Below are positions 1-64,000 of a DNA stretch of 64,000 nucleotides, piece after piece. The notes under the pieces are model-generated. The model was not told the DNA's origin. It ran no database searches and worked only from the letters and a program-made list of their open reading frames with translations. Made by a program: the position numbers and the translations under genes. Numbering within the stretch: position 1 is the first letter of the stretch; every line of letters begins with the position of its first letter. Origin of the DNA: a bacterium BMS3Bbin13. GTDB taxonomy: Bacteria > Pseudomonadota > Gammaproteobacteria > 21-64-14. The stretch lies in contig BDTW01000025.1 in NCBI GenBank assembly GCA_002897735.1, positions 1 through 64,000 of the forward strand, read 5' to 3'.

Positions 1-278
1 CGGTGTTCGCCACGCACCACATCCAGCTCGAGGCGCGCTACGACCAGTACGACCGGCTGTTCAACGATCCGCAGAACGAGCGCATGTTCCGCACCGGGAC
101 GCTGGGGGTCCAGTACTTCTTCAATCCACACGCCCGTGTGACGCTCAACTACGCGATCAACAGCCTGGACGTGCAGAACCCGGGGGCAATCCCGGCCGGA
201 GCGAAGCGGGATAACGCCCTGGCGGTAGCGAATTCCTTCGACAACCGTCTGGACCTGCAGGTCACTCTCATCTTCTGA
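1..278 (+). CDS. C-terminal end of an outer-membrane porin (OprP/OprO-like), partial
   Basis: The gene enters from the left edge; about 91 residues are visible. Alternating hydrophobic and polar stretches with frequent Tyr/Phe, and a terminal Phe (…DLQVTLIF), are typical of the last strands of an outer-membrane beta-barrel. The segment LGVQYFFNPHARVTLNY looks like the final strands of phosphate-selective porin (OprP/OprO) family proteins, so substrate-selective diffusion across the outer membrane is likely, but the substrate cannot be told from this fragment. A GTG at position 3 is in frame but is almost certainly internal. A strong hairpin terminator follows about 50 bases after the stop. 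Confidence 0.7.
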   Translation, partial: VFATHHIQLEARYDQYDRLFNDPQNERMFRTGTLGVQYFFNPHARVTLNYAINSLDVQNPGAIPAGAKRDNALAVANSFDNRLDLQVTLIF

Positions 279-325
279 GGGGGCGGCGGGGCGTGTTGTG
301 ATACTTCGTAGGACTCCTCCTCTTC

Positions 326-350
326 GGGGCGCTTCGGCGCCCCGTTTTTT
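326..350 (+). terminator. Rho-independent terminator after the porin gene
   Basis: A perfect 7-bp stem (GGGGCGC / GCGCCCC) closed by a TTCG tetraloop is followed by GTTTTTT. It lies about 50 bases after the porin stop codon. Confidence 0.9.
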
Positions 351-446
351 GTGCGCCCGAACCTCACTCCCGGACTGCGCTTCGCTCCATACGGGCTACA
401 GGAAGGCCGCGGTATTACGGACGCCGGCGCGGTTCCCATCGCCGCC

Positions 447-520
447 GGCGGGCCAAGGCCCGCCCTACCACGAAACGCACGCGATCACCCACCGGTACAA
501 GGGCCGGGCTTCGCCCGGCC
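447..520. repeat. REP-like palindrome pair (A element then B element)
   Basis: Element A (447-464) is GGCGGGCC-aa-GGCCCGCC followed by CTACC. Element B (502-520) is GGCCGGGC-ttc-GCCCGGCC. The same A/B pair, at almost the same spacing, recurs in several other intergenic regions of this window. It sits between the convergent porin and bepA-like genes, a common REP position. Confidence 0.75.
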
Positions 521-591
521 GATGCCGTGGAATTTCGAGGTGGAGGCGATTCCGGGCGTCGCCGGGGAGTTCGGGTCCGCGTGGGCCGCGG

Positions 592-2091
592 TCATTTTTT
601 TTCCTTGATCTCCCGTTTGAACTGCGCCAAGCGAGCCTGGATGCGTTCGCGTTGGAACGTGCTTCGGGCGCTCTTCAACGCCCGATCCAATTGTCCGATC
701 GCGGCCCGTACCTGCCCGTTGAGATAGTAGAACTCCGCCTGGAACTCGTGCGATTCGCTGACGAACTTGGCTTGGCTGGCGGCGCGGGCCACCAGGCTGT
801 AGAGCATCGGGTCGGGCCGGCCGATGCGCAGGTAGGCGAGGAGCAGGCGCCGGGCCCGGTCGGGGCGCCCGGCGCGCAGCAGCGCGTTGCCGTACTCGAT
901 GGTCAGCGGGTAGTAGTCGGGGTAGAGCCGGGCCGCGTAGGCACAGGTCGTGAGCGCGGCGTGAGTGCGCCCGGCGTCGAGTTCGGTCTGCGCCTTGGCC
1001 ATCAGGTATTCCACCCGGTCCGGGTCCTTCCGCAGCAGACGGTCGAGCCCCTGCAGGGCCCGGGGGTAGTCACCGGCGCGGCGCAGCGCCAGGGCGTAGC
1101 CGTAGTGGGCGGCCTCGGCGCGCTCGTATTGGCCGTCGGCGATCCGTTCCCGGAAGTGCCGGGCGGTCGCGGCCGGATCCTGGGAGACGAGCACATCGAG
1201 ACGGGCCCGCATCAGGTAATAGAAGAGCCGGTCCCGGGGATGCGCGACCGGGTCGCGCGCTGCGCGCGCACGCGCGTCGGCGATGCGCTCCGTAGTGACC
1301 GGGTGGTCGCGCAGGAACGGCGGCAGCCGGGCGCCCTGGTAACGAGTCGCCTGCGCCATCCGCTCGAAGAAATCCGCCATCGCGTAGGGATTGTAGCCGG
1401 AGCGGGCGAGGATGCCGATGCCGATACGGTCGGCCTCCTCTTCGTCGGTGCGGGTGAAGTTGATCCGGTGCTGCAGTGCGCCGGCCTGCGAAGCCGCGAT
1501 CGCCGCGCTCCCCGCCTCCGGGCTCTGGGTGGCGAGCAGGATCGCGGCCAGCAGGGCGGCGGCGGTGGGCAGCGCCAGGCGCCGCGCGTCGGCGATGCTG
1601 CGTGCCATGTGGTGTTGGGTGATGTGTGCGATCTCGTGCGAGAGTACCGCCGCGAGTTCGCTCTCCGAGCGGGTCAGGAGGATAAGTCCGCTGTCGACAC
1701 CGATGAACCCGCCGGGCACCGCGAAGGCGTTGATGGTGGGGTCGTCGACGAGGAAGAAGGTGAAGGCCTTGCCGGCGTCGTCGCTGTTGGAGACCAGCCG
1801 CGCGCCCAGGGAGTTCAGGTACTCGTTCAGGAGCGGATCGTCGAGGATGCGGAGATGGCGCCGGGCCTCGCGCATGAACTTGCGCCCGAGGACCCGCTCC
1901 TGTCGCGGTGTGATGACGGTCGCCGACGGGTTACCGATGTCCGGCAGGTCGATCCGGGCCGGCACGGGCAGCGCCCATGCCAGCGCCACAAGACCAAGAA
2001 TAACTCTCGCTGCCTGCACGAACGACCTCGCCGGACCACCGGTCCACGATGGAACCCGCGGCGGTGGGGAGTGCCGCTCTGGGTGCGCCAT
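592..2091 (-). CDS. bepA: BepA-like periplasmic M48 metalloprotease with TPR repeats
   Basis: This 499-residue protein has a hydrophobic N-terminal export signal (about residues 26-45), then an M48 peptidase domain with the zinc motif HEIAH (residues 152-156) and a downstream EEEAD segment holding the third zinc ligand. The C-terminal half (about 270-490) is helical and TPR-like. This is the architecture of BepA (YfgC), which in E. coli degrades stalled LptD/BamA intermediates and helps outer-membrane assembly from the periplasm. The first ATG is used here; the stretch before the hydrophobic core is long, so translation may start slightly downstream. It is transcribed toward the porin gene, with a terminator and a REP pair between them. 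Confidence 0.88.
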   Translation of the reverse strand: MAHPERHSPPPRVPSWTGGPARSFVQAARVILGLVALAWALPVPARIDLPDIGNPSATVITPRQERVLGRKFMREARRHLRILDDPLLNEYLNSLGARLVSNSDDAGKAFTFFLVDDPTINAFAVPGGFIGVDSGLILLTRSESELAAVLSHEIAHITQHHMARSIADARRLALPTAAALLAAILLATQSPEAGSAAIAASQAGALQHRINFTRTDEEEADRIGIGILARSGYNPYAMADFFERMAQATRYQGARLPPFLRDHPVTTERIADARARAARDPVAHPRDRLFYYLMRARLDVLVSQDPAATARHFRERIADGQYERAEAAHYGYALALRRAGDYPRALQGLDRLLRKDPDRVEYLMAKAQTELDAGRTHAALTTCAYAARLYPDYYPLTIEYGNALLRAGRPDRARRLLLAYLRIGRPDPMLYSLVARAASQAKFVSESHEFQAEFYYLNGQVRAAIGQLDRALKSARSTFQRERIQARLAQFKREIKEKK

Positions 2092-2518
2092 ACCTTCGGA
2101 TGGAAGTCTCGCCGGGTTCCAGGATATCAGACCGCCGGATCGGAGAAGCCGTTCCCCATCGGCGCAGGGTACCTTAATGGTACGATCCCCTCCCGGTCGG
2201 TTATCCGGTCGGCCATGCAGTCATCGTGGATCGGGGAGCAACTCCGCCTCTCGAGCCGGCGGATGAAATAGCATAGCCGCCATCCGGCATCAAGCTCCGA
2301 TCCCGGGCGGCGGCCTGTGAATTGCCTTGGATCTTAAGCATACGCTAATATACTGAATGCCTGTAGCTTCCCCCTGCGGTCGGTGTGGTGCGGTTGTGTC
2401 GCCCCGGCGCTTGGCCTATAAATCGGTCGAGTGGAGTCATTCGCAACGATGGAGTGTTCGAACCGGGCCTTGGTGGAGTGCAACCAGGGACGAAACCCTC
2501 AAGATGGAGGAGGTGGGC
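2092..2518. other. Divergent intergenic region between bepA-like gene and tusA
   Basis: About 430 bases without a supported gene. It holds the upstream region of the bepA-like gene and a candidate promoter for the tusA cluster at 2327-2354, leaving a predicted 5' leader of roughly 155 bases before tusA. A longer in-frame extension of tusA upstream to 2357 exists but has no homology-like content. Confidence 0.5.
2327..2354 (+). promoter_or_regulatory. Candidate sigma-70 promoter of the tusA-lbpA-lip cluster
   Basis: TTGGAT (2327-2332), a 16-base spacer and TATACT (2349-2354) lie in an AT-rich patch (CTAATATACTGAATG) unusual for this GC-rich sequence. It is the only good promoter-like pair upstream of tusA. 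Confidence 0.5.
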
Positions 2519-2749
2519 ATGGCGGACTATGACCAGGAACTGGACGCGAGCGGCTTGAATTGTCCATTACCCATTCTGCGCGCGAAGAAGGCGCTCTCCG
2601 CGATGCAGACCGGGCAGGTGCTGCACATCATCGCTACCGATCCGGGTGCGATGAAGGATTTCGACGCGTTCGCCAAGCAGACCGGCAACGAGTTGCTGGA
2701 GTCGCGTGAGGAGGGAGGGAAATACCTCTTCCTCCTGAAGAAGACCTGA
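2519..2749 (+). CDS. tusA: TusA-family sulfur carrier protein
   Basis: A 76-residue protein with the TusA signature CPLPILRAKKAL, in which Cys15 would carry the persulfide. TusA proteins are small cytoplasmic sulfur relays; in sulfur oxidisers they pass sulfane sulfur among rhodanese, DsrE-type proteins and the Dsr or sHdr system. The start at 2519 is chosen because an ideal Shine-Dalgarno (GGAGGAGGTG) sits just upstream and the protein then has normal family length; an ATG at 2503 lies within that site. It is the first gene of a co-directional set with dsrE, lbpA and lipoylation genes, which points to sulfur oxidation rather than tRNA thiolation. Confidence 0.93.
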   Translation: MADYDQELDASGLNCPLPILRAKKALSAMQTGQVLHIIATDPGAMKDFDAFAKQTGNELLESREEGGKYLFLLKKT

Positions 2750-2961
2750 GTGCCGCCCGGCCTGCGCCGTCGGTGCCGGTTTCTGCGGCGCCGGCGGTGG
2801 CCGCCGGGTTCTCGGGCTTGGTTGCGCGACGATAGTCGGGGATTTTTCCGAGGTATTGCGACAGGGTGGGCACTGCGCCCGTTCGCGAATCGGCGAGCGC
2901 GCCCGGCGCGAGGACAGCCACTGCCGGCGCTGAGCGCCGGTGCGGATCGGCGGGGCGCGAC

Positions 2962-3363
2962 ATGGCGGGCGATCGGTTTCCGGAAGACGAAGGCGACAAG
3001 ACCGTGGTCATTATCATGACCAGCGGTCCGAGTACGCCGCAACGTTGCGCCACCCCGTTCTACCTCGGATCGTTGCTGGCCGCCATGGATGCCGAGGTGC
3101 ACATCTTCTTCACGATGGAAGGGGTACGGCTGATGGAGAAGGGCGTGTCCGAGGGACTGACCGCCATGGAGGGGGGCAAGCGCATCATCGAATTCATCCG
3201 CGACGCCAAGCGCGCGGGCGTCACCCTTCACGTTTGCCAACCCGCTTTGCCCGAGTATAAAATCGACGAAGGTCTCGACTTGATCGGCGAAGTGGACCAT
3301 GTTTCCAGGGCGGGAATGCTCGCCGATCTGATCCTGTCTTGTGATAAGGTGTTTTCCTTCTGA
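2962..3363 (+). CDS. DsrE-family (DsrE3-like) sulfurtransferase
   Basis: A 133-residue DsrE-fold protein: the VVIIMTSGPSTPQRCATPF start, an AEVHIFFTMEGVRLM segment and the LILSCDKVFSF end match the DsrE/DsrF/DrsE3 superfamily. Cysteines near residue 27, in HVCQPAL and in SCDKVF are candidate persulfide carriers. DsrE3-type proteins exchange sulfur with TusA in Dsr- and sHdr-type oxidisers, and this gene sits between tusA and lbpA, so a cytoplasmic sulfur relay is likely. The ATG at 2962 is chosen; further upstream the frame is open but has no DsrE-like sequence. The exact subtype (DsrE3A, B or C) needs a phylogeny. Confidence 0.85.
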   Translation: MAGDRFPEDEGDKTVVIIMTSGPSTPQRCATPFYLGSLLAAMDAEVHIFFTMEGVRLMEKGVSEGLTAMEGGKRIIEFIRDAKRAGVTLHVCQPALPEYKIDEGLDLIGEVDHVSRAGMLADLILSCDKVFSF

Positions 3364-3445
3364 AAGACCGAGCCGGCGATGAGCCGGGCCGTATTGCGGC
3401 GGGTGCCGCTTGGGTACGGATTATAAATCCTGTGAGGAGGCGGAG

Positions 3446-3883
3446 ATGGGCACCGTGCGAGGGTGTGACTTCCCGGAGGACCTGTACTACAACGTCGAGA
3501 ACAATGTCTGGGCGCGGCGGGAAAGCGACGGAACGGTGACCGTCGGGCTGACCGCCTACGCGGCCTCGCTGGCCGGGCAGATCGTCTCCTATACACCGAA
3601 GAAGGTCGGCAAGGACGTGAAGAAGGACAAGTCCTGCGCGACGGTGGAATCCGGCAAATGGGTCGGTCCCGCCAAGGTGCCCGTGGCCGGTGAGGTGATG
3701 GAAACCAACGGTGCGCTGGTCGCCAAGCCGGGCCTTATCAACGAGGATCCCTACGGTGCCGGCTGGCTGGTCAAGATCAAGACGGTCGATTGGGATGTCG
3801 ACTCGAGCGGTCTCAAGACCGGCGCCGACGCCCTCGCGGCCTTCGAGGTCAAGATGGAGTCGGAAGGTTTCGGCGGCTGCTGA
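3446..3883 (+). CDS. lbpA: LbpA, lipoate-binding protein of sulfur oxidation (GcvH-like)
   Basis: A 145-residue protein of the glycine cleavage H fold. The lipoyl-lysine is predicted at Lys71 in TVESGKWVGP; the SGKW context is characteristic of LbpA rather than of GcvH (usually VESVKA). LbpA carries lipoate as an obligate sulfur-binding cofactor in the heterodisulfide-reductase-like (sHdr) pathway that oxidises sulfane sulfur to sulfite in the cytoplasm. A GAGGAGG Shine-Dalgarno precedes the ATG. Next come the enzymes needed to attach and sulfurate its octanoyl arm, so the cluster looks like a dedicated LbpA maturation unit. The final Cys (…FGGC) is a visible oddity of the C-terminus. Confidence 0.93.
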   Translation: MGTVRGCDFPEDLYYNVENNVWARRESDGTVTVGLTAYAASLAGQIVSYTPKKVGKDVKKDKSCATVESGKWVGPAKVPVAGEVMETNGALVAKPGLINEDPYGAGWLVKIKTVDWDVDSSGLKTGADALAAFEVKMESEGFGGC

Positions 3884-3966
3884 ACGGGTCCGCCGATTCC
3901 CGACGCGGATCGCCCGGTGAACAGGGGGGTTGCCCGCGCGCCGCGCCGGGTCCCCGGATCGTCCCT

Positions 3967-5124
3967 ATGAGCGACTGGTACGAGATTGTACGGTGCGTGG
4001 AGCCGCTGGAGGACGTGCCTCTGGATCACGCATTGGTCCGGGACCTGCAGCGCGCGCGTGAGGCGCGTGCGGATCGGTGCTCCGACACGGTTCACTTCTA
4101 TACCCCCACCTTCAAGAGTTTCCAATCCTCCGAAATTTCCGGCTGCGGCAAGAGCGTCTGGCCGGCGGTGTCTACCACCGCCGGTGATTGCAAGCTGCAG
4201 TGCGATCACTGCAAGGCCAAGATCCTGGAGTCCATGATCCCGGCCCGCACCCCCGAGGCGCTGTGGCGGGTCGTCAACGAGGGGATCGCGGACGGCGCCC
4301 GCGGCATGCTGCTGACCGGGGGATCCAACCACCGCAACGAGGTGGAGTACGGTCCCTACTACGCCACGATCCGCCGTATCAAGGACGAGTTCCCGGACTT
4401 CCGTATCGCGCTGCATACCGCGTTGGTGGACGAGGACATCGCGCGCTGCATGGAACAGTCGGGGATCGACGCCGCGATGATGGACGTGATCGGCGCCCAG
4501 GAGACGGTCACCCGGGTCTATCACCTGCGCCGCCGGGTGGAGGACTTCGAGCGCTCGCTGGAAGCCCTCGTCGCCACGCGCATGAAGGTCGTCCCGCACA
4601 TCGTCGTCGGTCTGCACTACGGCCGTCTCCTGGGCGAGCGGAACGCGCTGGAGATGATCCGGCGCCACCGGCCGGACGCGCTGGTACTGGTCGTGGTGAT
4701 GCCGTTCTACGCGCCGGTGAAGCGGCCGTTCGAGACACCGGACGCGAACGCCGTGGGGCGGTTCTTCCTCGATGCGCGCGAGCGGATGCCGGATTTCCCG
4801 CTGTTGCTGGGCTGCGCACGGCCACCGGGGACGACCAAGGCCCGGATCGACGTCTACGCGGTGCTGGCCGGACTGGACGGAATCGCACACCCTTCGGACG
4901 GCATCGTCGAGCTGGCCGCGCGGCTCGAACGCCGTGTCCGGGTCACGCCCGCCTGCTGCTCGATCGCGGTCGGCGACGAGGTGATGGCCCTCGACGGGGA
5001 CGGCGGCGGGTTGGAAGTGGATCTCGACACCCTACTTGCCGAGGAGCACGCGCAGCGCCGCGGTGTCGCCCCGGGCCGTATCCCGGTGGTGACCGAGGTC
5101 GCCGACGGCGGCTGCGGGCGATGA
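3967..5124 (+). CDS. lipS1: Radical SAM lipoyl synthase, LipS1/LipS2 type (first copy)
   Basis: A 385-residue radical SAM protein with CxxxCxxC at Cys75, Cys79 and Cys82 (GDCKLQCDHC) for the catalytic 4Fe-4S cluster, followed by a GG motif (LLTGGSNHRNE). Extra cysteines at residue 60, in LLLGCARPPG and in TPACCSIA could bind an auxiliary cluster that donates sulfur. It resembles the biotin-synthase-like proteins LipS1/LipS2, which together insert the two sulfurs into the octanoyl chain in organisms using the LipS route instead of LipA. Sitting directly after lbpA supports LbpA as the substrate. Which of the two LipS classes this is cannot be settled by eye; the symbol is provisional. It overlaps the next gene by 4 bases (ATGA). 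Confidence 0.8.
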   Translation: MSDWYEIVRCVEPLEDVPLDHALVRDLQRAREARADRCSDTVHFYTPTFKSFQSSEISGCGKSVWPAVSTTAGDCKLQCDHCKAKILESMIPARTPEALWRVVNEGIADGARGMLLTGGSNHRNEVEYGPYYATIRRIKDEFPDFRIALHTALVDEDIARCMEQSGIDAAMMDVIGAQETVTRVYHLRRRVEDFERSLEALVATRMKVVPHIVVGLHYGRLLGERNALEMIRRHRPDALVLVVVMPFYAPVKRPFETPDANAVGRFFLDARERMPDFPLLLGCARPPGTTKARIDVYAVLAGLDGIAHPSDGIVELAARLERRVRVTPACCSIAVGDEVMALDGDGGGLEVDLDTLLAEEHAQRRGVAPGRIPVVTEVADGGCGR

Positions 5125-6233
5125 CCGCCCGCCGGCCCGGCCGCTGGCGGCTCCTGGACACCGGCCTGCGCGGGGCCGCCGAGAACATCGCCCTGAACCG
5201 GACCCTGCTGGAGGCCCACCAGGAGGGACACGGCCCGCACACCCTGCGCTTTCTGCGTTTCAGCCCCTCGGCTCTGGTCGGGTTCCATCAGAGCGTGTGC
5301 CGGGAGTTGCGCGAGGACTATTGTCGAAGCGCCGGGATCGAGATCCAGCGGCGCATCACCGGGGGCGGCGCCATCTATTTCGACGAGGCCCAACTCGGCT
5401 GGGAGCTGTACCTGGACAAGGCCGCCCTGGGCAGCGCCGACATGCGAGCCATCGCCGCGCGGATCTGCGAGGCGGCCGCCGCGGGCCTGCGCGGTCTGGG
5501 AGTAGACGCGCGGTTCCGCCCGCGCAACGACATCGAGGTCGACGGGCGCAAGATCTCCGGGACCGGCGGTGCATTCGACGGCGACTCGCTGCTCTATCAG
5601 GGCACGGTGCTGATCGACTTCGACGTGGAGCGCATGCTGCGCGTGCTCCGGGTCCCGGCCGAGAAGCTCTCGGACAAGGCGGTGCGCTCGGCGCGCGAGC
5701 GCGTCACGAGCCTGCGTGAACTGCTTGGCCGCACCCCGCCCGTCGAGGAGGTGCGGCGCTGTCTGACGGGGGCCTTCGCGGACGCATTCGGAGTCTCCTT
5801 CGAGGCGGGCGGGCTCACGGCGCACGAGGAGGCGAAGTTCCGGGATGTCCATGCCGAGATTGCAACGCCCGAATGGGTTTACCAGCACAACGAACCGGGC
5901 GCGGGCACTCCGGTGCGGGAAGGGGTCCATCGCGCGCGCGGCGGCCTGCTCCGCGCCCGGATTCGTCTCGACGCCGGCGGAGGGCGCGTCACGCAGGCGT
6001 GGATCACGGGGGACTTCTTCGTGAGTCCCGCGCGCATGGTCCCGGACCTGGAGGCGGCCCTCAAGGACACGCCGTGCGCGCAGGTGCGTGCGCGCGTCGA
6101 GGCGTTTTTCGCGGATTATCCGGTGCAGATGCTGCATCTCGCGCCGGCGGACTTCGCCGACGTGCTGGACAAGTCGCTGGCGGCGCCGCCGGGTGCCGGC
6201 GACCTCGTCGCGGAGGCCGGTTCCGGCGGCTGA
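5121..6233 (+). CDS. lplA: Lipoate-protein ligase of the sulfur-oxidation type (sLpl(AB)-like)
   Basis: A 370-residue biotin/lipoate ligase-fold enzyme. RRITGGGAIYFD (about residue 73 on) is the lipoate-ligase RRxxGGG motif, and NDIEVDGRKISG carries the conserved Lys that contacts the acyl-adenylate. The C-terminal third (from about residue 255) resembles the accessory domain of LplA. The enzyme should load octanoate or lipoate from ATP onto the Lys of LbpA. sHdr gene clusters usually carry such a ligase, named sLpl(AB), which is specific for LbpA. The start overlaps the upstream radical SAM stop (ATGA), indicating translational coupling. Confidence 0.85.
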   Translation: MTARRPGRWRLLDTGLRGAAENIALNRTLLEAHQEGHGPHTLRFLRFSPSALVGFHQSVCRELREDYCRSAGIEIQRRITGGGAIYFDEAQLGWELYLDKAALGSADMRAIAARICEAAAAGLRGLGVDARFRPRNDIEVDGRKISGTGGAFDGDSLLYQGTVLIDFDVERMLRVLRVPAEKLSDKAVRSARERVTSLRELLGRTPPVEEVRRCLTGAFADAFGVSFEAGGLTAHEEAKFRDVHAEIATPEWVYQHNEPGAGTPVREGVHRARGGLLRARIRLDAGGGRVTQAWITGDFFVSPARMVPDLEAALKDTPCAQVRARVEAFFADYPVQMLHLAPADFADVLDKSLAAPPGAGDLVAEAGSGG

Positions 6234-6261
6234 CGCGTCGTCGATCCGGCGGGGGGAAAGG

Positions 6262-7359
6262 ATGGAGCGGGTGGACGTGTTGGTGGTCGGGCTCGGCCCG
6301 GGCGGCGCAAGCGCCGCCTGGAGCGCCGCCGCCGGCGGCTGTCGGGTTCTCGGTGTGGAACGCAATCGGCGCATCGGCGAGCCGGTCCAGTGCGCGGAAT
6401 TCATCCCCGCGCCGCTGGGGCGCTATGCCGCCGCCTCCGGCGTCGAGGTCCAGCGGATCACGGGGATGCACAGCGTGTTGCCCTCCGGCGCCCGGGTGGC
6501 GACCGATTTCGCGGGCATCATGGTGGATCGGGCCCGCTTCGATCGGGCGATCGCCGTGCGTGCGCGCACCGCGGGTGCGCGGCTGATCGAAGAGACGCGG
6601 CTGTGCGCCCTGGACACCGGGCGGCAGGTTGCCTCGCTGTCGCACCGTGACGGCCTGCTGGAAGTCCACTATGAAGTGCTCATCGCCGCCGATGGACCCC
6701 ACTCGACGGTGGGACGGCTGCTCGCCCTGGCGCCGTTGCCGGTGGTGCATACGCGCCAGTACACGGTTCCGCTGCAGGCTCCCTATGCGGACACCGACAT
6801 CTGGCTCTCGGAGGAGTACCCGGGCGGCTACGGCTGGCTGTTCCCCAAGGGAGAGGTCGCCAACATCGGCCTCGGGGCCTATCGGGATCTGGTGAATGCG
6901 GATCTCAAGACCCCGCTCGATCGCCTCCATCGACACTTGGTGGAGGCGGGGATCGTGGGCGCCGAGGTCCTGGTCCGCACCGGCGGCGCGATCCCCGTGG
7001 GCGGGTTGCGCCCCCGTCTGGTGGAGGGTAGGGTGGTATTCGTCGGTGATGCCGCGGGTCTTACGCATCCGATCACCGGGGCGGGGATCGCCGCCGCGGT
7101 GGTGTCGGGCGAGCGCGCGGGTGCCGCCGCCGCGGCCTGTCTCGCAGGCGAGATTTCCGCGGCGCTCTCCGGGTTCGAAGAAGACGTACGGGATCAGTAC
7201 GAGGGCGGCATCCGGCGCGCCGTGCAGCGGCGCGCGTTTCTGGATCGCTGCTGGAATACCCCGAGGGCGCGTGACGACCACACGCTGCGACGCGGGTGGA
7301 TCGCATTCGGCGAGTACTTTGCGCAGTCGCCGGGCCGTGTCGCGGAAGTCGGCGGCTGA
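6262..7359 (+). CDS. lipT: LipT-like FAD-dependent oxidoreductase (geranylgeranyl reductase family)
   Basis: A 365-residue flavoprotein with an N-terminal Rossmann GLGPGGASAAW (GxGxxG), an ADGPHSTVGR segment and a late FAD motif FVGDAAGLTHPITGAGI. This places it in the geranylgeranyl reductase-like branch of the FAD oxidoreductases. LipT genes of this family are found with lipS1/lipS2 and are proposed to supply electrons for the sulfur-insertion steps. Between the ligase and the second lipS-type gene, LipT is the best reading. An AAAGG site precedes the ATG at 6262; the frame is open further upstream but only overlaps the ligase gene. Confidence 0.8.
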   Translation: MERVDVLVVGLGPGGASAAWSAAAGGCRVLGVERNRRIGEPVQCAEFIPAPLGRYAAASGVEVQRITGMHSVLPSGARVATDFAGIMVDRARFDRAIAVRARTAGARLIEETRLCALDTGRQVASLSHRDGLLEVHYEVLIAADGPHSTVGRLLALAPLPVVHTRQYTVPLQAPYADTDIWLSEEYPGGYGWLFPKGEVANIGLGAYRDLVNADLKTPLDRLHRHLVEAGIVGAEVLVRTGGAIPVGGLRPRLVEGRVVFVGDAAGLTHPITGAGIAAAVVSGERAGAAAAACLAGEISAALSGFEEDVRDQYEGGIRRAVQRRAFLDRCWNTPRARDDHTLRRGWIAFGEYFAQSPGRVAEVGG

Positions 7360-7383
7360 AGGCCCGATCAGGAGGACATCGAG

Positions 7384-8535
7384 ATGGGCGCCAGCCGAGA
7401 GGCGGTGGTGGCACCGTTGGACTTCTATCGACCCGGCCATCACGTCAAGACGCCGCGGATGCGTTCGCCGGAGTACGTGCAGTTTTCCACCGCCGCTGCA
7501 ATCACACTCGGCCTGATCCCCGGGAGCATGCACCGCACCGCCTGCACGCATTGCCTCAACCTGCTGGTGACCTATCCGGAGGGGTGCCGGGCCAACTGCG
7601 GCTACTGCGGGCTGGCGCGCCATCGGGAGGAGGCCCGCGACTACGCGGATCGCAACTTCATCCGGGTGGACTGGCCCACCGCCCGGTATGACGAAATCAT
7701 CGCGCGCGTGCGGCGCGGCGAGGACCGCGGGCGATTCGAGCGGATGTGCATCTCGATGATCACGCATCCCGATTCCGGCCGTGACACCCCGGAGTTGCTT
7801 CGCCGCTGGGTGCAGGCGGTGCCGCGCATCCCGGTCTCGATCCTGTCCAACCCGACCACGATGAAGCGCGGCGATCTCGAGACCCTGCACGCGGAGGGGG
7901 CGGACATCTTCACCGTGGCGCTGGATGCGGCGACCCCGGAGATCTTCGAGCGTACCCGGGGCGGGCCGGTGGGCGGCCCGCACACATGGAAGAAGTACTG
8001 GCAGGCGATCGAGTGGGCCGCGGAGATCTTCGGTACCGCGAAGTTCGGTATCCACCTCATCGCGGGCATGGGGGAGAGCGAGGAGGAGATCCTGCGCGTC
8101 GTGCAGCGTATCCGCGACCTGGGTGGAAACAATCATATGTTCGCGTTCTTCCCGGAAGCGGGCTCCATGATGGAGGATCGGGGGCCGGTGCCCCGGGATC
8201 AGTGGCGACGCGTGCAGCTGGCGCGTTTCCTGATCGATTACGCCGGCGGCCGGATCGAGGACATGCGCTTCAACGACGCCGGGCGGCTGGTCGATTTCGG
8301 CCTCGAACGTACGGAACTCGAAGCGCTCGTCGCCTCCGGGAAGCCGTTTCAGACCTCCGGGTGTCCGGGCAAGTCCGACGAAGAGGTCTCCGCGTGCAAC
8401 CGTCCGTATGGCGACTCGAGCCCCGGCGACATCCGCTCTTTCCCGTTCGCCCTGCGGGCCGCGGACGTCTCGGTGGTGCGGCGCCAACTCGCCGGAGAAT
8501 CCGTGGGTACGCTGCACGAAGTGCCCGGGGACTGA
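7384..8535 (+). CDS. lipS2: Radical SAM lipoyl synthase, LipS1/LipS2 type (second copy)
   Basis: A 383-residue radical SAM protein with the cluster motif at Cys68, Cys72 and Cys75 (GCRANCGYCG). It also has an ACTHC pair upstream (Cys54, Cys57) and two late cysteines in SGCPGK and SACNRPYGD, which could hold an auxiliary Fe-S cluster acting as the sulfur source. The sequence is clearly different from the first copy at 3967-5124, as expected for the two-protein LipS1/LipS2 synthase in which each protein adds one sulfur. AGGAGG lies 5 bases before the ATG. The lipS2 label is provisional. It ends the cluster; the next gene belongs to a transporter. Confidence 0.8.
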   Translation: MGASREAVVAPLDFYRPGHHVKTPRMRSPEYVQFSTAAAITLGLIPGSMHRTACTHCLNLLVTYPEGCRANCGYCGLARHREEARDYADRNFIRVDWPTARYDEIIARVRRGEDRGRFERMCISMITHPDSGRDTPELLRRWVQAVPRIPVSILSNPTTMKRGDLETLHAEGADIFTVALDAATPEIFERTRGGPVGGPHTWKKYWQAIEWAAEIFGTAKFGIHLIAGMGESEEEILRVVQRIRDLGGNNHMFAFFPEAGSMMEDRGPVPRDQWRRVQLARFLIDYAGGRIEDMRFNDAGRLVDFGLERTELEALVASGKPFQTSGCPGKSDEEVSACNRPYGDSSPGDIRSFPFALRAADVSVVRRQLAGESVGTLHEVPGD

Positions 8536-8667
8536 GGATGTGAAGGTCATCGCCGGTGAGAGTCCTCTTCTCACTACGGGAGAGAGGATCGCTCCGATGA
8601 ACGCCGGCCGGAACGCCGACCCGGGAATTCCGTGCGAGAGCCCCGAAATAAGAACCGACCGATCGCC

Positions 8668-9552
8668 ATGAATCTCAACCGGATACGCGCGGGACTCCTC
8701 TTGGCGGCCTTGCCGCTCATCCTCCTGTTCCTCTCGGGCTGTTCAATGAACCGCCTCGCGGTCATCGGCGCGGAGCCGATTCTGGTCGGTGGCCAATCGG
8801 CCATGTACCGTGAGACCGATCTGAAGCTGGCACGCGACGCGATGCCGGCGCAACTGATGTTGATCCAGGGTCTCCTGCAGGAGGATCCGCACAATCCCCG
8901 GTTGCTGCTGTACGCGGCTCGGGGTTTCTACGGTTACACCTTCGGGTTCGTGGAGGACCACGATCGGCGGCGGGCATCGAAGCTGTACGAGCGTTGCTTC
9001 CATTACGGATTGGCCGCCCTGCGCGAAGAGGGTCTGGACCTGGATCCGCAACATGCGCAGCAGCAGCAGGTTCAGGCCGCGGTCGCCCGCCTCGGGCGCT
9101 CCGCGGTCCCCGGTCTGTTCTGGACGGCGTCCTGCTGGGCCAAGTGGATCGACATGAACCGCGACGATCCGGCGCGTGTCGCGGAACTCGGACGTGCCGC
9201 GGTCCTGATGCGGCGCGTGCTGAAGCTGGACGAGGGCTACTTCCACGGCGGCGCCGATCTGTTCTTCGGGGTCTACTACGGCGGTCGCCCGCCGATGCTG
9301 GGCGGCGACTACCGCAAGGCGCGCCGCTACTTCGAACGCGCCGAGCGAATCAGCGGCGGGAAGCTGTTCCTCGTCGATGTCCTCTATGCCGAGTACCTCG
9401 CCCGCCAGACCCAGAACCGCGCCCTGTTCGAGAAAAAGCTGCGCTCGGTGTTGAGCCGCCCCGCGGACGAGGTTCCGGACCTGGCCCTGTTCAATCGCAT
9501 CGCCCAGGCCAAGGCCCGACGCCTGCTGGCCCACGAGAAGGACTACTTTTGA
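8668..9552 (+). CDS. tatT: TatT-type lipoprotein associated with a TRAP transporter
   Basis: A 294-residue lipoprotein: signal peptide with lipobox LSGC (acylated Cys25), then a helical protein with repeats spaced like TPRs. Segments such as LLLYAARGFYGYTFGFVED and GADLFFGVYYGGRPPMLGGDYRKA match the TatT (TRAP-associated protein T) family, described from Treponema TP0956. TatT trimers dock the TRAP binding protein and are thought to help deliver ligand. The following three genes are the P, Q and M components, which supports the call. The stop codon overlaps the next start by one base (TGATG). Confidence 0.87.
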   Translation: MNLNRIRAGLLLAALPLILLFLSGCSMNRLAVIGAEPILVGGQSAMYRETDLKLARDAMPAQLMLIQGLLQEDPHNPRLLLYAARGFYGYTFGFVEDHDRRRASKLYERCFHYGLAALREEGLDLDPQHAQQQQVQAAVARLGRSAVPGLFWTASCWAKWIDMNRDDPARVAELGRAAVLMRRVLKLDEGYFHGGADLFFGVYYGGRPPMLGGDYRKARRYFERAERISGGKLFLVDVLYAEYLARQTQNRALFEKKLRSVLSRPADEVPDLALFNRIAQAKARRLLAHEKDYF

Positions 9553-10616
9553 TGGCCCGCAGATTGATCGGTGTGCTCCTGGGACTCCTGGTGTGCGGGG
9601 GTGCGGTGGCCGGTGAGCACTACGTCCTCAAGTTCGCGACGCTGGCGCCGCGCGGCACGGGCTGGATGATCGTGCTTTCACAGTGGGCGAAGACCGTGCA
9701 CGCGCGCAGCGACGGGCGCCTGCAGATCAAGCTCTATCCCGGCGGCGTGGCCGGTGACGAGCCCGATGTGATCACCAAGATGCGCTTCGGGCAACTGCAG
9801 GGCGCGGCGCTCACCGGCCGCGGCATCGGGGAGATCTATTTCCCGGCGCGGGTCCTGGAGCTGCCGTTCCTGTTCCGGAACTATGCCGAGGTCGACTACG
9901 TCCGGGCGCGGATCATGCCGCAGTTGCGCGCGGGTTTTCGCAAGAACGGCTTTGCCCTGATCGGCTGGGGGGAGGTGGGGCCGGTACGACTGTTTTCCAG
10001 CAAACCGGTTCGCACGCTGCAGGACATGAAAAAGCTGCGGATCTGGCTGTGGCAGGGTGATCCGCTGGCTCGGGCGTTCTTCTCCGCGGCGGGCCTCTCG
10101 CCGATCCCGCTCTCAATCACCGACGTCTATACGAGCTTGTCGACCGGCCTGATCAATACGGTCTATGCGCCGCCGCTGGGCGCCATCGCCATGCAGTGGT
10201 TCACACAGACGAAGTATGTATCGGGGTTTCCCATGGCCGACGCCGTCGCCGCGCTGGTGGTCCGCGGGCGCTTCTACGATCGGCTGCCGTCGGGTCTGCA
10301 GCGGATCCTGAGTGAGACCGGCAAGGCGGCCGGGCAACGCCTGATCGAGGTCGGTCGGGAGGACAACGTCAGGAGCCTGCGCACGCTGCGCAAGTATGGG
10401 CTGAAATTCGGTCCCGGCTGGGCTCATGTCGATCACCGGCAGTTCTTCACCTTGCGCGACCGGGTGATCGCCGAACTCGAGCGCCGCGGGCTGATCCCGG
10501 CGGCCCTCGTGCGTCGCGTGCAGGACGCGCTCCACCGTTACCGGGCGACGCACCCGGGGGACGACAAGCCGGGGGCCTACTTTGCGCCCGGCGCGGGTGT
10601 GCCCGCGCCCCGATGA
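9552..10616 (+). CDS. dctP: TRAP transporter periplasmic solute-binding protein (DctP/TatP family)
   Basis: A 354-residue DctP-family protein with a Sec signal peptide (MARRLIGVLLGLLVCGGAVAG). Landmarks of the family include LKFATLAPRGTGW at the N-terminus and ELPFLFRNYAEVDYV. It binds an unknown solute in the periplasm and hands it to the DctQ/DctM membrane pair. The usual carboxylate-binding Arg context is not obvious (GEVGPVRLFSSKPVRTLQD), and with a TatT partner the ligand may be hydrophobic or unusual (inference). The C-terminal tail is Pro- and Gly-rich. Confidence 0.9.
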   Translation: MARRLIGVLLGLLVCGGAVAGEHYVLKFATLAPRGTGWMIVLSQWAKTVHARSDGRLQIKLYPGGVAGDEPDVITKMRFGQLQGAALTGRGIGEIYFPARVLELPFLFRNYAEVDYVRARIMPQLRAGFRKNGFALIGWGEVGPVRLFSSKPVRTLQDMKKLRIWLWQGDPLARAFFSAAGLSPIPLSITDVYTSLSTGLINTVYAPPLGAIAMQWFTQTKYVSGFPMADAVAALVVRGRFYDRLPSGLQRILSETGKAAGQRLIEVGREDNVRSLRTLRKYGLKFGPGWAHVDHRQFFTLRDRVIAELERRGLIPAALVRRVQDALHRYRATHPGDDKPGAYFAPGAGVPAPR

Positions 10617-10671
10617 GCCGCATGATCCGCCGGCCGGCGGCAAGCGTTCCCGGGACGGCGGGGGTGGCGCG

Positions 10672-11145
10672 ATGATCAGGCTGGAACGGGCGTTGGCGCG
10701 TATCGAGGCCGCCGTCGCCGTCGCCGCGCTGGTGGCGATGGTCCTCCTCTCGTTTCTCCAGATCCTGGCGCGCAACCTCTTCGATACCGGGCTGCCCGGC
10801 GTCGATGTGCTGTTGCGCTACCTCGTGCTCGTGGTGAGTCTGCTGGGGGCGGTGCTCGCGGTACGGGATCGGCGCCACATTCGCCTCGATGCCGCCGTGG
10901 GGTTGCTCCCGGAGGCATGGAAGCGGCCGCTCGGGGTCGGGTTCGATCTCTTCTCGGCGCTGGTCTGCGGTGTGCTGTCCTGGGCCGCGGTCCGCTACTG
11001 GTTGGAGGCGTGGCGCTACGCGGAGGTGGGTCGGCACTGGCTGGCGGCGCTTTCGATCGTCCTTCCCCTGAGCCTCGGGCTGCTCAGTCTCCATTTCCTC
11101 CTCCGGGCCTGGATCGGGGCGCACCGCCCCGACGCCGCCGAATGA
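10672..11145 (+). CDS. dctQ: TRAP transporter small permease (DctQ)
   Basis: A 157-residue membrane protein with four hydrophobic helices (about residues 13-32, 45-65, 84-105 and 122-145) and the DctQ-like QILARNLFDTG segment after helix 1. It pairs with the 12-helix DctM subunit in the inner membrane of a TRAP uptake system. The ATG at 10672 is chosen because the upstream extension is charged and Gly-rich and would precede helix 1 awkwardly. The gene ends in a 4-base overlap (ATGA) with dctM. Confidence 0.9.
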   Translation: MIRLERALARIEAAVAVAALVAMVLLSFLQILARNLFDTGLPGVDVLLRYLVLVVSLLGAVLAVRDRRHIRLDAAVGLLPEAWKRPLGVGFDLFSALVCGVLSWAAVRYWLEAWRYAEVGRHWLAALSIVLPLSLGLLSLHFLLRAWIGAHRPDAAE

Positions 11146-12410
11146 ACGCGGCGATCGCCCTGGGGCTGGTGGCCGCCGCCCTCCTGGGCCTGCCCCTGTT
11201 CGTGGTCCTCGCCGCTGTGGGCCTGGTGGCGAGCTGGCGTTCCGGGGTGGACCCGGCGGTGCTGATCGTCGAGATGCACGGTCTGACCGCTTCGGCGAGC
11301 CTGGTGGCGATCCCGCTGTTCACCCTCGTGGGCTCGGTATTGGCCGCCGGCGGCGCGCCGCAGCGGTTGGTGCGGGTGTTCAATGCGGTGCTCGGTTGGA
11401 TGCCGGGCGGGCTCGCCGTGGTGGCGCTGACCTCGTGCGCCTTCTTCACCGCCTTCTCCGGGGTCTCCGGGGTGACCATCTTGGCGCTCGGCGGCCTGCT
11501 CTACCCGATCCTCACCGCGGGGCATTACCCGGAGCGTTTCTCGCTCGGACTGGTGACCTCTTCCGGTTCCCTGGGGATTCTGTTCATGCCCAGCCTGCCC
11601 CTGCTCCTATACGGAGTGGTCGCCAAGGTCGGCATCGACCAGCTCTTCAAGGCGGGCATAATACCGGGCCTGATCCTGATGGTCCTGTTGGGCGGCTACA
11701 GTATATTCACGGGGCGCAGGCTGGAAGTGCCCCGCCAGCCGTTCTCCTGGGCGGAACTGCGCATCGCGGCGCGTGCGGGTGTCTGGGACCTGCTGTTACC
11801 CGCGGGTATCGTGGCCGGGATCTTCGGCGGCTACGTGACGGTTACCGAGGCCGCTTCGTGCGCGGCGGCCTATGTGTTGTTCGTGGAGGTCGTGGTGCAT
11901 CGCACCCTCAAGTTCGACCGCCACCTGTTCGCCACCTTCCGCGAAGCGGTGGTGCTGGTGGGCAGCATCCTCATCATCCTCGGCGTATCCATGGGGTTGA
12001 CCAATTTGTTGGTCAACGCGCAGATCCCCTCGCGGATGCTGGCCTACGTGGGGCACGTGGTCCATTCGCCGGTGGAGTTCCTGCTGCTGCTCAACGGCCT
12101 GTTGCTGCTGGTCGGCTGCATGATGGACGTATTTTCCGCAATCGTCGTGGTGGTCCCGCTGATCCTGCCTCTGGCCCTGCGCTTCGGCGTGGATCCGGTC
12201 CACCTGGGGATCATCTTCCTGGCCAACCTGGAGATCGGTTACAACACGCCGCCGGTGGGCCTCAACCTGTTCATCGCGAGCCAGCGTTTCGATAAGCCGG
12301 TGTTCGTCCTGTTCCGGGCCACGTTGCCGTTCCTGGCGCTGATGCTGCTCTGGCTCGCGGTGGTGACCTATCTGCCGTTCGCGTCGCTGTGGTGGCGCGG
12401 TATCTTTTGA
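11142..12410 (+). CDS. dctM: TRAP transporter large permease (DctM)
   Basis: A 422-residue polytopic protein with about 12 hydrophobic helices and DctM landmarks: SLVAIPLFTLVGSVLAAGG, FSGVSGVTILALGG, SGSLGILFMPSLPLLLYG and LEIGYNTPPVGLNLFIA. DctM is the channel-forming, sodium-coupled subunit of TRAP transporters. Its start overlaps dctQ, and the four genes tatT-dctP-dctQ-dctM form one tightly packed unit. The next gene is on the opposite strand. Confidence 0.93.
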   Translation: MNAAIALGLVAAALLGLPLFVVLAAVGLVASWRSGVDPAVLIVEMHGLTASASLVAIPLFTLVGSVLAAGGAPQRLVRVFNAVLGWMPGGLAVVALTSCAFFTAFSGVSGVTILALGGLLYPILTAGHYPERFSLGLVTSSGSLGILFMPSLPLLLYGVVAKVGIDQLFKAGIIPGLILMVLLGGYSIFTGRRLEVPRQPFSWAELRIAARAGVWDLLLPAGIVAGIFGGYVTVTEAASCAAAYVLFVEVVVHRTLKFDRHLFATFREAVVLVGSILIILGVSMGLTNLLVNAQIPSRMLAYVGHVVHSPVEFLLLLNGLLLLVGCMMDVFSAIVVVVPLILPLALRFGVDPVHLGIIFLANLEIGYNTPPVGLNLFIASQRFDKPVFVLFRATLPFLALMLLWLAVVTYLPFASLWWRGIF

Positions 12411-12506
12411 GCCCGGACCGAAAGGGCGGCGCCTGCGGAAGAGGGGAAATCCGATCGGGCTTACGGAGCGTGCGAATACGGCCCGCGATCCCACGCGGGA
12501 CCCTCC

Positions 12507-12532
12507 AAAAAAAACCCCGGCCGGAGCCGGGG
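12507..12532 (-). terminator. Rho-independent terminator of the unknown periplasmic protein gene
   Basis: Read on the minus strand, a 7-bp stem (CCCCGGC / GCCGGGG, loop TCCG) is followed by eight T residues. It lies about 35 bases after the stop of the minus-strand gene at 12566. On the plus strand it has no T run, so it serves mainly the minus-strand transcript. Confidence 0.88.
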
Positions 12533-12565
12533 TCTTGGTGGGCTTGCTGGTTCGTCCGGCGGCGA

Positions 12566-13522
12566 TCAGGCGCCGCTCGCAACCTCTTTCAGGGCCTTCT
12601 CGATAGAACCCGGTGCGCACATGATGCTCATGAAGCTGTTGGAGCCCATCATGCTCAGGTCCGGGAAGTTGATGGCGATGCGGAACTTGCCTCGCAGTGC
12701 GTAGACCCGGTTGCCTCGAACCAGAATGCCGTAGGGCAGGTGGCCGGTGGCCTTGAGGTCCTTGAAGTCGATCTGGCCCATGATGTACGCATCACCGCTG
12801 CATGCGTTGTTCTTGGGTCCGGAGAGCGCCACCCCGAACAGCGTCACGTCCTCGCCGGGGACCGCGACCTCGTAGACCTTGCTTGCCCCGCCCTTGTGGG
12901 CGGCGAGGCCGGCGTTGACGGCGTTCAGCGCCTCCTGGTAACTACCGTATTTCGCCAGATCCCAGCGGTCGCCGAAATAGGGCATGAGCCACTTGTAGTG
13001 GTAGTCCCGCAGGTCGGACGGGCTCAACCCGCTGTCGGGACCGTACTGCTGTTCGTCCCCCAGCGCCTTCTGGAACTGCGTTGCCACACCCGCCATGTCG
13101 CTCTTGAGTTGATAGGCATTCGCCATGTAGACGGGATTGGTGTAGGCGACCTGGACCTGCGTGGTGCCGTTCTTGACGACCTTGGTGACGGTTACGCGCT
13201 GTACCACCGCGAATCCGCCGAACTCGGTCTGCGCCGCGGCCTGCTTGATGGCGTCGTCGGTTACGCCGATAACCTCGGCCGAGACGAGTTCGCCGTTGGA
13301 GAACTTGGTATTGGTGTACGGGGCGTAGCTGCCCACGATATCAAAGCCGCCCGCAGTGAGCTTCTCCTTGATCTTGGTTACGACCGCGCCCATGTCGGCG
13401 TTGGTGGTGTAGGCGAGGATGAAGGGCTTGAGTTTCTCCGCCGCAGAGGACTGACCCAGTCCAAGGGTCAGCAGAACGGCTGCGAGCATAAGGGTCTTGA
13501 GAACCGATGGTGCCGTTTTCAT
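12566..13522 (-). CDS. Exported protein of unknown function, weakly DUF302-like
   Basis: A 318-residue protein with a clean Sec signal peptide (cleavage probably after QSSAA, about residue 28). The N-terminal half (KPFILAYTTNADMGAVVTKIKEKLTAGGFDIVGSY…VAYTNPVYMANAY) has the alternation and the NP motif of a DUF302-like alpha/beta domain, but the match is only by eye. A C-terminal part with Cys in NACSGD and IMCAPG could form a disulfide. It has its own strong terminator and a good RBS (AGGAGAC), so it is probably expressed alone. I do not recognise a function; the periplasm is the likely location. Confidence 0.85.
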   Translation of the reverse strand: MKTAPSVLKTLMLAAVLLTLGLGQSSAAEKLKPFILAYTTNADMGAVVTKIKEKLTAGGFDIVGSYAPYTNTKFSNGELVSAEVIGVTDDAIKQAAAQTEFGGFAVVQRVTVTKVVKNGTTQVQVAYTNPVYMANAYQLKSDMAGVATQFQKALGDEQQYGPDSGLSPSDLRDYHYKWLMPYFGDRWDLAKYGSYQEALNAVNAGLAAHKGGASKVYEVAVPGEDVTLFGVALSGPKNNACSGDAYIMGQIDFKDLKATGHLPYGILVRGNRVYALRGKFRIAINFPDLSMMGSNSFMSIMCAPGSIEKALKEVASGA

Positions 13523-13778
13523 TGTTGTCTCCTCCGATGTGCGTTCCTGCGCGTCGCGTATGTGTCATGCCGCCGTTTTTACCATACATAAGCGTTTGTA
13601 TTCGCAGGGCCCGGCGCCGTGCCCCTGCGCCGGAAAGTACCACAGAACCGCAGCGGCGCAAAGCACCGGTACTCCCCTGCGGCCTTTGAGTGGCGGTGCG
13701 GACGAGTATCCGGCGCGACCCGCGGCGGACCCCGCGACACCCTGTTTTCCCGAAAAAACCTCCCGATCCCTCGGCCGT

Positions 13779-15134
13779 TCAGAACGACCAGACCACCTGT
13801 CCGCCGAATAGATCGACATCCGACTCGTTGGTCCCTGCGAGGTCGTGTCCGGGGAGGGCGGTATCGTTCGTCGAACTGTCGCCCACGAACAGATGCGCGT
13901 AGCTCAGGTCGAAGCGCAACGCCGGCGTGTATTGATAGCTCGCTCCGAGCGCGAGCCAGCGGCGGGTCGCCCCCGGGATGCGCGGCGTGCGGTGACCGGG
14001 GTCCGGGATGGGGGTCGGGTCGTAGGCGAGACCGCCACGCAGGGTCAGCCGGTCGGTGTAGCGGTAATCGGCCCCCACGGAGAAACGCCAAGTGTTCTGC
14101 CACGCCTCCGGCCGGCTCGCCGGCCCCTGGGCGCCCCGATCGAACCGGACCACCAGGTTGTCGAAGTGCGACCAGTGCGTCCATGTGAAGCCGCCCATCA
14201 CCGCCAGGCGCCGGTCGACCTCGTGGTAGACGGCGCCGGAGATCGTTTCGGGCGGTGTGATTTCCGCGCTCGCACCGGTGTCCACGAACAGGCCCCTATC
14301 GGTGAACAGTGCGGGCATGTTGGAGAATCGGGCGGTGCCGGTGAGGGTATGGTGCACCTTGGATCGGTAGCTCAGGCCGAAGCGGGTGCCGGGGGTCGGT
14401 GCGTACAGCACGCCGAGGTTGTAGCCCAGGGCCCAGTCGTCGCCGGAGACCCGGACGAAGCCGTCGGTGGCGGGAGTGCCCGGCGTCGCCAGTCCGGCGG
14501 GCGCGCAGGCGCCGGGACCGAAGAGTCCCAGGCACACGGCGGAGTTGTCGATCGCGTTGGTGAGCGTGGCCTCCGCGTACTGGATATCGAGCCCGATCCC
14601 GACGGAGAGCCGGTCGGTGGCCGCGAAGGCGACGGACGGGTCGAGGTTGATGGTCTTGAGGTCGGATTTCACCGCCTGGTAGCGACCCTTCCAGCCCTCG
14701 GGGTAGTCGGTGCGCAGGCCGAACGGGGCGTTCAGGCCCAGCCCGATGCGCCAGTGCGGCACGACCTGCATCTGATAGTAGAGGTTGGGTACGATGCCGG
14801 TGAGCGCGGGGTCGCCGCCGTTGCCGCCGGGAATGATTCCGCCGCCCAGCGCCGGGGCAAGTTTGGCGGTGCCGGAGAATCGCGTCGAGGGATCGATGAC
14901 ATTCACCGCAGCGACCACCTGGCGATCCGGCAGCAGAGTCATGCCCGCAGGGTTGAAGAAGATCGTGCTCGCGTCCCGGGCGCTCGCCGCGGCGCCTGCG
15001 AAGGCGTTGCCCATACCGCTGCCGCTCTGCTCGGTGATCGCAAAGCCGGCGCCGTAGGCGTTCGCCGCGGCGCACAGGGCGCCGGCGACCGACAGCACGC
15101 GGATCACCCGGGTGGGTGGTTTGCGTATCTTCAT
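13779..15134 (-). CDS. fadL: FadL-family outer-membrane transporter
   Basis: A 451-residue protein with a signal peptide (ending …NAYGAGF) and the FadL hallmark N-terminus AGFAITEQSGSGMGNAFAGAAASARDASTIFFNPAGMTLL. The C-terminus ends in a beta-strand with terminal Phe (…QVVWSF). FadL-type barrels let hydrophobic compounds such as fatty acids or aromatics cross the outer membrane. The start at 15134 is chosen for its GGAGGAGG Shine-Dalgarno and because the signal peptide starts there; the frame stays open to 15245 but encodes a Gly/Thr-rich stretch. Cysteines in SAVCLGLFGPGACAP could make an external disulfide. Confidence 0.92.
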   Translation of the reverse strand: MKIRKPPTRVIRVLSVAGALCAAANAYGAGFAITEQSGSGMGNAFAGAAASARDASTIFFNPAGMTLLPDRQVVAAVNVIDPSTRFSGTAKLAPALGGGIIPGGNGGDPALTGIVPNLYYQMQVVPHWRIGLGLNAPFGLRTDYPEGWKGRYQAVKSDLKTINLDPSVAFAATDRLSVGIGLDIQYAEATLTNAIDNSAVCLGLFGPGACAPAGLATPGTPATDGFVRVSGDDWALGYNLGVLYAPTPGTRFGLSYRSKVHHTLTGTARFSNMPALFTDRGLFVDTGASAEITPPETISGAVYHEVDRRLAVMGGFTWTHWSHFDNLVVRFDRGAQGPASRPEAWQNTWRFSVGADYRYTDRLTLRGGLAYDPTPIPDPGHRTPRIPGATRRWLALGASYQYTPALRFDLSYAHLFVGDSSTNDTALPGHDLAGTNESDVDLFGGQVVWSF

Positions 15135-15549
15135 GCCTCCTCCTGTCGTTCCGGTTGTCGTTGTTCCGTGCCCGCGACCGGACCCGTCGGGCGTCCCGGC
15201 GTCGCGCCGGGACACCCCATCCCCGCCCATTGTAGCGGATCGCACTACGTCGCGCCGCGCCCGGGCCGGGTCTTCCCGGCCGATGTGTGCGCATGGGGAG
15301 GAAGGGCGAGCGGCGCCGGCGGGACGATCCGATTGGTCCTGCGGGACGGGCGGATCGTCCGCGTGAGGTGGTGGGCGGCCGGTGGCGGTGTGGGCGGCGG
15401 GAGGCGAACTGAGCGACGCGTGGGCGCTGTGCCCGGGGCCGTTCGCCGCGGCATTACGGGTCCCTTATCGGGGATGTTAAAGATCCCCAGGGGGTGGCCG
15501 ATGGACTGGAGGCTTGATCTGTAACTTCATTTTGCAGAGGAGAAGGGCG
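15135..15549. other. Divergent intergenic region upstream of fadL-like and 15550 genes
   Basis: About 415 bases without a supported gene. The one clear structure is a hairpin at 15470-15488 (GGGGAT / ATCCCC, loop GTTAAAG) about 60 bases before the next plus-strand start. It lacks a T run, so it may be a leader structure or operator. The rest is GC-rich with no recognised motif. Confidence 0.4.
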
Positions 15550-15849
15550 ATGGAGTTCGATCCCGTGACGATCGTTATTACGATCGCAATTGCCGCCATG
15601 CTGTATTGCATGTGGATGGTGGTCTCCTTGAAGAGCCAGATTCCCGGGGGGGTGGTCGGGAGAAAGTGGAACATCGTGATCCTGCTGGTGGCCATGTTCA
15701 CCGCAGGATACATGGCGCTGCCGTTCTTCAACCGGATTCCGGACGAAATCCTGCGGATGATCGTCTCGTTCGTGTTTCTGGGAGGGGCCATCTACGTGCT
15801 CATTACCGTAAGGCTGATTTATGCCATCATCCAGGAACTGACCGAGTAA
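15550..15849 (+). CDS. Small three-helix membrane protein, unknown
   Basis: A 99-residue protein with three predicted membrane helices (about residues 6-24, 41-58 and 66-92). An acidic loop, NRIPDEILR, lies between the last two. A GAGGAGAAGG Shine-Dalgarno precedes the ATG at 15550. I do not recognise the family. It is followed after 30 bases by another unknown gene on the same strand, so the two are probably cotranscribed. Confidence 0.75.
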   Translation: MEFDPVTIVITIAIAAMLYCMWMVVSLKSQIPGGVVGRKWNIVILLVAMFTAGYMALPFFNRIPDEILRMIVSFVFLGGAIYVLITVRLIYAIIQELTE

Positions 15850-15879
15850 CGCTCGCAGCCACCGGGGCCGCCGAAAGAC

Positions 15880-16404
15880 ATGGACATGGAACTGATCTTC
15901 TTCAAAACGGAGAAGGGCAAGGACGAGATTGAGCATCGCACCTGCGGCCTGCCTTTCAAACAGCGGCGCGTCCTGATCCTCGTGGACGGTGAGGCCACGG
16001 TGGCGGAGTTGCAGGCCAAGAGCGCCGGCGTCCCCGGCCTCATGGAGGCCCTCGAGGATCTCCAGCGCCGGGGCTTCGTGCAGGCGGTCGGAAGCGACGT
16101 CCCCGCGGCGTCCGCCGTCGATTCGGCGGTGCCGGTGGGTGCCGCAACCGATTCTACGCCGGCACCGGAGCCGGAGCCGGAGCCGGCACCACGCAGCGGC
16201 AACGGCCGGGAAAGGCTCATCAACCTGGCCGGCGAAATCCTGGGCCCGAGCGCCGCGAAGGTGACCCGCAAGCTGCGCGAGGCCCCCGACTCGCCGGAGG
16301 CGCTTGTCGCCTGCCTGGAGTCGTGCCGGAAGATAGTCAAGCTCACCATCGACGAAGGCAAGGCCGAGGAATTGTATCGGCGGGGGCGGGCTCTGCTGCC
16401 GTGA
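15880..16404 (+). CDS. Unknown cytoplasmic protein with a Pro/Glu linker
   Basis: A 174-residue soluble protein. Residues 1-68 look like a small winged-helix or similar domain (RRVLILVDGEATVAELQAKSAG…LEDLQRRGFV resembles a recognition-helix-like unit). Residues about 69-105 are a low-complexity linker ending in PEPEPEPAP, and residues 110-174 are a helical domain (RLINLAGEILGPSAAKVTRKLREA). It could be a small regulator or adaptor, but no family is recognised. Start could be 15880 or the ATG two codons later. It is likely in one transcript with the membrane protein before it. Confidence 0.75.
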   Translation: MDMELIFFKTEKGKDEIEHRTCGLPFKQRRVLILVDGEATVAELQAKSAGVPGLMEALEDLQRRGFVQAVGSDVPAASAVDSAVPVGAATDSTPAPEPEPEPAPRSGNGRERLINLAGEILGPSAAKVTRKLREAPDSPEALVACLESCRKIVKLTIDEGKAEELYRRGRALLP

Positions 16405-16754
16405 CGTCCCGCGGGATCGATCGGCCGACCCGGCGGTGTTCGGCGACGTCGAGACGAATCTCCCGGGGGAGGTCTCCCCGGCGCGGGTGACGGTCGGGGT
16501 GCCGATGCGTACGTATGCCGGGGTCGTTGAACCGGAACCGCCGTCGAACACGCCCGGGCGGTGCCGGAAGGCTTCGCGCGCTTCACTGCGCCACCGGCAA
16601 GGCGGCGTCGCCGCGACCCCGCAGGCCCGTCGCCGACTCGATGTCTACGTGATGGCCGGCCCGCTTAAGTTCCCCTACCCCCGGCCGCTGTCGGGGTCAG
16701 AGCCGGGGACACCGACCACGCCCGCAACATCGACGACACCCGGATGGAGCCCAT
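16405..16754. other. Intergenic region upstream of the chemoreceptor
   Basis: About 350 bases with no supported gene and ordinary GC-rich composition. The only item noted is a weak flagellar-type (sigma-28-like) promoter pattern at 16666-16691, listed separately. Confidence 0.4.
16666..16691 (+). promoter_or_regulatory. Weak candidate sigma-28 (FliA) promoter before the chemoreceptor
   Basis: TAAG (16666-16669), 14 bases, GCCGCTGT (16684-16691), against the FliA consensus TAAA-N15-GCCGATAA. The spacing is one base short and the -10 has mismatches. Its position about 65 bases before a chemoreceptor start makes it worth listing. Confidence 0.25.
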
Positions 16755-17933
16755 ATGAAAACCAGCATCCTGCGTCGCCTGTTTCTGTCCTTTCTGGCCT
16801 TCGGTATCGCAAGCGGCCTGATCTTCGCCGGGATCATCATTTTCTCCACGCACTGGATCTCGGGGATGGAGTACTGGTTCGTGCTCGGTTGCCTGGTCGC
16901 CGGCGCGATCGTCGCACTGGCCAATTACTCGCTGCTCAATGTCATCCTGTTGCGCAAGCTGCGGGAACTCGCCGTCGCGGCCAACGCCATCAGCGGCGGT
17001 GACGTGCGCCGGCGCTGCGAGATCGAGAGCAACGACCTGATCGGTGAGATCGTCGGGAGCTTCAACCGCATGGGAGAGAACCTGTGCGGGGTGATCGGAC
17101 AGATCATGAACTCGACCGCCCAGCTCGCCTCCGCCACGGAACAGATGTCGGTGGTGATCGAACGCTCCGGTGAAGGCCTCAAGCTCCAGCAGCACGAGAC
17201 CGATCAGGTCGCCACCGCGATCAACGAGATGTCCGCCACCGCACAGGAGGTGGCGCGCAACACCGCCCAGGCCGCGCAGGCGGCGCAGCAGGCGGACGTC
17301 GAGACGCGCAACGGCAAGCTGGTCGCCACCGAGGCGATCACCGCCATCGACGCGCTTGCCGGCGCGGTCGGAAAGGCCTCGGGGGTCATCCACGAACTGG
17401 AGAGCGAGAGCGGCAACATCGGCGTGGTGCTCGACGTCATCCGCGGTATCGCCGAGCAGACCAATCTCCTGGCGTTGAACGCCGCGATCGAGGCGGCGCG
17501 GGCCGGCGAGCAGGGGCGCGGCTTCGCGGTCGTCGCCGACGAGGTGCGCACGCTGGCGAGCCGGACCCAGAAGTCGACGCAGGAGATCCAGGAGATGATC
17601 GAACGCCTGCAGGCGGGCGCCGACAACGCGGTCCATGTCATGGATCAGGCCGGCGGTATGGCGAAGTCCGGGCAGGATCAGGTGGAGAAGGCGGCCGAAT
17701 CGCTGGCGTCCATCGCCGTCGCGGTGGCGACCATCAACGACATGAATACCCAGGTCGCGAGTGCCGCGGAGGAGCAGAGCGCGGTGACCGAGGAGATCCA
17801 CCGCAACGTGGTGGCGATCAGTCAGGTCAGCACCGAGACGGCGGATGGCGCCCGCCAGAGCGCGACCGCCAGTCAGCAGCTCGCGCGCCTTGCCGCCGAG
17901 CTCCAGGAGCTGGTTTCGCAGTTCAAGATGTAG
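16755..17933 (+). CDS. Methyl-accepting chemotaxis protein without a periplasmic sensor domain
   Basis: A 392-residue receptor. Two membrane helices (about residues 9-31 and 39-63) are joined by only a few residues, so there is no periplasmic ligand domain. A HAMP-like segment follows ([18 protein letters not shown]…FNRMGENL), then the MCP signalling domain with the conserved hairpin tip [38 protein letters not shown], here spanning about residues 235-270. There is no C-terminal CheR-docking pentapeptide (it ends SQFKM). It should signal to CheA, sensing membrane state or a partner protein rather than a bound solute. Confidence 0.93.
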
Positions 17934-17954
17934 TGTGCCGGGTATTTCACTCCA

Positions 17955-17988
17955 CGTCCTCGCCCCGGTGTCGGCCGGGGCGAGGACG
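17955..17988 (+). terminator. Strong hairpin after the chemoreceptor, probable terminator
   Basis: A perfect 12-bp inverted repeat (CGTCCTCGCCCC / GGGGCGAGGACG) with a 10-base loop sits about 20 bases after the MCP stop. The following GCCTGTTT is a poor T tract, so termination is likely but may be partial. Confidence 0.6.
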
Positions 17989-18113
17989 GCCTGTTTCGCC
18001 TTGCGTTCCCCGGGAATGCTGATACGATGACCTGATGACCGGCGCAGCCCTCGTTCGCGGGGCCCGGGCGGTGCGGCTCCGGCCCGTCCGCCGGTCGCGG
18101 GCGGGGGGGGTGA

Positions 18114-19028
18114 ATGGCCGATCGCAGACTCCAGGTCTTTCATACGGTCGCGCGTCTGCTGAGTTTTACCAAAGCGGCCGACGCCCTGCATATGACCCAG
18201 CCGGCGGTGACTTTCCAGATCCGCCAACTCGAAGAGTATTTCGATACACGGCTCTTCGACCGTACCCACAACCGCATCAGCCTGACCGACGCCGGGCAGC
18301 GGGTCTACGAATTCGCCGACCGAATCTTCCGGCTCTACGGGGAAATGGAGAATGCGGTCCGCAAAATGACCGGCGAGGTGAGCGGAGTGCTGCTGATCGG
18401 GGCGAGCACCACCATCGCCGAGTACATGCTCCCGTCGCTCCTCGGCCGCTTCAAGTCGGAATACCCGGACGTCAATATCCAACTGAAGGTGTCGAATACC
18501 GAAGGCATCGTCTCCATGGTGGAGGACAACACGATCGACCTCGGCGTAGTGGAGGCGCCGGTCTCCAACAAGAACCTGTCGGTCGAGGTCTGCCGCCACG
18601 ACCAATTGGTCGCGATCGTCCCGCTGGATCATCCGCTCGCCGCCAGTGAGCGGGTCACGAGCGCGGAACTGCTCGATCACCCCTATATCTCCCGCGAGGA
18701 GGGCTCGGGGACGCGCGAGGTCATCGAGGAATATCTTGCCGGAGTCGGGCTGAACGGCGATGATCTCAAGACCTGCATGGAACTGGGCAGCCCGGAGGCG
18801 ATCAAGCGCGCAGTGGAGGTCGGGATGGGGATGTCGGTGATCTCGCGCGCCACGGTGCTGAAGGAACTCAAGCTGGGTACGCTGCGGGCGGTTCCGCTCG
18901 ATCCGCCGCTGGAGCGACCGTTCTCGTTCGTGCATCAGAAGCAGAAGTTCCGGCTGCGGGTGATGGACGAGCTGCTCTCTTTCGCCCGCGACTATTGCAA
19001 GACGCATCAGAGCGACGATTCGCTTTAG
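18114..19028 (+). CDS. LysR-family transcriptional regulator
   Basis: A 304-residue LysR protein: N-terminal winged helix-turn-helix (residues 4-63, with FTKAADALHMTQPAVTFQIRQLE) and a C-terminal periplasmic-binding-type effector domain from about residue 88. The HTH and overall length are typical, and it resembles the CysB/CbbR-like broad group, but the target cannot be inferred. The gene after it is a small unknown on the same strand, and no divergently transcribed partner is adjacent, which is atypical for LysR genes. Confidence 0.9.
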   Translation: MADRRLQVFHTVARLLSFTKAADALHMTQPAVTFQIRQLEEYFDTRLFDRTHNRISLTDAGQRVYEFADRIFRLYGEMENAVRKMTGEVSGVLLIGASTTIAEYMLPSLLGRFKSEYPDVNIQLKVSNTEGIVSMVEDNTIDLGVVEAPVSNKNLSVEVCRHDQLVAIVPLDHPLAASERVTSAELLDHPYISREEGSGTREVIEEYLAGVGLNGDDLKTCMELGSPEAIKRAVEVGMGMSVISRATVLKELKLGTLRAVPLDPPLERPFSFVHQKQKFRLRVMDELLSFARDYCKTHQSDDSL

Positions 19029-19123
19029 AGGCCCGTCGTGCGGTCTTCCCGCCCGACATCGAACCGGGGATGCGGGAACGGTACAAGCCTCCGGTCTTCG
19101 CTCTCAAGATCGAGGGTTGACCC

Positions 19124-19528
19124 ATGTCCGATGACCTCGAGCGGCTGCGGGAGATCTTCGGCGCGCTGGATGCATCCGGGCGAAGTACGCTGCTCGCGTT
19201 CGCCGAATTCCTCCGGACCCGCGCCGGCCCGATGACGTCGCCGGCCGCCGCGGTCCGGTCGTCGGCGCAGGAGCGGCCGGAGTCGGAGCCGGCGGCGCCG
19301 GTGCCGGTGCCGGTGCCGATCCCTCGCCCGGAGAAGGAGACGGTGGTGGCGGCGATCAAGCGCCTGCGCCGGACCTACTCCATGCTCGACCGCAACGCGA
19401 TGCTGAATGAGGTCTACACGCTGATGAACCAACACGTGCTGGAAGGCGGGCCCGCGCAGGAGGTCATCGACGAGCTGGAGCGGGTCTTCGAACAGTGTTA
19501 TCGGGACCGGGTCGCGGATGGCGCGTAG
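19124..19528 (+). CDS. Small protein of unknown function with a central Pro/Val linker
   Basis: A 134-residue protein in two helical parts: residues 1-33 (DDLERLREIFGALDASGRSTLLAFAEFLRTR) and 70-134 (KETVVAAIKRLRRTY…VIDELERVFEQCYRDR). They are joined by a low-complexity linker with VPVPVPIP. I do not recognise a named family, though similar short proteins occur in related Gammaproteobacteria. It may be cotranscribed with the LysR gene 95 bases upstream. The DNA of the linker is a short repeat (GCCGGTGCCGGTGCC…). Confidence 0.7.
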   Translation: MSDDLERLREIFGALDASGRSTLLAFAEFLRTRAGPMTSPAAAVRSSAQERPESEPAAPVPVPVPIPRPEKETVVAAIKRLRRTYSMLDRNAMLNEVYTLMNQHVLEGGPAQEVIDELERVFEQCYRDRVADGA

Positions 19529-19669
19529 TGGTCCGTCGCCGGGTGGACCGGTGCCTCGCCCCCGTGCGTCGCGTGCCCGCCGCCGGGCTGCACGGGCGGC
19601 ACCCGGGCGGTACGCGGCGCGCCGTGTGTCCCATGGCGCAATGCCTGCCCGGACCGGATCCTGAGCGTC

Positions 19670-20743
19670 ATGTTCAAGGTCCTCAGCGACTGGTTCCACC
19701 AATACTTCTCCGATCCCCAGGCGGTGTTCCTGGCGCTGCTGTTGCTCGCCGGTTTCGCGGTGATCGCCGGGTTCGGCTACATGCTGGCCCCGGTGTTCGC
19801 GAGTATGGTGATCGCTTATCTGCTCGAGGCCATCGTCGCCTTCCTGGAACGCCGTGGCGTGCCGCGCGTGGTGGGGGCCGTGGCGGTGCAGATCCTGTTC
19901 CTCGGCTTTGTGCTGGTGCTGATCTTGGGGCTGATCCCGTTGCTCTATCAGCAGTTCACCCAGCTGATACACGAACTGCCGCACATGATCGCACGCGGCC
20001 AGGAAGTCCTGTTGCAACTGCCGCAACGCTATCCCGAGTTCTTCACCACCCAGCAGGTCCAGGACCTGATCGGCACCGTACGCGCCGGGATCGGTTCGCT
20101 GGGACAGCATGTCGTCTCGCTGTCCCTGGCCTCGTTGGTCGGCTTCATCACGATTCTGGTCTACCTCGTACTGGTCCCGCTGCTGGTGTTTTTCTTTCTC
20201 AAGGACAAGGATCGCATCGTGGCGTGGGCGGTGGGCCTGCTGCCGCGCGAGCACACGGTGCTCGAGCGGGTCTGGGCCGACGTCGACGCGCAGATCGGCA
20301 ACTACGTGCGCGGCAAGTTCCTGGAGATCCTCATCGTCTGGGTGGTCACCGCCGTGACCTTCGCGTTGCTCGGTCTCAAGTACGCCATGCTGCTCGGGGC
20401 GATCGTCGGGTTCTCGGTGCTGGTCCCCTACATCGGCGCTGTGGTCGTCACGCTGCCGGTGGCCATGGTGGCCTTTTCGCAATGGGGCTGGAGCAGCGAG
20501 TTCGCCTACGCGATGGCGGCCTACGTGGTGATCCAGGCGGTGGACGGCAACGTGCTGGTTCCGCTGTTGTTCTCGGAGGCGGTGGACCTGCACCCCATCG
20601 CGATCATTGTGGCGGTGCTGGTGTTCGGCGGCCTGTGGGGGTTCTGGGGGGTGTTCTTCGCGATCCCCCTGGCGACCCTCGTCGAGGCCGTCCTGCACGC
20701 CTGGCCGAGCAGCGCCCCGTCCGTGGACGCCGACCCGCAGTAG
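19670..20743 (+). CDS. perM: AI-2E/PerM family permease
   Basis: A 357-residue membrane protein with about eight helices and the family signature region near the C-terminus (GFSVLVPYIGAVVVTLPVAMVAF and VDGNVLVPLLFSEAVDLHP). PerM/YhhT/TqsA proteins are inner-membrane permeases of the AI-2E exporter superfamily; substrates of most are unknown and transport of the quorum signal should not be assumed. Length is normal for the family. A REP repeat cluster follows its stop codon. Confidence 0.9.
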   Translation: MFKVLSDWFHQYFSDPQAVFLALLLLAGFAVIAGFGYMLAPVFASMVIAYLLEAIVAFLERRGVPRVVGAVAVQILFLGFVLVLILGLIPLLYQQFTQLIHELPHMIARGQEVLLQLPQRYPEFFTTQQVQDLIGTVRAGIGSLGQHVVSLSLASLVGFITILVYLVLVPLLVFFFLKDKDRIVAWAVGLLPREHTVLERVWADVDAQIGNYVRGKFLEILIVWVVTAVTFALLGLKYAMLLGAIVGFSVLVPYIGAVVVTLPVAMVAFSQWGWSSEFAYAMAAYVVIQAVDGNVLVPLLFSEAVDLHPIAIIVAVLVFGGLWGFWGVFFAIPLATLVEAVLHAWPSSAPSVDADPQ

Positions 20744-21123
20744 ATACAAGGGTCGGGCCGGCTCGGCCGGTATCGTGGCGTCATATGGCGGGAATGAGAT
20801 CCCGGGCGTTGTCGGCGGGCCGAGGCCCGCCCTACAGGGGTTTCAAGCTCGGCGGTTTTCCGGTAGGGCCGGGCTTGCCCGGCCGGTGACGCGGATCCGT
20901 GGTGATGGCGGCGGGTTCCCGCGATGCCGCCGAGGGGGCGATCCCTCGCTGCTCCGGTCCGATGATCCGGACGGAGGGTGAGCGTCGTCGGCGGGCCGAG
21001 GCCCGCCCTACCGGGATTCGCGCATCCCCGCACGTTCGGTAGGGCCGGGCTTGCCCGGCCGGTGTCGTGGAACTGTATGACGCGGATGGGTTTTGGGTGC
21101 CGCCGCTGCGGGCCGCCGCCCGG
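20744..21123. repeat. Tandem REP-like repeat region (two A-B units)
   Basis: This 380-base gap between convergent perM and phoH-like genes is mostly repeat. A elements (GGCGGGCC-ga-GGCCCGCC) lie at 20814-20831 and 20990-21007. B elements (GGCCGGGC-tt-GCCCGGCC) lie at 20867-20884 and 21043-21060. Both pairs are offset by exactly 176 bases, so the unit was duplicated in tandem. A shorter degenerate B-like palindrome is at about 20753-20771. Confidence 0.85.
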
Positions 21124-22539
21124 TCACAGCGCCTCGGAGGCGTAATCGGCGAGCCGCGAGCGTTCGCCGCGCAGCAGGGTGATGTGGCCGCTGTGCGGCC
21201 ATCCCTTGAAACGGTCCACCACGTAGGTCAGTCCGGAGGTGGTTTCGGTGAGATAGGGCGTATCGATCTGTGCAATGTTGCCGATGCAGACGAACTTGGT
21301 GCCCGGGCCGGCGCGGGTGATGAGGGTCTTCATCTGTTTGGAGGTCAGGTTCTGGGCCTCATCGACGATTACGTACTTGTTCAGGAAGGTGCGACCGCGC
21401 ATGAAGCTGACGGAGCGGATCTTGATGCGGTTGCGCAACAGGTCGTTGGTGGCCGCCCGCCCCCAGTCCCCGGCCACATCGCTCTTGGTGAGCACCTCCA
21501 GGTTGTCCATGAGGGCGCCCATCCACGGCGTCATCTTCTCTTCCTCGGTTCCCGGCAGGAATCCGATGTCTCCGCCGACCGGCACCGTCACCCGGGTCAT
21601 GATGATCTCCCGGTAACGGTTGTCCTCCAGGGCCTGGGTGAGCCCGGCGGCGAGTGCGAGCAGGGTCTTGCCGGTGCCCGCGGCGCCGAGCAGGGTCACG
21701 AAATCGATCGCGGGATCCATCAGCAGGTTCAGTGCGAAGTTCTGTTCGCGGTTGCGGGCGTGGATTCCCCAGACGGTATGGCGGGGGCTGCGGTAGTCGT
21801 ATACCAGTTCCAGGACCGCGGAGTTCGCGTCGTGCTCCCGGACCAGCGCCTCGAAGGGCCGGTCCCCGTCCATATACAGCCCCTGGCTGCAATGCCAGGA
21901 GGCCACCAGCGGGCCGCGCACCCGGTAGAAGGTCCGCCCCTCCTCCTGCCAGGATTCCATCTCCCGGCCGTGTCGCTCCCAGAAATCCGCGGGCAGGGCG
22001 GCGGTTCCGCTATAGAGCAGGCCCACGTCGTCGAGCACCCGGTCCTCGTAGTAATCCTCTGCATGTACCCCGACGACGGCGGCCTTGATCCGCAGATTGA
22101 TGTCCTTCGAGACCAGTGTGACGCGCCGTTCCGGATGATCCTTCTGCAGGGCCAGGGCGGTCCCGAGGATGGTGTTGTCGGGCCGGTTTCCGGGCAGCCC
22201 CTCGGGCAGCAGGGTGGGCAGGGCGCGGGTCTGGAAGAACAGCCGGCCGCCGCCGGGGGCCTGCGGGGCGGCGCCGTTGCTCGGGGCGGGGAGGGGAATG
22301 CCGCGATCGATCCCGCGCTTGTCGACGTCGCGCAGGAGGTCGTCGAGGAAGCGGCTCGCCTGGCGTACGTTGCGCGCCACCTCCGAGAGCCCTTTCTTGG
22401 CGGCGTCCAGTTCCTCCAGGACCGCCATCGGCAGGTAGAGGTCGTGTTCCTGGAAGCGGAAGATCGCGGTCGGATCGTGCATCAGGACGTTGGTGTCCAG
22501 GACGAACAGCCGCGTGCCGGACGAACCGCGCCCGGTCAT
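21124..22539 (-). CDS. phoH2: PIN-domain PhoH family ATPase (PhoH2-like)
   Basis: A 471-residue two-domain protein. Residues about 8-150 form a PIN nuclease domain (LFVLDTNVLMHDP and RPDNTILGTALAL supply acidic metal ligands). Residues about 250-470 form a PhoH-type P-loop ATPase with Walker A GAAGTGKTLLALA and Walker B YVIVDEAQNL. The PIN-PhoH fusion is PhoH2, which has ATP-dependent RNA unwinding and cleaving activity in mycobacteria. Here it is a stand-alone gene without an upstream antitoxin. Its stop is adjacent to the tandem repeat region. Confidence 0.93.
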   Translation of the reverse strand: MTGRGSSGTRLFVLDTNVLMHDPTAIFRFQEHDLYLPMAVLEELDAAKKGLSEVARNVRQASRFLDDLLRDVDKRGIDRGIPLPAPSNGAAPQAPGGGRLFFQTRALPTLLPEGLPGNRPDNTILGTALALQKDHPERRVTLVSKDINLRIKAAVVGVHAEDYYEDRVLDDVGLLYSGTAALPADFWERHGREMESWQEEGRTFYRVRGPLVASWHCSQGLYMDGDRPFEALVREHDANSAVLELVYDYRSPRHTVWGIHARNREQNFALNLLMDPAIDFVTLLGAAGTGKTLLALAAGLTQALEDNRYREIIMTRVTVPVGGDIGFLPGTEEEKMTPWMGALMDNLEVLTKSDVAGDWGRAATNDLLRNRIKIRSVSFMRGRTFLNKYVIVDEAQNLTSKQMKTLITRAGPGTKFVCIGNIAQIDTPYLTETTSGLTYVVDRFKGWPHSGHITLLRGERSRLADYASEAL

Positions 22540-22729
22540 GGATGTCGGCGCCGCGACAGGTCTGCGGGGGAGGGGGCCGTTGCTTCGCTCATCGATCGCC
22601 TATCCCGGTTCTTTCAGGGCCGCGGACACCTCTTCGGCGTGCCCGCCGGCCTTCACCTTGCGCCGCTTGAAGCGCCCGTGCGGGTCGCGGAAGTCCCTCC
22701 CCGGGGCCGTTCGGGGCCCGGAGGGAGTC

Positions 22730-23272
22730 TCAACCCTTGATCGGCTCCATGATCGCATCGAGGTTGAGTGCGTCACAGAAGTCCATGAATTCCTCGCGCA
22801 GTGCGGCGATCGGAATCCCCGCCGCGATGTTCAGCGTCATGTGTATGGAGAACATGGGCGCGCCGGTGTGGGCCGCGGCGTAGCTGCCGGTGGTCAGCTC
22901 CTGGATGTTGATCTCGCGCGAGGAGAAGAACTCCGCCAGGTTGTGGACGATCCCGGGATGGTCGATGCTCACCACCTCCACCGTGTACGGCAGGAGCGGA
23001 GCCGGGGCGCGCCGCACCTCGGTGCGTTTGGATGTGATGGTCATGCCGAGGCGCTGTTCGAGCCCTGTCAGCGCGTTTTCCAGCTTCGCGATGGTGCTCC
23101 AGTTTCCGGAGACCAGCAGAATGACGGCGAATTCCCCGCCGAGGACGGTCATGCGGCTGTCCTCGATGTTGCAACCGCAATTGAGGATCGCGAGCGAGAG
23201 TTCGTTGACGATACCCGGGCGATCCTGTCCGAGTGCCGAGACGACGAGCAGGTTGTTCATCGACGCGGACAT
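22730..23272 (-). CDS. gcvR: GcvR-type ACT-domain regulator
   Basis: A 180-residue protein with two ACT domains (about residues 5-80 and 95-172). ALGQDRPGIVNELSLAILNCGCNIEDSRMTVLGGEF and SIDHPGIVHNLAEFFSSREINIQEL match GcvR, the glycine-cleavage repressor accessory protein that acts on GcvA in E. coli. The ATG at 23272 is chosen for its GGGAGGGA Shine-Dalgarno. A second ATG four codons later is possible. The divergent dapA next door reproduces the E. coli gcvR-dapA-bamC order, which supports orthology. Confidence 0.9.
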   Translation of the reverse strand: MSASMNNLLVVSALGQDRPGIVNELSLAILNCGCNIEDSRMTVLGGEFAVILLVSGNWSTIAKLENALTGLEQRLGMTITSKRTEVRRAPAPLLPYTVEVVSIDHPGIVHNLAEFFSSREINIQELTTGSYAAAHTGAPMFSIHMTLNIAAGIPIAALREEFMDFCDALNLDAIMEPIKG

Positions 23273-23838
23273 CGGCGCGATCCCTCCCAATTAATGTGCA
23301 CCGACGCCCGGTGCACGGGCATACGACCTTCCGGGGTGTCCAAGACGGCCACGATGTTTCCTACAGGGCCGACGCGCGTAGTCGCGCGGCGGTCTCTTCC
23401 GGGCCGACGGTATTCACGAACAGCCCGGAACCCGGTTCGAAGCCGGTCGGGATGTCGGTCCGGAGGCGGGTCTCCATGTGCCCATGATAGCCCGCCCCGG
23501 TGTCCTGACACGCCTCGCCGCGCGGCGCCTCCTCTTCCTGCCGGCGTGGGCGTAGCGCACGCGCCGGGACGACCGGCACCGATTCGCCGGGTACGATGGG
23601 GTCGATTCGAATCTCGCGTGCGGGCCGTAGAGTGTTATTCATTCGGGTCGGGACCATCGGCAGGCCAATCCTGGGAGGCCTAAAGCATACCCCAGGCACC
23701 GGCGCGGAAACACCCGCCGGCGCACTGTACACAGCCGCGCGGCGCCGTGCCGGATTCCCGCAGCCGCTTGTCACCGGCACGCGCCCCCATTAGTATGGCG
23801 CATTGCTCTTTGCGCGATCCCCAGGGAGTCCCTCCGGT
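23273..23838. other. Divergent gcvR-dapA intergenic region
   Basis: About 565 bases. A hairpin (GTGCACCG / CGGTGCAC) at 23296-23316 lies just upstream of gcvR and could be an operator. A 38-codon minus-strand frame starts at ATG 23477 and stops at 23361 (METRLRTDIPTGFEPG…). It reads like protein but has no clear Shine-Dalgarno, so it is not called as a gene. The dapA promoter must lie here, but no convincing -35/-10 pair was found. Confidence 0.45.
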
Positions 23839-24714
23839 ATGTTCCACGGCAGCATGGTCGCCCTCGTCACCCCCATGCGTACCGACGGTGCACTGGACGA
23901 GCGGGCCCTCGCCCGGCTCGTGGAGTTTCATCTGGAGAACGGCACCGACGCGATCGTGGCGGTGGGCACCACCGGCGAGTCGGCCACCCTCGACGGGGCG
24001 GAGCACTGCAAGGTGATCCGCCGGGTGGTGGAGATGGTGAAGGGGCGCGTGCCGGTGATTGCGGGGACGGGGTCGAACGCCACCCGCGAGGCCATCGAGC
24101 TGACCCGTTGCGCCATGAAGGCCGGCGCCGACGCGGCGTTGCTGGTCACGCCCTATTACAACAAGCCGACCCAGGAGGGTCTCTACCTCCATTACAAGGC
24201 CGTCGCCGAAGCAGTGCCCATGCCTCAGATCCTGTACAACGTCCCCGGGCGTACCGCCTGCGACCTGCTGCCGGAGACGGTGGAACGGCTCGCGGCGGTC
24301 TCCAATATCGTGGGCATCAAGGAGGCGACCGGCAGCTTGGAGCGTGGCCGCGAGTTGCTGGAGCGTTGCGGCGAGCGGATGGACCTCTACAGCGGCGACG
24401 ATGCTACGGCGATGGAACTGATGCTCGCCGGAGCGCGCGGCGTGATCTCGGTGACCGCCAACGTGGCCCCGCGCCTCATGCACCAACTGTGCGCGGCCGC
24501 CGTCGCGGGGGATCGTGCGGGGGCCGAGGCCGTGAACGCGCGCCTGGGGGGCCTGCACGAGAAGCTGTTCGTCGAGGCCAATCCCATCCCGGTGAAATGG
24601 GCGCTCTACGAGATGGACATGATCTCCCCCGGGATCCGGCTGCCCATGACGGTCCTCTCCGAACGCTTCCATGGAGACGTGCGCCGCGTCATGAAGCAGG
24701 CCGGTGCGTTGTGA
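23839..24714 (+). CDS. dapA: 4-hydroxy-tetrahydrodipicolinate synthase
   Basis: A 291-residue DapA: TTGESATL (substrate threonine pair), LYNVPGRT (catalytic Tyr) and VGIKEATGS (Schiff-base Lys). It condenses pyruvate with aspartate semialdehyde in the first committed step of the diaminopimelate/lysine pathway. The ATG at 23839 gives a standard length; an alternative upstream start at 23803 adds 12 atypical residues. It is followed after 22 bases by bamC, a conserved gammaproteobacterial pairing. Confidence 0.96.
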
Positions 24715-24736
24715 AATCCATCGTTACGGGAATCCC

Positions 24737-25870
24737 ATGCCGTCATTGACTCGTGGAATGCTCCCCGGGTTGGCGCTGCTGGCGGTGATTGCATCGCTGG
24801 CGGGCTGCTCGGCCTTGCGCCAGTTGCTGCCCGAGCGCACCCCGGAATACCAAAACGGCAAGGTCGTCCGGCCGCTCGAGGTCCCGCCGGGGCTGAGCGT
24901 ACCGCCCGCCGACGCCTCCATGGAAATCCCGGGCGCCGGGCCGACGCGGCCGGCCGCCGGGGTATCCGGGGCCGCCGCCGGGGTTGCGCCGGGCGGCCCG
25001 CATACCGGAGCCGGACAGGTGGCCGCCCCGATCCGGGGTATCCGGGTGGTGCGCGACGGCACCGAGCGCTGGCTGGTCATCGATGCCCCGCCGGCCCGCA
25101 TCTGGCCCAGGGTGCGCGAGTTCTGGCTGAAGAACGGATTCCTCATCCGGAAAGAGGATCCGCGCGCCGGCGTCCTGCAGACCAACTGGGCCGAGTATCG
25201 GCCGAACATCGCCGAGGGGCCGATCCGCATGCTCCTCAATAAAGTGATCTCCGGCCTGTATTCGGCCCCGATCCGGAGCCAATACCTGGTGCGCGTAGAG
25301 CCCGGCGATCGCCCCGGGACCACCGACCTCTACCTCAGTCTGCGGAGCGTGCGCGAGGTGGTCCACGACGGGAATTTCATCTGGGAGATGAACCCGCCGA
25401 ATCCGGACCGCGAGGCGGCGATGTTGCGCCGTCTGATGGTGTTCCTGGGGGCATCGGAGGCGCACGCCAAGACCTCGGTGCAGAATGCCCCGCAGAGTCC
25501 GCCGCGGGCCGAGTTGGTGCGCGGGGCCGGCGGTGTCCTCGCCCTGAAGATCAACGATCCCTTCCCCCGCGCCTGGCGCCGCGCCGGGATCGCTCTGGAC
25601 CGCGTGGGTTTCCTGGTCCAGGGTCAGGATCGCGACAAGGGCCTCTACTACGTGCGCTACGACGATCCCATCAAGGAACAGGAGCGGCGCGGTCTGTTCG
25701 CACGCTGGTTTGGATCCGGCAAGTCCCGGGGCGACCGTTACTGGATCCAACTGCACCGGCAGCCCTCGGGGAAGGATACGCGGTTGGTGGTGCTGCGTGA
25801 CGGCGGCAAACCGGACCGTTCCAAGAGCGCACAGCGCATCCTGACCCTGCTCCAGGAGCAGTTGCGCTAG
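24737..25870 (+). CDS. bamC: BamC (NlpB) outer-membrane assembly lipoprotein
   Basis: A 377-residue lipoprotein: lipobox LAGC with acylated Cys24, then an extended Pro-rich N-terminal region (EVPPGLSVPPADASMEIPG) and two helix-grip domains. BamC is an accessory lipoprotein of the BAM complex that inserts beta-barrel proteins; its N-terminal tail binds BamD. The WLVIDAPPARIWPRVREFWLKNGF segment is characteristic of domain 1. Position directly after dapA agrees. A longer frame upstream overlaps dapA. Confidence 0.93.
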   Translation: MPSLTRGMLPGLALLAVIASLAGCSALRQLLPERTPEYQNGKVVRPLEVPPGLSVPPADASMEIPGAGPTRPAAGVSGAAAGVAPGGPHTGAGQVAAPIRGIRVVRDGTERWLVIDAPPARIWPRVREFWLKNGFLIRKEDPRAGVLQTNWAEYRPNIAEGPIRMLLNKVISGLYSAPIRSQYLVRVEPGDRPGTTDLYLSLRSVREVVHDGNFIWEMNPPNPDREAAMLRRLMVFLGASEAHAKTSVQNAPQSPPRAELVRGAGGVLALKINDPFPRAWRRAGIALDRVGFLVQGQDRDKGLYYVRYDDPIKEQERRGLFARWFGSGKSRGDRYWIQLHRQPSGKDTRLVVLRDGGKPDRSKSAQRILTLLQEQLR

Positions 25871-25872
25871 CG

Positions 25873-26631
25873 GTGCGATTCGCCTCGCTCGGCAGCGGCA
25901 GCCGCGGCAACGCCACCCTGGTGGAGCACGGATCCTCGTGCGTGCTGGTCGACTGCGGTTTTCCGGCGACACAGGCGGAACGGCGGCTGGAATGCCTTGG
26001 GCGGTGCGCCGGGGAACTGACCGCGATCGTGGTGACCCACGAACACGGCGACCACCTGCGCGGGGTGGCGCGTCTCTCGCGCCGCCATCGCCTCCCGGTG
26101 TGGGCCACCGCGGGCACCGCCGCCTCTCTGCGCCAGCCGGTCCACCTCCTGCGCCGGTTCAACGCGCTGGAGGGCTTCGCGGTGGGCGATCTGGAGGTGT
26201 GTCCGTTCGCCGTACCCCACGATGCACGCGAGCCGACCCAGTTCGTGATCGGCGACGGCGCGCGGCGTCTGGGCATCCTCACCGATACGGGCATGGCCAC
26301 CGCGCATATCGCGCAGATGCTGACCGGCTGCGACGCGCTGATCCTCGAGTGCAATCACGATCCCGGACTGTTGGCCGCCGGACCCTATCCGCCGGCGCTC
26401 CAGGCGCGCGTGGGCGGGTCGCACGGGCATTTGAGCAACGGGCAGGCGGCGGACCTGTTGGCGCGCCTCGACCGCTCGCGCCTGCGCCATCTGGTCGCGG
26501 CACACCTGAGCGAGCGCAATAATCGTCCGGAGCATGCGCGCGCCGCCCTCGCGGCGGTGCTCGGCTGCGCCCCGGGATGGATCGCGGTGGCCGATCAGGA
26601 AGACGGACTCGATTGGCGCGACCTGTCTTGA
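25873..26631 (+). CDS. YycJ/WalJ-like metallo-beta-lactamase-fold hydrolase
   Basis: A 252-residue MBL-fold enzyme with HEHGDH (residues 56-61) as the HxHxDH di-metal motif and further ligands in PHDA, LTDTG and ECNHD. Related cytoplasmic proteins (YycJ/WalJ) have proposed roles in DNA metabolism; no exact function is assigned here. It starts with GTG at 25873, two bases after bamC, so the two are translationally coupled. The C-terminal [14 protein letters not shown] segment is also family-like. Confidence 0.88.
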
Positions 26632-26728
26632 ATCCGGAGCCGCCGGTTGCCGACACCGCGCCGTGCTGGTGCGCATCGACCCCATCCAGTACCATGCTGA
26701 GCCCCCTGTGCCGCAAAGACGCCCCACG

Positions 26729-29700
26729 ATGCTGCAGATAGCCGGCAGCCCGGCCCTGTCCCGTTTCCGCGCCGACGCGCTGGCCGACCGGATTCGCCTG
26801 GAACTCCCGGAGTTCGGCGCTGTTTATGCGGAGTTCGTGCATTTTGCCGATCTGGAACGGGTGTTGCGGCCGGCCGAGCGCGAGCGCCTGGAGCGGCTGC
26901 TGCACTACGGACCGGAGCGCCCCCCGGAACTTCCTCCGGGATCCGCGGCCGGGAATCTGCAACTGGTGGTGCCTCGCCTCGGCACCCTCTCCCCCTGGTC
27001 CAGCAAGGCCACCGATATCGCCCACAATTGCGGGCTCGGTGTAGTACAGCGCCTGGAGCGGGGCGTTGCCTACTTCCTCACGCGCCGGGACGGGACCCCT
27101 CTGGGGGCCGGCGAGGCGGCCCGTATCCGCCCGCTGCTGCATGACCGCATGACGCAGACCGTTCTCGACTCGTTCGAGGAGGCGGCGGGGCTGTTCCTGC
27201 AGGCCGAACCGGCGCCGCTCGTCACCGTGGACGTGCTCGGCGGCGGGCGCGCAGCGCTCGAGGCGGCCGACCGCGCGCTCGGCCTGGCGCTCTCTTTCGA
27301 CGAGGTGGACTACCTGCTGGAGCATTTCACGGCGATCGGGCGCAACCCGGGCGACATCGAACTGATGATGTTCGCGCAGGCCAACTCCGAACACTGTCGC
27401 CACAAGATCTTCAACGCCGACTGGGTGATCGACACCCGCGCCCGTGAGCATTCGCTGTTCGCGATGATCCGCAACACGTATCGCGTCAGCCCCGGGGGGG
27501 TGCTCTCGGCCTACCGGGACAATGCCGCGGTCATCGAGGGATGGCCGGCGCAGCGCTTCTTTCCGGACCCGGGCGGCGGGTGCTACCGGCAGGTCGAGGA
27601 GCCCGCCCACATCGTGATGAAGGTCGAGACCCACAACCACCCGACCGCCATCTCGCCGTTCCCCGGCGCCGCCACCGGCGTCGGCGGCGAAATCCGCGAC
27701 GAGGGCGCCACCGGCCGCGGCGCCCGGCCCAAGGCGGGACTCGCCGGCTACTCGGTGTCCAACCTGCGTATCCCCGGCTTCGTGCAGCCCTGGGAGGGCG
27801 ACTTCGGGCGCCCCGGGCGCATCGTCTCGGCCCTGGAGATCATGCTCGAGGCGCCGATCGGCGCGGCGCGTTTCAACAACGAATTCGGACGGCCCAATCT
27901 GGCGGGCTATTTTCGTACCTTCGAGGAGGCGGTGCCGGGACCGTCGGGGCGCGAGGTGCGCGGCTATCACAAACCGATCATGCTCGCGGGCGGACTCGGC
28001 AACATCCGCGCGCAGCACGTCGAGAAACGCGATCTGCCGGAGGGCGCCCTGATCGTGGTGATCGGCGGGCCCGCGATGCTGATCGGGCTCGGCGGCGGCG
28101 CCGCCTCCTCGGTGGCCGCGGGGACCGGCAGCGAGGCGCTGGATTTCGCCTCGGTACAGCGCGGCAACGCCGAGATGCAGCGTCGTTGCCAGGAGGTCAT
28201 CGACCGTTGCTGGGCGCTGGGCGAGGATAACCCGCTGCTGTCGATCCACGACGTCGGCGCCGGCGGATTGTCGAATGCGGTTCCCGAACTGGTCGACGGC
28301 GGCGGGCGCGGCGGGTGCTTCGAGCTGCGCGCGGTGCCGAGCGCCGATCCCGGGATGTCGCCCATGGAGATCTGGTGCAACGAGGCCCAGGAACGCTACG
28401 TGCTGGCGATCGTCCCGGAGCGCCTGGAGGGTTTTCGCGCGATCTGCGAGCGCGAGCGCTGTCCGTTCTCGGTCATCGGCGAGGCGAGCGCCGAGCGCCG
28501 GTTGCTGGTCGGGGACGGGCTGTTCGACAACACGCCCGTGGACCTGCCCCTCGACGTGCTGCTCGGCAAGCCGCCGAAGATGCTGCGCGAGGCCCGCCAC
28601 CACCCGTTCCACAAGCCCGGGCTGGAACTCCCGGACGCCGATCTGCACGCGGTCGCCCTGCGCGTGCTGCGTCTGCCGGCGGTGGGCAGCAAGGCGTTTC
28701 TCATCACTATCGGCGACCGCACCGTGGGTGGATTGACGGCGCGCGACCAGATGGTCGGTCCCGGACAGGTCCCGGTGGCCGATTGCGCGGTGACGCTGGC
28801 CGATTATTCCGGTTATCGCGGCGAGGCGATGGCGTTGGGCGAGCGCGCGCCGGTGGCCCTGGTCGATGCCCCGGCCTCCGGGCGCATGGCCGTGGGCGAG
28901 GCGCTCACCAACCTGGCCGCGGCGCATATCGGGCGTCTCGGCACGGTGCGACTGTCGGCCAACTGGATGGCGGCGGCCGGCCACCCGGGCGAGGACGCCG
29001 CCCTCTACGACACGGTGCACGCACTCGGCGAGGAACTCTGCCCGGCGTTGGGCATCGCCATCCCCGTGGGCAAGGACTCGCTGTCCATGAAGACCGTGTG
29101 GCACGATTCGGAGGGCGAGCACGCGGTCATCGCGCCGCTCTCGGTGATCATCTCGGCGTTCGCGCCGGTGCTCGATGCGCGGCGCACGCTCACCCCGCAG
29201 TTGATCGCGGAGGACGGCGTGCTGATCCTCGTGGACCTCGGCAAGGGGCGCAACCGGCTCGCCGGTTCCGCGCTCGCCCAGGTATACCGGCAGGTCGGCG
29301 AGCACGCGCCGGATCTCGACGACCCCCGCGCGCTGGCGGCGTTCTTCGAGGCCGTCCAGGATCTCAATGAGGCCGGCCGTATCCTCGCCTATCACGACCG
29401 TTCCGACGGCGGCCTGTTCGTCGCGTTGTGCGAGATGTCCTTCGCCGGGCGCTGCGGTGTGAGCGTATCCCTCGATGCGCTCGGCGCGGATCCGCCGGCC
29501 GCGTTGTTCGCCGAGGAACTGGGCGCCGTCCTCCAGGTGCGTGCCGCCGATCAGGCCGCGGTTCTGGCGCGCTTCCACGCCGCCGGCCTCGGGCGGCACA
29601 CCCACCTGCTCGGCGCCCCGAACGGCGAAGACCGCATACGCATCTCGTTGCGCGGGCGCGAATGTTTCTCCGCAACGCGCGCCGAACTACAGGCGGCCTG

Positions 29701-30634
29701 GTCGGAGACCGGCTACCGGATGCAGGCGCTGCGCGACAATCCCGAGTGCGCGCGCCAGGAGTTCGAGGCCCCGGCGCGCCGCGCCACCGACGTGCCCGTC
29801 GTGCATGTGCCCTTCGATCCGGACGCCGATCCCGCGGCGGCGTACCTCGCGCGCGGTGCGCGCCCGCCGGTGGCGATCCTGCGCGAGCAGGGCGTGAACG
29901 GGCACGTCGAGATGGCAGCGGCTTTTCATCGCGCCGGATTCGAGGTCCACGACGTGCACATGAGCGACCTGCTCGCGGGGCGCGTCGCGCTCGATTCGTT
30001 CCACGGCATCGCCGCCTGCGGGGGGTTCTCCTACGGCGACGTGCTGGGGGCGGGCGAGGGGTGGGCGAAGACCATTCTGTTCGACGAACGCCTGCGCGCG
30101 GCGTTCGAAGCGTTCTTCGCGCGTACCGACCGCTTCGCGCTGGGGGTGTGCAACGGCTGTCAGATGCTCGCCGCGCTGCGTGAACTGATCCCGGGTACGG
30201 AGCACTGGCCACATTTCGCCACCAACGCCTCGGAGCAGTTCGAGGCGCGCCTGAGCCTGGTCGAGGTCCTGCCCTCGCCGTCGATCGTCTTCGCCGGTAT
30301 GGAGGGCGCGCGGCTGCCGGTACCGGTCGCCCACGGCGAGGGGCGCGCGCGGTTCCCCGCCGACATCGAACCGGAGGCCGTGCTGCGCGAGGGGCTCGCG
30401 ACGTTGCGCTACGTCGATGCCGGCGGCGCGCCGGCCGAATACTATCCGGAGAACCCGAACGGCTCGCCGCTGGGCATCACCGGCCTCACCAATCGCGACG
30501 GGCGCATCACCATCCTGATGCCGCACCCGGAACGGGTGTTCCGCACCGTGCAGTTGTCCTGGCACCCGCCCGAGTGGGGCGCGGATTCGCCGTGGCTGCG
30601 ACTGTTCCGCAACGCGCGCCGCTGGGTCGACTGA
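26729..30634 (+). CDS. purL: Phosphoribosylformylglycinamidine synthase (large PurL)
   Basis: A 1301-residue single-chain PurL of the gammaproteobacterial type. It has the N-terminal FGAM-synthase region, two AIRS-like halves ([17 protein letters not shown] and [21 protein letters not shown] in the first) and a C-terminal glutamine amidotransferase domain with nucleophile Cys in LGVCNGCQM and AHGEGRARF downstream. It makes formylglycinamidine ribonucleotide from FGAR, glutamine and ATP in purine synthesis. The start at 26729 gives [14 protein letters not shown], typical of the family. REP elements follow the gene. Confidence 0.97.
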
Positions 30635-30971
30635 GGCCGCCGCCCCGTCCCGCCGACGACGCTGAGAGATCCCACCGGCCGTGCCTGGATCCCTGACGTC
30701 GGCCGGGCGAGCCCGGCCCTACCGGGTCGGCGCGGTGCGCATTCCATGGTAGGGCGGGCCTCGGCCCGCCGGCGACGTTTGGGGGTTGCCCTGTGGTTTG
30801 TGGGGCCGGTGGAATCGGCCGGGCGAGCCCGGCCCTACCGGGGCGGCGCGGTGCGCATTTCACGGTAGGGCGGGCCTCGGCCCGCCGACGACGTTCGGGT
30901 TACGCCGCGGTTGCGGATTGCGGCGGTGTCGGCCGGGCGCGCCCCACCGGAAGGGGCTGCCGGGTTTCGCG
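30635..30971. repeat. Tandem REP-like repeat region in reverse orientation (two B-A units)
   Basis: Between convergent purL and the DUF815 gene. B elements (GGCCGGGC-ga-GCCCGGCC) are at 30701-30718 and 30817-30834; A elements (GGCGGGCC-tc-GGCCCGCC) at 30753-30770 and 30869-30886. Both pairs are offset by exactly 116 bases. This is the reverse complement of the unit seen at 20.8-21.1 kb, with the same B-A spacing. A degenerate B lies at about 30929-30945. Confidence 0.85.
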
Positions 30972-31838
30972 TCACTCGCCCAGGGCGTGGCGCCCGGCCC
31001 AGTCGCGTGCGAACTGCCAGGCGACCCGCCCGCTGCGCGAACCGCGCAGCAACGCCCATCGCAACGCCTCGCGCCGCGTCTGCTCACGCTCGACGGCCGG
31101 CGCGTGCAGCCGCTTCAGCCAGTGCTGCACGATCTCCAGATAGCGCTCCTGCGAGAACGGATGGAAGGCCAGCCACAGCCCGAAGCGCTCCGAGAGCGAG
31201 ATCTTCTCCTCGATCGCCTCGCCGGGATGGATTTCCTCGTCGATGACCCGCGTCTCCCGGTTCTCGCGCTGCGTCTCCGGCAGGAGGTGGCGGCGGTTGG
31301 AGGTCGCGTGGAGGAGCACGTTGTCGGGCAGCGCGGTCAACGCGCCTTCGAGCACCGCCTTGAGGGCCCGGTAGCCGGCCTCGCCGGCGTCGAAGGACAG
31401 GTCGTCGGTGAACACGACGAAGCGCTCGGGTCGCGCCTCGAGCAGCGGGAGGATTTCAGGCAGGTCGAGCAGTTGCGCCTTGTCGACCTGCACCAGGCGC
31501 AGGCCGTCGCCACGGAATCGCTCGAGCAGCGCCTTGATCAGCGATGACTTGCCGGTGCCGCGCGCACCCCAAAGCAGTACATTGTTGGCCGGAAGACCGG
31601 CGAGGAACTGGCGCGTGTTGCGTACCAGTTCCGCCTTCTGTTCGTCGATACCGCGCAGGTCGCTCAGGCGCAGCCGGTGCGGGTGCGGGACGGCCTTCAG
31701 AGATCCGCGCGCGCCGGGCCGGTACCAGCGAAACGCCGGCGCGCGCCAGTCGGGCTCGGTCGGCGCCGGCGGCAGCAGGGCCTCGACGCGGGCAAGGATG
31801 CGGTCCGCCCGTTCCAGTAATTCGTGATGCTCTGCCAT
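30972..31838 (-). CDS. DUF815 family AAA-type ATPase
   Basis: A 288-residue ATPase with Walker A GARGTGKSSL (residues 91-100) and a Walker B-like VVFTDDLSFD. The TSNRRHLLPE and IDEEIHPGEAIEEKISLSERFGLWL segments are characteristic of the DUF815 family, a group of P-loop ATPases found in many bacteria with no established role. The ATG at 31838 is preferred to an upstream in-frame start, which would add Arg-rich residues. It stands alone, flanked by repeats on both sides. Confidence 0.88.
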   Translation of the reverse strand: MAEHHELLERADRILARVEALLPPAPTEPDWRAPAFRWYRPGARGSLKAVPHPHRLRLSDLRGIDEQKAELVRNTRQFLAGLPANNVLLWGARGTGKSSLIKALLERFRGDGLRLVQVDKAQLLDLPEILPLLEARPERFVVFTDDLSFDAGEAGYRALKAVLEGALTALPDNVLLHATSNRRHLLPETQRENRETRVIDEEIHPGEAIEEKISLSERFGLWLAFHPFSQERYLEIVQHWLKRLHAPAVEREQTRREALRWALLRGSRSGRVAWQFARDWAGRHALGE

Positions 31839-32162
31839 CGGAGACTCGCGTTCGGCTCGTCCCGCTCGCTGCGGGCCGATCCGGCTCAGCATAGCGGATC
31901 GCCGGAATCCGCTCTACGGGGAGGGCGATGGTGACGACCATCCGTTCCGGCGCCTGCCCGAGGGCGAGGCCGCGGATCGGGCGCCGGTCGTTTGATCCGC
32001 CGGCGCCGGCCGGGCGAGCCCGGCCCTACAATCGAACCATCAACGCCGTGGGGGCCCGGAGGGCGAGACAAGCCCCGCCAACGACGCTCGATACCGCCGT
32101 GGACATCAACGGCCCCGGCTTGCGGCGGGATTCCCGGATTCCGGTCTGCGTCCGGGTTACCG
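31839..32162. other. Intergenic region with one B-type REP element
   Basis: About 324 bases between two minus-strand genes. A B element (GGCCGGGC-ga-GCCCGGCC, 32008-32025) is followed by CTAC and, near 32055-32085, by a decayed A element (GGCCCGGAGGGCGAGACAAG…). No gene is supported. Confidence 0.6.
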
Positions 32163-33182
32163 TCAACCTCCGCCCTGCAAGTGCAGGGCGAGCGCGAGAT
32201 AGGCCGCATACAGCGCGCCGTTGACCAGCAGGTGCCGGACGCGGATGCCGCCATGTTTCAAGTGCCAGCGCAGCCAGATCGCCGCGAGCAGCGCGGTGAT
32301 CATTGCCGCGAGCACCTCGCGCCGCGGGACCCAGGGAGTGACGAGGATCCCCAGGGCGGTGAGCAGCGAGCCCTGGAAGACCATCGCTCCGGTGATGTTG
32401 CCGAAGGCGAGCGTGTCCCTGCCCTTGCGGATCCAGAGGATACTGTTCACCTTCTCGGGCAGCTCGGTGGCGATCGGCACGATCACCAGCGAGAGCAGCA
32501 GCGCCGAGATCCCGAGCCGGCCGGAGAGCTGCTCGACGCCGTAGATGAAGCCCTTGGCGCCGGCGATCAGCAGGCCCAGCCCGGCGGCGAACTGCATGAG
32601 GATGACCGGCGTGCTCTCGGGCAGGCCGAGGCGCGCGAGCCACATGGGTTCGTGGGCCTCGGTGCCGTGGCCGTTTTGCACGAGCGTGCTCGAGGCGCGT
32701 ACGGTGAGCAGCACGTAGACGAAGTAGGCGACGACCAGTACCACGGCGATCGCCGCGCGCAGGGCGGCGAGGGCGGGCGGCACGAACAGGGTCGCGCCGG
32801 CCAGGGCGAAGGTCAGTAGGAAGAAGTCCAGATCGCGGATCAGCCCACTCGGTTCGGGCCGGAAGCGGGCCCGTGCGCCGCGCGTGCGCAACGAGACCAC
32901 GGCGAGCAGCGACAGGGAGAGCGTCGAGAGCATCAGCGGCGCGCCCAGGATCGCCCCTATGCCGATCTCGTGGTTCAAGTGCGTGTCGGCGGTGCCGGCG
33001 AACACCGCAAGCAGGGGTACGGCGGTCTCCGGAAGCGCCGTGGCGATCGCCGCGAATACCGACCCGGTCACGCCCTCGGAGATGCCCAGGCGCTCGCCGA
33101 GGTGTTCGAGCGCGTTGGTAAAGACCTCTGCGGCGGCCAGGATCACCAGCAGCGACAGGATCAGGTCGAGTGAGGCCGGCAT
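32163..33182 (-). CDS. Sodium/calcium exchanger family membrane protein
   Basis: A 339-residue protein with about ten hydrophobic helices in two related halves, as in the CaCA exchanger superfamily. The alpha-repeat motifs are visible as GSVFAAIATALPETAVPLLAV in the first half and VIVPIATELPEKVNSILWI with FGNITGAMVFQGSL in the second. These repeats carry the ion-coordinating acidic residues. It should exchange Na+ or H+ for Ca2+ or another cation across the inner membrane; specificity is not readable. Confidence 0.88.
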   Translation of the reverse strand: MPASLDLILSLLVILAAAEVFTNALEHLGERLGISEGVTGSVFAAIATALPETAVPLLAVFAGTADTHLNHEIGIGAILGAPLMLSTLSLSLLAVVSLRTRGARARFRPEPSGLIRDLDFFLLTFALAGATLFVPPALAALRAAIAVVLVVAYFVYVLLTVRASSTLVQNGHGTEAHEPMWLARLGLPESTPVILMQFAAGLGLLIAGAKGFIYGVEQLSGRLGISALLLSLVIVPIATELPEKVNSILWIRKGRDTLAFGNITGAMVFQGSLLTALGILVTPWVPRREVLAAMITALLAAIWLRWHLKHGGIRVRHLLVNGALYAAYLALALHLQGGG

Positions 33183-33219
33183 GGTCCGGGTCGTGGTCTC
33201 CGGTGGGTGTGCGCGGGCG

Positions 33220-34890
33220 TCAGGCGAGCTTCTTATAGCGGATACGTCGGGGTTGGTCGGTCTCTACGCCCAGCCGCGCCCTGCGGTCCGACTCGTAGTC
33301 GCTGAAGTTGCCCTCGAACCAGGTTACGCGGCCGTCGCCCTCGAAGGCCAGGATGTGCGTGGCGATCCGATCCAGGAACCAGCGGTCGTGGGAGATCACC
33401 ATCACGCAGCCGGGGAAGGTGAGGATCGCCTCCTCGAGGGCGCGCAGGGTCTCCACGTCGAGATCGTTGGTCGGCTCGTCGAGGAGCAGCAGGTTGCCGC
33501 CGCTGTGCAGCAGCTTGGCCAAGTGCACGCGGTTGCGTTCACCGCCGGAGAGTTCCCCGATGCGCTTCTGTTGGTCGGTTCCCTTGAAGTTGAAATGTCC
33601 CACGTAGGCCCGTGACGACATCTCGAATTTGCCCACGGTGATGATATCCCGGCCGTCGGAGATCTCCTCCCAGACGGTGCGGGTGTCGTCCAGAGTGTCG
33701 CGGGACTGGTCGACGTGGGCGAGCTGCACGGTATCGCCGAGGCGGATCGCGCCGCCGTCGGGTTGCTCGCGCCCGGCGATCATGTGGAACAGGGTGGTCT
33801 TGCCGACGCCGTTCGGTCCGATGATCCCGACGATGCCGCCGCGCGGCACGCGGAAGCCGAGATCCTCGAAGAGCAGGCACCCGTTGTAGCCCTTGGACAG
33901 GTGCTCGGCCTCGACGACCTGTTCGCCGAGCCGCGGCCCCGGCGGGATGTAGATTTCCTGTCTCTCGTTGCGCTTCTGGAACTCCTGCGAGGCCAGCTCC
34001 TCGTAGCGTTTGAGGCGCGCCTTGCTCTTGGTATGGCGTCCCTTGGTGCCGGCGCGCACCCACTCGAGTTCGGCCTCCAGGCTCTTGCGGTGCGCGCTCT
34101 CCTGGCGCTCCTCCCGGGCGAGGCGCGCCTCCTTCTGTTCCAGCCAGGAGGAGTAGTTGCCCTCCCAGGGGATGCCGTGGCCGCGGTCCAACTCCAGGAT
34201 CCAGCCGGCGACGTTGTCCAGGAAATAGCGGTCATGGGTGACCGCCACGACCGTGCCCGGGTACTCGCCGAGGAAACGCTCCAGCCACGCCACGGATTCC
34301 GCGTCGAGGTGGTTGGTCGGCTCGTCCAGGAGCAGCATGTCGGGCCCGGAGAGCAGCAGGCGGCACAGTGCCACGCGGCGGCGTTCGCCGCCCGAGATCT
34401 GCATCACGTCGGCGTCCCAGGGCGGCAGGCGCAACGCGTCGGCGGCCACTTCCAGGCGCCGGTCCAGTTCCCAGGCGCCGGCCGCGTCGATCGCGTCCTG
34501 CACCTGCGCCTGCTCGGCGAGCAGGTTCTCCATCTCGCCGTCGTCCAGGGGTTCGGCGAAGCGCATGCTGATTTCGTTGAAGCGCTCGACGAGCGCCTTG
34601 AGTTCCGCGATGCCCTCTTCGACGTTGCCGCGCACGTCCTTCTCCGGGTCGAGCTGCGGTTCCTGGGGCAGGTAGCCGATGCGGATGCCGGGCTGCGGCC
34701 GGGCCTCGCCCGTGTGCTCGCGATCGACTCCGGCCATGATCCGCAACAGGGTCGATTTGCCGGAGCCGTTGAGCCCCAGCACGCCGATCTTCGCGCCCGG
34801 GAAGAACGACAGCGAGATGTCCTTGAGAATCTCGCGCTTCGGCGGGACCATCTTGCCCACGCCGTTCATGGTGTAGATGTATTGTGCCAT
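33220..34890 (-). CDS. ettA: Energy-dependent translational throttle protein EttA (ABC-F)
   Basis: A 556-residue ABC-F protein with two ABC domains: Walker [10 protein letters not shown] and GPNGVGKTT, signatures [15 protein letters not shown] and [15 protein letters not shown], and Walker B DEPTNHLD and DEPTNDLD. The linker (about residues 240-305) is the charged tRNA-interacting motif, and the arm insertion ([21 protein letters not shown]) marks the EttA subfamily. EttA binds the ribosomal E site and gates elongation by ADP/ATP ratio. Length (E. coli EttA has 555) and N-terminus [13 protein letters not shown] agree well. Confidence 0.97.
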
Positions 34891-35189
34891 CGTGTGGATC
34901 CGTCGATTTCAGATTCAGGAGGGTTCGGGCGGGACATTATCGACGAATCCTCGGCGCCTTTCCATGGCACCCCTGCGGCGGGTTCCCGGCGCCGCGCCGC
35001 GATGTCCGCGGAACCGGGGATCGACGACTATCCCGGCGGCGCCGGTCGCCGCTGCATACCCTGTCGGGCGGTTGCAATCCCTCGCGCCGCGTGCTCCAAT
35101 CCGGCTTCGGACAGCACGACACGGGGAGGTCGACGCAGCCCGCACACCGGCGGTAACAATCAGCACGCCGGGTACGCTGTTCGCACGTG

Positions 35190-37046
35190 ATGTCGTTGAA
35201 TTCCGATGCACCGGAAGGGGCTCGCGAGACCGGGGATCGGTCTCCAGGCCTCCCAAAGGCCGGCCTGGAGGTCGGCGACCGGATCGTCCAGTATCTCGAA
35301 CAGCTCGGCGTCGAATACGTCTTCGGCGTCCCCGGCGGTGCGATCGAACCCCTCTACAACGCCCTCGCGCGCAGTGCGCGCCGCGGCGGTCCCCGCCCGG
35401 TGCTCGCGCGCCACGAGACCGGTGCCGCCTTCATGGCCGACGGTTACGCGCGCGAGACCGGCCGCCTGGGCGTGTGTTGCGCCACCACCGGTCCCGGCGC
35501 GACCAACCTCCTCACCGGCGTCGCCACCGCCTACGAGAACGAGATCCCGCTGCTGGTGATCACCGCGCAGACGCCTCTACAGACTTTCGGCCGTGGCGCA
35601 TTTCAGGAGTCCTCGTGTTCCGGGGTCAATACGGTGGCGATGTTCCGTCACTGCACGCGTTACAGTTCTCTCGTCTCGCATTCCTCCCAACTCGATACCA
35701 AGATCGCGGGCGCGATCCTGAGCGCACAGCATTCGCCGCGCGGTCCGGCGCACCTGAGCATCCCCCTGGACCTGCTTCGTACACCCGTCGATCCGGGATC
35801 CGCGTTGCTGGATCTGCGCGGACTTGCGCAGCGCCCGGAGCTGGTGGACCGGAAACTCGTCGATACCCTTTGCGAGCATCTCTTGGGGGCGCTGCGAGTC
35901 GTGATGCTGATCGGGCCGGGCTGTGGCGGCGCCGCGGGTCTTGCCATGGAGGTCGCCGCCGAACTCGATGCGCGCGTAGTGGTGACGCCCGGTGCCAAGG
36001 GACTGGTCAGCGCCTACCATCCGCGTTTCCACGGCGTGTTCGGGATGGGTGGGCATCGTAGCGCACGCGAGTTACTCTGTGACCCTGCGGTCGACTGCGT
36101 GCTCGCGATCGGGACCACGTTGGGTGAGTGGGCCAGCGGCGCGTGGGACGAGGTCGCATTGCTCAATCCACGCCTGATCCACATCGACGACAATGCCGAG
36201 CATTTTGCGCGATCGCCGATGGCGCGCCTGCATGTGCTCGGCGACCCGGGCGGGGTGCTCGCGGGCGTACGCGATCGAATCAGCCGGCGTGCCGTATCCC
36301 GGGGGCGGACTCGGCAGTCCGACCCGCGGCAGTCCGCGGCCGGAGCGATCCGTGTCGACGCCGGATTCCCGCACGCATTGTTCGCGCCGCTCCGGTTCGC
36401 GCTCGACGAGGTGCACAAGGCGTATATGGAGGACGCGCCTCTGAAGCCGCAGTGTCTGATGCGCAAGCTCGGCAGTCGGTTTCCGCCGCCGACCCGATAT
36501 CTGGTGGATACCGGCAACAGCCTGCCCTGGGCGGTCCACTACCTGCATCCGCTCGACCGAAGGTTGGCCGGGTTTCGGCCAGCTTGTGGCGGTCTGTTTC
36601 GCGCGTGCCTGGAGTTCGCCCCCATGGGCTGGGCGATCGGTGCCGCGATCGGAACCGCGCTGGCTCGGCCCGGAACCCCGGTGGTTTGCATCACCGGGGA
36701 CGGTAGCGTGCTCATGAACGGCCAGGAGCTTACGGTCGCGGTGGCGGAAGCACTGCCGGTAATCTTCGTCGTGCTGAACGATGCCGCACTCGGCATGGTG
36801 CGGCATGGTCAGCGTTTGGCGGGGGCGGAGTCGGTGGCGAACACGCTGCCGCCTGTCGACTTCTCCGCCGTGGCACGCGCGATGGGTGCGGAAGGCCATG
36901 TCATTCGCTGCGCCGCGGATCTCGAGGCGCTGGACGTCGACGCCCTGTGTGCGCGTCCCGGACCCACGCTGCTCGACTGCCGGATCGATCCTGGAGAGGT
37001 GCCGCCGATCGCCACCCGCATGAAGGCGTTGAGGGCGCTTCCGTGA
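35190..37046 (+). CDS. Thiamine-diphosphate enzyme, acetolactate-synthase-like
   Basis: A 618-residue ThDP enzyme. The cofactor-activating Glu is Glu76 (ARHETGAAFMADGYA); the Mg-ThDP motif is GDGSVLMNGQEL (Asp504 onward) ending in VLNDAALGMV. Middle-domain segments (AMFRHCTRYSSLV, GPAHLSIPLDLL) fit the acetolactate-synthase-like group, but the ilvG/ilvI small-subunit partner is absent and the active-site neighbourhood (FQESSCSGVNTV) differs. The true reaction is unknown: decarboxylation or carboligation of a 2-oxoacid is inferred. ATG 35190 directly follows an in-frame GTG at 35187; the RBS is weak for both. The stop overlaps the next start (GTGA), coupling it to two citrate-synthase-like genes. 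Confidence 0.85.
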   Translation: MSLNSDAPEGARETGDRSPGLPKAGLEVGDRIVQYLEQLGVEYVFGVPGGAIEPLYNALARSARRGGPRPVLARHETGAAFMADGYARETGRLGVCCATTGPGATNLLTGVATAYENEIPLLVITAQTPLQTFGRGAFQESSCSGVNTVAMFRHCTRYSSLVSHSSQLDTKIAGAILSAQHSPRGPAHLSIPLDLLRTPVDPGSALLDLRGLAQRPELVDRKLVDTLCEHLLGALRVVMLIGPGCGGAAGLAMEVAAELDARVVVTPGAKGLVSAYHPRFHGVFGMGGHRSARELLCDPAVDCVLAIGTTLGEWASGAWDEVALLNPRLIHIDDNAEHFARSPMARLHVLGDPGGVLAGVRDRISRRAVSRGRTRQSDPRQSAAGAIRVDAGFPHALFAPLRFALDEVHKAYMEDAPLKPQCLMRKLGSRFPPPTRYLVDTGNSLPWAVHYLHPLDRRLAGFRPACGGLFRACLEFAPMGWAIGAAIGTALARPGTPVVCITGDGSVLMNGQELTVAVAEALPVIFVVLNDAALGMVRHGQRLAGAESVANTLPPVDFSAVARAMGAEGHVIRCAADLEALDVDALCARPGPTLLDCRIDPGEVPPIATRMKALRALP

Positions 37047-37864
37047 GCGAGCGGCGCGAAGTGATCCATACCCGCATCTGGGAAGAGGAGCCGGAGTCCG
37101 ACAACCCGTTCGCGGCTGCCGCCTGCTACTGCCGCGGCTACGACGTCTACGGTGAGGTGCTGGGGAATGCCCGCTGGAGCGAATACCTCTATCTGCTCTT
37201 TGTCGGCGAGCGGCCCTCGTCCGAACAGGCGCGGCTGTTAGAGGACCTGACGGTGGCACTGGCCAACCCGGGCCCGCGCGATGCCGGCGTGCGGGCCGCC
37301 ATGAACGGCGGGGCAGGGGGGTCGACCGCCGCCGCCTGCCTGATGGCGGCTCTCGCCGCCGGGGCCGGCCAGTACGGCGGCGCGCACGAGGTCTACCGGG
37401 TGCTGGAGAACTGGGCGGCCTGCGGATGCGACCTCGAGGCTTGGTGCGAGCGCCTGCGCCACCCGCCGGAGGAGGAGCGCGCCGACATCTGGTCCCCCAT
37501 GGAACATCCGCCGGGCTTCGACCCGCATGGAGCGAGCTGCGCGACACCCGTTCGCCGCACGCTGGCGCACCTTGCCTCGCACAGCCCGGGTCCCGCACTG
37601 GCGTGGCTGGCCGCGCAGCGCGAGGCCCTGGAGACGGCCGCCGACTGCCCGCTCGCCATGACCGGGGTCGCCGCCGCGGCGCTCGCCGACCTCGGCCTCG
37701 CGCCCGCGGCCGGCGAGATGCTGTTCCTACTCCTGCGCCTGCCCGGCGCCGCCGTCCACGCCCTGGAGCAGATGGATTACGGTTGGCGTCGCTACCCTTT
37801 CTTCCATGACGCCGTGATTCTCACCGACGACCCCGGCGCCGCTCCCGCGGAGGAGCACCCGTGA
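37043..37864 (+). CDS. Short citrate-synthase-like protein I, active site atypical
   Basis: A 273-residue protein with a citrate-synthase fold signature. YCRGYDVYGEVLGNARWSEYLYLLFVGERPSSEQ resembles the CS YRGY…FLEVAYLLLYGELP region, and the C-terminal LADLGLAPAAGEMLFLLLRLPGAAVHALEQ resembles the CS LG…FAIARTPGWIAHWLEQ helix. Canonical CS catalytic residues seem missing: GPxHGG reads GQYGGAHE (Tyr at the His position), and VDFYSG reads LAMTG (no Asp). At 273 residues it is well below the 370-430 usual for CS. GTG start at 37043 is coupled to the ThDP gene; the stop is coupled to the next gene. By-eye alignment only. Confidence 0.72.
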   Translation: MSERREVIHTRIWEEEPESDNPFAAAACYCRGYDVYGEVLGNARWSEYLYLLFVGERPSSEQARLLEDLTVALANPGPRDAGVRAAMNGGAGGSTAAACLMAALAAGAGQYGGAHEVYRVLENWAACGCDLEAWCERLRHPPEEERADIWSPMEHPPGFDPHGASCATPVRRTLAHLASHSPGPALAWLAAQREALETAADCPLAMTGVAAAALADLGLAPAAGEMLFLLLRLPGAAVHALEQMDYGWRRYPFFHDAVILTDDPGAAPAEEHP

Positions 37865-38679
37865 GGGGCCCGCGCGAACTGTTCGAGCACGAGGACCACT
37901 GGGCCACCCGCATGGGGAAGTGGTTCCCCGGCGAGCGCACGGTGTTCCGGGGGCGGGATCTGCATCGCGCGTTTGCGTCCCGCCAGTGGATGGAACTGTA
38001 TGTCTACTCGATCACGGGGCGCGACTTCACGCCGAACCAGATCGAGTTGCTGAATTCGATGTGGGTGTACACCAGCTACCCGGATCCGCGGCTCTGGAAC
38101 AATCGGGTGGCGGCACTGGCGGGGACTGCGCGGTCCACCGGTACGCTGGGATTGAGTGCCGCGTTGGCGGTGTCGGAGGCCACGGTTTATGGTCGCCGGC
38201 CGGACATCCGCGCGATCAGCTTTCTCCGTAGGGCGAGCCGCGCGATCAGCGAAGGCGAGACTCTAGCGGAGTTGGTCGATCGGGAGTTGAGGCGCTTCCG
38301 TGCGCTACCTGGATACGGTCGTCCGGTGGTGGATGAGGACGAGCGAATCTTCCACTTACGGGACCGTGCCCGGGAATTGGAACTCGATGGGGGGCGATAT
38401 GTTGCGCTCGCCTTCGAAGTTGAGAACCATCTGCGCCTGACCCGCCGTCGCCTGTACATGAACTATACGGCCCTCACAGCGGCGATCTGTGCGGACATGG
38501 GGTTCTCGCCTGAGGAGTACTACTTAGTGGCGTATCCTGTGTTCCTCTCTGGGATGATTCCCTGCTGGCTGGAAGCGAATCAGCGGGGTGAGGGAACCTT
38601 CCTGCCGATATCCTGCCGCCGTGTTGCCTATCGAGGTCCCGGCCAGCGTCCCTGGTGCTCCGGGGGAGATCCCCTATAG
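37861..38679 (+). CDS. Short citrate-synthase-like protein II, active site atypical
   Basis: A 272-residue protein starting at GTG 37861, overlapping the previous stop. SYPDPRLWNNRVAALAGTARSTGTLGLSAALAVSEATVYG resembles the CS region leading into GPxHGG, but with Tyr in place of His. ALPGYGRPVVDEDERI matches GFGHRVYKxxDPR without the His. NYTALTAAICADMGFSPEEYYLVAYPVFLSGMIPCWLEA matches the VDFYSG…GWIAHWLE region without the Asp. With its neighbour it could form a heterodimer of catalytically changed CS paralogs; that is inference. The codon use visibly drops in GC at third positions partway into this gene. Confidence 0.72.
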   Translation: MRGPRELFEHEDHWATRMGKWFPGERTVFRGRDLHRAFASRQWMELYVYSITGRDFTPNQIELLNSMWVYTSYPDPRLWNNRVAALAGTARSTGTLGLSAALAVSEATVYGRRPDIRAISFLRRASRAISEGETLAELVDRELRRFRALPGYGRPVVDEDERIFHLRDRARELELDGGRYVALAFEVENHLRLTRRRLYMNYTALTAAICADMGFSPEEYYLVAYPVFLSGMIPCWLEANQRGEGTFLPISCRRVAYRGPGQRPWCSGGDPL

Positions 38680-38715
38680 GCTGCTTGGCCGGCGGTGGAC
38701 GGCGTCCAAGACTGT

Positions 38716-38740
38716 CCACGTAAAGTTTCCACTTACGTGG
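38716..38740. promoter_or_regulatory. Inverted repeat upstream of the TonB-dependent receptor
   Basis: CCACGTAA (38716-38723) and TTACGTGG (38733-38740) form an 8-bp inverted repeat with a 9-base spacer, about 45 bases before the receptor start. It could be a regulator site or an mRNA hairpin; there is no T run after it. Confidence 0.4.
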
Positions 38741-38785
38741 CCGATTCGCTGACGCGGTCTACACCAGAATCTCAGTGGGGGGCAT

Positions 38786-40864
38786 ATGCGCTTGGTTTCC
38801 ATCATGGTGTTCATCGCGCTCCTGTCGATGGTATCACGCGTTCACGCCGAGGCACCGGATGAGAGCGACCTAGCCAGGGCTTATGGCGGCGCCGAATTCG
38901 TAACCGTCGCGACCGGTGCGCGGCAGCCGTTGGCCCGCGCACCGGCAGTTGCTACAGTCATCACAGCACGGGACATCCGCGAGATCGGCGCTACCAACCT
39001 CGCTCAGGTCCTGGAAACAGTACCTGGGATACACGCATCCGTTTCCGGGCCCGGCTATAACCCGATCTTCATGATCCGCGGAATCTATTCGGACTTCAAC
39101 CCTGAGGTCCTGATGCTGGTCAACGGTATTCCAATAACCAACCTGTTTCTTGGAAATCGCAGTCAGGCTTGGGGGGGGATGCCGGTGGAAGATATTTCGC
39201 GGATCGAGGTGATCCGAGGGCCCGGCTCAGCGCTCTATGGGGCTGACGCCTTCGCTGGGGTCATCAACATCGTCACAAAGACTGCCGATGAGATTCGTGG
39301 TACCCGGATAGGCATGCGAGGCGGCGGCTTCGGTACCTACGGTGGCTGGATTCTCCACGGTGGCAACTATCGTGATACCAAAGTCGCTTTTGCCCTGCAG
39401 GCGCGCACTACCGACGGTTTCCACGGCACCGTGGATCAGGACGCCCAGACGGCGCTTGATCGACTCTTCGGTACGCAGGCGTCTCTCGCGCCCGGGTCGG
39501 TGAATACGGGCGGAAGACGGCTGGACGCACGACTGGACTTGGCTCGCGGTCACTGGCGGTTTCGGACAGGTTACCAGGGGAGGTTTGGTTACGGCACCGG
39601 CGCGGGTGGTTCCTTCGCACTGGATCCCGTCGGGTCTGGTGGCGGTCACCGTTTCAACGCCGACCTCACATACCACACGCTCGATCTGAACCCCAACTGG
39701 GACCTCAAGGCACGGTTGAGCTATTTTGACGTCGCGACCAAGACTGATCTGGTGCTGTTCCCGCCCGGAGCGTTCGGCGGCACATTTCCGAACGGGGTCA
39801 TCGGGAATCCGGATGTCTTCGAGCGCCAGGGCCGGCTGGACCTGTCGGCCTTTTATACGGGGTTTCGACGCCACCGGGTACGGATCGGCACCGGGGTGTT
39901 CTACGGCGATATGTACAAGACCCGCGAGACCAAGAATTTCACGATTGGACCCGGCGGCATCCCGACTCCGCTCGGCGGGCTGGTCGACGTCTCGCAGAGC
40001 GCGCCGTTCATCCGCCCCCACCATCGCACCGACGCCTACGTCTACCTGCAGGACGAGTGGGACTTCGTGCGCGACTGGGCGCTGACCGCCGGGGTGCGCT
40101 ATGACCGCTATTCGGACTTCGGCGGCACCACCAATCCGCGCTTGGCGCTGGTGTGGCAGGCACGCTATGACCTCACGGCCAAACTGCTCTACGGGCGGGC
40201 GTTCCGTGCGCCCTCGTTCGCGGAGCAATACAACATCAACAACCCGGTGGCGCTGGGCAATCCGAATCTCAAGCCTGAGACCATCAACACGGCCGAGCTG
40301 GCCTTCGATTACCAGCCGACCCCGGCGTTTCGCGCCGGCGTTGACATTTTCCACTACCGGATGAGCGACATCATCCGTTTCGTGCCGGAGCCCGCGCCCG
40401 CTACCAGCGCGACGGCACTGAACAGCGGCAGCCAGACCGGGAACGGGTTGGAGGCGGAGTTCACCTGGCACGCGACGCCCGCGTTCACGCTACGCGGCAA
40501 TTACGCCTTTCAGCGCTCGATCGACGATCGCACGGGCACCGATGCCGGCATGGCCCCGGAACACCAGATCTACCTGCGCGGCGACTGGCGCTTCATCCCG
40601 GGCTGGTCCTGGGATGCCCAGGGCAACTGGGTCGCGGGCCGCCGGCGCGTGGCCGGCGACAACCGCCCGCCGGTCGGCCCCTATCTCATCGTGGATACCA
40701 CGCTGCGCCATCGCGTGGGCCACACGGGTCTGCACGTCGCCGCCTCGATCCGCAACCTGTTCGATCGCCGGGCCAAGGAACCCAGCCCGGCGCCGGGCCT
40801 GATCCCCGACGACCTGCCGCTGCCGGGACGCAGTTTCTATATCGAGGCGCGGTACGATTTCTGA
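38786..40864 (+). CDS. TonB-dependent outer-membrane receptor
   Basis: A 692-residue receptor with a signal peptide (cleavage near VHAEA, residue 22), a plug domain (about 45-165: RAPAVATVITARDIREIGATNLAQVLETVPGI…RIEVIRGPGSALYGADAFAGVINIVTK) and a 22-strand barrel ending in Phe (…EARYDF). It should import a scarce ligand in a TonB-dependent way; similarity is to vitamin B12/colicin-type receptors in general and the ligand is not known. Location before a binding protein, hybrid kinase and GGDEF-EAL gene suggests a linked sensing and uptake unit. Codon choice in the first 1 kb looks less GC-rich than in the remainder. Confidence 0.93.
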   Translation: MRLVSIMVFIALLSMVSRVHAEAPDESDLARAYGGAEFVTVATGARQPLARAPAVATVITARDIREIGATNLAQVLETVPGIHASVSGPGYNPIFMIRGIYSDFNPEVLMLVNGIPITNLFLGNRSQAWGGMPVEDISRIEVIRGPGSALYGADAFAGVINIVTKTADEIRGTRIGMRGGGFGTYGGWILHGGNYRDTKVAFALQARTTDGFHGTVDQDAQTALDRLFGTQASLAPGSVNTGGRRLDARLDLARGHWRFRTGYQGRFGYGTGAGGSFALDPVGSGGGHRFNADLTYHTLDLNPNWDLKARLSYFDVATKTDLVLFPPGAFGGTFPNGVIGNPDVFERQGRLDLSAFYTGFRRHRVRIGTGVFYGDMYKTRETKNFTIGPGGIPTPLGGLVDVSQSAPFIRPHHRTDAYVYLQDEWDFVRDWALTAGVRYDRYSDFGGTTNPRLALVWQARYDLTAKLLYGRAFRAPSFAEQYNINNPVALGNPNLKPETINTAELAFDYQPTPAFRAGVDIFHYRMSDIIRFVPEPAPATSATALNSGSQTGNGLEAEFTWHATPAFTLRGNYAFQRSIDDRTGTDAGMAPEHQIYLRGDWRFIPGWSWDAQGNWVAGRRRVAGDNRPPVGPYLIVDTTLRHRVGHTGLHVAASIRNLFDRRAKEPSPAPGLIPDDLPLPGRSFYIEARYDF

Positions 40865-40963
40865 CGGCGCCCATGGCGGGAGGCCGGCGGTCGGGCGGGA
40901 GTGGTGGATATGGATGGGTCGCGGCACCGCGGAGGGAGCGCATCCGGAATCATCGGGGGACCG

Positions 40964-41944
40964 ATGTTCCCCATGATTCCGGCGATCTCACGGGGCCGGA
41001 AGGCCCTGGTGGCGCTGTGCCTCGCCCTGCCGTGGCTGATCGGTGCCGCTGCGGCGTCGCCGGTCGTGCCGGTCGTGATCGGGGTGCTCTACCCCGATAT
41101 CCCGGCGCCGTACCGGGAGGTGTTCACCCAGATCATCGCGGGGGTGCGCGCCACACCCGGGATCATGGTGCGACGTTATCCCCTGGAGCAGGATGCAGAC
41201 CCCGTGGCGTTGCGCCGCTGGGTACGTACCCACGGGTGTCGCGCCGTGATCGCCCTGGGCCGGCGGGGCGTTGCGGCGGCGCACGACCTGGACGATCCGC
41301 CGGTCCCGGTGATCGCCGGCGCGGTGCTGATCACCGACCCCCCCGCCGATCCGGGGCTCGTGGGGATCAGCCTCGCTCCGGACCCGGCCCGGCTGTTCGC
41401 GCGCCTCAGGGAACTGGCGCCGGCGGTACGCCGCGTCGCCGTGGTCTACAATCCGATCCATAGCGCTTGGCTGATCGGGCGTGCGCGGGAGGCGGCCCGC
41501 GCGCAGGGGTTGCAGCTGACCGCCCTGGGGGTCGGTGATCTGCGCGCCGCGGTCGATCAGTACCGGCGCATCTTCGAGGAATCGGACCCCGGCCGGCTCG
41601 CTGTGTGGTTGCCCCAAGACCCGACCACCGTGGATGCGCGCCTGGTGCTGCCGTTGGTTCTGCAGGCGGCCTGGGATCGCGACGTGGCGGTATTCTCCAG
41701 CAACCCGGCCTACGTCGCCCGCGGTGTGTTGTTCGCCCTGTATCCGAACAACATGGCGATGGGCACGAGTCTGGGGCGCATGGCGCTACGGGCGGCGCGG
41801 CGGCGCAGGCCCCGCGCCCCGCGTCTGCGCCTGCTTCGCGATCTGTCGATCGCGGTCAATCTGCGCACCGCCGACCACCTGGGGCTGGTATTCACGGGAC
41901 GCCAGGTCCAGGGGTTCGACTTGGTGTTTCCGGTGAGCCGCTAG
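40964..41944 (+). CDS. Periplasmic binding protein, ABC_sub_bind (PF04392)-like
   Basis: A 326-residue exported protein (signal ending near IGAAAASPV) of the type-1 periplasmic-binding fold: PVVIGVLYPDIPAPYREVFTQIIAG, RRVAVVYNPIHSAWLIGRAREAARAQGLQL and DVAVFSSNPAYVARGVLFALYPNN match the ABC_sub_bind family. No ABC permease or ATPase is nearby; instead a membrane-bound hybrid kinase follows after 12 bases, so it probably presents ligand to that sensor. The ATG at 40964 is chosen; an alternative ATG three codons later and a GTG at 40901 are possible. Confidence 0.82.
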   Translation: MFPMIPAISRGRKALVALCLALPWLIGAAAASPVVPVVIGVLYPDIPAPYREVFTQIIAGVRATPGIMVRRYPLEQDADPVALRRWVRTHGCRAVIALGRRGVAAAHDLDDPPVPVIAGAVLITDPPADPGLVGISLAPDPARLFARLRELAPAVRRVAVVYNPIHSAWLIGRAREAARAQGLQLTALGVGDLRAAVDQYRRIFEESDPGRLAVWLPQDPTTVDARLVLPLVLQAAWDRDVAVFSSNPAYVARGVLFALYPNNMAMGTSLGRMALRAARRRRPRAPRLRLLRDLSIAVNLRTADHLGLVFTGRQVQGFDLVFPVSR

Positions 41945-41956
41945 GAGGGGGGGCGG

Positions 41957-44900
41957 ATGGGTGTGTTGGCACGGTTGCTCCCCCCCGAGCAGGGCTTTCG
42001 CCGGCAGCTCTCGCTGGCGTTCTCGCTGGGGATCGTATGCATGGCGGTGGCCTCTTCGCTCGCCACTTCCTGGTTCGCGAGCGGCAAGGTACAGCACACG
42101 CTCCTGGAGCAGGGCCGGCAGGTCACCGAGAGTTTCGCGCGCCAGAGTGTGCTGGCCCTGCTCTATGGCAGCGGGGACAACGCGCGCGACGCCGCGGCGA
42201 CCACCCTGGCCTTTCCCGGCGTACGCCGCGTGGCGGTCTACGATCTCGACGGCAAGCCGCTGCTCGACGTGGGCAAGGGGTCGGGGTGGGCCCCGCCGGC
42301 ACGCGGTTTGTGGCCGGCGCATGCGGCGTTGGTCCGTGAGACCGGCGGCGACTGGGGTTTCGCGGCGCCGGTATACGCCGGCGGCGGTGGCCGCGGCGGG
42401 CCCTCGCCGTTCGAGTTGAACGCCTCTCGCCCGCAGCTCATCGGCCACGTCTACGTGTCCATATCCAAGGGCAATCTGCACGCGGTACAGCGCGGCATTT
42501 TCCTGGACAACGTTATTATCTCCACCGCCCTGGCGCTGCTGCTCCTGGTGGTGCTGCGCATCATCACGCGCCGCATTACCGATCCGATCCACGATCTGTC
42601 GGCCATCATGAAGGCCGCCGAGCGCGGTGAGCCGGGAGTACGGGCGGACCGGCGCGGGCCCAAGGAGGTGGCCGATATGGCGCACGCCTTCAACGGGATG
42701 ATGACGGTGCTGGAGCGCAACCACGCCGACCTGTTTGCGCAGAAGGAAATGCTCCAGCATCAGATGGAGGCGCAGCGCCTGATCAGCGCGGTCTCGGCGC
42801 GGTTGGTGACCGCCGGTGCCGGGGAGGTCGGCGAGGAGGTACAGCGGGCGCTGGAGGCGGTGGGCGGATTCTACGGGATGGAACGCGGCTACGTACTGCG
42901 CTTCGAGGAGGACGGGCGCGTGCTGCGGCGCACGCACGAGTGGTGCGCCGAGGGCGCCCCGCCGCTCGGGGCGGACCTGCGCGAGTGCGCCACCGATCGC
43001 TGCGAGTGGCTGCTGCGGCGTATCCGCGCGCGCGAGGTGGTGATCGTGCGCGACCTTGTCGAGGTGCCCCCCGGGGACGATGCGTGGCCCGGGGCGCTGG
43101 CCTCGCAGGGCGTGCATGCGTGCGTGTTTCTCCCCATGGTCTACGGCGAGACCGCGGCCGGGGTGTTGGGGTTCGATGCGCGCACCCGCGGCCGGGACTG
43201 GTCGGAGGCGGATCTCTCGCTGCTCAAGGTGGTGGCCGAGATCCTCGTCAACGCCCTGGAGCGGGTGCGCGGGGAGCGGCAGTTGCGCAGCGCCAAGGAG
43301 GCGGCGGAGAGCGCGAACCGTGCCAAGAGCGAGTTCCTGGCGAACATGAGTCACGAGATCCGCACGCCGATGAACGGTATCCTGGGTATGCTCTCGCTGC
43401 TCGCCGAAACGCCGCTGAGCACGGAGCAGCGCGAGTATGCGGAGGTTGCGCGCAAGTCCGGAGACGCCCTGCTCGGTCTGCTCAACGACATCCTCGATTT
43501 CTCGAAGATCGAGGCCCGTCGGCTGCGCCTGGAGAGCATCGACCTGGATCTGCGCGCCATCGTCGAGGAGACCGTGGAGCTGTTCGCCGAACGCGCCTAT
43601 GCCAAGGGGTTGGTGATGGCCTCGGTGGTCGCCGCCGAGGTCCCGGAGCGTCTGCGCGGCGATCCGATGCGCCTGCGCCAAGTGCTGGCGAATCTCATCG
43701 GCAACGCCGTGAAGTTCACGCAACACGGGGGGGTGACGGTGCGCTGCGTGCGCGACGGCGAGGACGCCGGCGGGGCTCGGCTGCGCTTCACGGTGACCGA
43801 CACCGGGATCGGTATCCCCGCCGATGTTCAGACCGGCGTGTTCGACCTCTTCTCCCAAGCCGACACCTCCACGACCCGGCGCTACGGTGGTACCGGGCTC
43901 GGTCTGGCGATCTGCAAGGAACTCGTCACCCGTATGGGGGGCGGGATCGGGGTCGAGTCCGCCCCGGGTCAGGGCAGCACCTTCTGGTTCACTGTGGCGC
44001 TCGAGGCGGTGGCCGGCGAGGCGTTGCGGCCCGGGGCCGGGCTGGCGGGGCGGCGCGTGCTGATCTTCGCGCCGGAGGGTCCGGACCGCGAGGGGCTGGT
44101 CGAGCACCTGCGCCTGCTGAGGGTCGCCTACGAGTGCGTGGCCGACGGCCGGGATGCGCTCCGGCGCCTGCGCGAGCCGGGTGCCGGCGGGCCCTGGGAG
44201 GCGGCGATCCTCGACGGTTCCGGTGCGGAGCGCGAGGCGGCCCTGGAACTGGCCGGTGCGCTACGCAACGATCCGGCGCCGGCCCGTCTCCCGCTGTTGC
44301 TGATGATTCCGCTGGGACAGAGGGGGGGAAGCGCTACGGATCACGATGTAGGTATCGACGCCTACCTGAGCAAGCCGTTACGCTTCGCCCAACTCGTCGA
44401 GCGTCTGGGCGCCGCGCTCGGCGGCGTGGTCCCCGCCGAGGAATCCACCGCGCGCGTGCCGCAGTCGCCGCCCGCCGCCGGCGCGCGCGTCCTGCTGGCG
44501 GAGGATAACCCGGTAAATCAGAAGGTTGCTTTGGGGATGCTCAAGCGATTGGGGTGTTGGGTCGATATTGTGGCCGACGGGCGTGAGGCCCTTCGTGCGC
44601 TGGAGTCCGAGTCCTACGATCTCGTGCTGATGGACTGCCAGATGCCGGAGATGGACGGCTTCGAGGCCACTACGGAGATCCGCCGGCGCGAGGCGCAGGG
44701 GCGACGGACCCCGGTCGTTGCGATGACGGCCTATACGCTCCAGGGTGATCGCGACCGCTGTATCGCCGCGGGTATGGATGACTACCTCACAAAACCGGTA
44801 GGGCTGGATGCCTTGCGTGCCGTGCTCCGGCGGTGGCTCTCGGCCCCGCAGGACGGGCCTACTGCGGCGGCCCCGGAGGAGGCTCGGGTGCCCGGAGAGG

Positions 44901-45274
44901 CGGAGTCGCCCACGCAGTTCACGCGCCTGCCCAGCCTCGATCCCCGCGTCCTCGATGAATTGCGCGAGTTGCTCGGTGCCGAACTCGACTCGGTCGCGGC
45001 GCTGTTCCTGAGCGACGCGACGGCGCGGCTCAAGCGCCTGCGCGCCGCACTCGAGACGCGCGACTGCAAGACCTTCTTCGAAGAGGGCCACACTCTCAAG
45101 GGCAGTAGCGCCAATGTCGGCGCCGTGCGCCTGGCCGCCATGTGCCGGGAACTCCAGCGTATGGGCCGCGAGGAGGACCTTGCCGGGGCACCGGAACTGG
45201 TCGCGCGGGTCGAATGGGAGTTGGCCGCCGTGCAAAAGGCGTTGCGCGGCGAACTGGAGCACCGTGAGACATGA
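41957..45274 (+). CDS. Hybrid sensor histidine kinase (HAMP-GAF-HisKA-HATPase-REC-REC-HPt)
   Basis: A 1105-residue kinase. Helix 1 (about residues 20-40) and helix 2 (about 184-203) flank a periplasmic domain; then HAMP (to about 255), a GAF-like domain (about 285-430), HisKA with phospho-His466 ([10 protein letters not shown]), HATPase (N, G1, G2 boxes [15 protein letters not shown] and GGTGLGLAI), a degenerate REC (about 695-815), an active REC with Asp893 ([13 protein letters not shown]) and a C-terminal HPt with His1045 ([12 protein letters not shown]). The full phosphorelay is present in one chain; the HPt probably passes phosphate to the REC of the next gene, whose ATG overlaps this stop (ATGA). 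The periplasmic part likely contacts the binding protein upstream. Confidence 0.94.
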
Positions 45275-47010
45275 GCGGGAATGCACAGCCGAACGGCGAG
45301 CCGCTGATCCTGGTCGTGGACGACGACCCGGCCACGCGCCTCATCGTGCGCCGGGCCCTCGAGCGCGACGGTTATCGGGTCGAGGAGGCGGCCGACGGCG
45401 CGGCGGCCCTGGAGTGCTTCGAGCGCCTCGGTCCGGATCTGATCCTCATGGACGCGGTCATGCCCGGCATGGACGGTTTCACCGCCTGCGCCCGTCTGCA
45501 GCGCCTGCCGGGCGGCGGTCTCACGCCGGTGCTGATCATCACCGTTCTCGACGACGAGGCGTCGGTGGATCGGGCCTTCGAGAGCGGCGCCAGCGACTAT
45601 ATCCAGAAGCCGATCCGCTGGGCGGTGCTGCGCCGTCGCGTGCGGCGCATGCTCACCGAGAGCCGCGCCGAGCGCCACGTCAACCACCTCGCCTATCATG
45701 ATGCCCTGACCGACCTTCCCAACCGGCGCCTGTTCGCCGATCAACTGGAGCAGCGTACCGAGCTGGCGCGGCGCAAGGGCCAGCCGCTCGCGCTGCTGTT
45801 TCTGGACCTCGATCGTTTCAAACTCATCAACGACTCGTTGGGCCATGACATGGGTGACCTGCTCATCCAGTCGGTGGCGCAGCGCTTGATGGGCGTGGTG
45901 CGCAAGAGCGACGTCGTGGGTCGGCTGGGCGGTGACGAGTTCACGGTAATCGTCGAGAGCGTCACCTCCGCGCAGGATTCGGCGGTGATCGCCCAGAAGT
46001 TGATCGACACCCTGGCCGAACCCTTCATGCTCAATACGCACGAGATCTTCGTTACGGTGAGCGTCGGCATCGCACTGTATCCGTTCGACGGCGACCAGTC
46101 CGGGACGCTGATCAAGAATGCCGATGCCGCCATGTATCGGGCCAAGGAGCACGGGCGCAACAACTATCAGTTCTACACGGCGGAGATGGGCGCCCGGGCC
46201 ATGGAGCGGTTGGCCCTGGAGACCAACCTGCGCCGCGCCCTGGAACGCGATGAGTTTCTGCTGCACTACCAGCCGCAGGTACGGCTCGATTCCGGGGAAA
46301 TGTTCGGGCTCGAGGCGCTGGTGCGCTGGAACCACCCGGATCTGGGCCTGGTGGCGCCGGGCGAATTCATCCAGCTCGCCGAGGAGACCGGGCTTATCGT
46401 GCCGATCGGCGCGTGGGTACTGCGCAGCGCCTGCCGGCAGGCCCGGGCATGGTGCGACGCCGGCCGGGCCGGGTTGCGTGTCGCGGTCAACCTGTCCGGG
46501 CGCCAGTTGCGTCAGCGGAACCTCGTCGAGGTGGTGCGCAAGGCGCTCGCCGAGACCGGGCTGTCCCCGGAGGGGCTCGAGCTGGAATTGACCGAGAGCA
46601 GCGTCATGCACAAGGACGAACTCACGAGTTCAACCTTGTGGGCGCTGCACGAGATGGGCATCCGTCTGTCGATCGACGATTTCGGTACCGGCTACTCCAA
46701 CCTCGGTTACCTCAAGCGTTTCCCCATCGACAGCCTCAAGATCGACCGCTCCTTCGTGCGTGACATCACCACCGATCCGGACGACGCCGCCATCGCCACG
46801 GCCATCATCGCCATGGCCCATAACCTCAAGCTCGAAGTGATCGCCGAGGGTGTGGAGACGAACGAGCAGAGGGACCTCCTCCGCGAACGTGGCTGCGACG
46901 CCATCCAGGGGTTCCTGGTCGGCAGCCCGGCCCCGGCGGAGGCCTATACCGATGTCCAGGGTGCGCTGTCCAAGTGTTCCGCCAAGGACCCCGCCGACCA
47001 CGCCGTCTGA
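45271..47010 (+). CDS. Response regulator with GGDEF and EAL domains
   Basis: A 579-residue REC-GGDEF-EAL protein. The REC has Asp61 ([13 protein letters not shown]). The GGDEF domain has an intact GGDEF (residues 220-224) and an upstream RxxD inhibitory site (Arg211-Asp214), so it could make c-di-GMP under product control. The EAL domain keeps EAL (348-350), [10 protein letters not shown] and the EGVET motif, so it could also hydrolyse c-di-GMP. Which activity dominates cannot be read. Overlap with the kinase gene implies that it is the output of that phosphorelay. Confidence 0.94.
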
Positions 47011-47222
47011 ACGCGCCCTTGCGCTGCGTATACAGTCGCGCGGCGGTTTCGGTTCCCTCGGCGCCGTGCGCACGCCGCGTGGCGCGGTACATGCATCCGA
47101 CGCGCAAATCGGTTATTCTGGCCCGGCTTTTTTCGCCCGCAGAGGAATGCGCCGCCGGCCCGTCGGTCGGTGGGAACTTCCTGAATGTCGGTTCTTTTCC
47201 ACCCATCGGTCGGGGGAGGTTC

Positions 47223-48482
47223 ATGTATTCCGGTTCCATGAAGATCGAGGGGTTCGACGATGCCCTTTGGCAGGCGCTCGAAGGCGAGGTGCGTCGTCAG
47301 GAGGAGCACATCGAGCTGATCGCCTCCGAGAACTACGCGAGCCCGCGGGTCCTGGAGGCGCAGGGTTCGGTGTTGACCAACAAATACGCCGAGGGCTATC
47401 CGGGGCGGCGTTACTACGGCGGCTGTGAGTTCGTCGACGTCGCCGAGCGGCTCGCCATCGAGCGCGCCAGGGAACTGTTCGGCGCCGATTACGCGAACGT
47501 GCAACCACACTCCGGCTCGCAGGCCAACGCCGCCGTCTACATGGCGCTACTCGAGCCCGGCGATACCATCCTCGGTATGAGTCTGGCGCACGGCGGGCAC
47601 CTCACCCACGGCGCCAAAGTCAATTTCTCGGGGCGCATCTACCATGCGGTGCAGTACGGCCTGGAGGCCGCGACCGGCGCGATCGACTACGGGCAGGTGG
47701 AGCGGCTCGCCCGTGAGCACCGGCCCAAGGTGATCGTCGCGGGCTACTCCGCCTATTCGCGGGTCGTGGACTGGCGGCGGTTTCGCGATATCGCCGACGA
47801 GGTCGGCGCCCGGCTGTTCGTGGACATGGCGCACCCGGCGGGGCTGATCGCGGCGGGGATCTACCCGAGTCCGGTGGCGATCGCCGATGTGACCACCACC
47901 ACGACCCACAAGACGCTGCGCGGGCCGCGCGGCGGGTTGATCCTCGCGCGCGCCGATCCGGAGATCGAAAAGAAGCTCAACTCGCTGGTCTTTCCGGGCA
48001 CCCAGGGTGGACCGCTCATGCATGTGATCGCCGCCAAGGCGGTGGCGTTCCTCGAGGCGCTGCAGCCGGAATTCAAGGACTACCAGCAGGCGGTCCTGGA
48101 CAACGCCCGCGCCATGGCGGCGGTGATGATGGAGCGCGGCTACCGGGTCGTCTCCGGCGGCACCGACAACCACCTGTTCCTGGTCGATCTGATCGAAAAG
48201 GGCATCACGGGCAAGGCGGCCGACGCCGCGCTCGGCCGGGCGCATATCACCGTCAACAAGAACGCGGTGCCGAACGACCCCCAGTCGCCGTTCGTCACCA
48301 GCGGTATCCGCATCGGGACTCCGGCGGTGACCACGCGCGGCTTCACGCGCGAGGAGGTCGGTGATCTCGCGGGTTGGATCTGCGACATCCTCGACGATCT
48401 CGAAGACGAGACCGTCGCCGCACGCGTGCGCGGACAGGCGGTGGAACTCTGCCGCCGGCGTCCCGTCTACGGACGGGAGTAG
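47223..48482 (+). CDS. glyA: Serine hydroxymethyltransferase
   Basis: A 419-residue SHMT with the PLP-binding Lys in [14 protein letters not shown] and the [21 protein letters not shown] and HPAGLIAAG motifs. It interconverts serine and glycine with tetrahydrofolate, feeding one-carbon units to purine and thymidylate synthesis. The ATG at 47223 follows a GGGGGAGG Shine-Dalgarno. Some homologs start at the MKIEGF methionine five codons later. It is followed by nrdR and the rib genes, a common gammaproteobacterial order. Confidence 0.96.
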
Positions 48483-48541
48483 CGTTTTGCGCCGGCGGGT
48501 CTCCCGCCCGTTGCGGATCGCGTGCAAAGGAGACTCCGGCC

Positions 48542-49048
48542 ATGCATTGTCCGAACTGCGGTTCCGACGATACCCGGGTCGTCGATTCGCGCCTCGCCAA
48601 TGAGGGCTTCCAGGTGCGCCGGCGCCGGGAGTGCGGCGCCTGCGGCGACCGCTTCACCACCTATGAAAGTGCGGAGCTGGTACTGCCGCGTATCGTAAAA
48701 CGCGACGGCAGCCGCGAGGCGTTCGCCGAGGACAAGCTGCGTAGCGGGATGCTGCGTGCGCTCGAGAAGCGTCCGGTGGACACCGAGCGGGTGGAAGCGG
48801 CGATCACCCATATCAAGCAGCGCCTGCGTGCGGGCGGCGAGCGCGAGGTCTCCTCCGGACAGATCGGCGAGTGGGTCATGGCCGAATTGCGCGAACTCGA
48901 CCAAGTCGCCTACGTGCGCTTCGCCTCGGTATACCGCAGCTTCGAGGATGTGAACGCATTCCGCGAGGAGATCGAGCGCCTGGAGCGCGAGTCGCCCCCG
49001 GAGCGGCACGAGAACCAGTTGCCGCTGCTGCCCGGCGACGGCGAATAG
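48542..49048 (+). CDS. nrdR: Transcriptional repressor NrdR
   Basis: A 168-residue NrdR: zinc ribbon with Cys3, Cys6, Cys31 and Cys34 (MHCPNCG, ECGACG) and an ATP-cone domain ([18 protein letters not shown]). It represses ribonucleotide-reductase genes in response to (d)ATP by binding NrdR boxes. The AAAGGAG site precedes the ATG at 48542. No NrdR-box pair was seen near it in this window. Confidence 0.96.
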
Positions 49049-49076
49049 CACGCCGGGCCGGGGAGGAGGGAGGCGG

Positions 49077-50198
49077 ATGTTTTCCGCGGCTGAACACGCC
49101 TGGATGGCCCGCGCCCTGGAACTCGCGCGGCGCGGGCTCTACACCGCCGATCCCAATCCCCGCGTCGGCTGCGTGCTGGTGCGCGAGGGCCGCATCGTCG
49201 GTGAGGGCTGGCACCGCCGCGCCGGCGAGGCACATGCGGAGGTGCGCGCGCTGGAGGCGGCCGGGGAACGGGCCCGGGGTGCGAGTGTCTATGTCACGTT
49301 GGAGCCGTGCCGCCATCAGGGGCGCACCCCGCCGTGCACGGAGGCGTTGATCGGCGCCGGGGTCTCCGAGGTGGTGGCGGCGATGGCCGATCCCAACCCG
49401 CGAATGGCGGGTCGCGGGCTCGATCGTCTGCGCACGGCGGGGATTGCGGTGCGTGCGGGCCTGATGGAGGCGCAGGCGCGCGCGCTCAACCCCGGCTTCG
49501 TGCGGCGCATGGAGACGGGCCGCCCGCTGGTACGCTGCAAGTTGGCGATGAGCCTGGACGGGCGCACCGCGCTCGCCTCGGGCGTGAGCCGATGGATCAC
49601 CGGCGAGGCCGCGCGCCGCGACGTGCAGTTCCTGCGCGCGCGCAGTTCGGCGATTCTGGTGGGGATCGGTACGGTGTTGGCCGACGACCCTTCGCTCACC
49701 GTGCGCCTGACGGCGAAAGACCTCGGGCTCGATCCGGATTTGGCGGTGCGTGCGCCGTTGCGGGTCGTGGCCGACGCGCATCTGCGTACGCCGCCGGCGG
49801 CCCGTATGCTAGGATTGCCGGGCGTTACCCTGATCGCGGCGGCCGGCGTGCAGGGTGCGCCGCGCGCGGCGTTGGAGGCGCGTGGCGCCGAAGTGGTCGC
49901 GTGCGGCGGCAATGGGGATCGGGTGGACCTGCGGCGGTTGCTGGCCGAGCTGGCGCGGCGCGAGGTCAACGAGCTGCTGGTGGAGGGCGGTGCCACGCTC
50001 GCCGGCGCGCTGCTCGAGGCGGGGCTGATCGACGAGTTGGTCGTCTATCTGGCGCCGCATTTATTGGGCGACGGCGCGCGCGGGCTGTTTCACCTGCCCG
50101 GCATCGCCGCCATGGCGCAACGGATCGACGTCGAGATCGTGGACGTGCGCGCGGTCGGGCGCGATTGGCGCATCGCGGCGCGGCCGGTTCCGCGTTGA
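49077..50198 (+). CDS. ribD: Bifunctional riboflavin deaminase/reductase RibD
   Basis: A 373-residue two-domain enzyme. The N-terminal cytidine-deaminase-type domain has His53-Ala-Glu55 (HAEV) and zinc cysteines Cys78 and Cys87 (PCRHQGRTPPC); the reductase domain runs from about residue 148 (RPLVRCKLAMSLDGRTALASG). It performs the second and third steps of riboflavin synthesis: deamination of the pyrimidine and NADPH reduction of the ribose. An AGGAGGGAGG site precedes ATG 49077. First of the rib genes here. Confidence 0.96.
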   Translation: MFSAAEHAWMARALELARRGLYTADPNPRVGCVLVREGRIVGEGWHRRAGEAHAEVRALEAAGERARGASVYVTLEPCRHQGRTPPCTEALIGAGVSEVVAAMADPNPRMAGRGLDRLRTAGIAVRAGLMEAQARALNPGFVRRMETGRPLVRCKLAMSLDGRTALASGVSRWITGEAARRDVQFLRARSSAILVGIGTVLADDPSLTVRLTAKDLGLDPDLAVRAPLRVVADAHLRTPPAARMLGLPGVTLIAAAGVQGAPRAALEARGAEVVACGGNGDRVDLRRLLAELARREVNELLVEGGATLAGALLEAGLIDELVVYLAPHLLGDGARGLFHLPGIAAMAQRIDVEIVDVRAVGRDWRIAARPVPR

Positions 50199-50267
50199 GA
50201 GTTCATCGGGAAATCGGCGCCGGAGGATCGTTTTATAAGCCCCGGGCGCGCAGGATAGACCTACGAC

Positions 50268-50930
50268 ATGTTCACCGGGATCATCGAGGCCGTCGGGACG
50301 GTGGCGGCGATTGAGGGGCGCGGCGGCGACGCGTGGCTGCGCATCGCCGCCGGCGAGCTGGACCTCACCGACGTGGCGGTCGGTGACAGCATTGCGGTCA
50401 GCGGCGTCTGCCTGACGGCGGTGGCCCTGACGGATGACGGATTCCGGGCCGACGTCTCCGCCGAGACCCGCTCCCGGAGCTGCCTTGCGCACGTTGCGGT
50501 CGGCACGCCGGTGAACCTCGAGAAGGCGATGCTGCCCACCACCCGCCTCGGCGGGCATCTGGTCAGCGGCCACGTCGATGGGGTCGGTGAGGTGCTGGAG
50601 CGGCGCCCCGACGCGCGCTCGGTGCGCCTGCGCCTGCGCGCCCCGGCGCCGCTTGCACGCTATATCGCGGCCAAGGGATCGGTCTGTGTGGACGGGGTGA
50701 GCCTGACCGTCAACGAGGTGGCGGGGGCGGAGTTCAGCGTGAACATTGTTCCGCACACGCTCGATCACACCACGCTGGGGGCGTTCGCGCCCGGGCGCCG
50801 GGTGAACCTGGAGGTGGATTTGATCGCCCGTTACCTGGAGCGGCTGCTGGCGGGTGATGCGCCCGGCGCGCTCGACGATGCGGGGCCGACCCGCGAACTG
50901 CTGGTGCGGCACGGCTTCATCGGTTCCTGA
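50268..50930 (+). CDS. ribE: Riboflavin synthase alpha subunit
   Basis: A 220-residue riboflavin synthase with the two lumazine-binding repeats, starting [12 protein letters not shown] and with a second MFTG-like barrel from about residue 98 ([13 protein letters not shown]). It dismutates two 6,7-dimethyl-8-ribityllumazine molecules to riboflavin. Length matches the family. Conserved NLEKAM and [11 protein letters not shown] motifs are present. It lies between ribD and ribBA; no FMN riboswitch is visible in the 69-base gap upstream. Confidence 0.95.
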
Positions 50931-50969
50931 CCCGCCGCGCCGATTCGACCCACGCAACCGGACCCCCCC

Positions 50970-52076
50970 ATGCCTTTGAATACCATCCCGGAGATCATCG
51001 AGGACATCCGCCACGGCCGGATGGTCGTCATCATGGACGATGAGGAACGCGAGAACGAGGGCGATTTGCTGATGGCCGCCTCCCTGGCCACGCCCGAGGA
51101 CATCAATTTCATGGCGCGCTACGGGCGCGGTCTGATCTGCCTGCCCATGCCGAGCGAGCGCTGTCGGCAGCTGGGGCTGCCGCTCATGGTCTCGCGTACC
51201 GAATCGCTCTATCCCACCAATTTCACGGTATCCATCGAGGCCGCCAGCGGCGTCACCACCGGAATCTCGGCGGCGGACCGGGCGGTCACCGTGCGCGCCG
51301 CGGTGGCGCCGGACGCACGGCCGGAGGACCTGGTCTCGCCCGGTCACATCTTTCCGATCATGGCGCAGCCGGGCGGCGTGCTGACCCGGGCGGGTCATAC
51401 CGAGGCCGGCTGCGACCTGACGGGGCTCGCAGGGCTCGAGCCGGCCGCGGTGATCGTCGAGATCCTCAACGAAGACGGCACCATGGCGCGGCGCCCGGAG
51501 CTGGAGGGGTTCGCCGCGCGGCATGGTCTCAAGATCGGCACGATCGCCGATCTGATCCGCTACCGGATCGCGCACGAGAAGACCGTGCAGCGTGTCGCCG
51601 AGTGCGACCTGGACACCGGCTTCGGGGCGTTCCGGGTCGTCAGCTACCAGGATCCGGTGGACGACCAAGTCCACTTTGCGATGGTCAGGGGCGCGATCGA
51701 TCCGGCGCGCCCGGTCCTGGTCCGCGTGCAGGTGCTCGATACGCTGACCGACGTGCTGGGCATGGTGCATGGGCGCGGCGGTTGGACGCTGCATCGCGCG
51801 CTCGCCCGCGTGGCGCAGGAAGGCGAGGGCGTGGTGGTGGTGCTGCGCCACGGAGAAGATCCGCGTGCCCTGATCCGGCGCCTGCGGGATTGCAGCTTCG
51901 AGTCTTCCGAGTCGTCCCAACCCCCGGCCGGCGGCGCCGAGGACCTGCGCACGCTGGGGCTGGGCGCGCAGATCCTGAGCGACCTCGGGGTCCGGCGTAT
52001 GCGCGTGCTGAGCGCACCGAAGAAGGTCCATGCCCTCTCCGGCTTCGGCCTGGAAGTCGTCGAGTACGTGGAGTGA
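50970..52076 (+). CDS. ribBA: RibB with a degenerate RibA domain (RibBA/RibBX type)
   Basis: A 368-residue fusion. Residues about 1-200 are 3,4-dihydroxy-2-butanone-4-phosphate synthase with [15 protein letters not shown] and the [13 protein letters not shown] end. The C-terminal GTP-cyclohydrolase-II-like domain (about 210-365) lacks the GECLTGD and RCDC-type zinc-binding cysteines of an active RibA; only C-terminal [13 protein letters not shown] is recognisable. So only the RibB reaction is expected, as known for many gammaproteobacterial RibBX proteins, and a separate ribA should exist elsewhere. Next is the Fic islet rather than ribH. Confidence 0.92.
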
Positions 52077-52684
52077 GGGCCGACATCCCCACGGTTCGAC
52101 CGCCCGTGTTTCTCGGTAGGGCGGGCCTCGGCCCGCCGACGACGTTGGGGATTTCGACGCTGTGGCGGCATCCGTGTCGACCCGATTAAGAAATGTCCCT
52201 TTTTCCCCCATCGGCCCCCGGCCTGAAATACTCTCTGTTCGACGGTCGCCCCGGCGTCCGGGCGGTTGGGTACGATAACGAACGGGGCCAAGGTGACCAT
52301 CGGCATTCCCGGGGCGCAGAGACCGCCTATGCATTCAAAGGTGCCCGACCGCGATTACAGCAAGGTTCACGCGGAGGTCCAGCTCTGGTGGCCGCCGGGT
52401 TGCTCGACATCGGGGATGGCGGCGTGCAAGCGGATTATGAGGCGATAGAAACGAAGATCGCGATTTAAGGAACCCTCTTTTCCAGGTCCGTCCCGGGGAC
52501 CCGGGCCACGGTCGGGCGCGCGGACCCCAAATACTCATATGTCAAGCCTGACCCCGCGTTCTCGGTTGACTGTAATGGGGACATGTAGAAGACGTATTAT
52601 AGCTACGGTGTTTCGTAACTATATGATATATTACGCATCATTAGGGATCACCCTGCGGACATCAAAGCGGACATTTCAGCGGCC
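52077..52684. other. Islet left flank between ribBA and the fic gene
   Basis: About 600 bases with no supported gene. A single A element (GGCGGGCC-tc-GGCCCGCC) lies at 52120-52137. From about 52180 the sequence changes character, with runs such as TGTCCCTTTTTCCCCC, then an AT-rich stretch at 52570-52640 that includes the palindrome listed separately. Short open frames here look like neither known proteins nor clear transposase remains, although a decayed mobile element is possible. Confidence 0.45.
52614..52635. promoter_or_regulatory. AT-rich near-palindrome upstream of fic, candidate operator
   Basis: CGTAA-c-TATAT-g-ATATA-TTACG: two 10-base arms broken only by one extra base, about 50 bases before the fic ATG. 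The AT content is far below the local GC norm, and the site overlaps the likely promoter. The Fic protein itself ends in a winged-helix-like domain, so autoregulation is possible. Confidence 0.5.
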
Positions 52685-53875
52685 ATGGACCGAGGTGAAA
52701 GCATCGGGTTGATGGAGCCACTGCTCATCGGCGAAAGCTCCCGCCATAGAAGCGGCCTCACCGATCTGACCGTCGAACTCGCGGCCAGGGCCGCCGGTTT
52801 ACGTCGCAGCCTGCCGGAGGGCGTGCGCACGGCTCTGGCCGACTTGGTCCGGGCTATGAACTGCTACTACAGCAACCTGATCGAGGGCCATGACACGCAC
52901 CCGGTTGAAATCGAGCGGGCGCTCAGGAACGATTACAGCACTGACGCGCGCAAGCGCGATCTCCAACTCGAAGCCAAGGCGCACATCACCGTGCAGCGCT
53001 GGATCGATGCCGGTGGCCTCGCAGGCCGAGCCGTCACGGTGGAAGGGATTCGCGAGGTTCACCGGCGCTTCGGCGAGCTGCTGCCGGAGGACCTGCTTTG
53101 GGTGCAAGACCCGGACACCGGCGAGCGCCTGAAGATTGTCCCCGGCGAACTCAGGCGCCGCGACGTGAAAGTCGGCCGGCACGTTGCGGTCAGCCCCGGC
53201 GCCATACCCCGGTTTCTCGCCCGTTTCGAGCGCGCTTACAGCCGCCTTGGCAAGACGGACGCGATCCCGGCCGCCGCCGCCGCCCATCACCGGCTCTTGT
53301 GGATCCACCCGTTCCTCGACGGCAATGGCCGCGTCGCGCGCCTGATGTCCCACGCCATGCTGCTGGAGACGTTGGATCCTGGCGGCATCTGGTCCATCGC
53401 GCGGGGCTTGGCGCGCAACGTCACAGCCTATAAGGGGCATCTGGCGTGCTGCGATCTGCCACGCCGCAACGACCTCGACGGCCGCGGTACCTTGAGCGAG
53501 GAGGCGCTGGCGGACTTCACCCGCTTTTTCCTCGAAGTGTGTATCGATCAGGTGAATTTCATGGAGGATCTGGTCCGGCCCGACCGTCTGCGCACGCGCA
53601 TCCTCCTGTGGGCGGAAGAGGAAACGCGCCTCGGCAAGCTGCCATCCAAGGCCGGCAACATCCTCGAAGCGGTCCTTTACCGCGGCGAGATTCCGCGCGG
53701 CGACGTGGCTGATTTGCTCGGCATTACGGCGCGTCATGCACGTCGTATCGTCGCCTCACTGGTGGATTACAGCGTACTCACGTCGGAAAGCCCGCGCGCT
53801 TCCTTGCGGCTTACCTTCCCCGCGGCACTGGCGCCGCGCTGGATGCCCGGGTTGTTCCCGGAGAGGGCGGGATAG
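52685..53875 (+). CDS. Fic-domain AMP-transferase, class II, with C-terminal winged helix
   Basis: A 396-residue Fic protein. The catalytic motif HPFLDGNGR starts at His208. An inhibitory (S/T)xxxE(G/N) motif, SNLIEG, lies at residues 63-68 before the Fic core, the class II arrangement, so the enzyme is self-inhibited. The C-terminus (about 315-390: LEAVLYRGEIPRGDVADLLGITARHARRIVASLVDYSVL) looks like a winged helix-turn-helix. Fic enzymes usually attach AMP to a protein hydroxyl. Upstream the frame stays open and protein-like (HPADIKADISAA) back to a stop at 52616-52618, so the natural start may lie upstream at a rare codon. Confidence 0.9.
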   Translation: MDRGESIGLMEPLLIGESSRHRSGLTDLTVELAARAAGLRRSLPEGVRTALADLVRAMNCYYSNLIEGHDTHPVEIERALRNDYSTDARKRDLQLEAKAHITVQRWIDAGGLAGRAVTVEGIREVHRRFGELLPEDLLWVQDPDTGERLKIVPGELRRRDVKVGRHVAVSPGAIPRFLARFERAYSRLGKTDAIPAAAAAHHRLLWIHPFLDGNGRVARLMSHAMLLETLDPGGIWSIARGLARNVTAYKGHLACCDLPRRNDLDGRGTLSEEALADFTRFFLEVCIDQVNFMEDLVRPDRLRTRILLWAEEETRLGKLPSKAGNILEAVLYRGEIPRGDVADLLGITARHARRIVASLVDYSVLTSESPRASLRLTFPAALAPRWMPGLFPERAG

Positions 53876-54180
53876 TTGTAGCCTACTGATCTTGGTGATG
53901 GATTCCGACGGCCTGCAGCGGAGTTATTTCATGGGCGAGAAGGTGTTGGGGTAAGTTCTGAACCTCCACACGGCTAAATCCGGGAAAGATCGGCACGCCA
54001 TCCCCGGATTTCGCTACGCTTCATCCAGGCTGCCATGTCCACGTCGCCCGGACGCAGCCCGAAGGCCGACGCCGCGGCGGCGTTCGTTGAAGCGCGCACA
54101 TCCCGCGTGTAGCATGGGCCGCACCCCGCGGACCGGGCGCCTTGGGGGCGCCGGCGGCAGGCGATCCGGAGTCTCAACGC
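53876..54180. other. Islet right flank between fic and ribH
   Basis: About 305 bases without a supported gene. It contains the inverted repeat at 53976-54011 (listed separately). A remnant frame at 53898-53954 could encode about 18 residues, but has no support. The ribH promoter or leader must lie in the right half. Confidence 0.45.
53976..54011. repeat. Inverted repeat with AAATCCGGG arms (widespread intergenic element)
   Basis: AAATCCGGG (53976-53984) and CCCGGATTT (54003-54011) face each other across 18 bases, followed on the minus-strand reading by GAAGCGTAGC. The GAAGCGTAGCGAAATCCGGG type element is a common short intergenic repeat in proteobacterial genomes. It occurs once in the window, next to the Fic gene. 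Confidence 0.6.
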
Positions 54181-54660
54181 ATGACCCGAACCACGAAGAC
54201 CGTCAGCGGTGAACTCACGGTGCGCGACGCCCGCTTCGCGCTGGTCGCCTCGCGATTCAACGCCTTTATCGTGGAGCGGCTCGTGGACGGGGCGGTGGAC
54301 ACCCTGGTGCGGCACGGTGCTTCGGAGAACGATCTGGAGATCGTGCAGGTGCCCGGGGCCTTCGAGCTCCCGTTGGCGGTGAAGCAGCTCGCCGCCGCGC
54401 ACCGCTTCGATGCCATCGTCGTGCTCGGTTGTGTGATCCGCGGCGCCACTCCGCACTTCGATTATGTCGCCGGCGAGTGCGTGAAGGGCATCGCGGCTGT
54501 CTCCCTGGAGCATCAGATCCCGGTCGGGTTCGGTGTGCTCACCGTCGACAGCATCGAGCAGGCCATCGAGCGTGCCGGTGCCAAGGCGGGCAACAAGGGG
54601 GTGGATGCGGCGTTGTCGGCCATCGAGATGGTCGATTTACTGCGCCGGCTCGGTCGGTGA
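54181..54660 (+). CDS. ribH: 6,7-dimethyl-8-ribityllumazine synthase
   Basis: A 159-residue lumazine synthase with [19 protein letters not shown] (substrate loop), [15 protein letters not shown] and [13 protein letters not shown] (catalytic His region). It condenses the RibB and RibD products to the lumazine precursor of riboflavin. Length is normal. The ATG at 54181 starts [12 protein letters not shown]. It is followed by nusB after 6 bases, as in many Gammaproteobacteria, so ribH-nusB-thiL-pgpA form a unit separated from ribBA by the Fic islet. Confidence 0.95.
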
Positions 54661-54666
54661 CCGGAT

Positions 54667-55125
54667 ATGGCCGGACGCGGTGCGGTGGGCGGGGGTGCTC
54701 ATCAGGCCCGCAGTTGGGCGCGTCGACGCGCCGTTCAGGCGCTGTATCAATGGGACCTGACCGGGCAGGATCTCACTGAGATCGAGGCCCAGTTCCATGG
54801 CGGGCAGGAGATGGACCGGGCCGACGTGGGGTACTTTCGGGAACTGCTCCACCAGGTGCCGGCGTGCCTCGATGAGCTGCGCGCGGCGCTCGCGCCGTGT
54901 CTGGAGCGCCCGTTCGAGGCGCTGGATCCCGTGGAGCGGACGATTCTGTTGATCGGCGGTTACGAACTCGGCCACCGGCGTGAGATCCCCTATCGTGTGG
55001 TGATCAGCGAGGCGGTCTCGCTGGCGCAGATGTTCGGCGCCGAGGACGGGTTCCGGTTCGTGAACGGGGTCCTGGACCGGTTGGCGCGGGCATTGCGTGC
55101 CGCGGAGACCGCCGGCGGGCGTTGA
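54667..55125 (+). CDS. nusB: Transcription antitermination factor NusB
   Basis: A 152-residue NusB with ARRRAVQALYQWDLTG at the N-terminus and ILLIGGYELGHRREIPYRVVISEAVSLAQMFGAEDGFRFVNGVLDRLA, the family's most conserved region. With NusE it binds the boxA RNA in rRNA antitermination. It lies between ribH and thiL, the usual neighbours. The first 12 residues are Gly-rich and may not be translated if a later start is used, but no better RBS was found. Confidence 0.94.
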   Translation: MAGRGAVGGGAHQARSWARRRAVQALYQWDLTGQDLTEIEAQFHGGQEMDRADVGYFRELLHQVPACLDELRAALAPCLERPFEALDPVERTILLIGGYELGHRREIPYRVVISEAVSLAQMFGAEDGFRFVNGVLDRLARALRAAETAGGR

Positions 55126-55196
55126 ACGCGGTCCGGTGCCGCAGCCGGACTGCGCAGCGGAGCGATGCACGGGTGCCGAGTCGGCCCGCGATACTC

Positions 55197-56183
55197 ATGT
55201 CCCTCGGTGAATTCGAATTGATCGAGCGCTTTTTCGCCCGCGCCGGCGAGCGGGCCCGCGTCGCCGGACGCCGCGCCGACGTGGTTGCCGGCATCGGCGA
55301 CGATGCGGCCGTGCTGCGGGTCCCGGAGGGCGCGGAACTGGTGGCGGCCACCGATACCCTGATCGCCGGCGTGCATTTCCCGGTGGATACCGCGCCCGAT
55401 GCGATCGGTCACAAGGCCCTCGCGGTCAATCTCAGCGACCTCGCGGCCATGGGCGCGGAACCGGCTTGGGCGATGCTCGCGCTGACCCTGCCGGAGGCGG
55501 ATGAGGCGTGGTTGGGAGAGTTCGCGCGCGGCTTCCTGGCCCTGGCCGGACGCCATCGGGTGGCCCTGGTCGGCGGCGACACCACGCGCGGGCCGCTGAG
55601 CATCACGGTGCAGGCCCTCGGCTGGGTACCGAGGGGGAGTGCGTTGCGCCGTGCCGGGGCGCACCCCGGCGATCACCTCTACGTCACCGGGACGCTCGGC
55701 GACGCGGCCCTTGCACTGGAGGGCCTGCGGGGAACGCGTCGGGTGCCGCGCGCCGTACTCGCCGCGCTGCGCCGGCGCCTGGACCGGCCTGAGCCGCGCA
55801 TCGGGGCCGGGCTCGCCCTGCGCGGTGTGGCGAGCGCGGCGATCGATGTCTCCGACGGGCTGCTCGCGGATGCCGGCCATCTGGCACGCGCCGGCGGGGT
55901 CGGGATCACGGTGTGGCCGCAGGCGCTGCCCCGGTCGGCGGACTATCGTACCGCGAGCAACGGGGAAGAGGACTGGGAGGCGGCCCTGAGCGGCGGGGAC
56001 GACTACGAACTGTGTTTCTCGGTGCCGCCGGGGCGCGAGGAGGCCCTGCGCGCGCTCGGCTGCCCGGTCACCCGGATCGGGGTGGTGGAGGCGGGCTCAG
56101 GCGTGCGTTGCCTGCGCCGGGACGGATCGCCGCTGCACCCGGCGCAGGTGGGCTATACCCACTTTCCCGGAGCGCAGACGTGA
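55197..56183 (+). CDS. thiL: Thiamine-monophosphate kinase
   Basis: A 328-residue ThiL: GEFELIERFFAR, GIGDDAAVLRVPEG, VNLSDLAAMGAEPAW and the DVSDGLLADAGHLARAGGVG Mg/ATP-binding regions are all present. It phosphorylates thiamine monophosphate to the diphosphate cofactor, which the ThDP enzymes in this window (acetolactate-like, Dxs) need. The ATG at 55197 is chosen because MSLGEFELIERFF is the usual start. The GTG start of pgpA overlaps the stop by four bases. Confidence 0.95.
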   Translation: MSLGEFELIERFFARAGERARVAGRRADVVAGIGDDAAVLRVPEGAELVAATDTLIAGVHFPVDTAPDAIGHKALAVNLSDLAAMGAEPAWAMLALTLPEADEAWLGEFARGFLALAGRHRVALVGGDTTRGPLSITVQALGWVPRGSALRRAGAHPGDHLYVTGTLGDAALALEGLRGTRRVPRAVLAALRRRLDRPEPRIGAGLALRGVASAAIDVSDGLLADAGHLARAGGVGITVWPQALPRSADYRTASNGEEDWEAALSGGDDYELCFSVPPGREEALRALGCPVTRIGVVEAGSGVRCLRRDGSPLHPAQVGYTHFPGAQT

Positions 56184-56683
56184 GTCCGCATCGTTCGGGG
56201 CCGGCGCCCGCGATCCCCCGCGGGTTGTGGCGCCGGCCGACGGCCTTCCTGGCGCTGGGCCTCGGCGCCGGGTTCTCGCCCTACGCGCCGGGTACGGCGG
56301 GTACCGTGGTCGGGGTGGCCGTCTATCTGGTGCTGGCCTCGCTCGCACCGGGTCTGCGCGTGGCCGCGGTGGCGCTGTTGTTCGTGCTCGGTATAGGGCT
56401 GTGCGCGCGCGCCGCACGGATCCTCGGCGTCCACGACCATCCCGCCATCGTCTGGGACGAGATCGTCGGCTTCCTGGTCACCATGCTGCCCGCCCCCGGC
56501 GGTTGGCCCTGGATCGGAGCCGGTTTCGTGTTGTTTCGCTTGTTCGACATATTCAAGCCGTGGCCGATCCGCTGGCTCGACCGGAACGTGCCCGGCGGGC
56601 TGGGTATCATGATCGATGATTTGGCGGCGGGAATCTGCGCGGGGGCGGTGTTGTGGGTTCTGGCGCGGTTCGTGTTCGCCTGA
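56180..56683 (+). CDS. pgpA: Phosphatidylglycerophosphatase A
   Basis: A 167-residue membrane phosphatase with GLGAGFSPYAPGTAGTVVGV at the N-terminus and VWDEIVGFLVTM and FRLFDIFKPWPIRWLDRNVPGGLGIMIDDLAAG, the PgpA signatures, across about four hydrophobic helices. It dephosphorylates phosphatidylglycerol phosphate to phosphatidylglycerol in the inner membrane. GTG start at 56180 overlaps thiL. The order nusB-thiL-pgpA is conserved. Confidence 0.94.
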   Translation: MSPHRSGPAPAIPRGLWRRPTAFLALGLGAGFSPYAPGTAGTVVGVAVYLVLASLAPGLRVAAVALLFVLGIGLCARAARILGVHDHPAIVWDEIVGFLVTMLPAPGGWPWIGAGFVLFRLFDIFKPWPIRWLDRNVPGGLGIMIDDLAAGICAGAVLWVLARFVFA

Positions 56684-56860
56684 GCGCCGCACCTGAACCG
56701 CACGGGTTCCATCGCCGGCGGGTCATCTGTATGATGGATTTCTCTGCGGCGCGCGCTGCAGAGGCGGGTTCGGGCCGTGGGGGGCTGCCGTGCCCGTTGT
56801 GCCGCGCCGCCCACGGGGTCGATTGCCGTTTCCGCCTTCGCCCGGGAGAACGCGACGTCT

Positions 56861-57394
56861 ATGGTTAATGCCGACAACGGTACAATCCTGGTCGCCATCG
56901 ACGGTTCTACCAACTCGCTCATGGCCGCGGGGGTCGGGGCGCGTCTGGCGCGGCTGTTGAACGTACATTTGGGGCTGATCTATGTCCTCGACGTGCCGGC
57001 GCTGAGTTTCTGGGCCGGGATCGAGACGCGCATGAAGGAGGACATCCGCCGTCAGGCGGAGGCCACTCTGACCGAGATCTCCGGGAAGATCGCCCGGATC
57101 TGCGAGGTCGTGCCGGAGTTCTACATCGTCGAAGGCATGCCCGAGGAGGAAATCCTCAGAGTGGTCAAGGAAGACCCGCAGGTCCAGATGGTGGTGGCGG
57201 GGCGGCGCGGCGTGGCGAGCGAGAAAAAGTCGCAGTTGCGGCTGCGCCGCGTGAGCGGACACTTGGGCGCGAAACTCTCGGAACTGCTGCCGGTGCCGGT
57301 CCTGCTGGTCCCGCCGGACGTTCCGGAATCCCACATCTGCAGCGCCATGTCGGAGTTCCGGAGCACGCCGTCGGGCGGTCGGGATAACCGATAA
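56861..57394 (+). CDS. Universal stress protein (UspA family)
   Basis: A 177-residue UspA-fold protein: TILVAIDGSTNSLMAAGVGARLARLLN at the N-terminus and a loose ATP-binding tail (VVAGRRGVASEKKSQ…PVPVLLVPP) in place of the strict GxxG-9x-GS motif. An insertion (LSFWAGIETRMKEDIRRQAEATLTEISGK) is usual. Nucleotide binding is plausible but weak. It precedes a TauE/SafE permease by 66 bases on the same strand, so it may be linked to that transport. Confidence 0.85.
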   Translation: MVNADNGTILVAIDGSTNSLMAAGVGARLARLLNVHLGLIYVLDVPALSFWAGIETRMKEDIRRQAEATLTEISGKIARICEVVPEFYIVEGMPEEEILRVVKEDPQVQMVVAGRRGVASEKKSQLRLRRVSGHLGAKLSELLPVPVLLVPPDVPESHICSAMSEFRSTPSGGRDNR

Positions 57395-57460
57395 AATCCG
57401 GATAGATTCGGTGCGGTCCGTGCGGTCGCGCCCCGTTCGTGAGTCTGGGGAACCATTCGC

Positions 57461-58414
57461 ATGGAGATCTTCCTGCCCATCGCCCACATGGACGTGAACC
57501 TGTGGATGATCCTGCTGTTCGGCGGTGTGGTGGGGCTGTTGTCCGGGCTCGTCGGCGTCGGCGGCGGGTTTCTGATCACGCCCCTGCTGATCTTTATCGG
57601 GGTCCCTCCCATCGTCTCGGTGGCCACCGGCGCCGCGCAGATCGTCGGCACCTCGGCGGCCGGCAGCTATGCGCACTGGCGGCTCGGCAACATCGACTTC
57701 GGAATGGCGATCTTTCTGCTGCTCGGAAGCTGGACCGGCGGAATCGTCGGTGTGTACGTCGCGCGGGCTCTGCACCAGGGCGGTGATTTCGGCAACATCG
57801 TCACCTTTCTGTACGTCGGGCTGCTGGGGGTGGTCGGCAGTTCGATGCTGATCGAGTCGCTTCGTGCCGTGCGCGGATCCGCCGCCGCGGTTGCGGCGGG
57901 CGCCAAGGGCACTGCGGATGCCAAGGACGGCGGGGGACTCGGCTCGAGGTTCGTTGCGTTCGCCGAGCGCTTGCCGCTACAGCACGAGTTCCCGGTATCG
58001 GGTCTGCGCACCTCGCTGCTGGTGCCGATCATTCTGGGCGCGGCCGTGGGCGTGCTGACTTCGCTGATGGGGGTCGGCGGCGGTTTCATCATGGTTCCGG
58101 TGATGATCTACCTGCTGAAGATGCCCACCAAGGTGGTCGTGGGCACGTCGCTCTTCCAACTGCTGTTCACCACCGCTGTGGTGAGTGCAATGCAGGCGGG
58201 GGTCAACCACGCGGTGGATCCGTTCCTCGCACTCCTGCTGATCGTCGGCTCCGCGATCGGTACCCAATGGGGGACGCGCCTGAGCGTGCGCCTGCCGGCC
58301 GAGCGCCTGCGCCTGGTGTTGGCGCTGGTCGTGGTGGTGGTGGCCCTGAAGATGTTGGCCGACATCCTGGTCACGCCGCAGGACATCTACGACCTTTCCG
58401 TGTTGCGCGGATGA
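57461..58414 (+). CDS. TauE/SafE-family sulfite/organosulfonate-type permease
   Basis: A 317-residue membrane protein with eight or so helices and the two family repeats GLLSGLVGVGGGFLITPLL and GVLTSLMGVGGGFIMVPVM. TauE/SafE proteins export or import anions such as sulfite, sulfonates and sulfoacetate; in a sulfur oxidiser, sulfite export is an attractive inference. The linker (about residues 125-185) is longer than usual. Its stop overlaps the following TIGR02186-type gene (ATGA), a pairing seen elsewhere. Confidence 0.9.
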   Translation: MEIFLPIAHMDVNLWMILLFGGVVGLLSGLVGVGGGFLITPLLIFIGVPPIVSVATGAAQIVGTSAAGSYAHWRLGNIDFGMAIFLLLGSWTGGIVGVYVARALHQGGDFGNIVTFLYVGLLGVVGSSMLIESLRAVRGSAAAVAAGAKGTADAKDGGGLGSRFVAFAERLPLQHEFPVSGLRTSLLVPIILGAAVGVLTSLMGVGGGFIMVPVMIYLLKMPTKVVVGTSLFQLLFTTAVVSAMQAGVNHAVDPFLALLLIVGSAIGTQWGTRLSVRLPAERLRLVLALVVVVVALKMLADILVTPQDIYDLSVLRG

Positions 58415-59160
58415 GGACCGTCGCACTCACGATGCTGCTCCTGGCGGCGGTGTTCGGGTCCGCGCACGCCGCGGAGCGGGGCCTCGTCACACAGATCGGC
58501 ACCGACCACGTTAATGTCACCACACGCTTCGCCGGTCAGAAGATCCTGATCTTCGGGGCGCTTTCCCGCCGTGGCCAGATCCTCATCAAGGTCAGTTCGC
58601 CCGCCCAGCCGGTGGCGCTGTCGCGCAAGGCGCAATACGGCCCGTTCTGGCTCAACAGCGACAAGATGGTCATTTCCACCGCGCCCGGGCTGATCTATCT
58701 GCTGGCCTCGGCGCCGGTCGGGAAGCTGCTCGACGAGGCGCAACGCAGGCGCTACGGGCTGACGTTGCACCACGCCGTGGCGCACCTGAGTGTGCCCCAT
58801 GTGCCGGCCGGCATGAAGGACTGGCGTGAGGCCCTGATCCGGGCCAAGCGGCGCGACGGTTACTATCGCGAGGACGGCAGCGCCGTGAGCCTGGTGCGCG
58901 ATCGGCTGTTCTACGCCAGCGTGGAGCTGCCGGCTAAGATCCCGCTCGGGCGCTACGATCTGGAGATCTACCTGATCCGCGACGGGCGGATCGTCTCCCG
59001 CCAGCTGCGTACCGTGAATGTACGCGAGGTCCGGCTGGAGCGCTGGGTGTCGGACGTGGCGCAAGATCACCCCTGGCTGTTCGGGGTCGCGTTCACGCTC
59101 CTCGCCATGGCGCTTGGTCTGGTGCTCGGCATCGCCCTGCGCCGCGACGGCGAGTCCTGA
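58411..59160 (+). CDS. TIGR02186 family periplasmic-facing membrane protein
   Basis: A 249-residue protein with a signal peptide (ending AHAAERG), a periplasmic beta-rich region and one C-terminal membrane helix (about residues 226-245). GLVTQIGTDHVNVTTRFAGQKILIFGAL and YGPFWLNSDKMVISTAPGLIYLLASAP fit TIGR02186 (PF09608, Alph_Pro_TM), proteins often encoded next to TauE/SafE permeases and of unknown function. It could be an accessory for the permease. ATG 58411 overlaps the permease stop. Confidence 0.85.
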   Translation: MRTVALTMLLLAAVFGSAHAAERGLVTQIGTDHVNVTTRFAGQKILIFGALSRRGQILIKVSSPAQPVALSRKAQYGPFWLNSDKMVISTAPGLIYLLASAPVGKLLDEAQRRRYGLTLHHAVAHLSVPHVPAGMKDWREALIRAKRRDGYYREDGSAVSLVRDRLFYASVELPAKIPLGRYDLEIYLIRDGRIVSRQLRTVNVREVRLERWVSDVAQDHPWLFGVAFTLLAMALGLVLGIALRRDGES

Positions 59161-59222
59161 TCGGATCCCCTTGAACCCCTCCCCGGAATCCGTCCCCGCC
59201 GGGTGATCGAGCGATGCACGTG

Positions 59223-59302
59223 GGCGGGCCTCGGCCCGCCGGCGGCGCCCGGGATTTTGGCGCCGTTGCGGATTTCAACGGCACCGGCCGGGCTTGCCCG
59301 GC
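59223..59302. repeat. REP-like A-B pair between convergent genes
   Basis: Element A (GGCGGGCC-tc-GGCCCGCC) at 59223-59240 and a B element (GGCCGGGC-tt-GCCCGGC) at 59286-59302, between the TIGR02186 gene and folE2. Both belong to the family found at 0.4, 20.8, 30.7, 32.0 and 52.1 kb. Confidence 0.75.
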
Positions 59303-59334
59303 GCCGTGGGCGGCTGTCGCCGGTGTGGGGGCGG

Positions 59335-60201
59335 TCAACCCGCAGGGGGGCGGCTGGGGGACCGGGGGTCGTCGGTACCATCGTCGTCGAGGGTCTTGTC
59401 GCGCTGGATCATCGCGTAGGCGGAATGATTGTGGATGGACTCGAAGTTCTCCGATTCCACGACATAGGCCTCGATGCGTCCATCCTCGTTCAGGCGCACG
59501 GCCACGTCGCGCACCATGTCCTCGACGAACTTCGGGTTGTCGTAGGCGCGCTCGGTGATGTACTTCTCGTCGGGTCGTTTGAGCAGGCCGTAGAGTTCGC
59601 AGGAGGCCTCTTTCTCCACCAGATCGATCAATTCCTCGATCCAGATGAAGCCGCGGGTGCGGGCCATGATGGTCACATGGGATCGCTGATTGTGCGCGCC
59701 GTAGTCGGAGATCTCCTTGGAGCAGGGGCACAGACTCGTCACCGGTACGACCACGCGGATGTGGGTGTGCACGGCCCCGTCGCGGATCTCGCCGATGAGG
59801 CTCACATCGTAGTCCATCAGGCTCTTCACCTTGGTCACCGGCGCCGTCTTGGTGACGAAGTACGGGAAGCGCATCTCGATATGCCCGGAACCCACCTCGA
59901 GGACGCCGGTCATCTCGCGCAGCATATCCTTGAAGGATTGAACGCTGATCTCACGCTCGTGGCGGTTGAGGATCTCGACGAACCGCGACATATGCGTGCC
60001 CTTGAAGTCGTGGGGCAGATTCACGTACATGTTGAAGGTGGCGATGGTGTGCTGCTCGCCCTCCGAGCGGTCCTTGACACGCACCGGGTGGCGGATCGCC
60101 TTGATCCCGACCTTGTTGATGGCGATCCGGCGCGTGTCGGCACTGCTCTGCACGTCGGCGATGGTCGCGGGGTCACCCGGGGCCGGATTGGTCGCTTTCA
60201 T
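59335..60201 (-). CDS. folE2: GTP cyclohydrolase FolE2 (type IB)
   Basis: A 288-residue FolE2/MptA-type enzyme with [25 protein letters not shown] (the catalytic and metal Cys region) and [22 protein letters not shown]. It makes dihydroneopterin triphosphate from GTP, feeding folate and the 7-deazaguanine (queuosine) pathway, without needing zinc. Its start lies just 4 bases after queD, so the two probably act together on the same precursor. Tail after about residue 270 is Asp/Pro-rich. Confidence 0.95.
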
Positions 60202-60205
60202 CGTC

Positions 60206-60589
60206 TCAGGATTCCTCTGTGTAACGTACGCACGCGCGATCGGTTTCCCACAGTGTCACCGCCCGGACCCGCACACGCTCGTTGTCGAGCCGCTCGGCCA
60301 ACCCCCGGTAAAACCACGCGGCCAGGTTCTCCGCGGTCGGGTTGATCCGGTCGAACGGTTCGATCTCGTTCAGGTACCGGTGATCGAGCCGCCCCGCCAG
60401 TTCCCGGGCGGCGCCCTTGATGACCTTGAAGTCGACCCCCATGCCGACTTCGTCCAGCGCCCGCGCCTCCACTTCCACTTCCACCTTCCAATTATGCCCG
60501 TGCATGCGGGCGCAGACCCCCGCGTACCCCGGCAGTGTATGGGCGGAGGCGAAGTCCGTCAGGATCCGCAGAGTGTAGTGTGCCGCCAT
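60206..60589 (-). CDS. queD: 6-carboxytetrahydropterin synthase QueD
   Basis: A 127-residue QueD/PTPS-fold enzyme with zinc ligands in [26 protein letters not shown] (His and Cys) and a later HRYLNEI. It converts dihydroneopterin triphosphate to 6-carboxytetrahydropterin in the pathway to queuosine. FolE2 directly downstream makes its substrate. It lies 17 bases after dxs on the same strand. Confidence 0.94.
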
Positions 60590-60608
60590 AGAGAGGTTGA
60601 CAAAAACG

Positions 60609-62513
60609 CTAAGATATTAGTCGGCTTTGCGCGATTTGGCAATGCGCGCCCTCGCCGTCCAGGTATTCCTGGACCGACCGACGGATACCCGCCGCATCCA
60701 GCCTGCACTCCGTCAGCTGCTGTTCGTGGGTGGCGTGGTCCAGAAACCGGTCCGGGAGTCCCAGGTGCAGTATCGGGATATTGATGCCATGGGCGGCGAG
60801 GCATTCGCTCACCGCCGATCCGGCACCCCCGGTCGCCGCGTGTTCCTCGGCGGTGACCAGCACGTCGTGGCGCTCGGCGAGATCCAGTACCAGGTCCGCG
60901 TCCAGCGGCTTGACGAAGCGCATATTGGCCACGGTGGCGTTCAGCGCCTCGCCGGCCTCCAGACAAGGGGTCAGCAGGCTGCCGAACGCCAGCAGGGCGA
61001 CGCGTCGTCCCTCGCGGCGGATCTCGCCTTTCCCCAGGGGCAGCGGGTCGAGGCCGGTTTCGATCTCTGTGCCGGGCCCACGGCCGCGCGGATAGCGCAC
61101 CGCGGCGGGACCGTCGTGGTGGAAACCGGTGCTGAGCATGCGTCGGCACTCGTTCTCGTCGGCGGGCGCCATTACCACCAGGTTGGGGATACAGCGCAGG
61201 TAGGCGAGGTCGAAGCTCCCGGCATGGGTCGCCCCGTCGGCCCCGACCAGCCCGGCGCGGTCGATGGCGAACAGCACCGGGAGGTTCTGGATCGCCACGT
61301 CGTGGATCAACTGGTCGTAGGCGCGCTGCAGGAAGGTGGAATAGATGGCGACCACGGGCTTCAGGCCTTCGCAGGCGAGACCCGCGGCCAGGGTGACCGC
61401 GTGCTGTTCCGCGATACCCACGTCGAAATAGCGGCCCGCAAACCGTTCGGAGAATTCGACCAGTCCCGAGCCCTCGCGCATCGCCGGTGTAATGGCCACC
61501 AGCGCCGGGTCGCGGTCGGCCATGTCGCACAGCCAGCGGCCGAAGACCTGCGTGTAGGTGGGACCCGCAGCGGGCGCCTTGGGCGCCTCCCCGGTCTGCG
61601 GGTCGAAGGCGGTGACGCCGTGGTAGGCGAGGGGGTCGCGCTCGGCCGGCGCAAAGCCCTTCCCCTTGCGCGTGACGACGTGGAGCAGGCGCGGGCCTTC
61701 GAGTTCGCGCAGGTTGCGCAGTGTCCGGACCAGTCCCGGCAGGTCGTGCCCGTCGATCGGGCCGATGTAGTTGAACCCGAGTTCCTCGAACAGCGTGCCG
61801 GGGACCAGCATGCCCTTCATGTGTTCCTCGGCGCGGCGCGCGAACTCCTTCACGGGGGGCACATGCCGCAGGACGCTCTTGCCGCCCTCGCGCATCGTGG
61901 AATAGAACTTGCCGGACAGGACCCGCCCCAGATGTTTTTGGAGGCCGCCGACGTTGGGTGAAATGGACATGTCGTTGTCGTTCAGCACCACCAGCAGGTT
62001 CGCGTGCAGGTCGCCGGCGTGGTTCAGTGCCTCGAAGGCGAGGCCCGCAGTCATCGCCCCGTCGCCGATCACCGCCACCGCCTTGCGCGCGGCACCGGTG
62101 TGCCGCGCGGCCAGCGCCATTCCCAGCGCGGCGCTGATGGAGGTGCTGGAGTGGCCGACGCCGAAAGTGTCATAGGGACTCTCGTTGCGCTTCGGGAAGC
62201 CCGAGAGCCCGCCGGCCCGGCGCAGTGTGCCCATGGCCTCCCGGCGCCCCGTGAGGATCTTGTGCGGATAGCTCTGGTGGCCGACGTCCCAGACGAGACG
62301 GTCGTCGGGAGTATCGAACACGTAGTGCAGGGCGATCGACAGCTCCACGGTCCCGAGCCCCGCCGCGAGGTGGCCGCCGGTGCGCGCGACCGATTCGACC
62401 AGAAAGGCGCGCAGCTCACGGGCCAGCTCTTCGAGCCGGTCCTCGGGCAGCGCGCGCAGGTCGTCCGGCGCGTCGATCGAGGCGAGCAGGGGATATCGGG
62501 AATCGTTGGTCAT
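60609..62513 (-). CDS. dxs: 1-deoxy-D-xylulose-5-phosphate synthase
   Basis: A 634-residue ThDP enzyme with the Dxs signatures [34 protein letters not shown] (ThDP/Mg site) and [12 protein letters not shown]…[15 protein letters not shown]. It makes DXP from pyruvate and glyceraldehyde-3-phosphate, the entry to the MEP isoprenoid pathway. The ATG at 62513 ([13 protein letters not shown]) is preferred over a TTG at 62531. It lies directly after ispA, whose product uses its downstream metabolites. Confidence 0.96.
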
Positions 62514-62581
62514 GCGATGCGCACCGGTCAATACGGCATTATTGGGCAGGGGACGCGCGGCGGCAACCGCCGCCGCGCCGC

Positions 62582-63487
62582 TCAGTGATTGCGCTCCACG
62601 GTATAGGAGGCGATCCAGCGCAACGGATCGGCCCGCTCGTCGAGCGACGCCAAGGCATCCATGGTCTCGGCGAACAGCTCGCGGGCCCGCGCCTTGGCCG
62701 GTTCCAGCCCGAGGATCGCCGGATAGGTCGGTTTCGCGCGCGCCGCGTCCGCCCCCCGGGTCTTGCCGAGCGTCCCGGTCTCGCCCTCCACGTCGAGGAT
62801 GTCGTCACGAATCTGAAACGCAAGCCCGATACACTTGGCGTAGTGGTCCAGCTTGGCGAGCAGCGCCTCGTCCACAGCCGGCGAGCTGTAGGCCCCGAGC
62901 AGCACGCCGGCACGGATCAGCGCACCGGTCTTGTGGATGTGCATGTCCTCGAGTTCGGCCAGATTCAGGGTGCGGCCCTTGGCGGCGAGGTCGATGGCCT
63001 GCCCCCCCGCCATGCCCCGGGAGCCGGAGGCCGTGGCCAGGGTCTCGACCATGCGCAGCCGCGCTTCGGCGGATACGCGCAGGGCCGGGTCATGGGCGAG
63101 GGCGTGGAAGGCGAGGGACTGGAGGGCGTCGCCGACCAGCAGTGCCGTGGCCTCTCCATAGGCGCGGTGGCAGGTGGGCTTGCCACGGCGCAGGTCGTCG
63201 TCGTCCATGGCCGGCAGGTCATCGTGCACCAGGGAATAGGCATGGATCAGCTCGACGGCGCAGGCCGAGGCATCGAGTGTCGAGGCGGGGGTGTCCAGCG
63301 CCGCCCCCGCGGCATACACCAAGGCCGGGCGGATGCGCTTGCCGCCGCCGAGGACCGCATAGCGCATGGCCTCGTGCAGATGGGCGGGGTGAGTATCCGC
63401 GGTGGGCAGCCAGCGCTCCAGGGCCCGTTCGACCCGGGCTTGATGAAAGCGCAGCCACTCCTGGAAGGGGTTGGGCTTATTCTTCAC
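62582..63487 (-). CDS. ispA: Polyprenyl synthetase, (2E,6E)-farnesyl diphosphate synthase type
   Basis: A 301-residue IspA with the first aspartate-rich motif [15 protein letters not shown] and the second QIRDDILD, both intact. [15 protein letters not shown] is the family's substrate-entry motif. It condenses IPP with DMAPP and GPP to farnesyl diphosphate. The start overlaps xseB by 11 bases; dxs follows after 68 bases, as in many Gammaproteobacteria. Confidence 0.95.
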
Positions 63488-63716
63488 TGGCGAATGGGAC
63501 TGTCTCGGCGCGGCCCTCTGTCCGGACCAGCTGCTCGACCTTCTGCTCGGCTTCCTTGAGGGTGCGCTGGCAGGCGCGAGTCAGCTCGATGCCCCGTTCA
63601 AAGCACTTCAAGGATTCCTCCAGGGTCAGTTCTCCCTGCTCCATCCGCGACACCAATTCCTCCAGCTCTTTCAGGGCCTGTTCGAAGCCCAGGGGCGGAT
63701 TGGGTTTTTTGGCCAC
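63477..63716 (-). CDS. xseB: Exodeoxyribonuclease VII small subunit
   Basis: A 79-residue XseB: FEQALKELEELVSRMEQGELTLEESLKCFERGIELTRACQ is the conserved helical region. With XseA it degrades single-stranded DNA in both directions. It is the first gene of the xseB-ispA-dxs set and overlaps ispA. The large subunit is not in the window. Confidence 0.95.
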   Translation of the reverse strand: MAKKPNPPLGFEQALKELEELVSRMEQGELTLEESLKCFERGIELTRACQRTLKEAEQKVEQLVRTEGRAETVPFASEE

Positions 63717-63829
63717 GGCTTGAAACTCCGGAAAATCGAGCCTACGTTACCCCAGCGTTCCCGGGTGGGTCAAATAAGCCCCACATTTCCCGCCGTGGGC
63801 GCGGCAGGTCCACTCGGCGTCGATTTGTA

Positions 63830-63858
63830 TTGACTAATCCTTTTTCACGGGTTAGGGT
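63830..63858 (+). promoter_or_regulatory. Candidate sigma-70 promoter of the rubrerythrin gene
   Basis: TTGACT (63830-63835), exactly 17 bases, TAGGGT (63853-63858). The sequence is AT-rich relative to its surroundings and lies about 95 bases before the start. Confidence 0.6.
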
Positions 63859-63866
63859 TACCTCGA

Positions 63867-63887
63867 GATTTAGACATGATCTAAATC
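63867..63887. promoter_or_regulatory. Palindromic operator candidate at the rubrerythrin promoter
   Basis: GATTTAGA-N5-TCTAAATC, a perfect 8-bp inverted repeat with a 5-base centre (CATGA), starts 8 bases after the -10 element and so would cover the transcription start. That is a classic repressor position. The cognate regulator is unknown. Confidence 0.55.
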
Positions 63888-63950
63888 AGGGGCGCGGCGT
63901 ATGCCGCCTGATACCTTGTTCTTCACCCGAATCGACGGAGGGTACCTTCC

Positions 63951-64000
63951 ATGGAACTCAAGGGAAGTAAGACGCAGGACAACCTCAAGGCCGCCTTCGC
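63951..64000 (+). CDS. Rubrerythrin, N-terminal fragment
   Basis: Only about 16 residues are visible (MELKGSKTQDNLKAAF…) before the window ends. The sequence matches the conserved rubrerythrin N-terminus (MELKGxKTxxNLKxAFAGES…). Rubrerythrins are diiron and rubredoxin-like peroxidases that protect against hydrogen peroxide. GGAGGG precedes the ATG by 8 bases. Upstream are a good promoter and a palindrome. Confidence 0.75.
   Translation, partial: MELKGSKTQDNLKAAF

Follow-up and report, generated by a model that had tools for sequence, protein, structure and literature searches.

Why does a gene for a Fic protein stand between ribBA and ribH, where did it come from and what controls it? We analysed a 64-kb stretch of contig C25 (hereafter the window), from an assembly of 2.69 Mb that is 96.9% complete. 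The genes around fic share one transcriptional direction, running glyA-like, nrdR, ribD, ribE and ribBA, then ribH, nusB and thiL-like. Pfam confirms ribE, ribBA, ribH, nusB and nrdR, while glyA-like, ribD and thiL-like are what we take the remaining genes to be from their translations.

The fic gene and its arrival between ribBA and ribH

In the window, ribBA (50970–52076, + strand; an ORF with the Pfam domains DHBP_synthase and GTP_cyclohydro2) and ribH (54181–54660, +; Pfam DMRL_synthase) are separated by 2104 bp (52077–54180), in which fic is the sole intact gene. Among 29 other genomes for which the ribH locus was fetched, ribBA lies no more than 1.5 kb upstream of ribH in 24; 21 of these 24 gaps measure 114 bp or less, and the rest 232, 619 and 964 bp. 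These distances bear out an earlier note on this DNA, which held that the two genes normally adjoin and that a 2.1-kb islet parts them here. A search of 46000–58000 for riboswitches or other known RNAs gave no Rfam match at gathering scores.

The fic gene (52685–53875, +) encodes a 396-aa protein with a Pfam Fic domain (PF02661; E = 3.8e-16). Residues 208–219 (53306–53341, +) read HPFLDGNGRVAR and match the Fic catalytic motif HPFx[DE]GN[GK]R. The sequence SNLIEG at residues 63–68 (52871–52888, +) matches the N-terminal inhibitory pattern of class II, [ST]xxxE[GN], and is invariant across 76 aligned sequences. The protein is therefore a self-inhibited class II Fic, as had been proposed, and the winged-helix-like C-terminal domain that was proposed with it also appears in an AlphaFold2 model, built on an alignment that took in 75 of the 80 best homologues. 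In this model the winged helix spans residues ~323–376 (53651–53812, +; mean pLDDT 89), and its predicted recognition helix, residues 349–361 (53729–53767, +), carries R350, R353 and R354. Against three homologues of 85–86% identity, dN/dS is ~0.13–0.16 (dN 0.07–0.08, dS 0.48–0.55), indicating that fic is under purifying selection along those branches. An in-frame stretch just before the gene (52640–52684, +) encodes the N-terminus in homologues. The homologous ATG is ATT in the window, so that the true start may be either 52640 or 52685.

To ask about origin, we turned to related genomes. In the sole other genome of the genus compared (G001), a search for Fic gave nothing at E 0.001, although identity to the window is 85% for ribBA and 92% for ribH, and DNA homology between the two stops at 52076 and resumes at 54071. 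REP-like units of roughly 120 bp, repeated in tandem, fill the 964-bp gap of this congener, and the window carries one copy of the same repeat at 52114–52146. The comparison with a related genome that the earlier note had called for thus found Fic absent and, in place of a clean empty site, a repeat array. The best 80 GTDB homologues are 66–86% identical, and their records, many of them metagenome bins, come from Gamma-, Alpha-, Beta- and Deltaproteobacteria, Acidobacteria, Binatia, Nitrospira, Rhodothermales and Acidimicrobiia. Cultured relatives that carry the gene include Ectothiorhodospira shaposhnikovii and Thioalkalivibrio denitrificans. By comparison, just 3 of 53 genomes of other families in our sample of relatives have a Fic match at ≥48% identity. 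Matches occur in 245 of 72,556 plasmid records and in none of the annotated phage records, and four relatives lie on IMG/VR viral contigs.

Around 73 of the 80 loci, no cluster of neighbouring ORFs (≥70 aa) is common to more than three, so no partner regulator is seen travelling with the module. Close relatives across several phyla that lack common neighbours point to a mobile single-gene module, and the moving unit would so be the fic gene with its control region. At several plasmid loci the neighbours of fic are repABC or mob genes and at other loci toxin–antitoxin or defence genes, which fits, and does not prove, a role in maintenance or defence. A second, decayed Fic copy lies on contig C31 of the same genome.

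It is unlikely, though with an appreciable chance, that fic has long been present in this lineage and that the sister species lost it. One congener was compared, its gap offers no clean empty site, and the GC content of Fic (66.0%) differs mildly from that of ribBA (68.9%); these points leave room for loss. Against it, the closest relatives of fic belong to other families and classes at up to 86% identity, and the gene is rare among the genomes of other families. Elsewhere, GC is 63.0% for the islet, 58.3% for its 5′ part and 67.9% for the window. An islet found genus-wide with native composition had been named as evidence that would count against acquisition; the islet is absent from the only congener compared, and its composition is just mildly different. 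Together, the broken homology and the scattered relatives support horizontal acquisition of the Fic module, as the earlier note had suggested.

The islet also contains other sequences. At 52193–52468 (+), outside the Fic module, tblastn detected the remnant of a decayed DUF6516 (TumE-like) gene, which the earlier note did not mention. Its 91-aa ORF has no match in a Pfam search and matches DUF6516-annotated genes by tblastn (E down to ~1e-9) over residues 5–57 only. Given this remnant, the islet is possibly a spot where toxin–antitoxin-type genes collect. The REP copy and the inverted repeat that had been described on either side of fic are both present, the first at 52114–52146 (+) and the second as a AAATCCGGG copy at 53973–54026, and neither is part of the module. 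The REP-like repeat has 196 genome-wide matches at ≤3 mismatches (2 for the reversed control) and the AAATCCGGG repeat has 95 (0 for the control). Since the latter is a second genome-wide family, it is no marker of an islet end, and we rejected the two repeats as the ends of the islet.

Direct repeats of 12 bp flank the fic promoter

Upstream of fic and its homologues, 12-bp direct repeats, AAGCGGACATnn, are conserved on both sides of the promoter, with the downstream set inside the first codons. Across 83 loci, pairs of the core [GC][CA]GG[ACT]C occur 138 times at a distance of 12 bp, 45 times at 24 bp and 12 times at 36 bp, compared with 0.2–0.4 expected from Markov shuffles (0.2 at 12 bp) and 0–5 at other spacings up to 40 bp. 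In the same loci, CGG[ACT]CA is enriched on the coding strand only and in two places only, ~130–200 bp and ~40–80 bp before the codon of a conserved Glu, residue 11; the sequence between these two clusters is almost free of the motif. The consensus of the upstream group, which lies outside the reading frame, is identical to that of the downstream group (AAGCGG[A/C]CATnn).

In the window, motif scoring places three downstream operator-like copies, TGCGGACATCAA, AGCGGACATTTC and AGCGGCCATGGA, at 52654–52689 (+), starting at 52654, 52666 and 52678. The upstream array, which has at least two copies in most homologues, is weak here: one clear though degenerate operator-like copy, TGGGGACATGTA, stands at 52576–52587 (+) and a weaker one follows at 52588. 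The distance from 52576 to 52654 is 78 bp, within the main class of the family (77–79 bp). Between the two groups lies a predicted extended −10 element, TGATATATT (52624–52632, +), 30 bp before the first downstream repeat. Among 78 homologue spacers, TGnTA occurs 54 times at 29–30 bp upstream of the first downstream copy; this count is made without the window, where the upstream repeat call is out of phase, and the window's own distance comes from the positions scored in that analysis. The earlier note had not seen these repeats.

We also searched for the repeat outside fic. In its own genome the exact repeat pair is found at fic only, and matches with up to 2 mismatches number 13, compared with 6 for the reversed control, the sole exact one being at Fic. 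A genome-wide regulon was rejected on these counts. Across 398 genomes of the phylum there are 22 exact matches (~20 for the reversed control), and the 21 beyond the window have no such Fic beside them. Nearly all of these 21 look like chance matches in coding sequence; one, at L174, looks array-like and has no Fic.

More distant homologues were represented by 29 loci from the 398-genome sample, in which 33 genomes match at 1e-30, and by 16 plasmid loci. The 12-bp spacing is mostly kept in this set and the motif differs by subfamily (TCGGCAA, CCGGCAA, TCGGCCA, TCGCTAC, GTGATCA, TTGGCAA, TTCGCCA, GTCGCA and others). In a motif-free search for triples in 137 loci, lag 12 scored 20.1 on average and the other lags from 8 to 20 scored 11.2–14.0. 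L174, L218–L220, L224 and L230 (duplicates, truncated or without Fic) were left out before this search, and L008 was left out as the same record as L138. A 13-bp spacing occurs in 11 of 129 loci, and no array was called in 4 of 137. The seed 9-mers of the motif caller were hand-written after the sequences had been read, which makes the register of the motif a matter of judgement in the most distant subfamilies.

Repeat bases covary with the recognition helix of Fic

The 137 loci, less 4 that have no called array and 4 that are too short, left 129 (effective number 22.7) for a covariation analysis of 333 protein columns against 9 motif positions, or 2997 pairs. After average-product correction, the top pair is residue 350 with position 5 (normalised mutual information (MI) 0.87; z 9.7), the third is 354 with 7 (z 4.7) and the fifth is 353 with 4 (z 4.5); all three residues fall on the modelled helix 349–361. 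Arg350 accompanies G5 in 121/121 loci and Arg353 accompanies G4 in 123/124. At position 7, the base is C in 100/100 loci that have Arg354 and A in 29/29 loci where residue 354 is Asn, Thr, Lys, Ser, Asp, Ala or Gly; one C7 family has the core GCGGACAT and one A7 family the core TCGGCAAA. The list is mixed, since z values of 4 to 6.6 are also reached by some pairs that lie outside the helix (e.g. position 1 with G334 and with H202). Entropy-corrected MI for the whole C-terminus against the core is borderline (p 0.056), which places the signal in the helix and not in the domain as a whole.

A finer signal was found among 82 close homologues, in which positions 4, 5 and 7 hardly vary and position 6 does. 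The two best columns for this position are 348 and 351 (permutation z ~10). His351 goes with A in 32/33 cases and Gln351 with A in 28/40, and Asn, Thr, Ser or Ala at 351 goes with C or T in 9/9.

Relatedness inflates such covariation. On a tree of the Fic core, residue 354 and base 7 each require 7 parsimony changes and agree in 129/129 rows; well-supported branches hold four independent pairs for 354 and C7, all four as expected (sign test, p 0.125), a number too small for the test to reach 0.05. The residue–base rules were then applied, as fixed beforehand, to 15 out-of-sample loci. Of these, L248 dropped out because tblastn found nothing at the cut-off for its first Fic gene, L252 because a winged helix could not be aligned and L259 because it lacked a called array; the 12 scored loci include several near relatives of earlier ones. 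The position-7 rule was right in 12/12 (with a weak array call at L260), and R350 went with G5 in 9/10 and R353 with G4 in 9/9. The converse, that a residue other than Arg means a base other than G, failed in 2/2 cases for residue 350 and in 3/3 for residue 353; G persists in two test loci that have Lys at 350 or 353, and for one homologue of 32% identity the rules miss at positions 4 and 5. A simple residue–base code is therefore incomplete.

A host factor or some other regulator might read the repeats, with the covariation of the Fic helix a by-product of shared ancestry. The homologues are phylogenetically structured and there are few independent switches on supported branches, which weighs in favour of this explanation, yet we regard it as highly unlikely. 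Three of the top five pairs fall on one helix, and the second signal, at position 6, falls on that same helix. The decayed Fic copy on contig C31 has a different array, of the TCGGCCA type, in the same genome; the loci have no neighbouring regulator in common, and their spread over several phyla speaks against a single host factor. Reading of the repeats by Fic itself is the explanation that we prefer.

The downstream copies raise a different possibility, that the repeats are no DNA operator but act in the RNA, as leader structure, or in the protein, as a repeated N-terminal peptide. In its favour, all 216 scored copies share one frame, and the downstream copies encode repeats such as ADI.ADI. 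Against it, the same motif and period recur upstream of the promoter, outside the ORF, and in many distant homologues just one repeat copy overlaps the start. Synonymous choice is constrained as well: Asp is encoded by GAC in 143/148 cases in the copies (52% in the gene body) and Ala by GCG in 112/171 (35%), in copies that were chosen by a motif score favouring GCG GAC. The coding copies thus appear to conserve DNA sequence beyond the needs of the protein, and an effect confined to RNA or protein is very improbable.

Hardly credible, finally, is a CccR-like operator for a Fic dimer at 52614–52635, the near-palindrome of the earlier note: CccR does bind inverted repeats (PMC9755527) and, with one bulge, the palindrome has 10-pair arms reached in just 7/2000 shuffles, but ungapped it pairs at just 10/22 positions, a value that 1998/2000 shuffles equal, it is found in 0/82 homologues, and it covers the extended −10 element, which keeps a constant distance in homologues. 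The palindrome was rejected as an operator. The idea of self-regulation for which it had been invoked draws support at the level of sequence instead from the 12-bp array that covaries with the recognition helix.

A putative self-repressing module and its precedents

The sequence of the repeats changes in step with the DNA-reading helix of Fic, as would be expected of a module in which a single gene turns itself off. We consider it quite probable that the locus is an acquired module of this kind, in which a self-inhibited Fic with a winged helix would read its own 12-bp repeats and repress itself. A newly arrived fic copy would be expressed from its own promoter and, as Fic accumulated, winged helices would occupy the repeats in one orientation and the promoter would be closed. 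The winged helix of each monomer would read one repeat: Arg350 and Arg353 would face the two G's, Arg354 the G that pairs with C7, and residues 348 and 351 position 6. Adjacent monomers would all point the same way, and the array, once bound, would block the promoter. Judged from sequence, physical binding, repression and the head-to-tail arrangement are most likely, and activation in place of repression would also be compatible with it. Fic would be held down twice, by autorepression and by the inhibitory helix, which would keep enzyme activity low. In regulators of the PhoB/OmpR type, winged helices line up head to tail on direct repeats spaced by about one turn. Their repeats lie ~11 bp apart and are under response-regulator control; the likeness is in the winged helix, and these regulators are not homologous enzymes.

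A 2009 report noted Fic proteins with helix-turn-helix (HTH) domains and suggested that these may regulate fic (PMC2686095). The nearest precedent is CccR of Yersinia pseudotuberculosis, for which a 2022 study demonstrated repression of its own promoter by way of a C-terminal HTH at an inverted repeat, AGATAATCAT-N26-ATGATAATCT, with a 26-bp spacer (PMC9755527). CccR (7xux) is also the best structural match over both domains (Z 30.7, rmsd 3.2, 345 aligned, residues 8–393) and resembles the window's Fic in its N-terminal Fic domain, C-terminal HTH and overall fold. In contrast to CccR, a T6SS effector that sits as a dimer on a spaced inverted repeat (PMC9755527), the window's Fic has one-strand direct repeats every 12 bp that flank the promoter and run into the coding sequence, and its palindrome is unconserved; an inverted-repeat operator with a long spacer was not found. 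CbFic2 of Coxiella burnetii (PDB 8cil) is likewise a class II Fic with a C-terminal HTH. DNA binding alters its activity and oligomeric state; it was tested on random DNA, with no defined operator, and targets histone H3 (PMC10628234). RptR, a repressor from a defence island, represses its own promoter through a series of direct repeats and differs in being a separate repressor that has no enzyme domain and uses 9-bp repeats built on a TAGCTA palindrome (PMC12255303).

The window's Fic is less close to other Fic systems. A PADLOC SoFic model, for which no cut-off is given, matches residues 34–367 (E = 2.2e-23), and SoFic structures (PDB 3eqx/3zcn) align with Z ~25 and rmsd ~6 over 328–335 residues. 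The score for the NCBIfam SoFic equivalog is 22 bits, far under its cut-off of 550, placing the protein outside SoFic as curated. The published antitoxin AS1 is encoded downstream of EcSofic, whereas the window's Fic family has no common neighbour, and no conserved neighbour antitoxin was found beside fic among ORFs ≥70 aa. It is also distinct from the class I pairs (VbhTA/FicTA), as its inhibitory motif lies within the Fic protein itself. The literature searched, mainly non-subscription and outside bioRxiv preprints, contained no direct-repeat operator or residue–base code for any Fic gene. Within it, both are new for a Fic gene; autorepression by Fic–HTH proteins was already known.

The most plausible use of the module is as a stress, defence or plasmid-maintenance toxin. 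By analogy with CbFic2, whose activity DNA alters, the operator array could itself be the 'antitoxin', if Fic bound head to tail on the repeats both shut the promoter and was held inactive or in another catalytic mode, so that loss of the DNA would release and induce the enzyme. We think this extension quite unlikely. Were it correct, loss, degradation or dilution of the DNA, as in phage attack or plasmid loss, would free and induce the enzyme, and one gene with its operator would form a complete toxin–antitoxin-like module with a DNA antidote.

Many fic genes encode a winged helix, and most of these are annotated simply as 'Fic family protein'. A common operator grammar, 12-bp direct repeats in two groups at a fixed position about the promoter, and a residue–base code would allow the regulation of hundreds of fic genes to be predicted from sequence and would provide orthogonal repressor–operator pairs. 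They would also allow direct tests of how DNA binding bears on Fic activity. Finally, a toxin-like gene that carries its own control along may explain how such a gene moves alone between phyla.

Start codon and surroundings of the Fic gene

At positions 52640-52642 of the window, an ATT stands where the Fic homologues have their ATG start. The start of the Fic gene may have shifted to 52685, or the ATT may itself serve as the start codon. The gene is adjoined by the decayed remnant of a DUF6516 (TumE-like) gene (52193-52468).

In the sister species of the same genus (G001), the ribBA-ribH gap is occupied by a tandem REP-like array with units of ∼120 bp (locus L067, 6867-7700; contig C56, about 14866-15700). 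The REP-like core has 196 matches in the window genome at up to 3 mismatches, and these too are partly in tandem, e.g. on contig C48 (25174-26107).

Variant and isolated operator-like repeats

The genome of the window contains a second, decayed Fic copy (L035, contig C31:1074-1875) with 42% identity, which lacks about residues 223-349 and has its own repeats of the TCGGCCA type. In a subset of distant homologues (L191, L194, L210, L229, L238-L240 and L246), the 12-bp period is replaced by one of 13 bp, and the motifs are CCGGCAA or TCGGCAA. Another genome (G292) carries an operator-like set of 12-bp repeats (L174, contig C1, near 2032626), and the 1.5 kb on either side of it contain no Fic gene; the long ORF adjoining it resembles a serine recombinase in sequence. 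This set is possibly an orphan operator.

Plasmid-borne Fic genes

On several plasmids (L234, L239, L257, L258 and L262), the Fic gene adjoins or stands close to the partition-replication genes repA/repB/repC, and because of this proximity there is a hint that the Fic gene has a role in plasmid maintenance.
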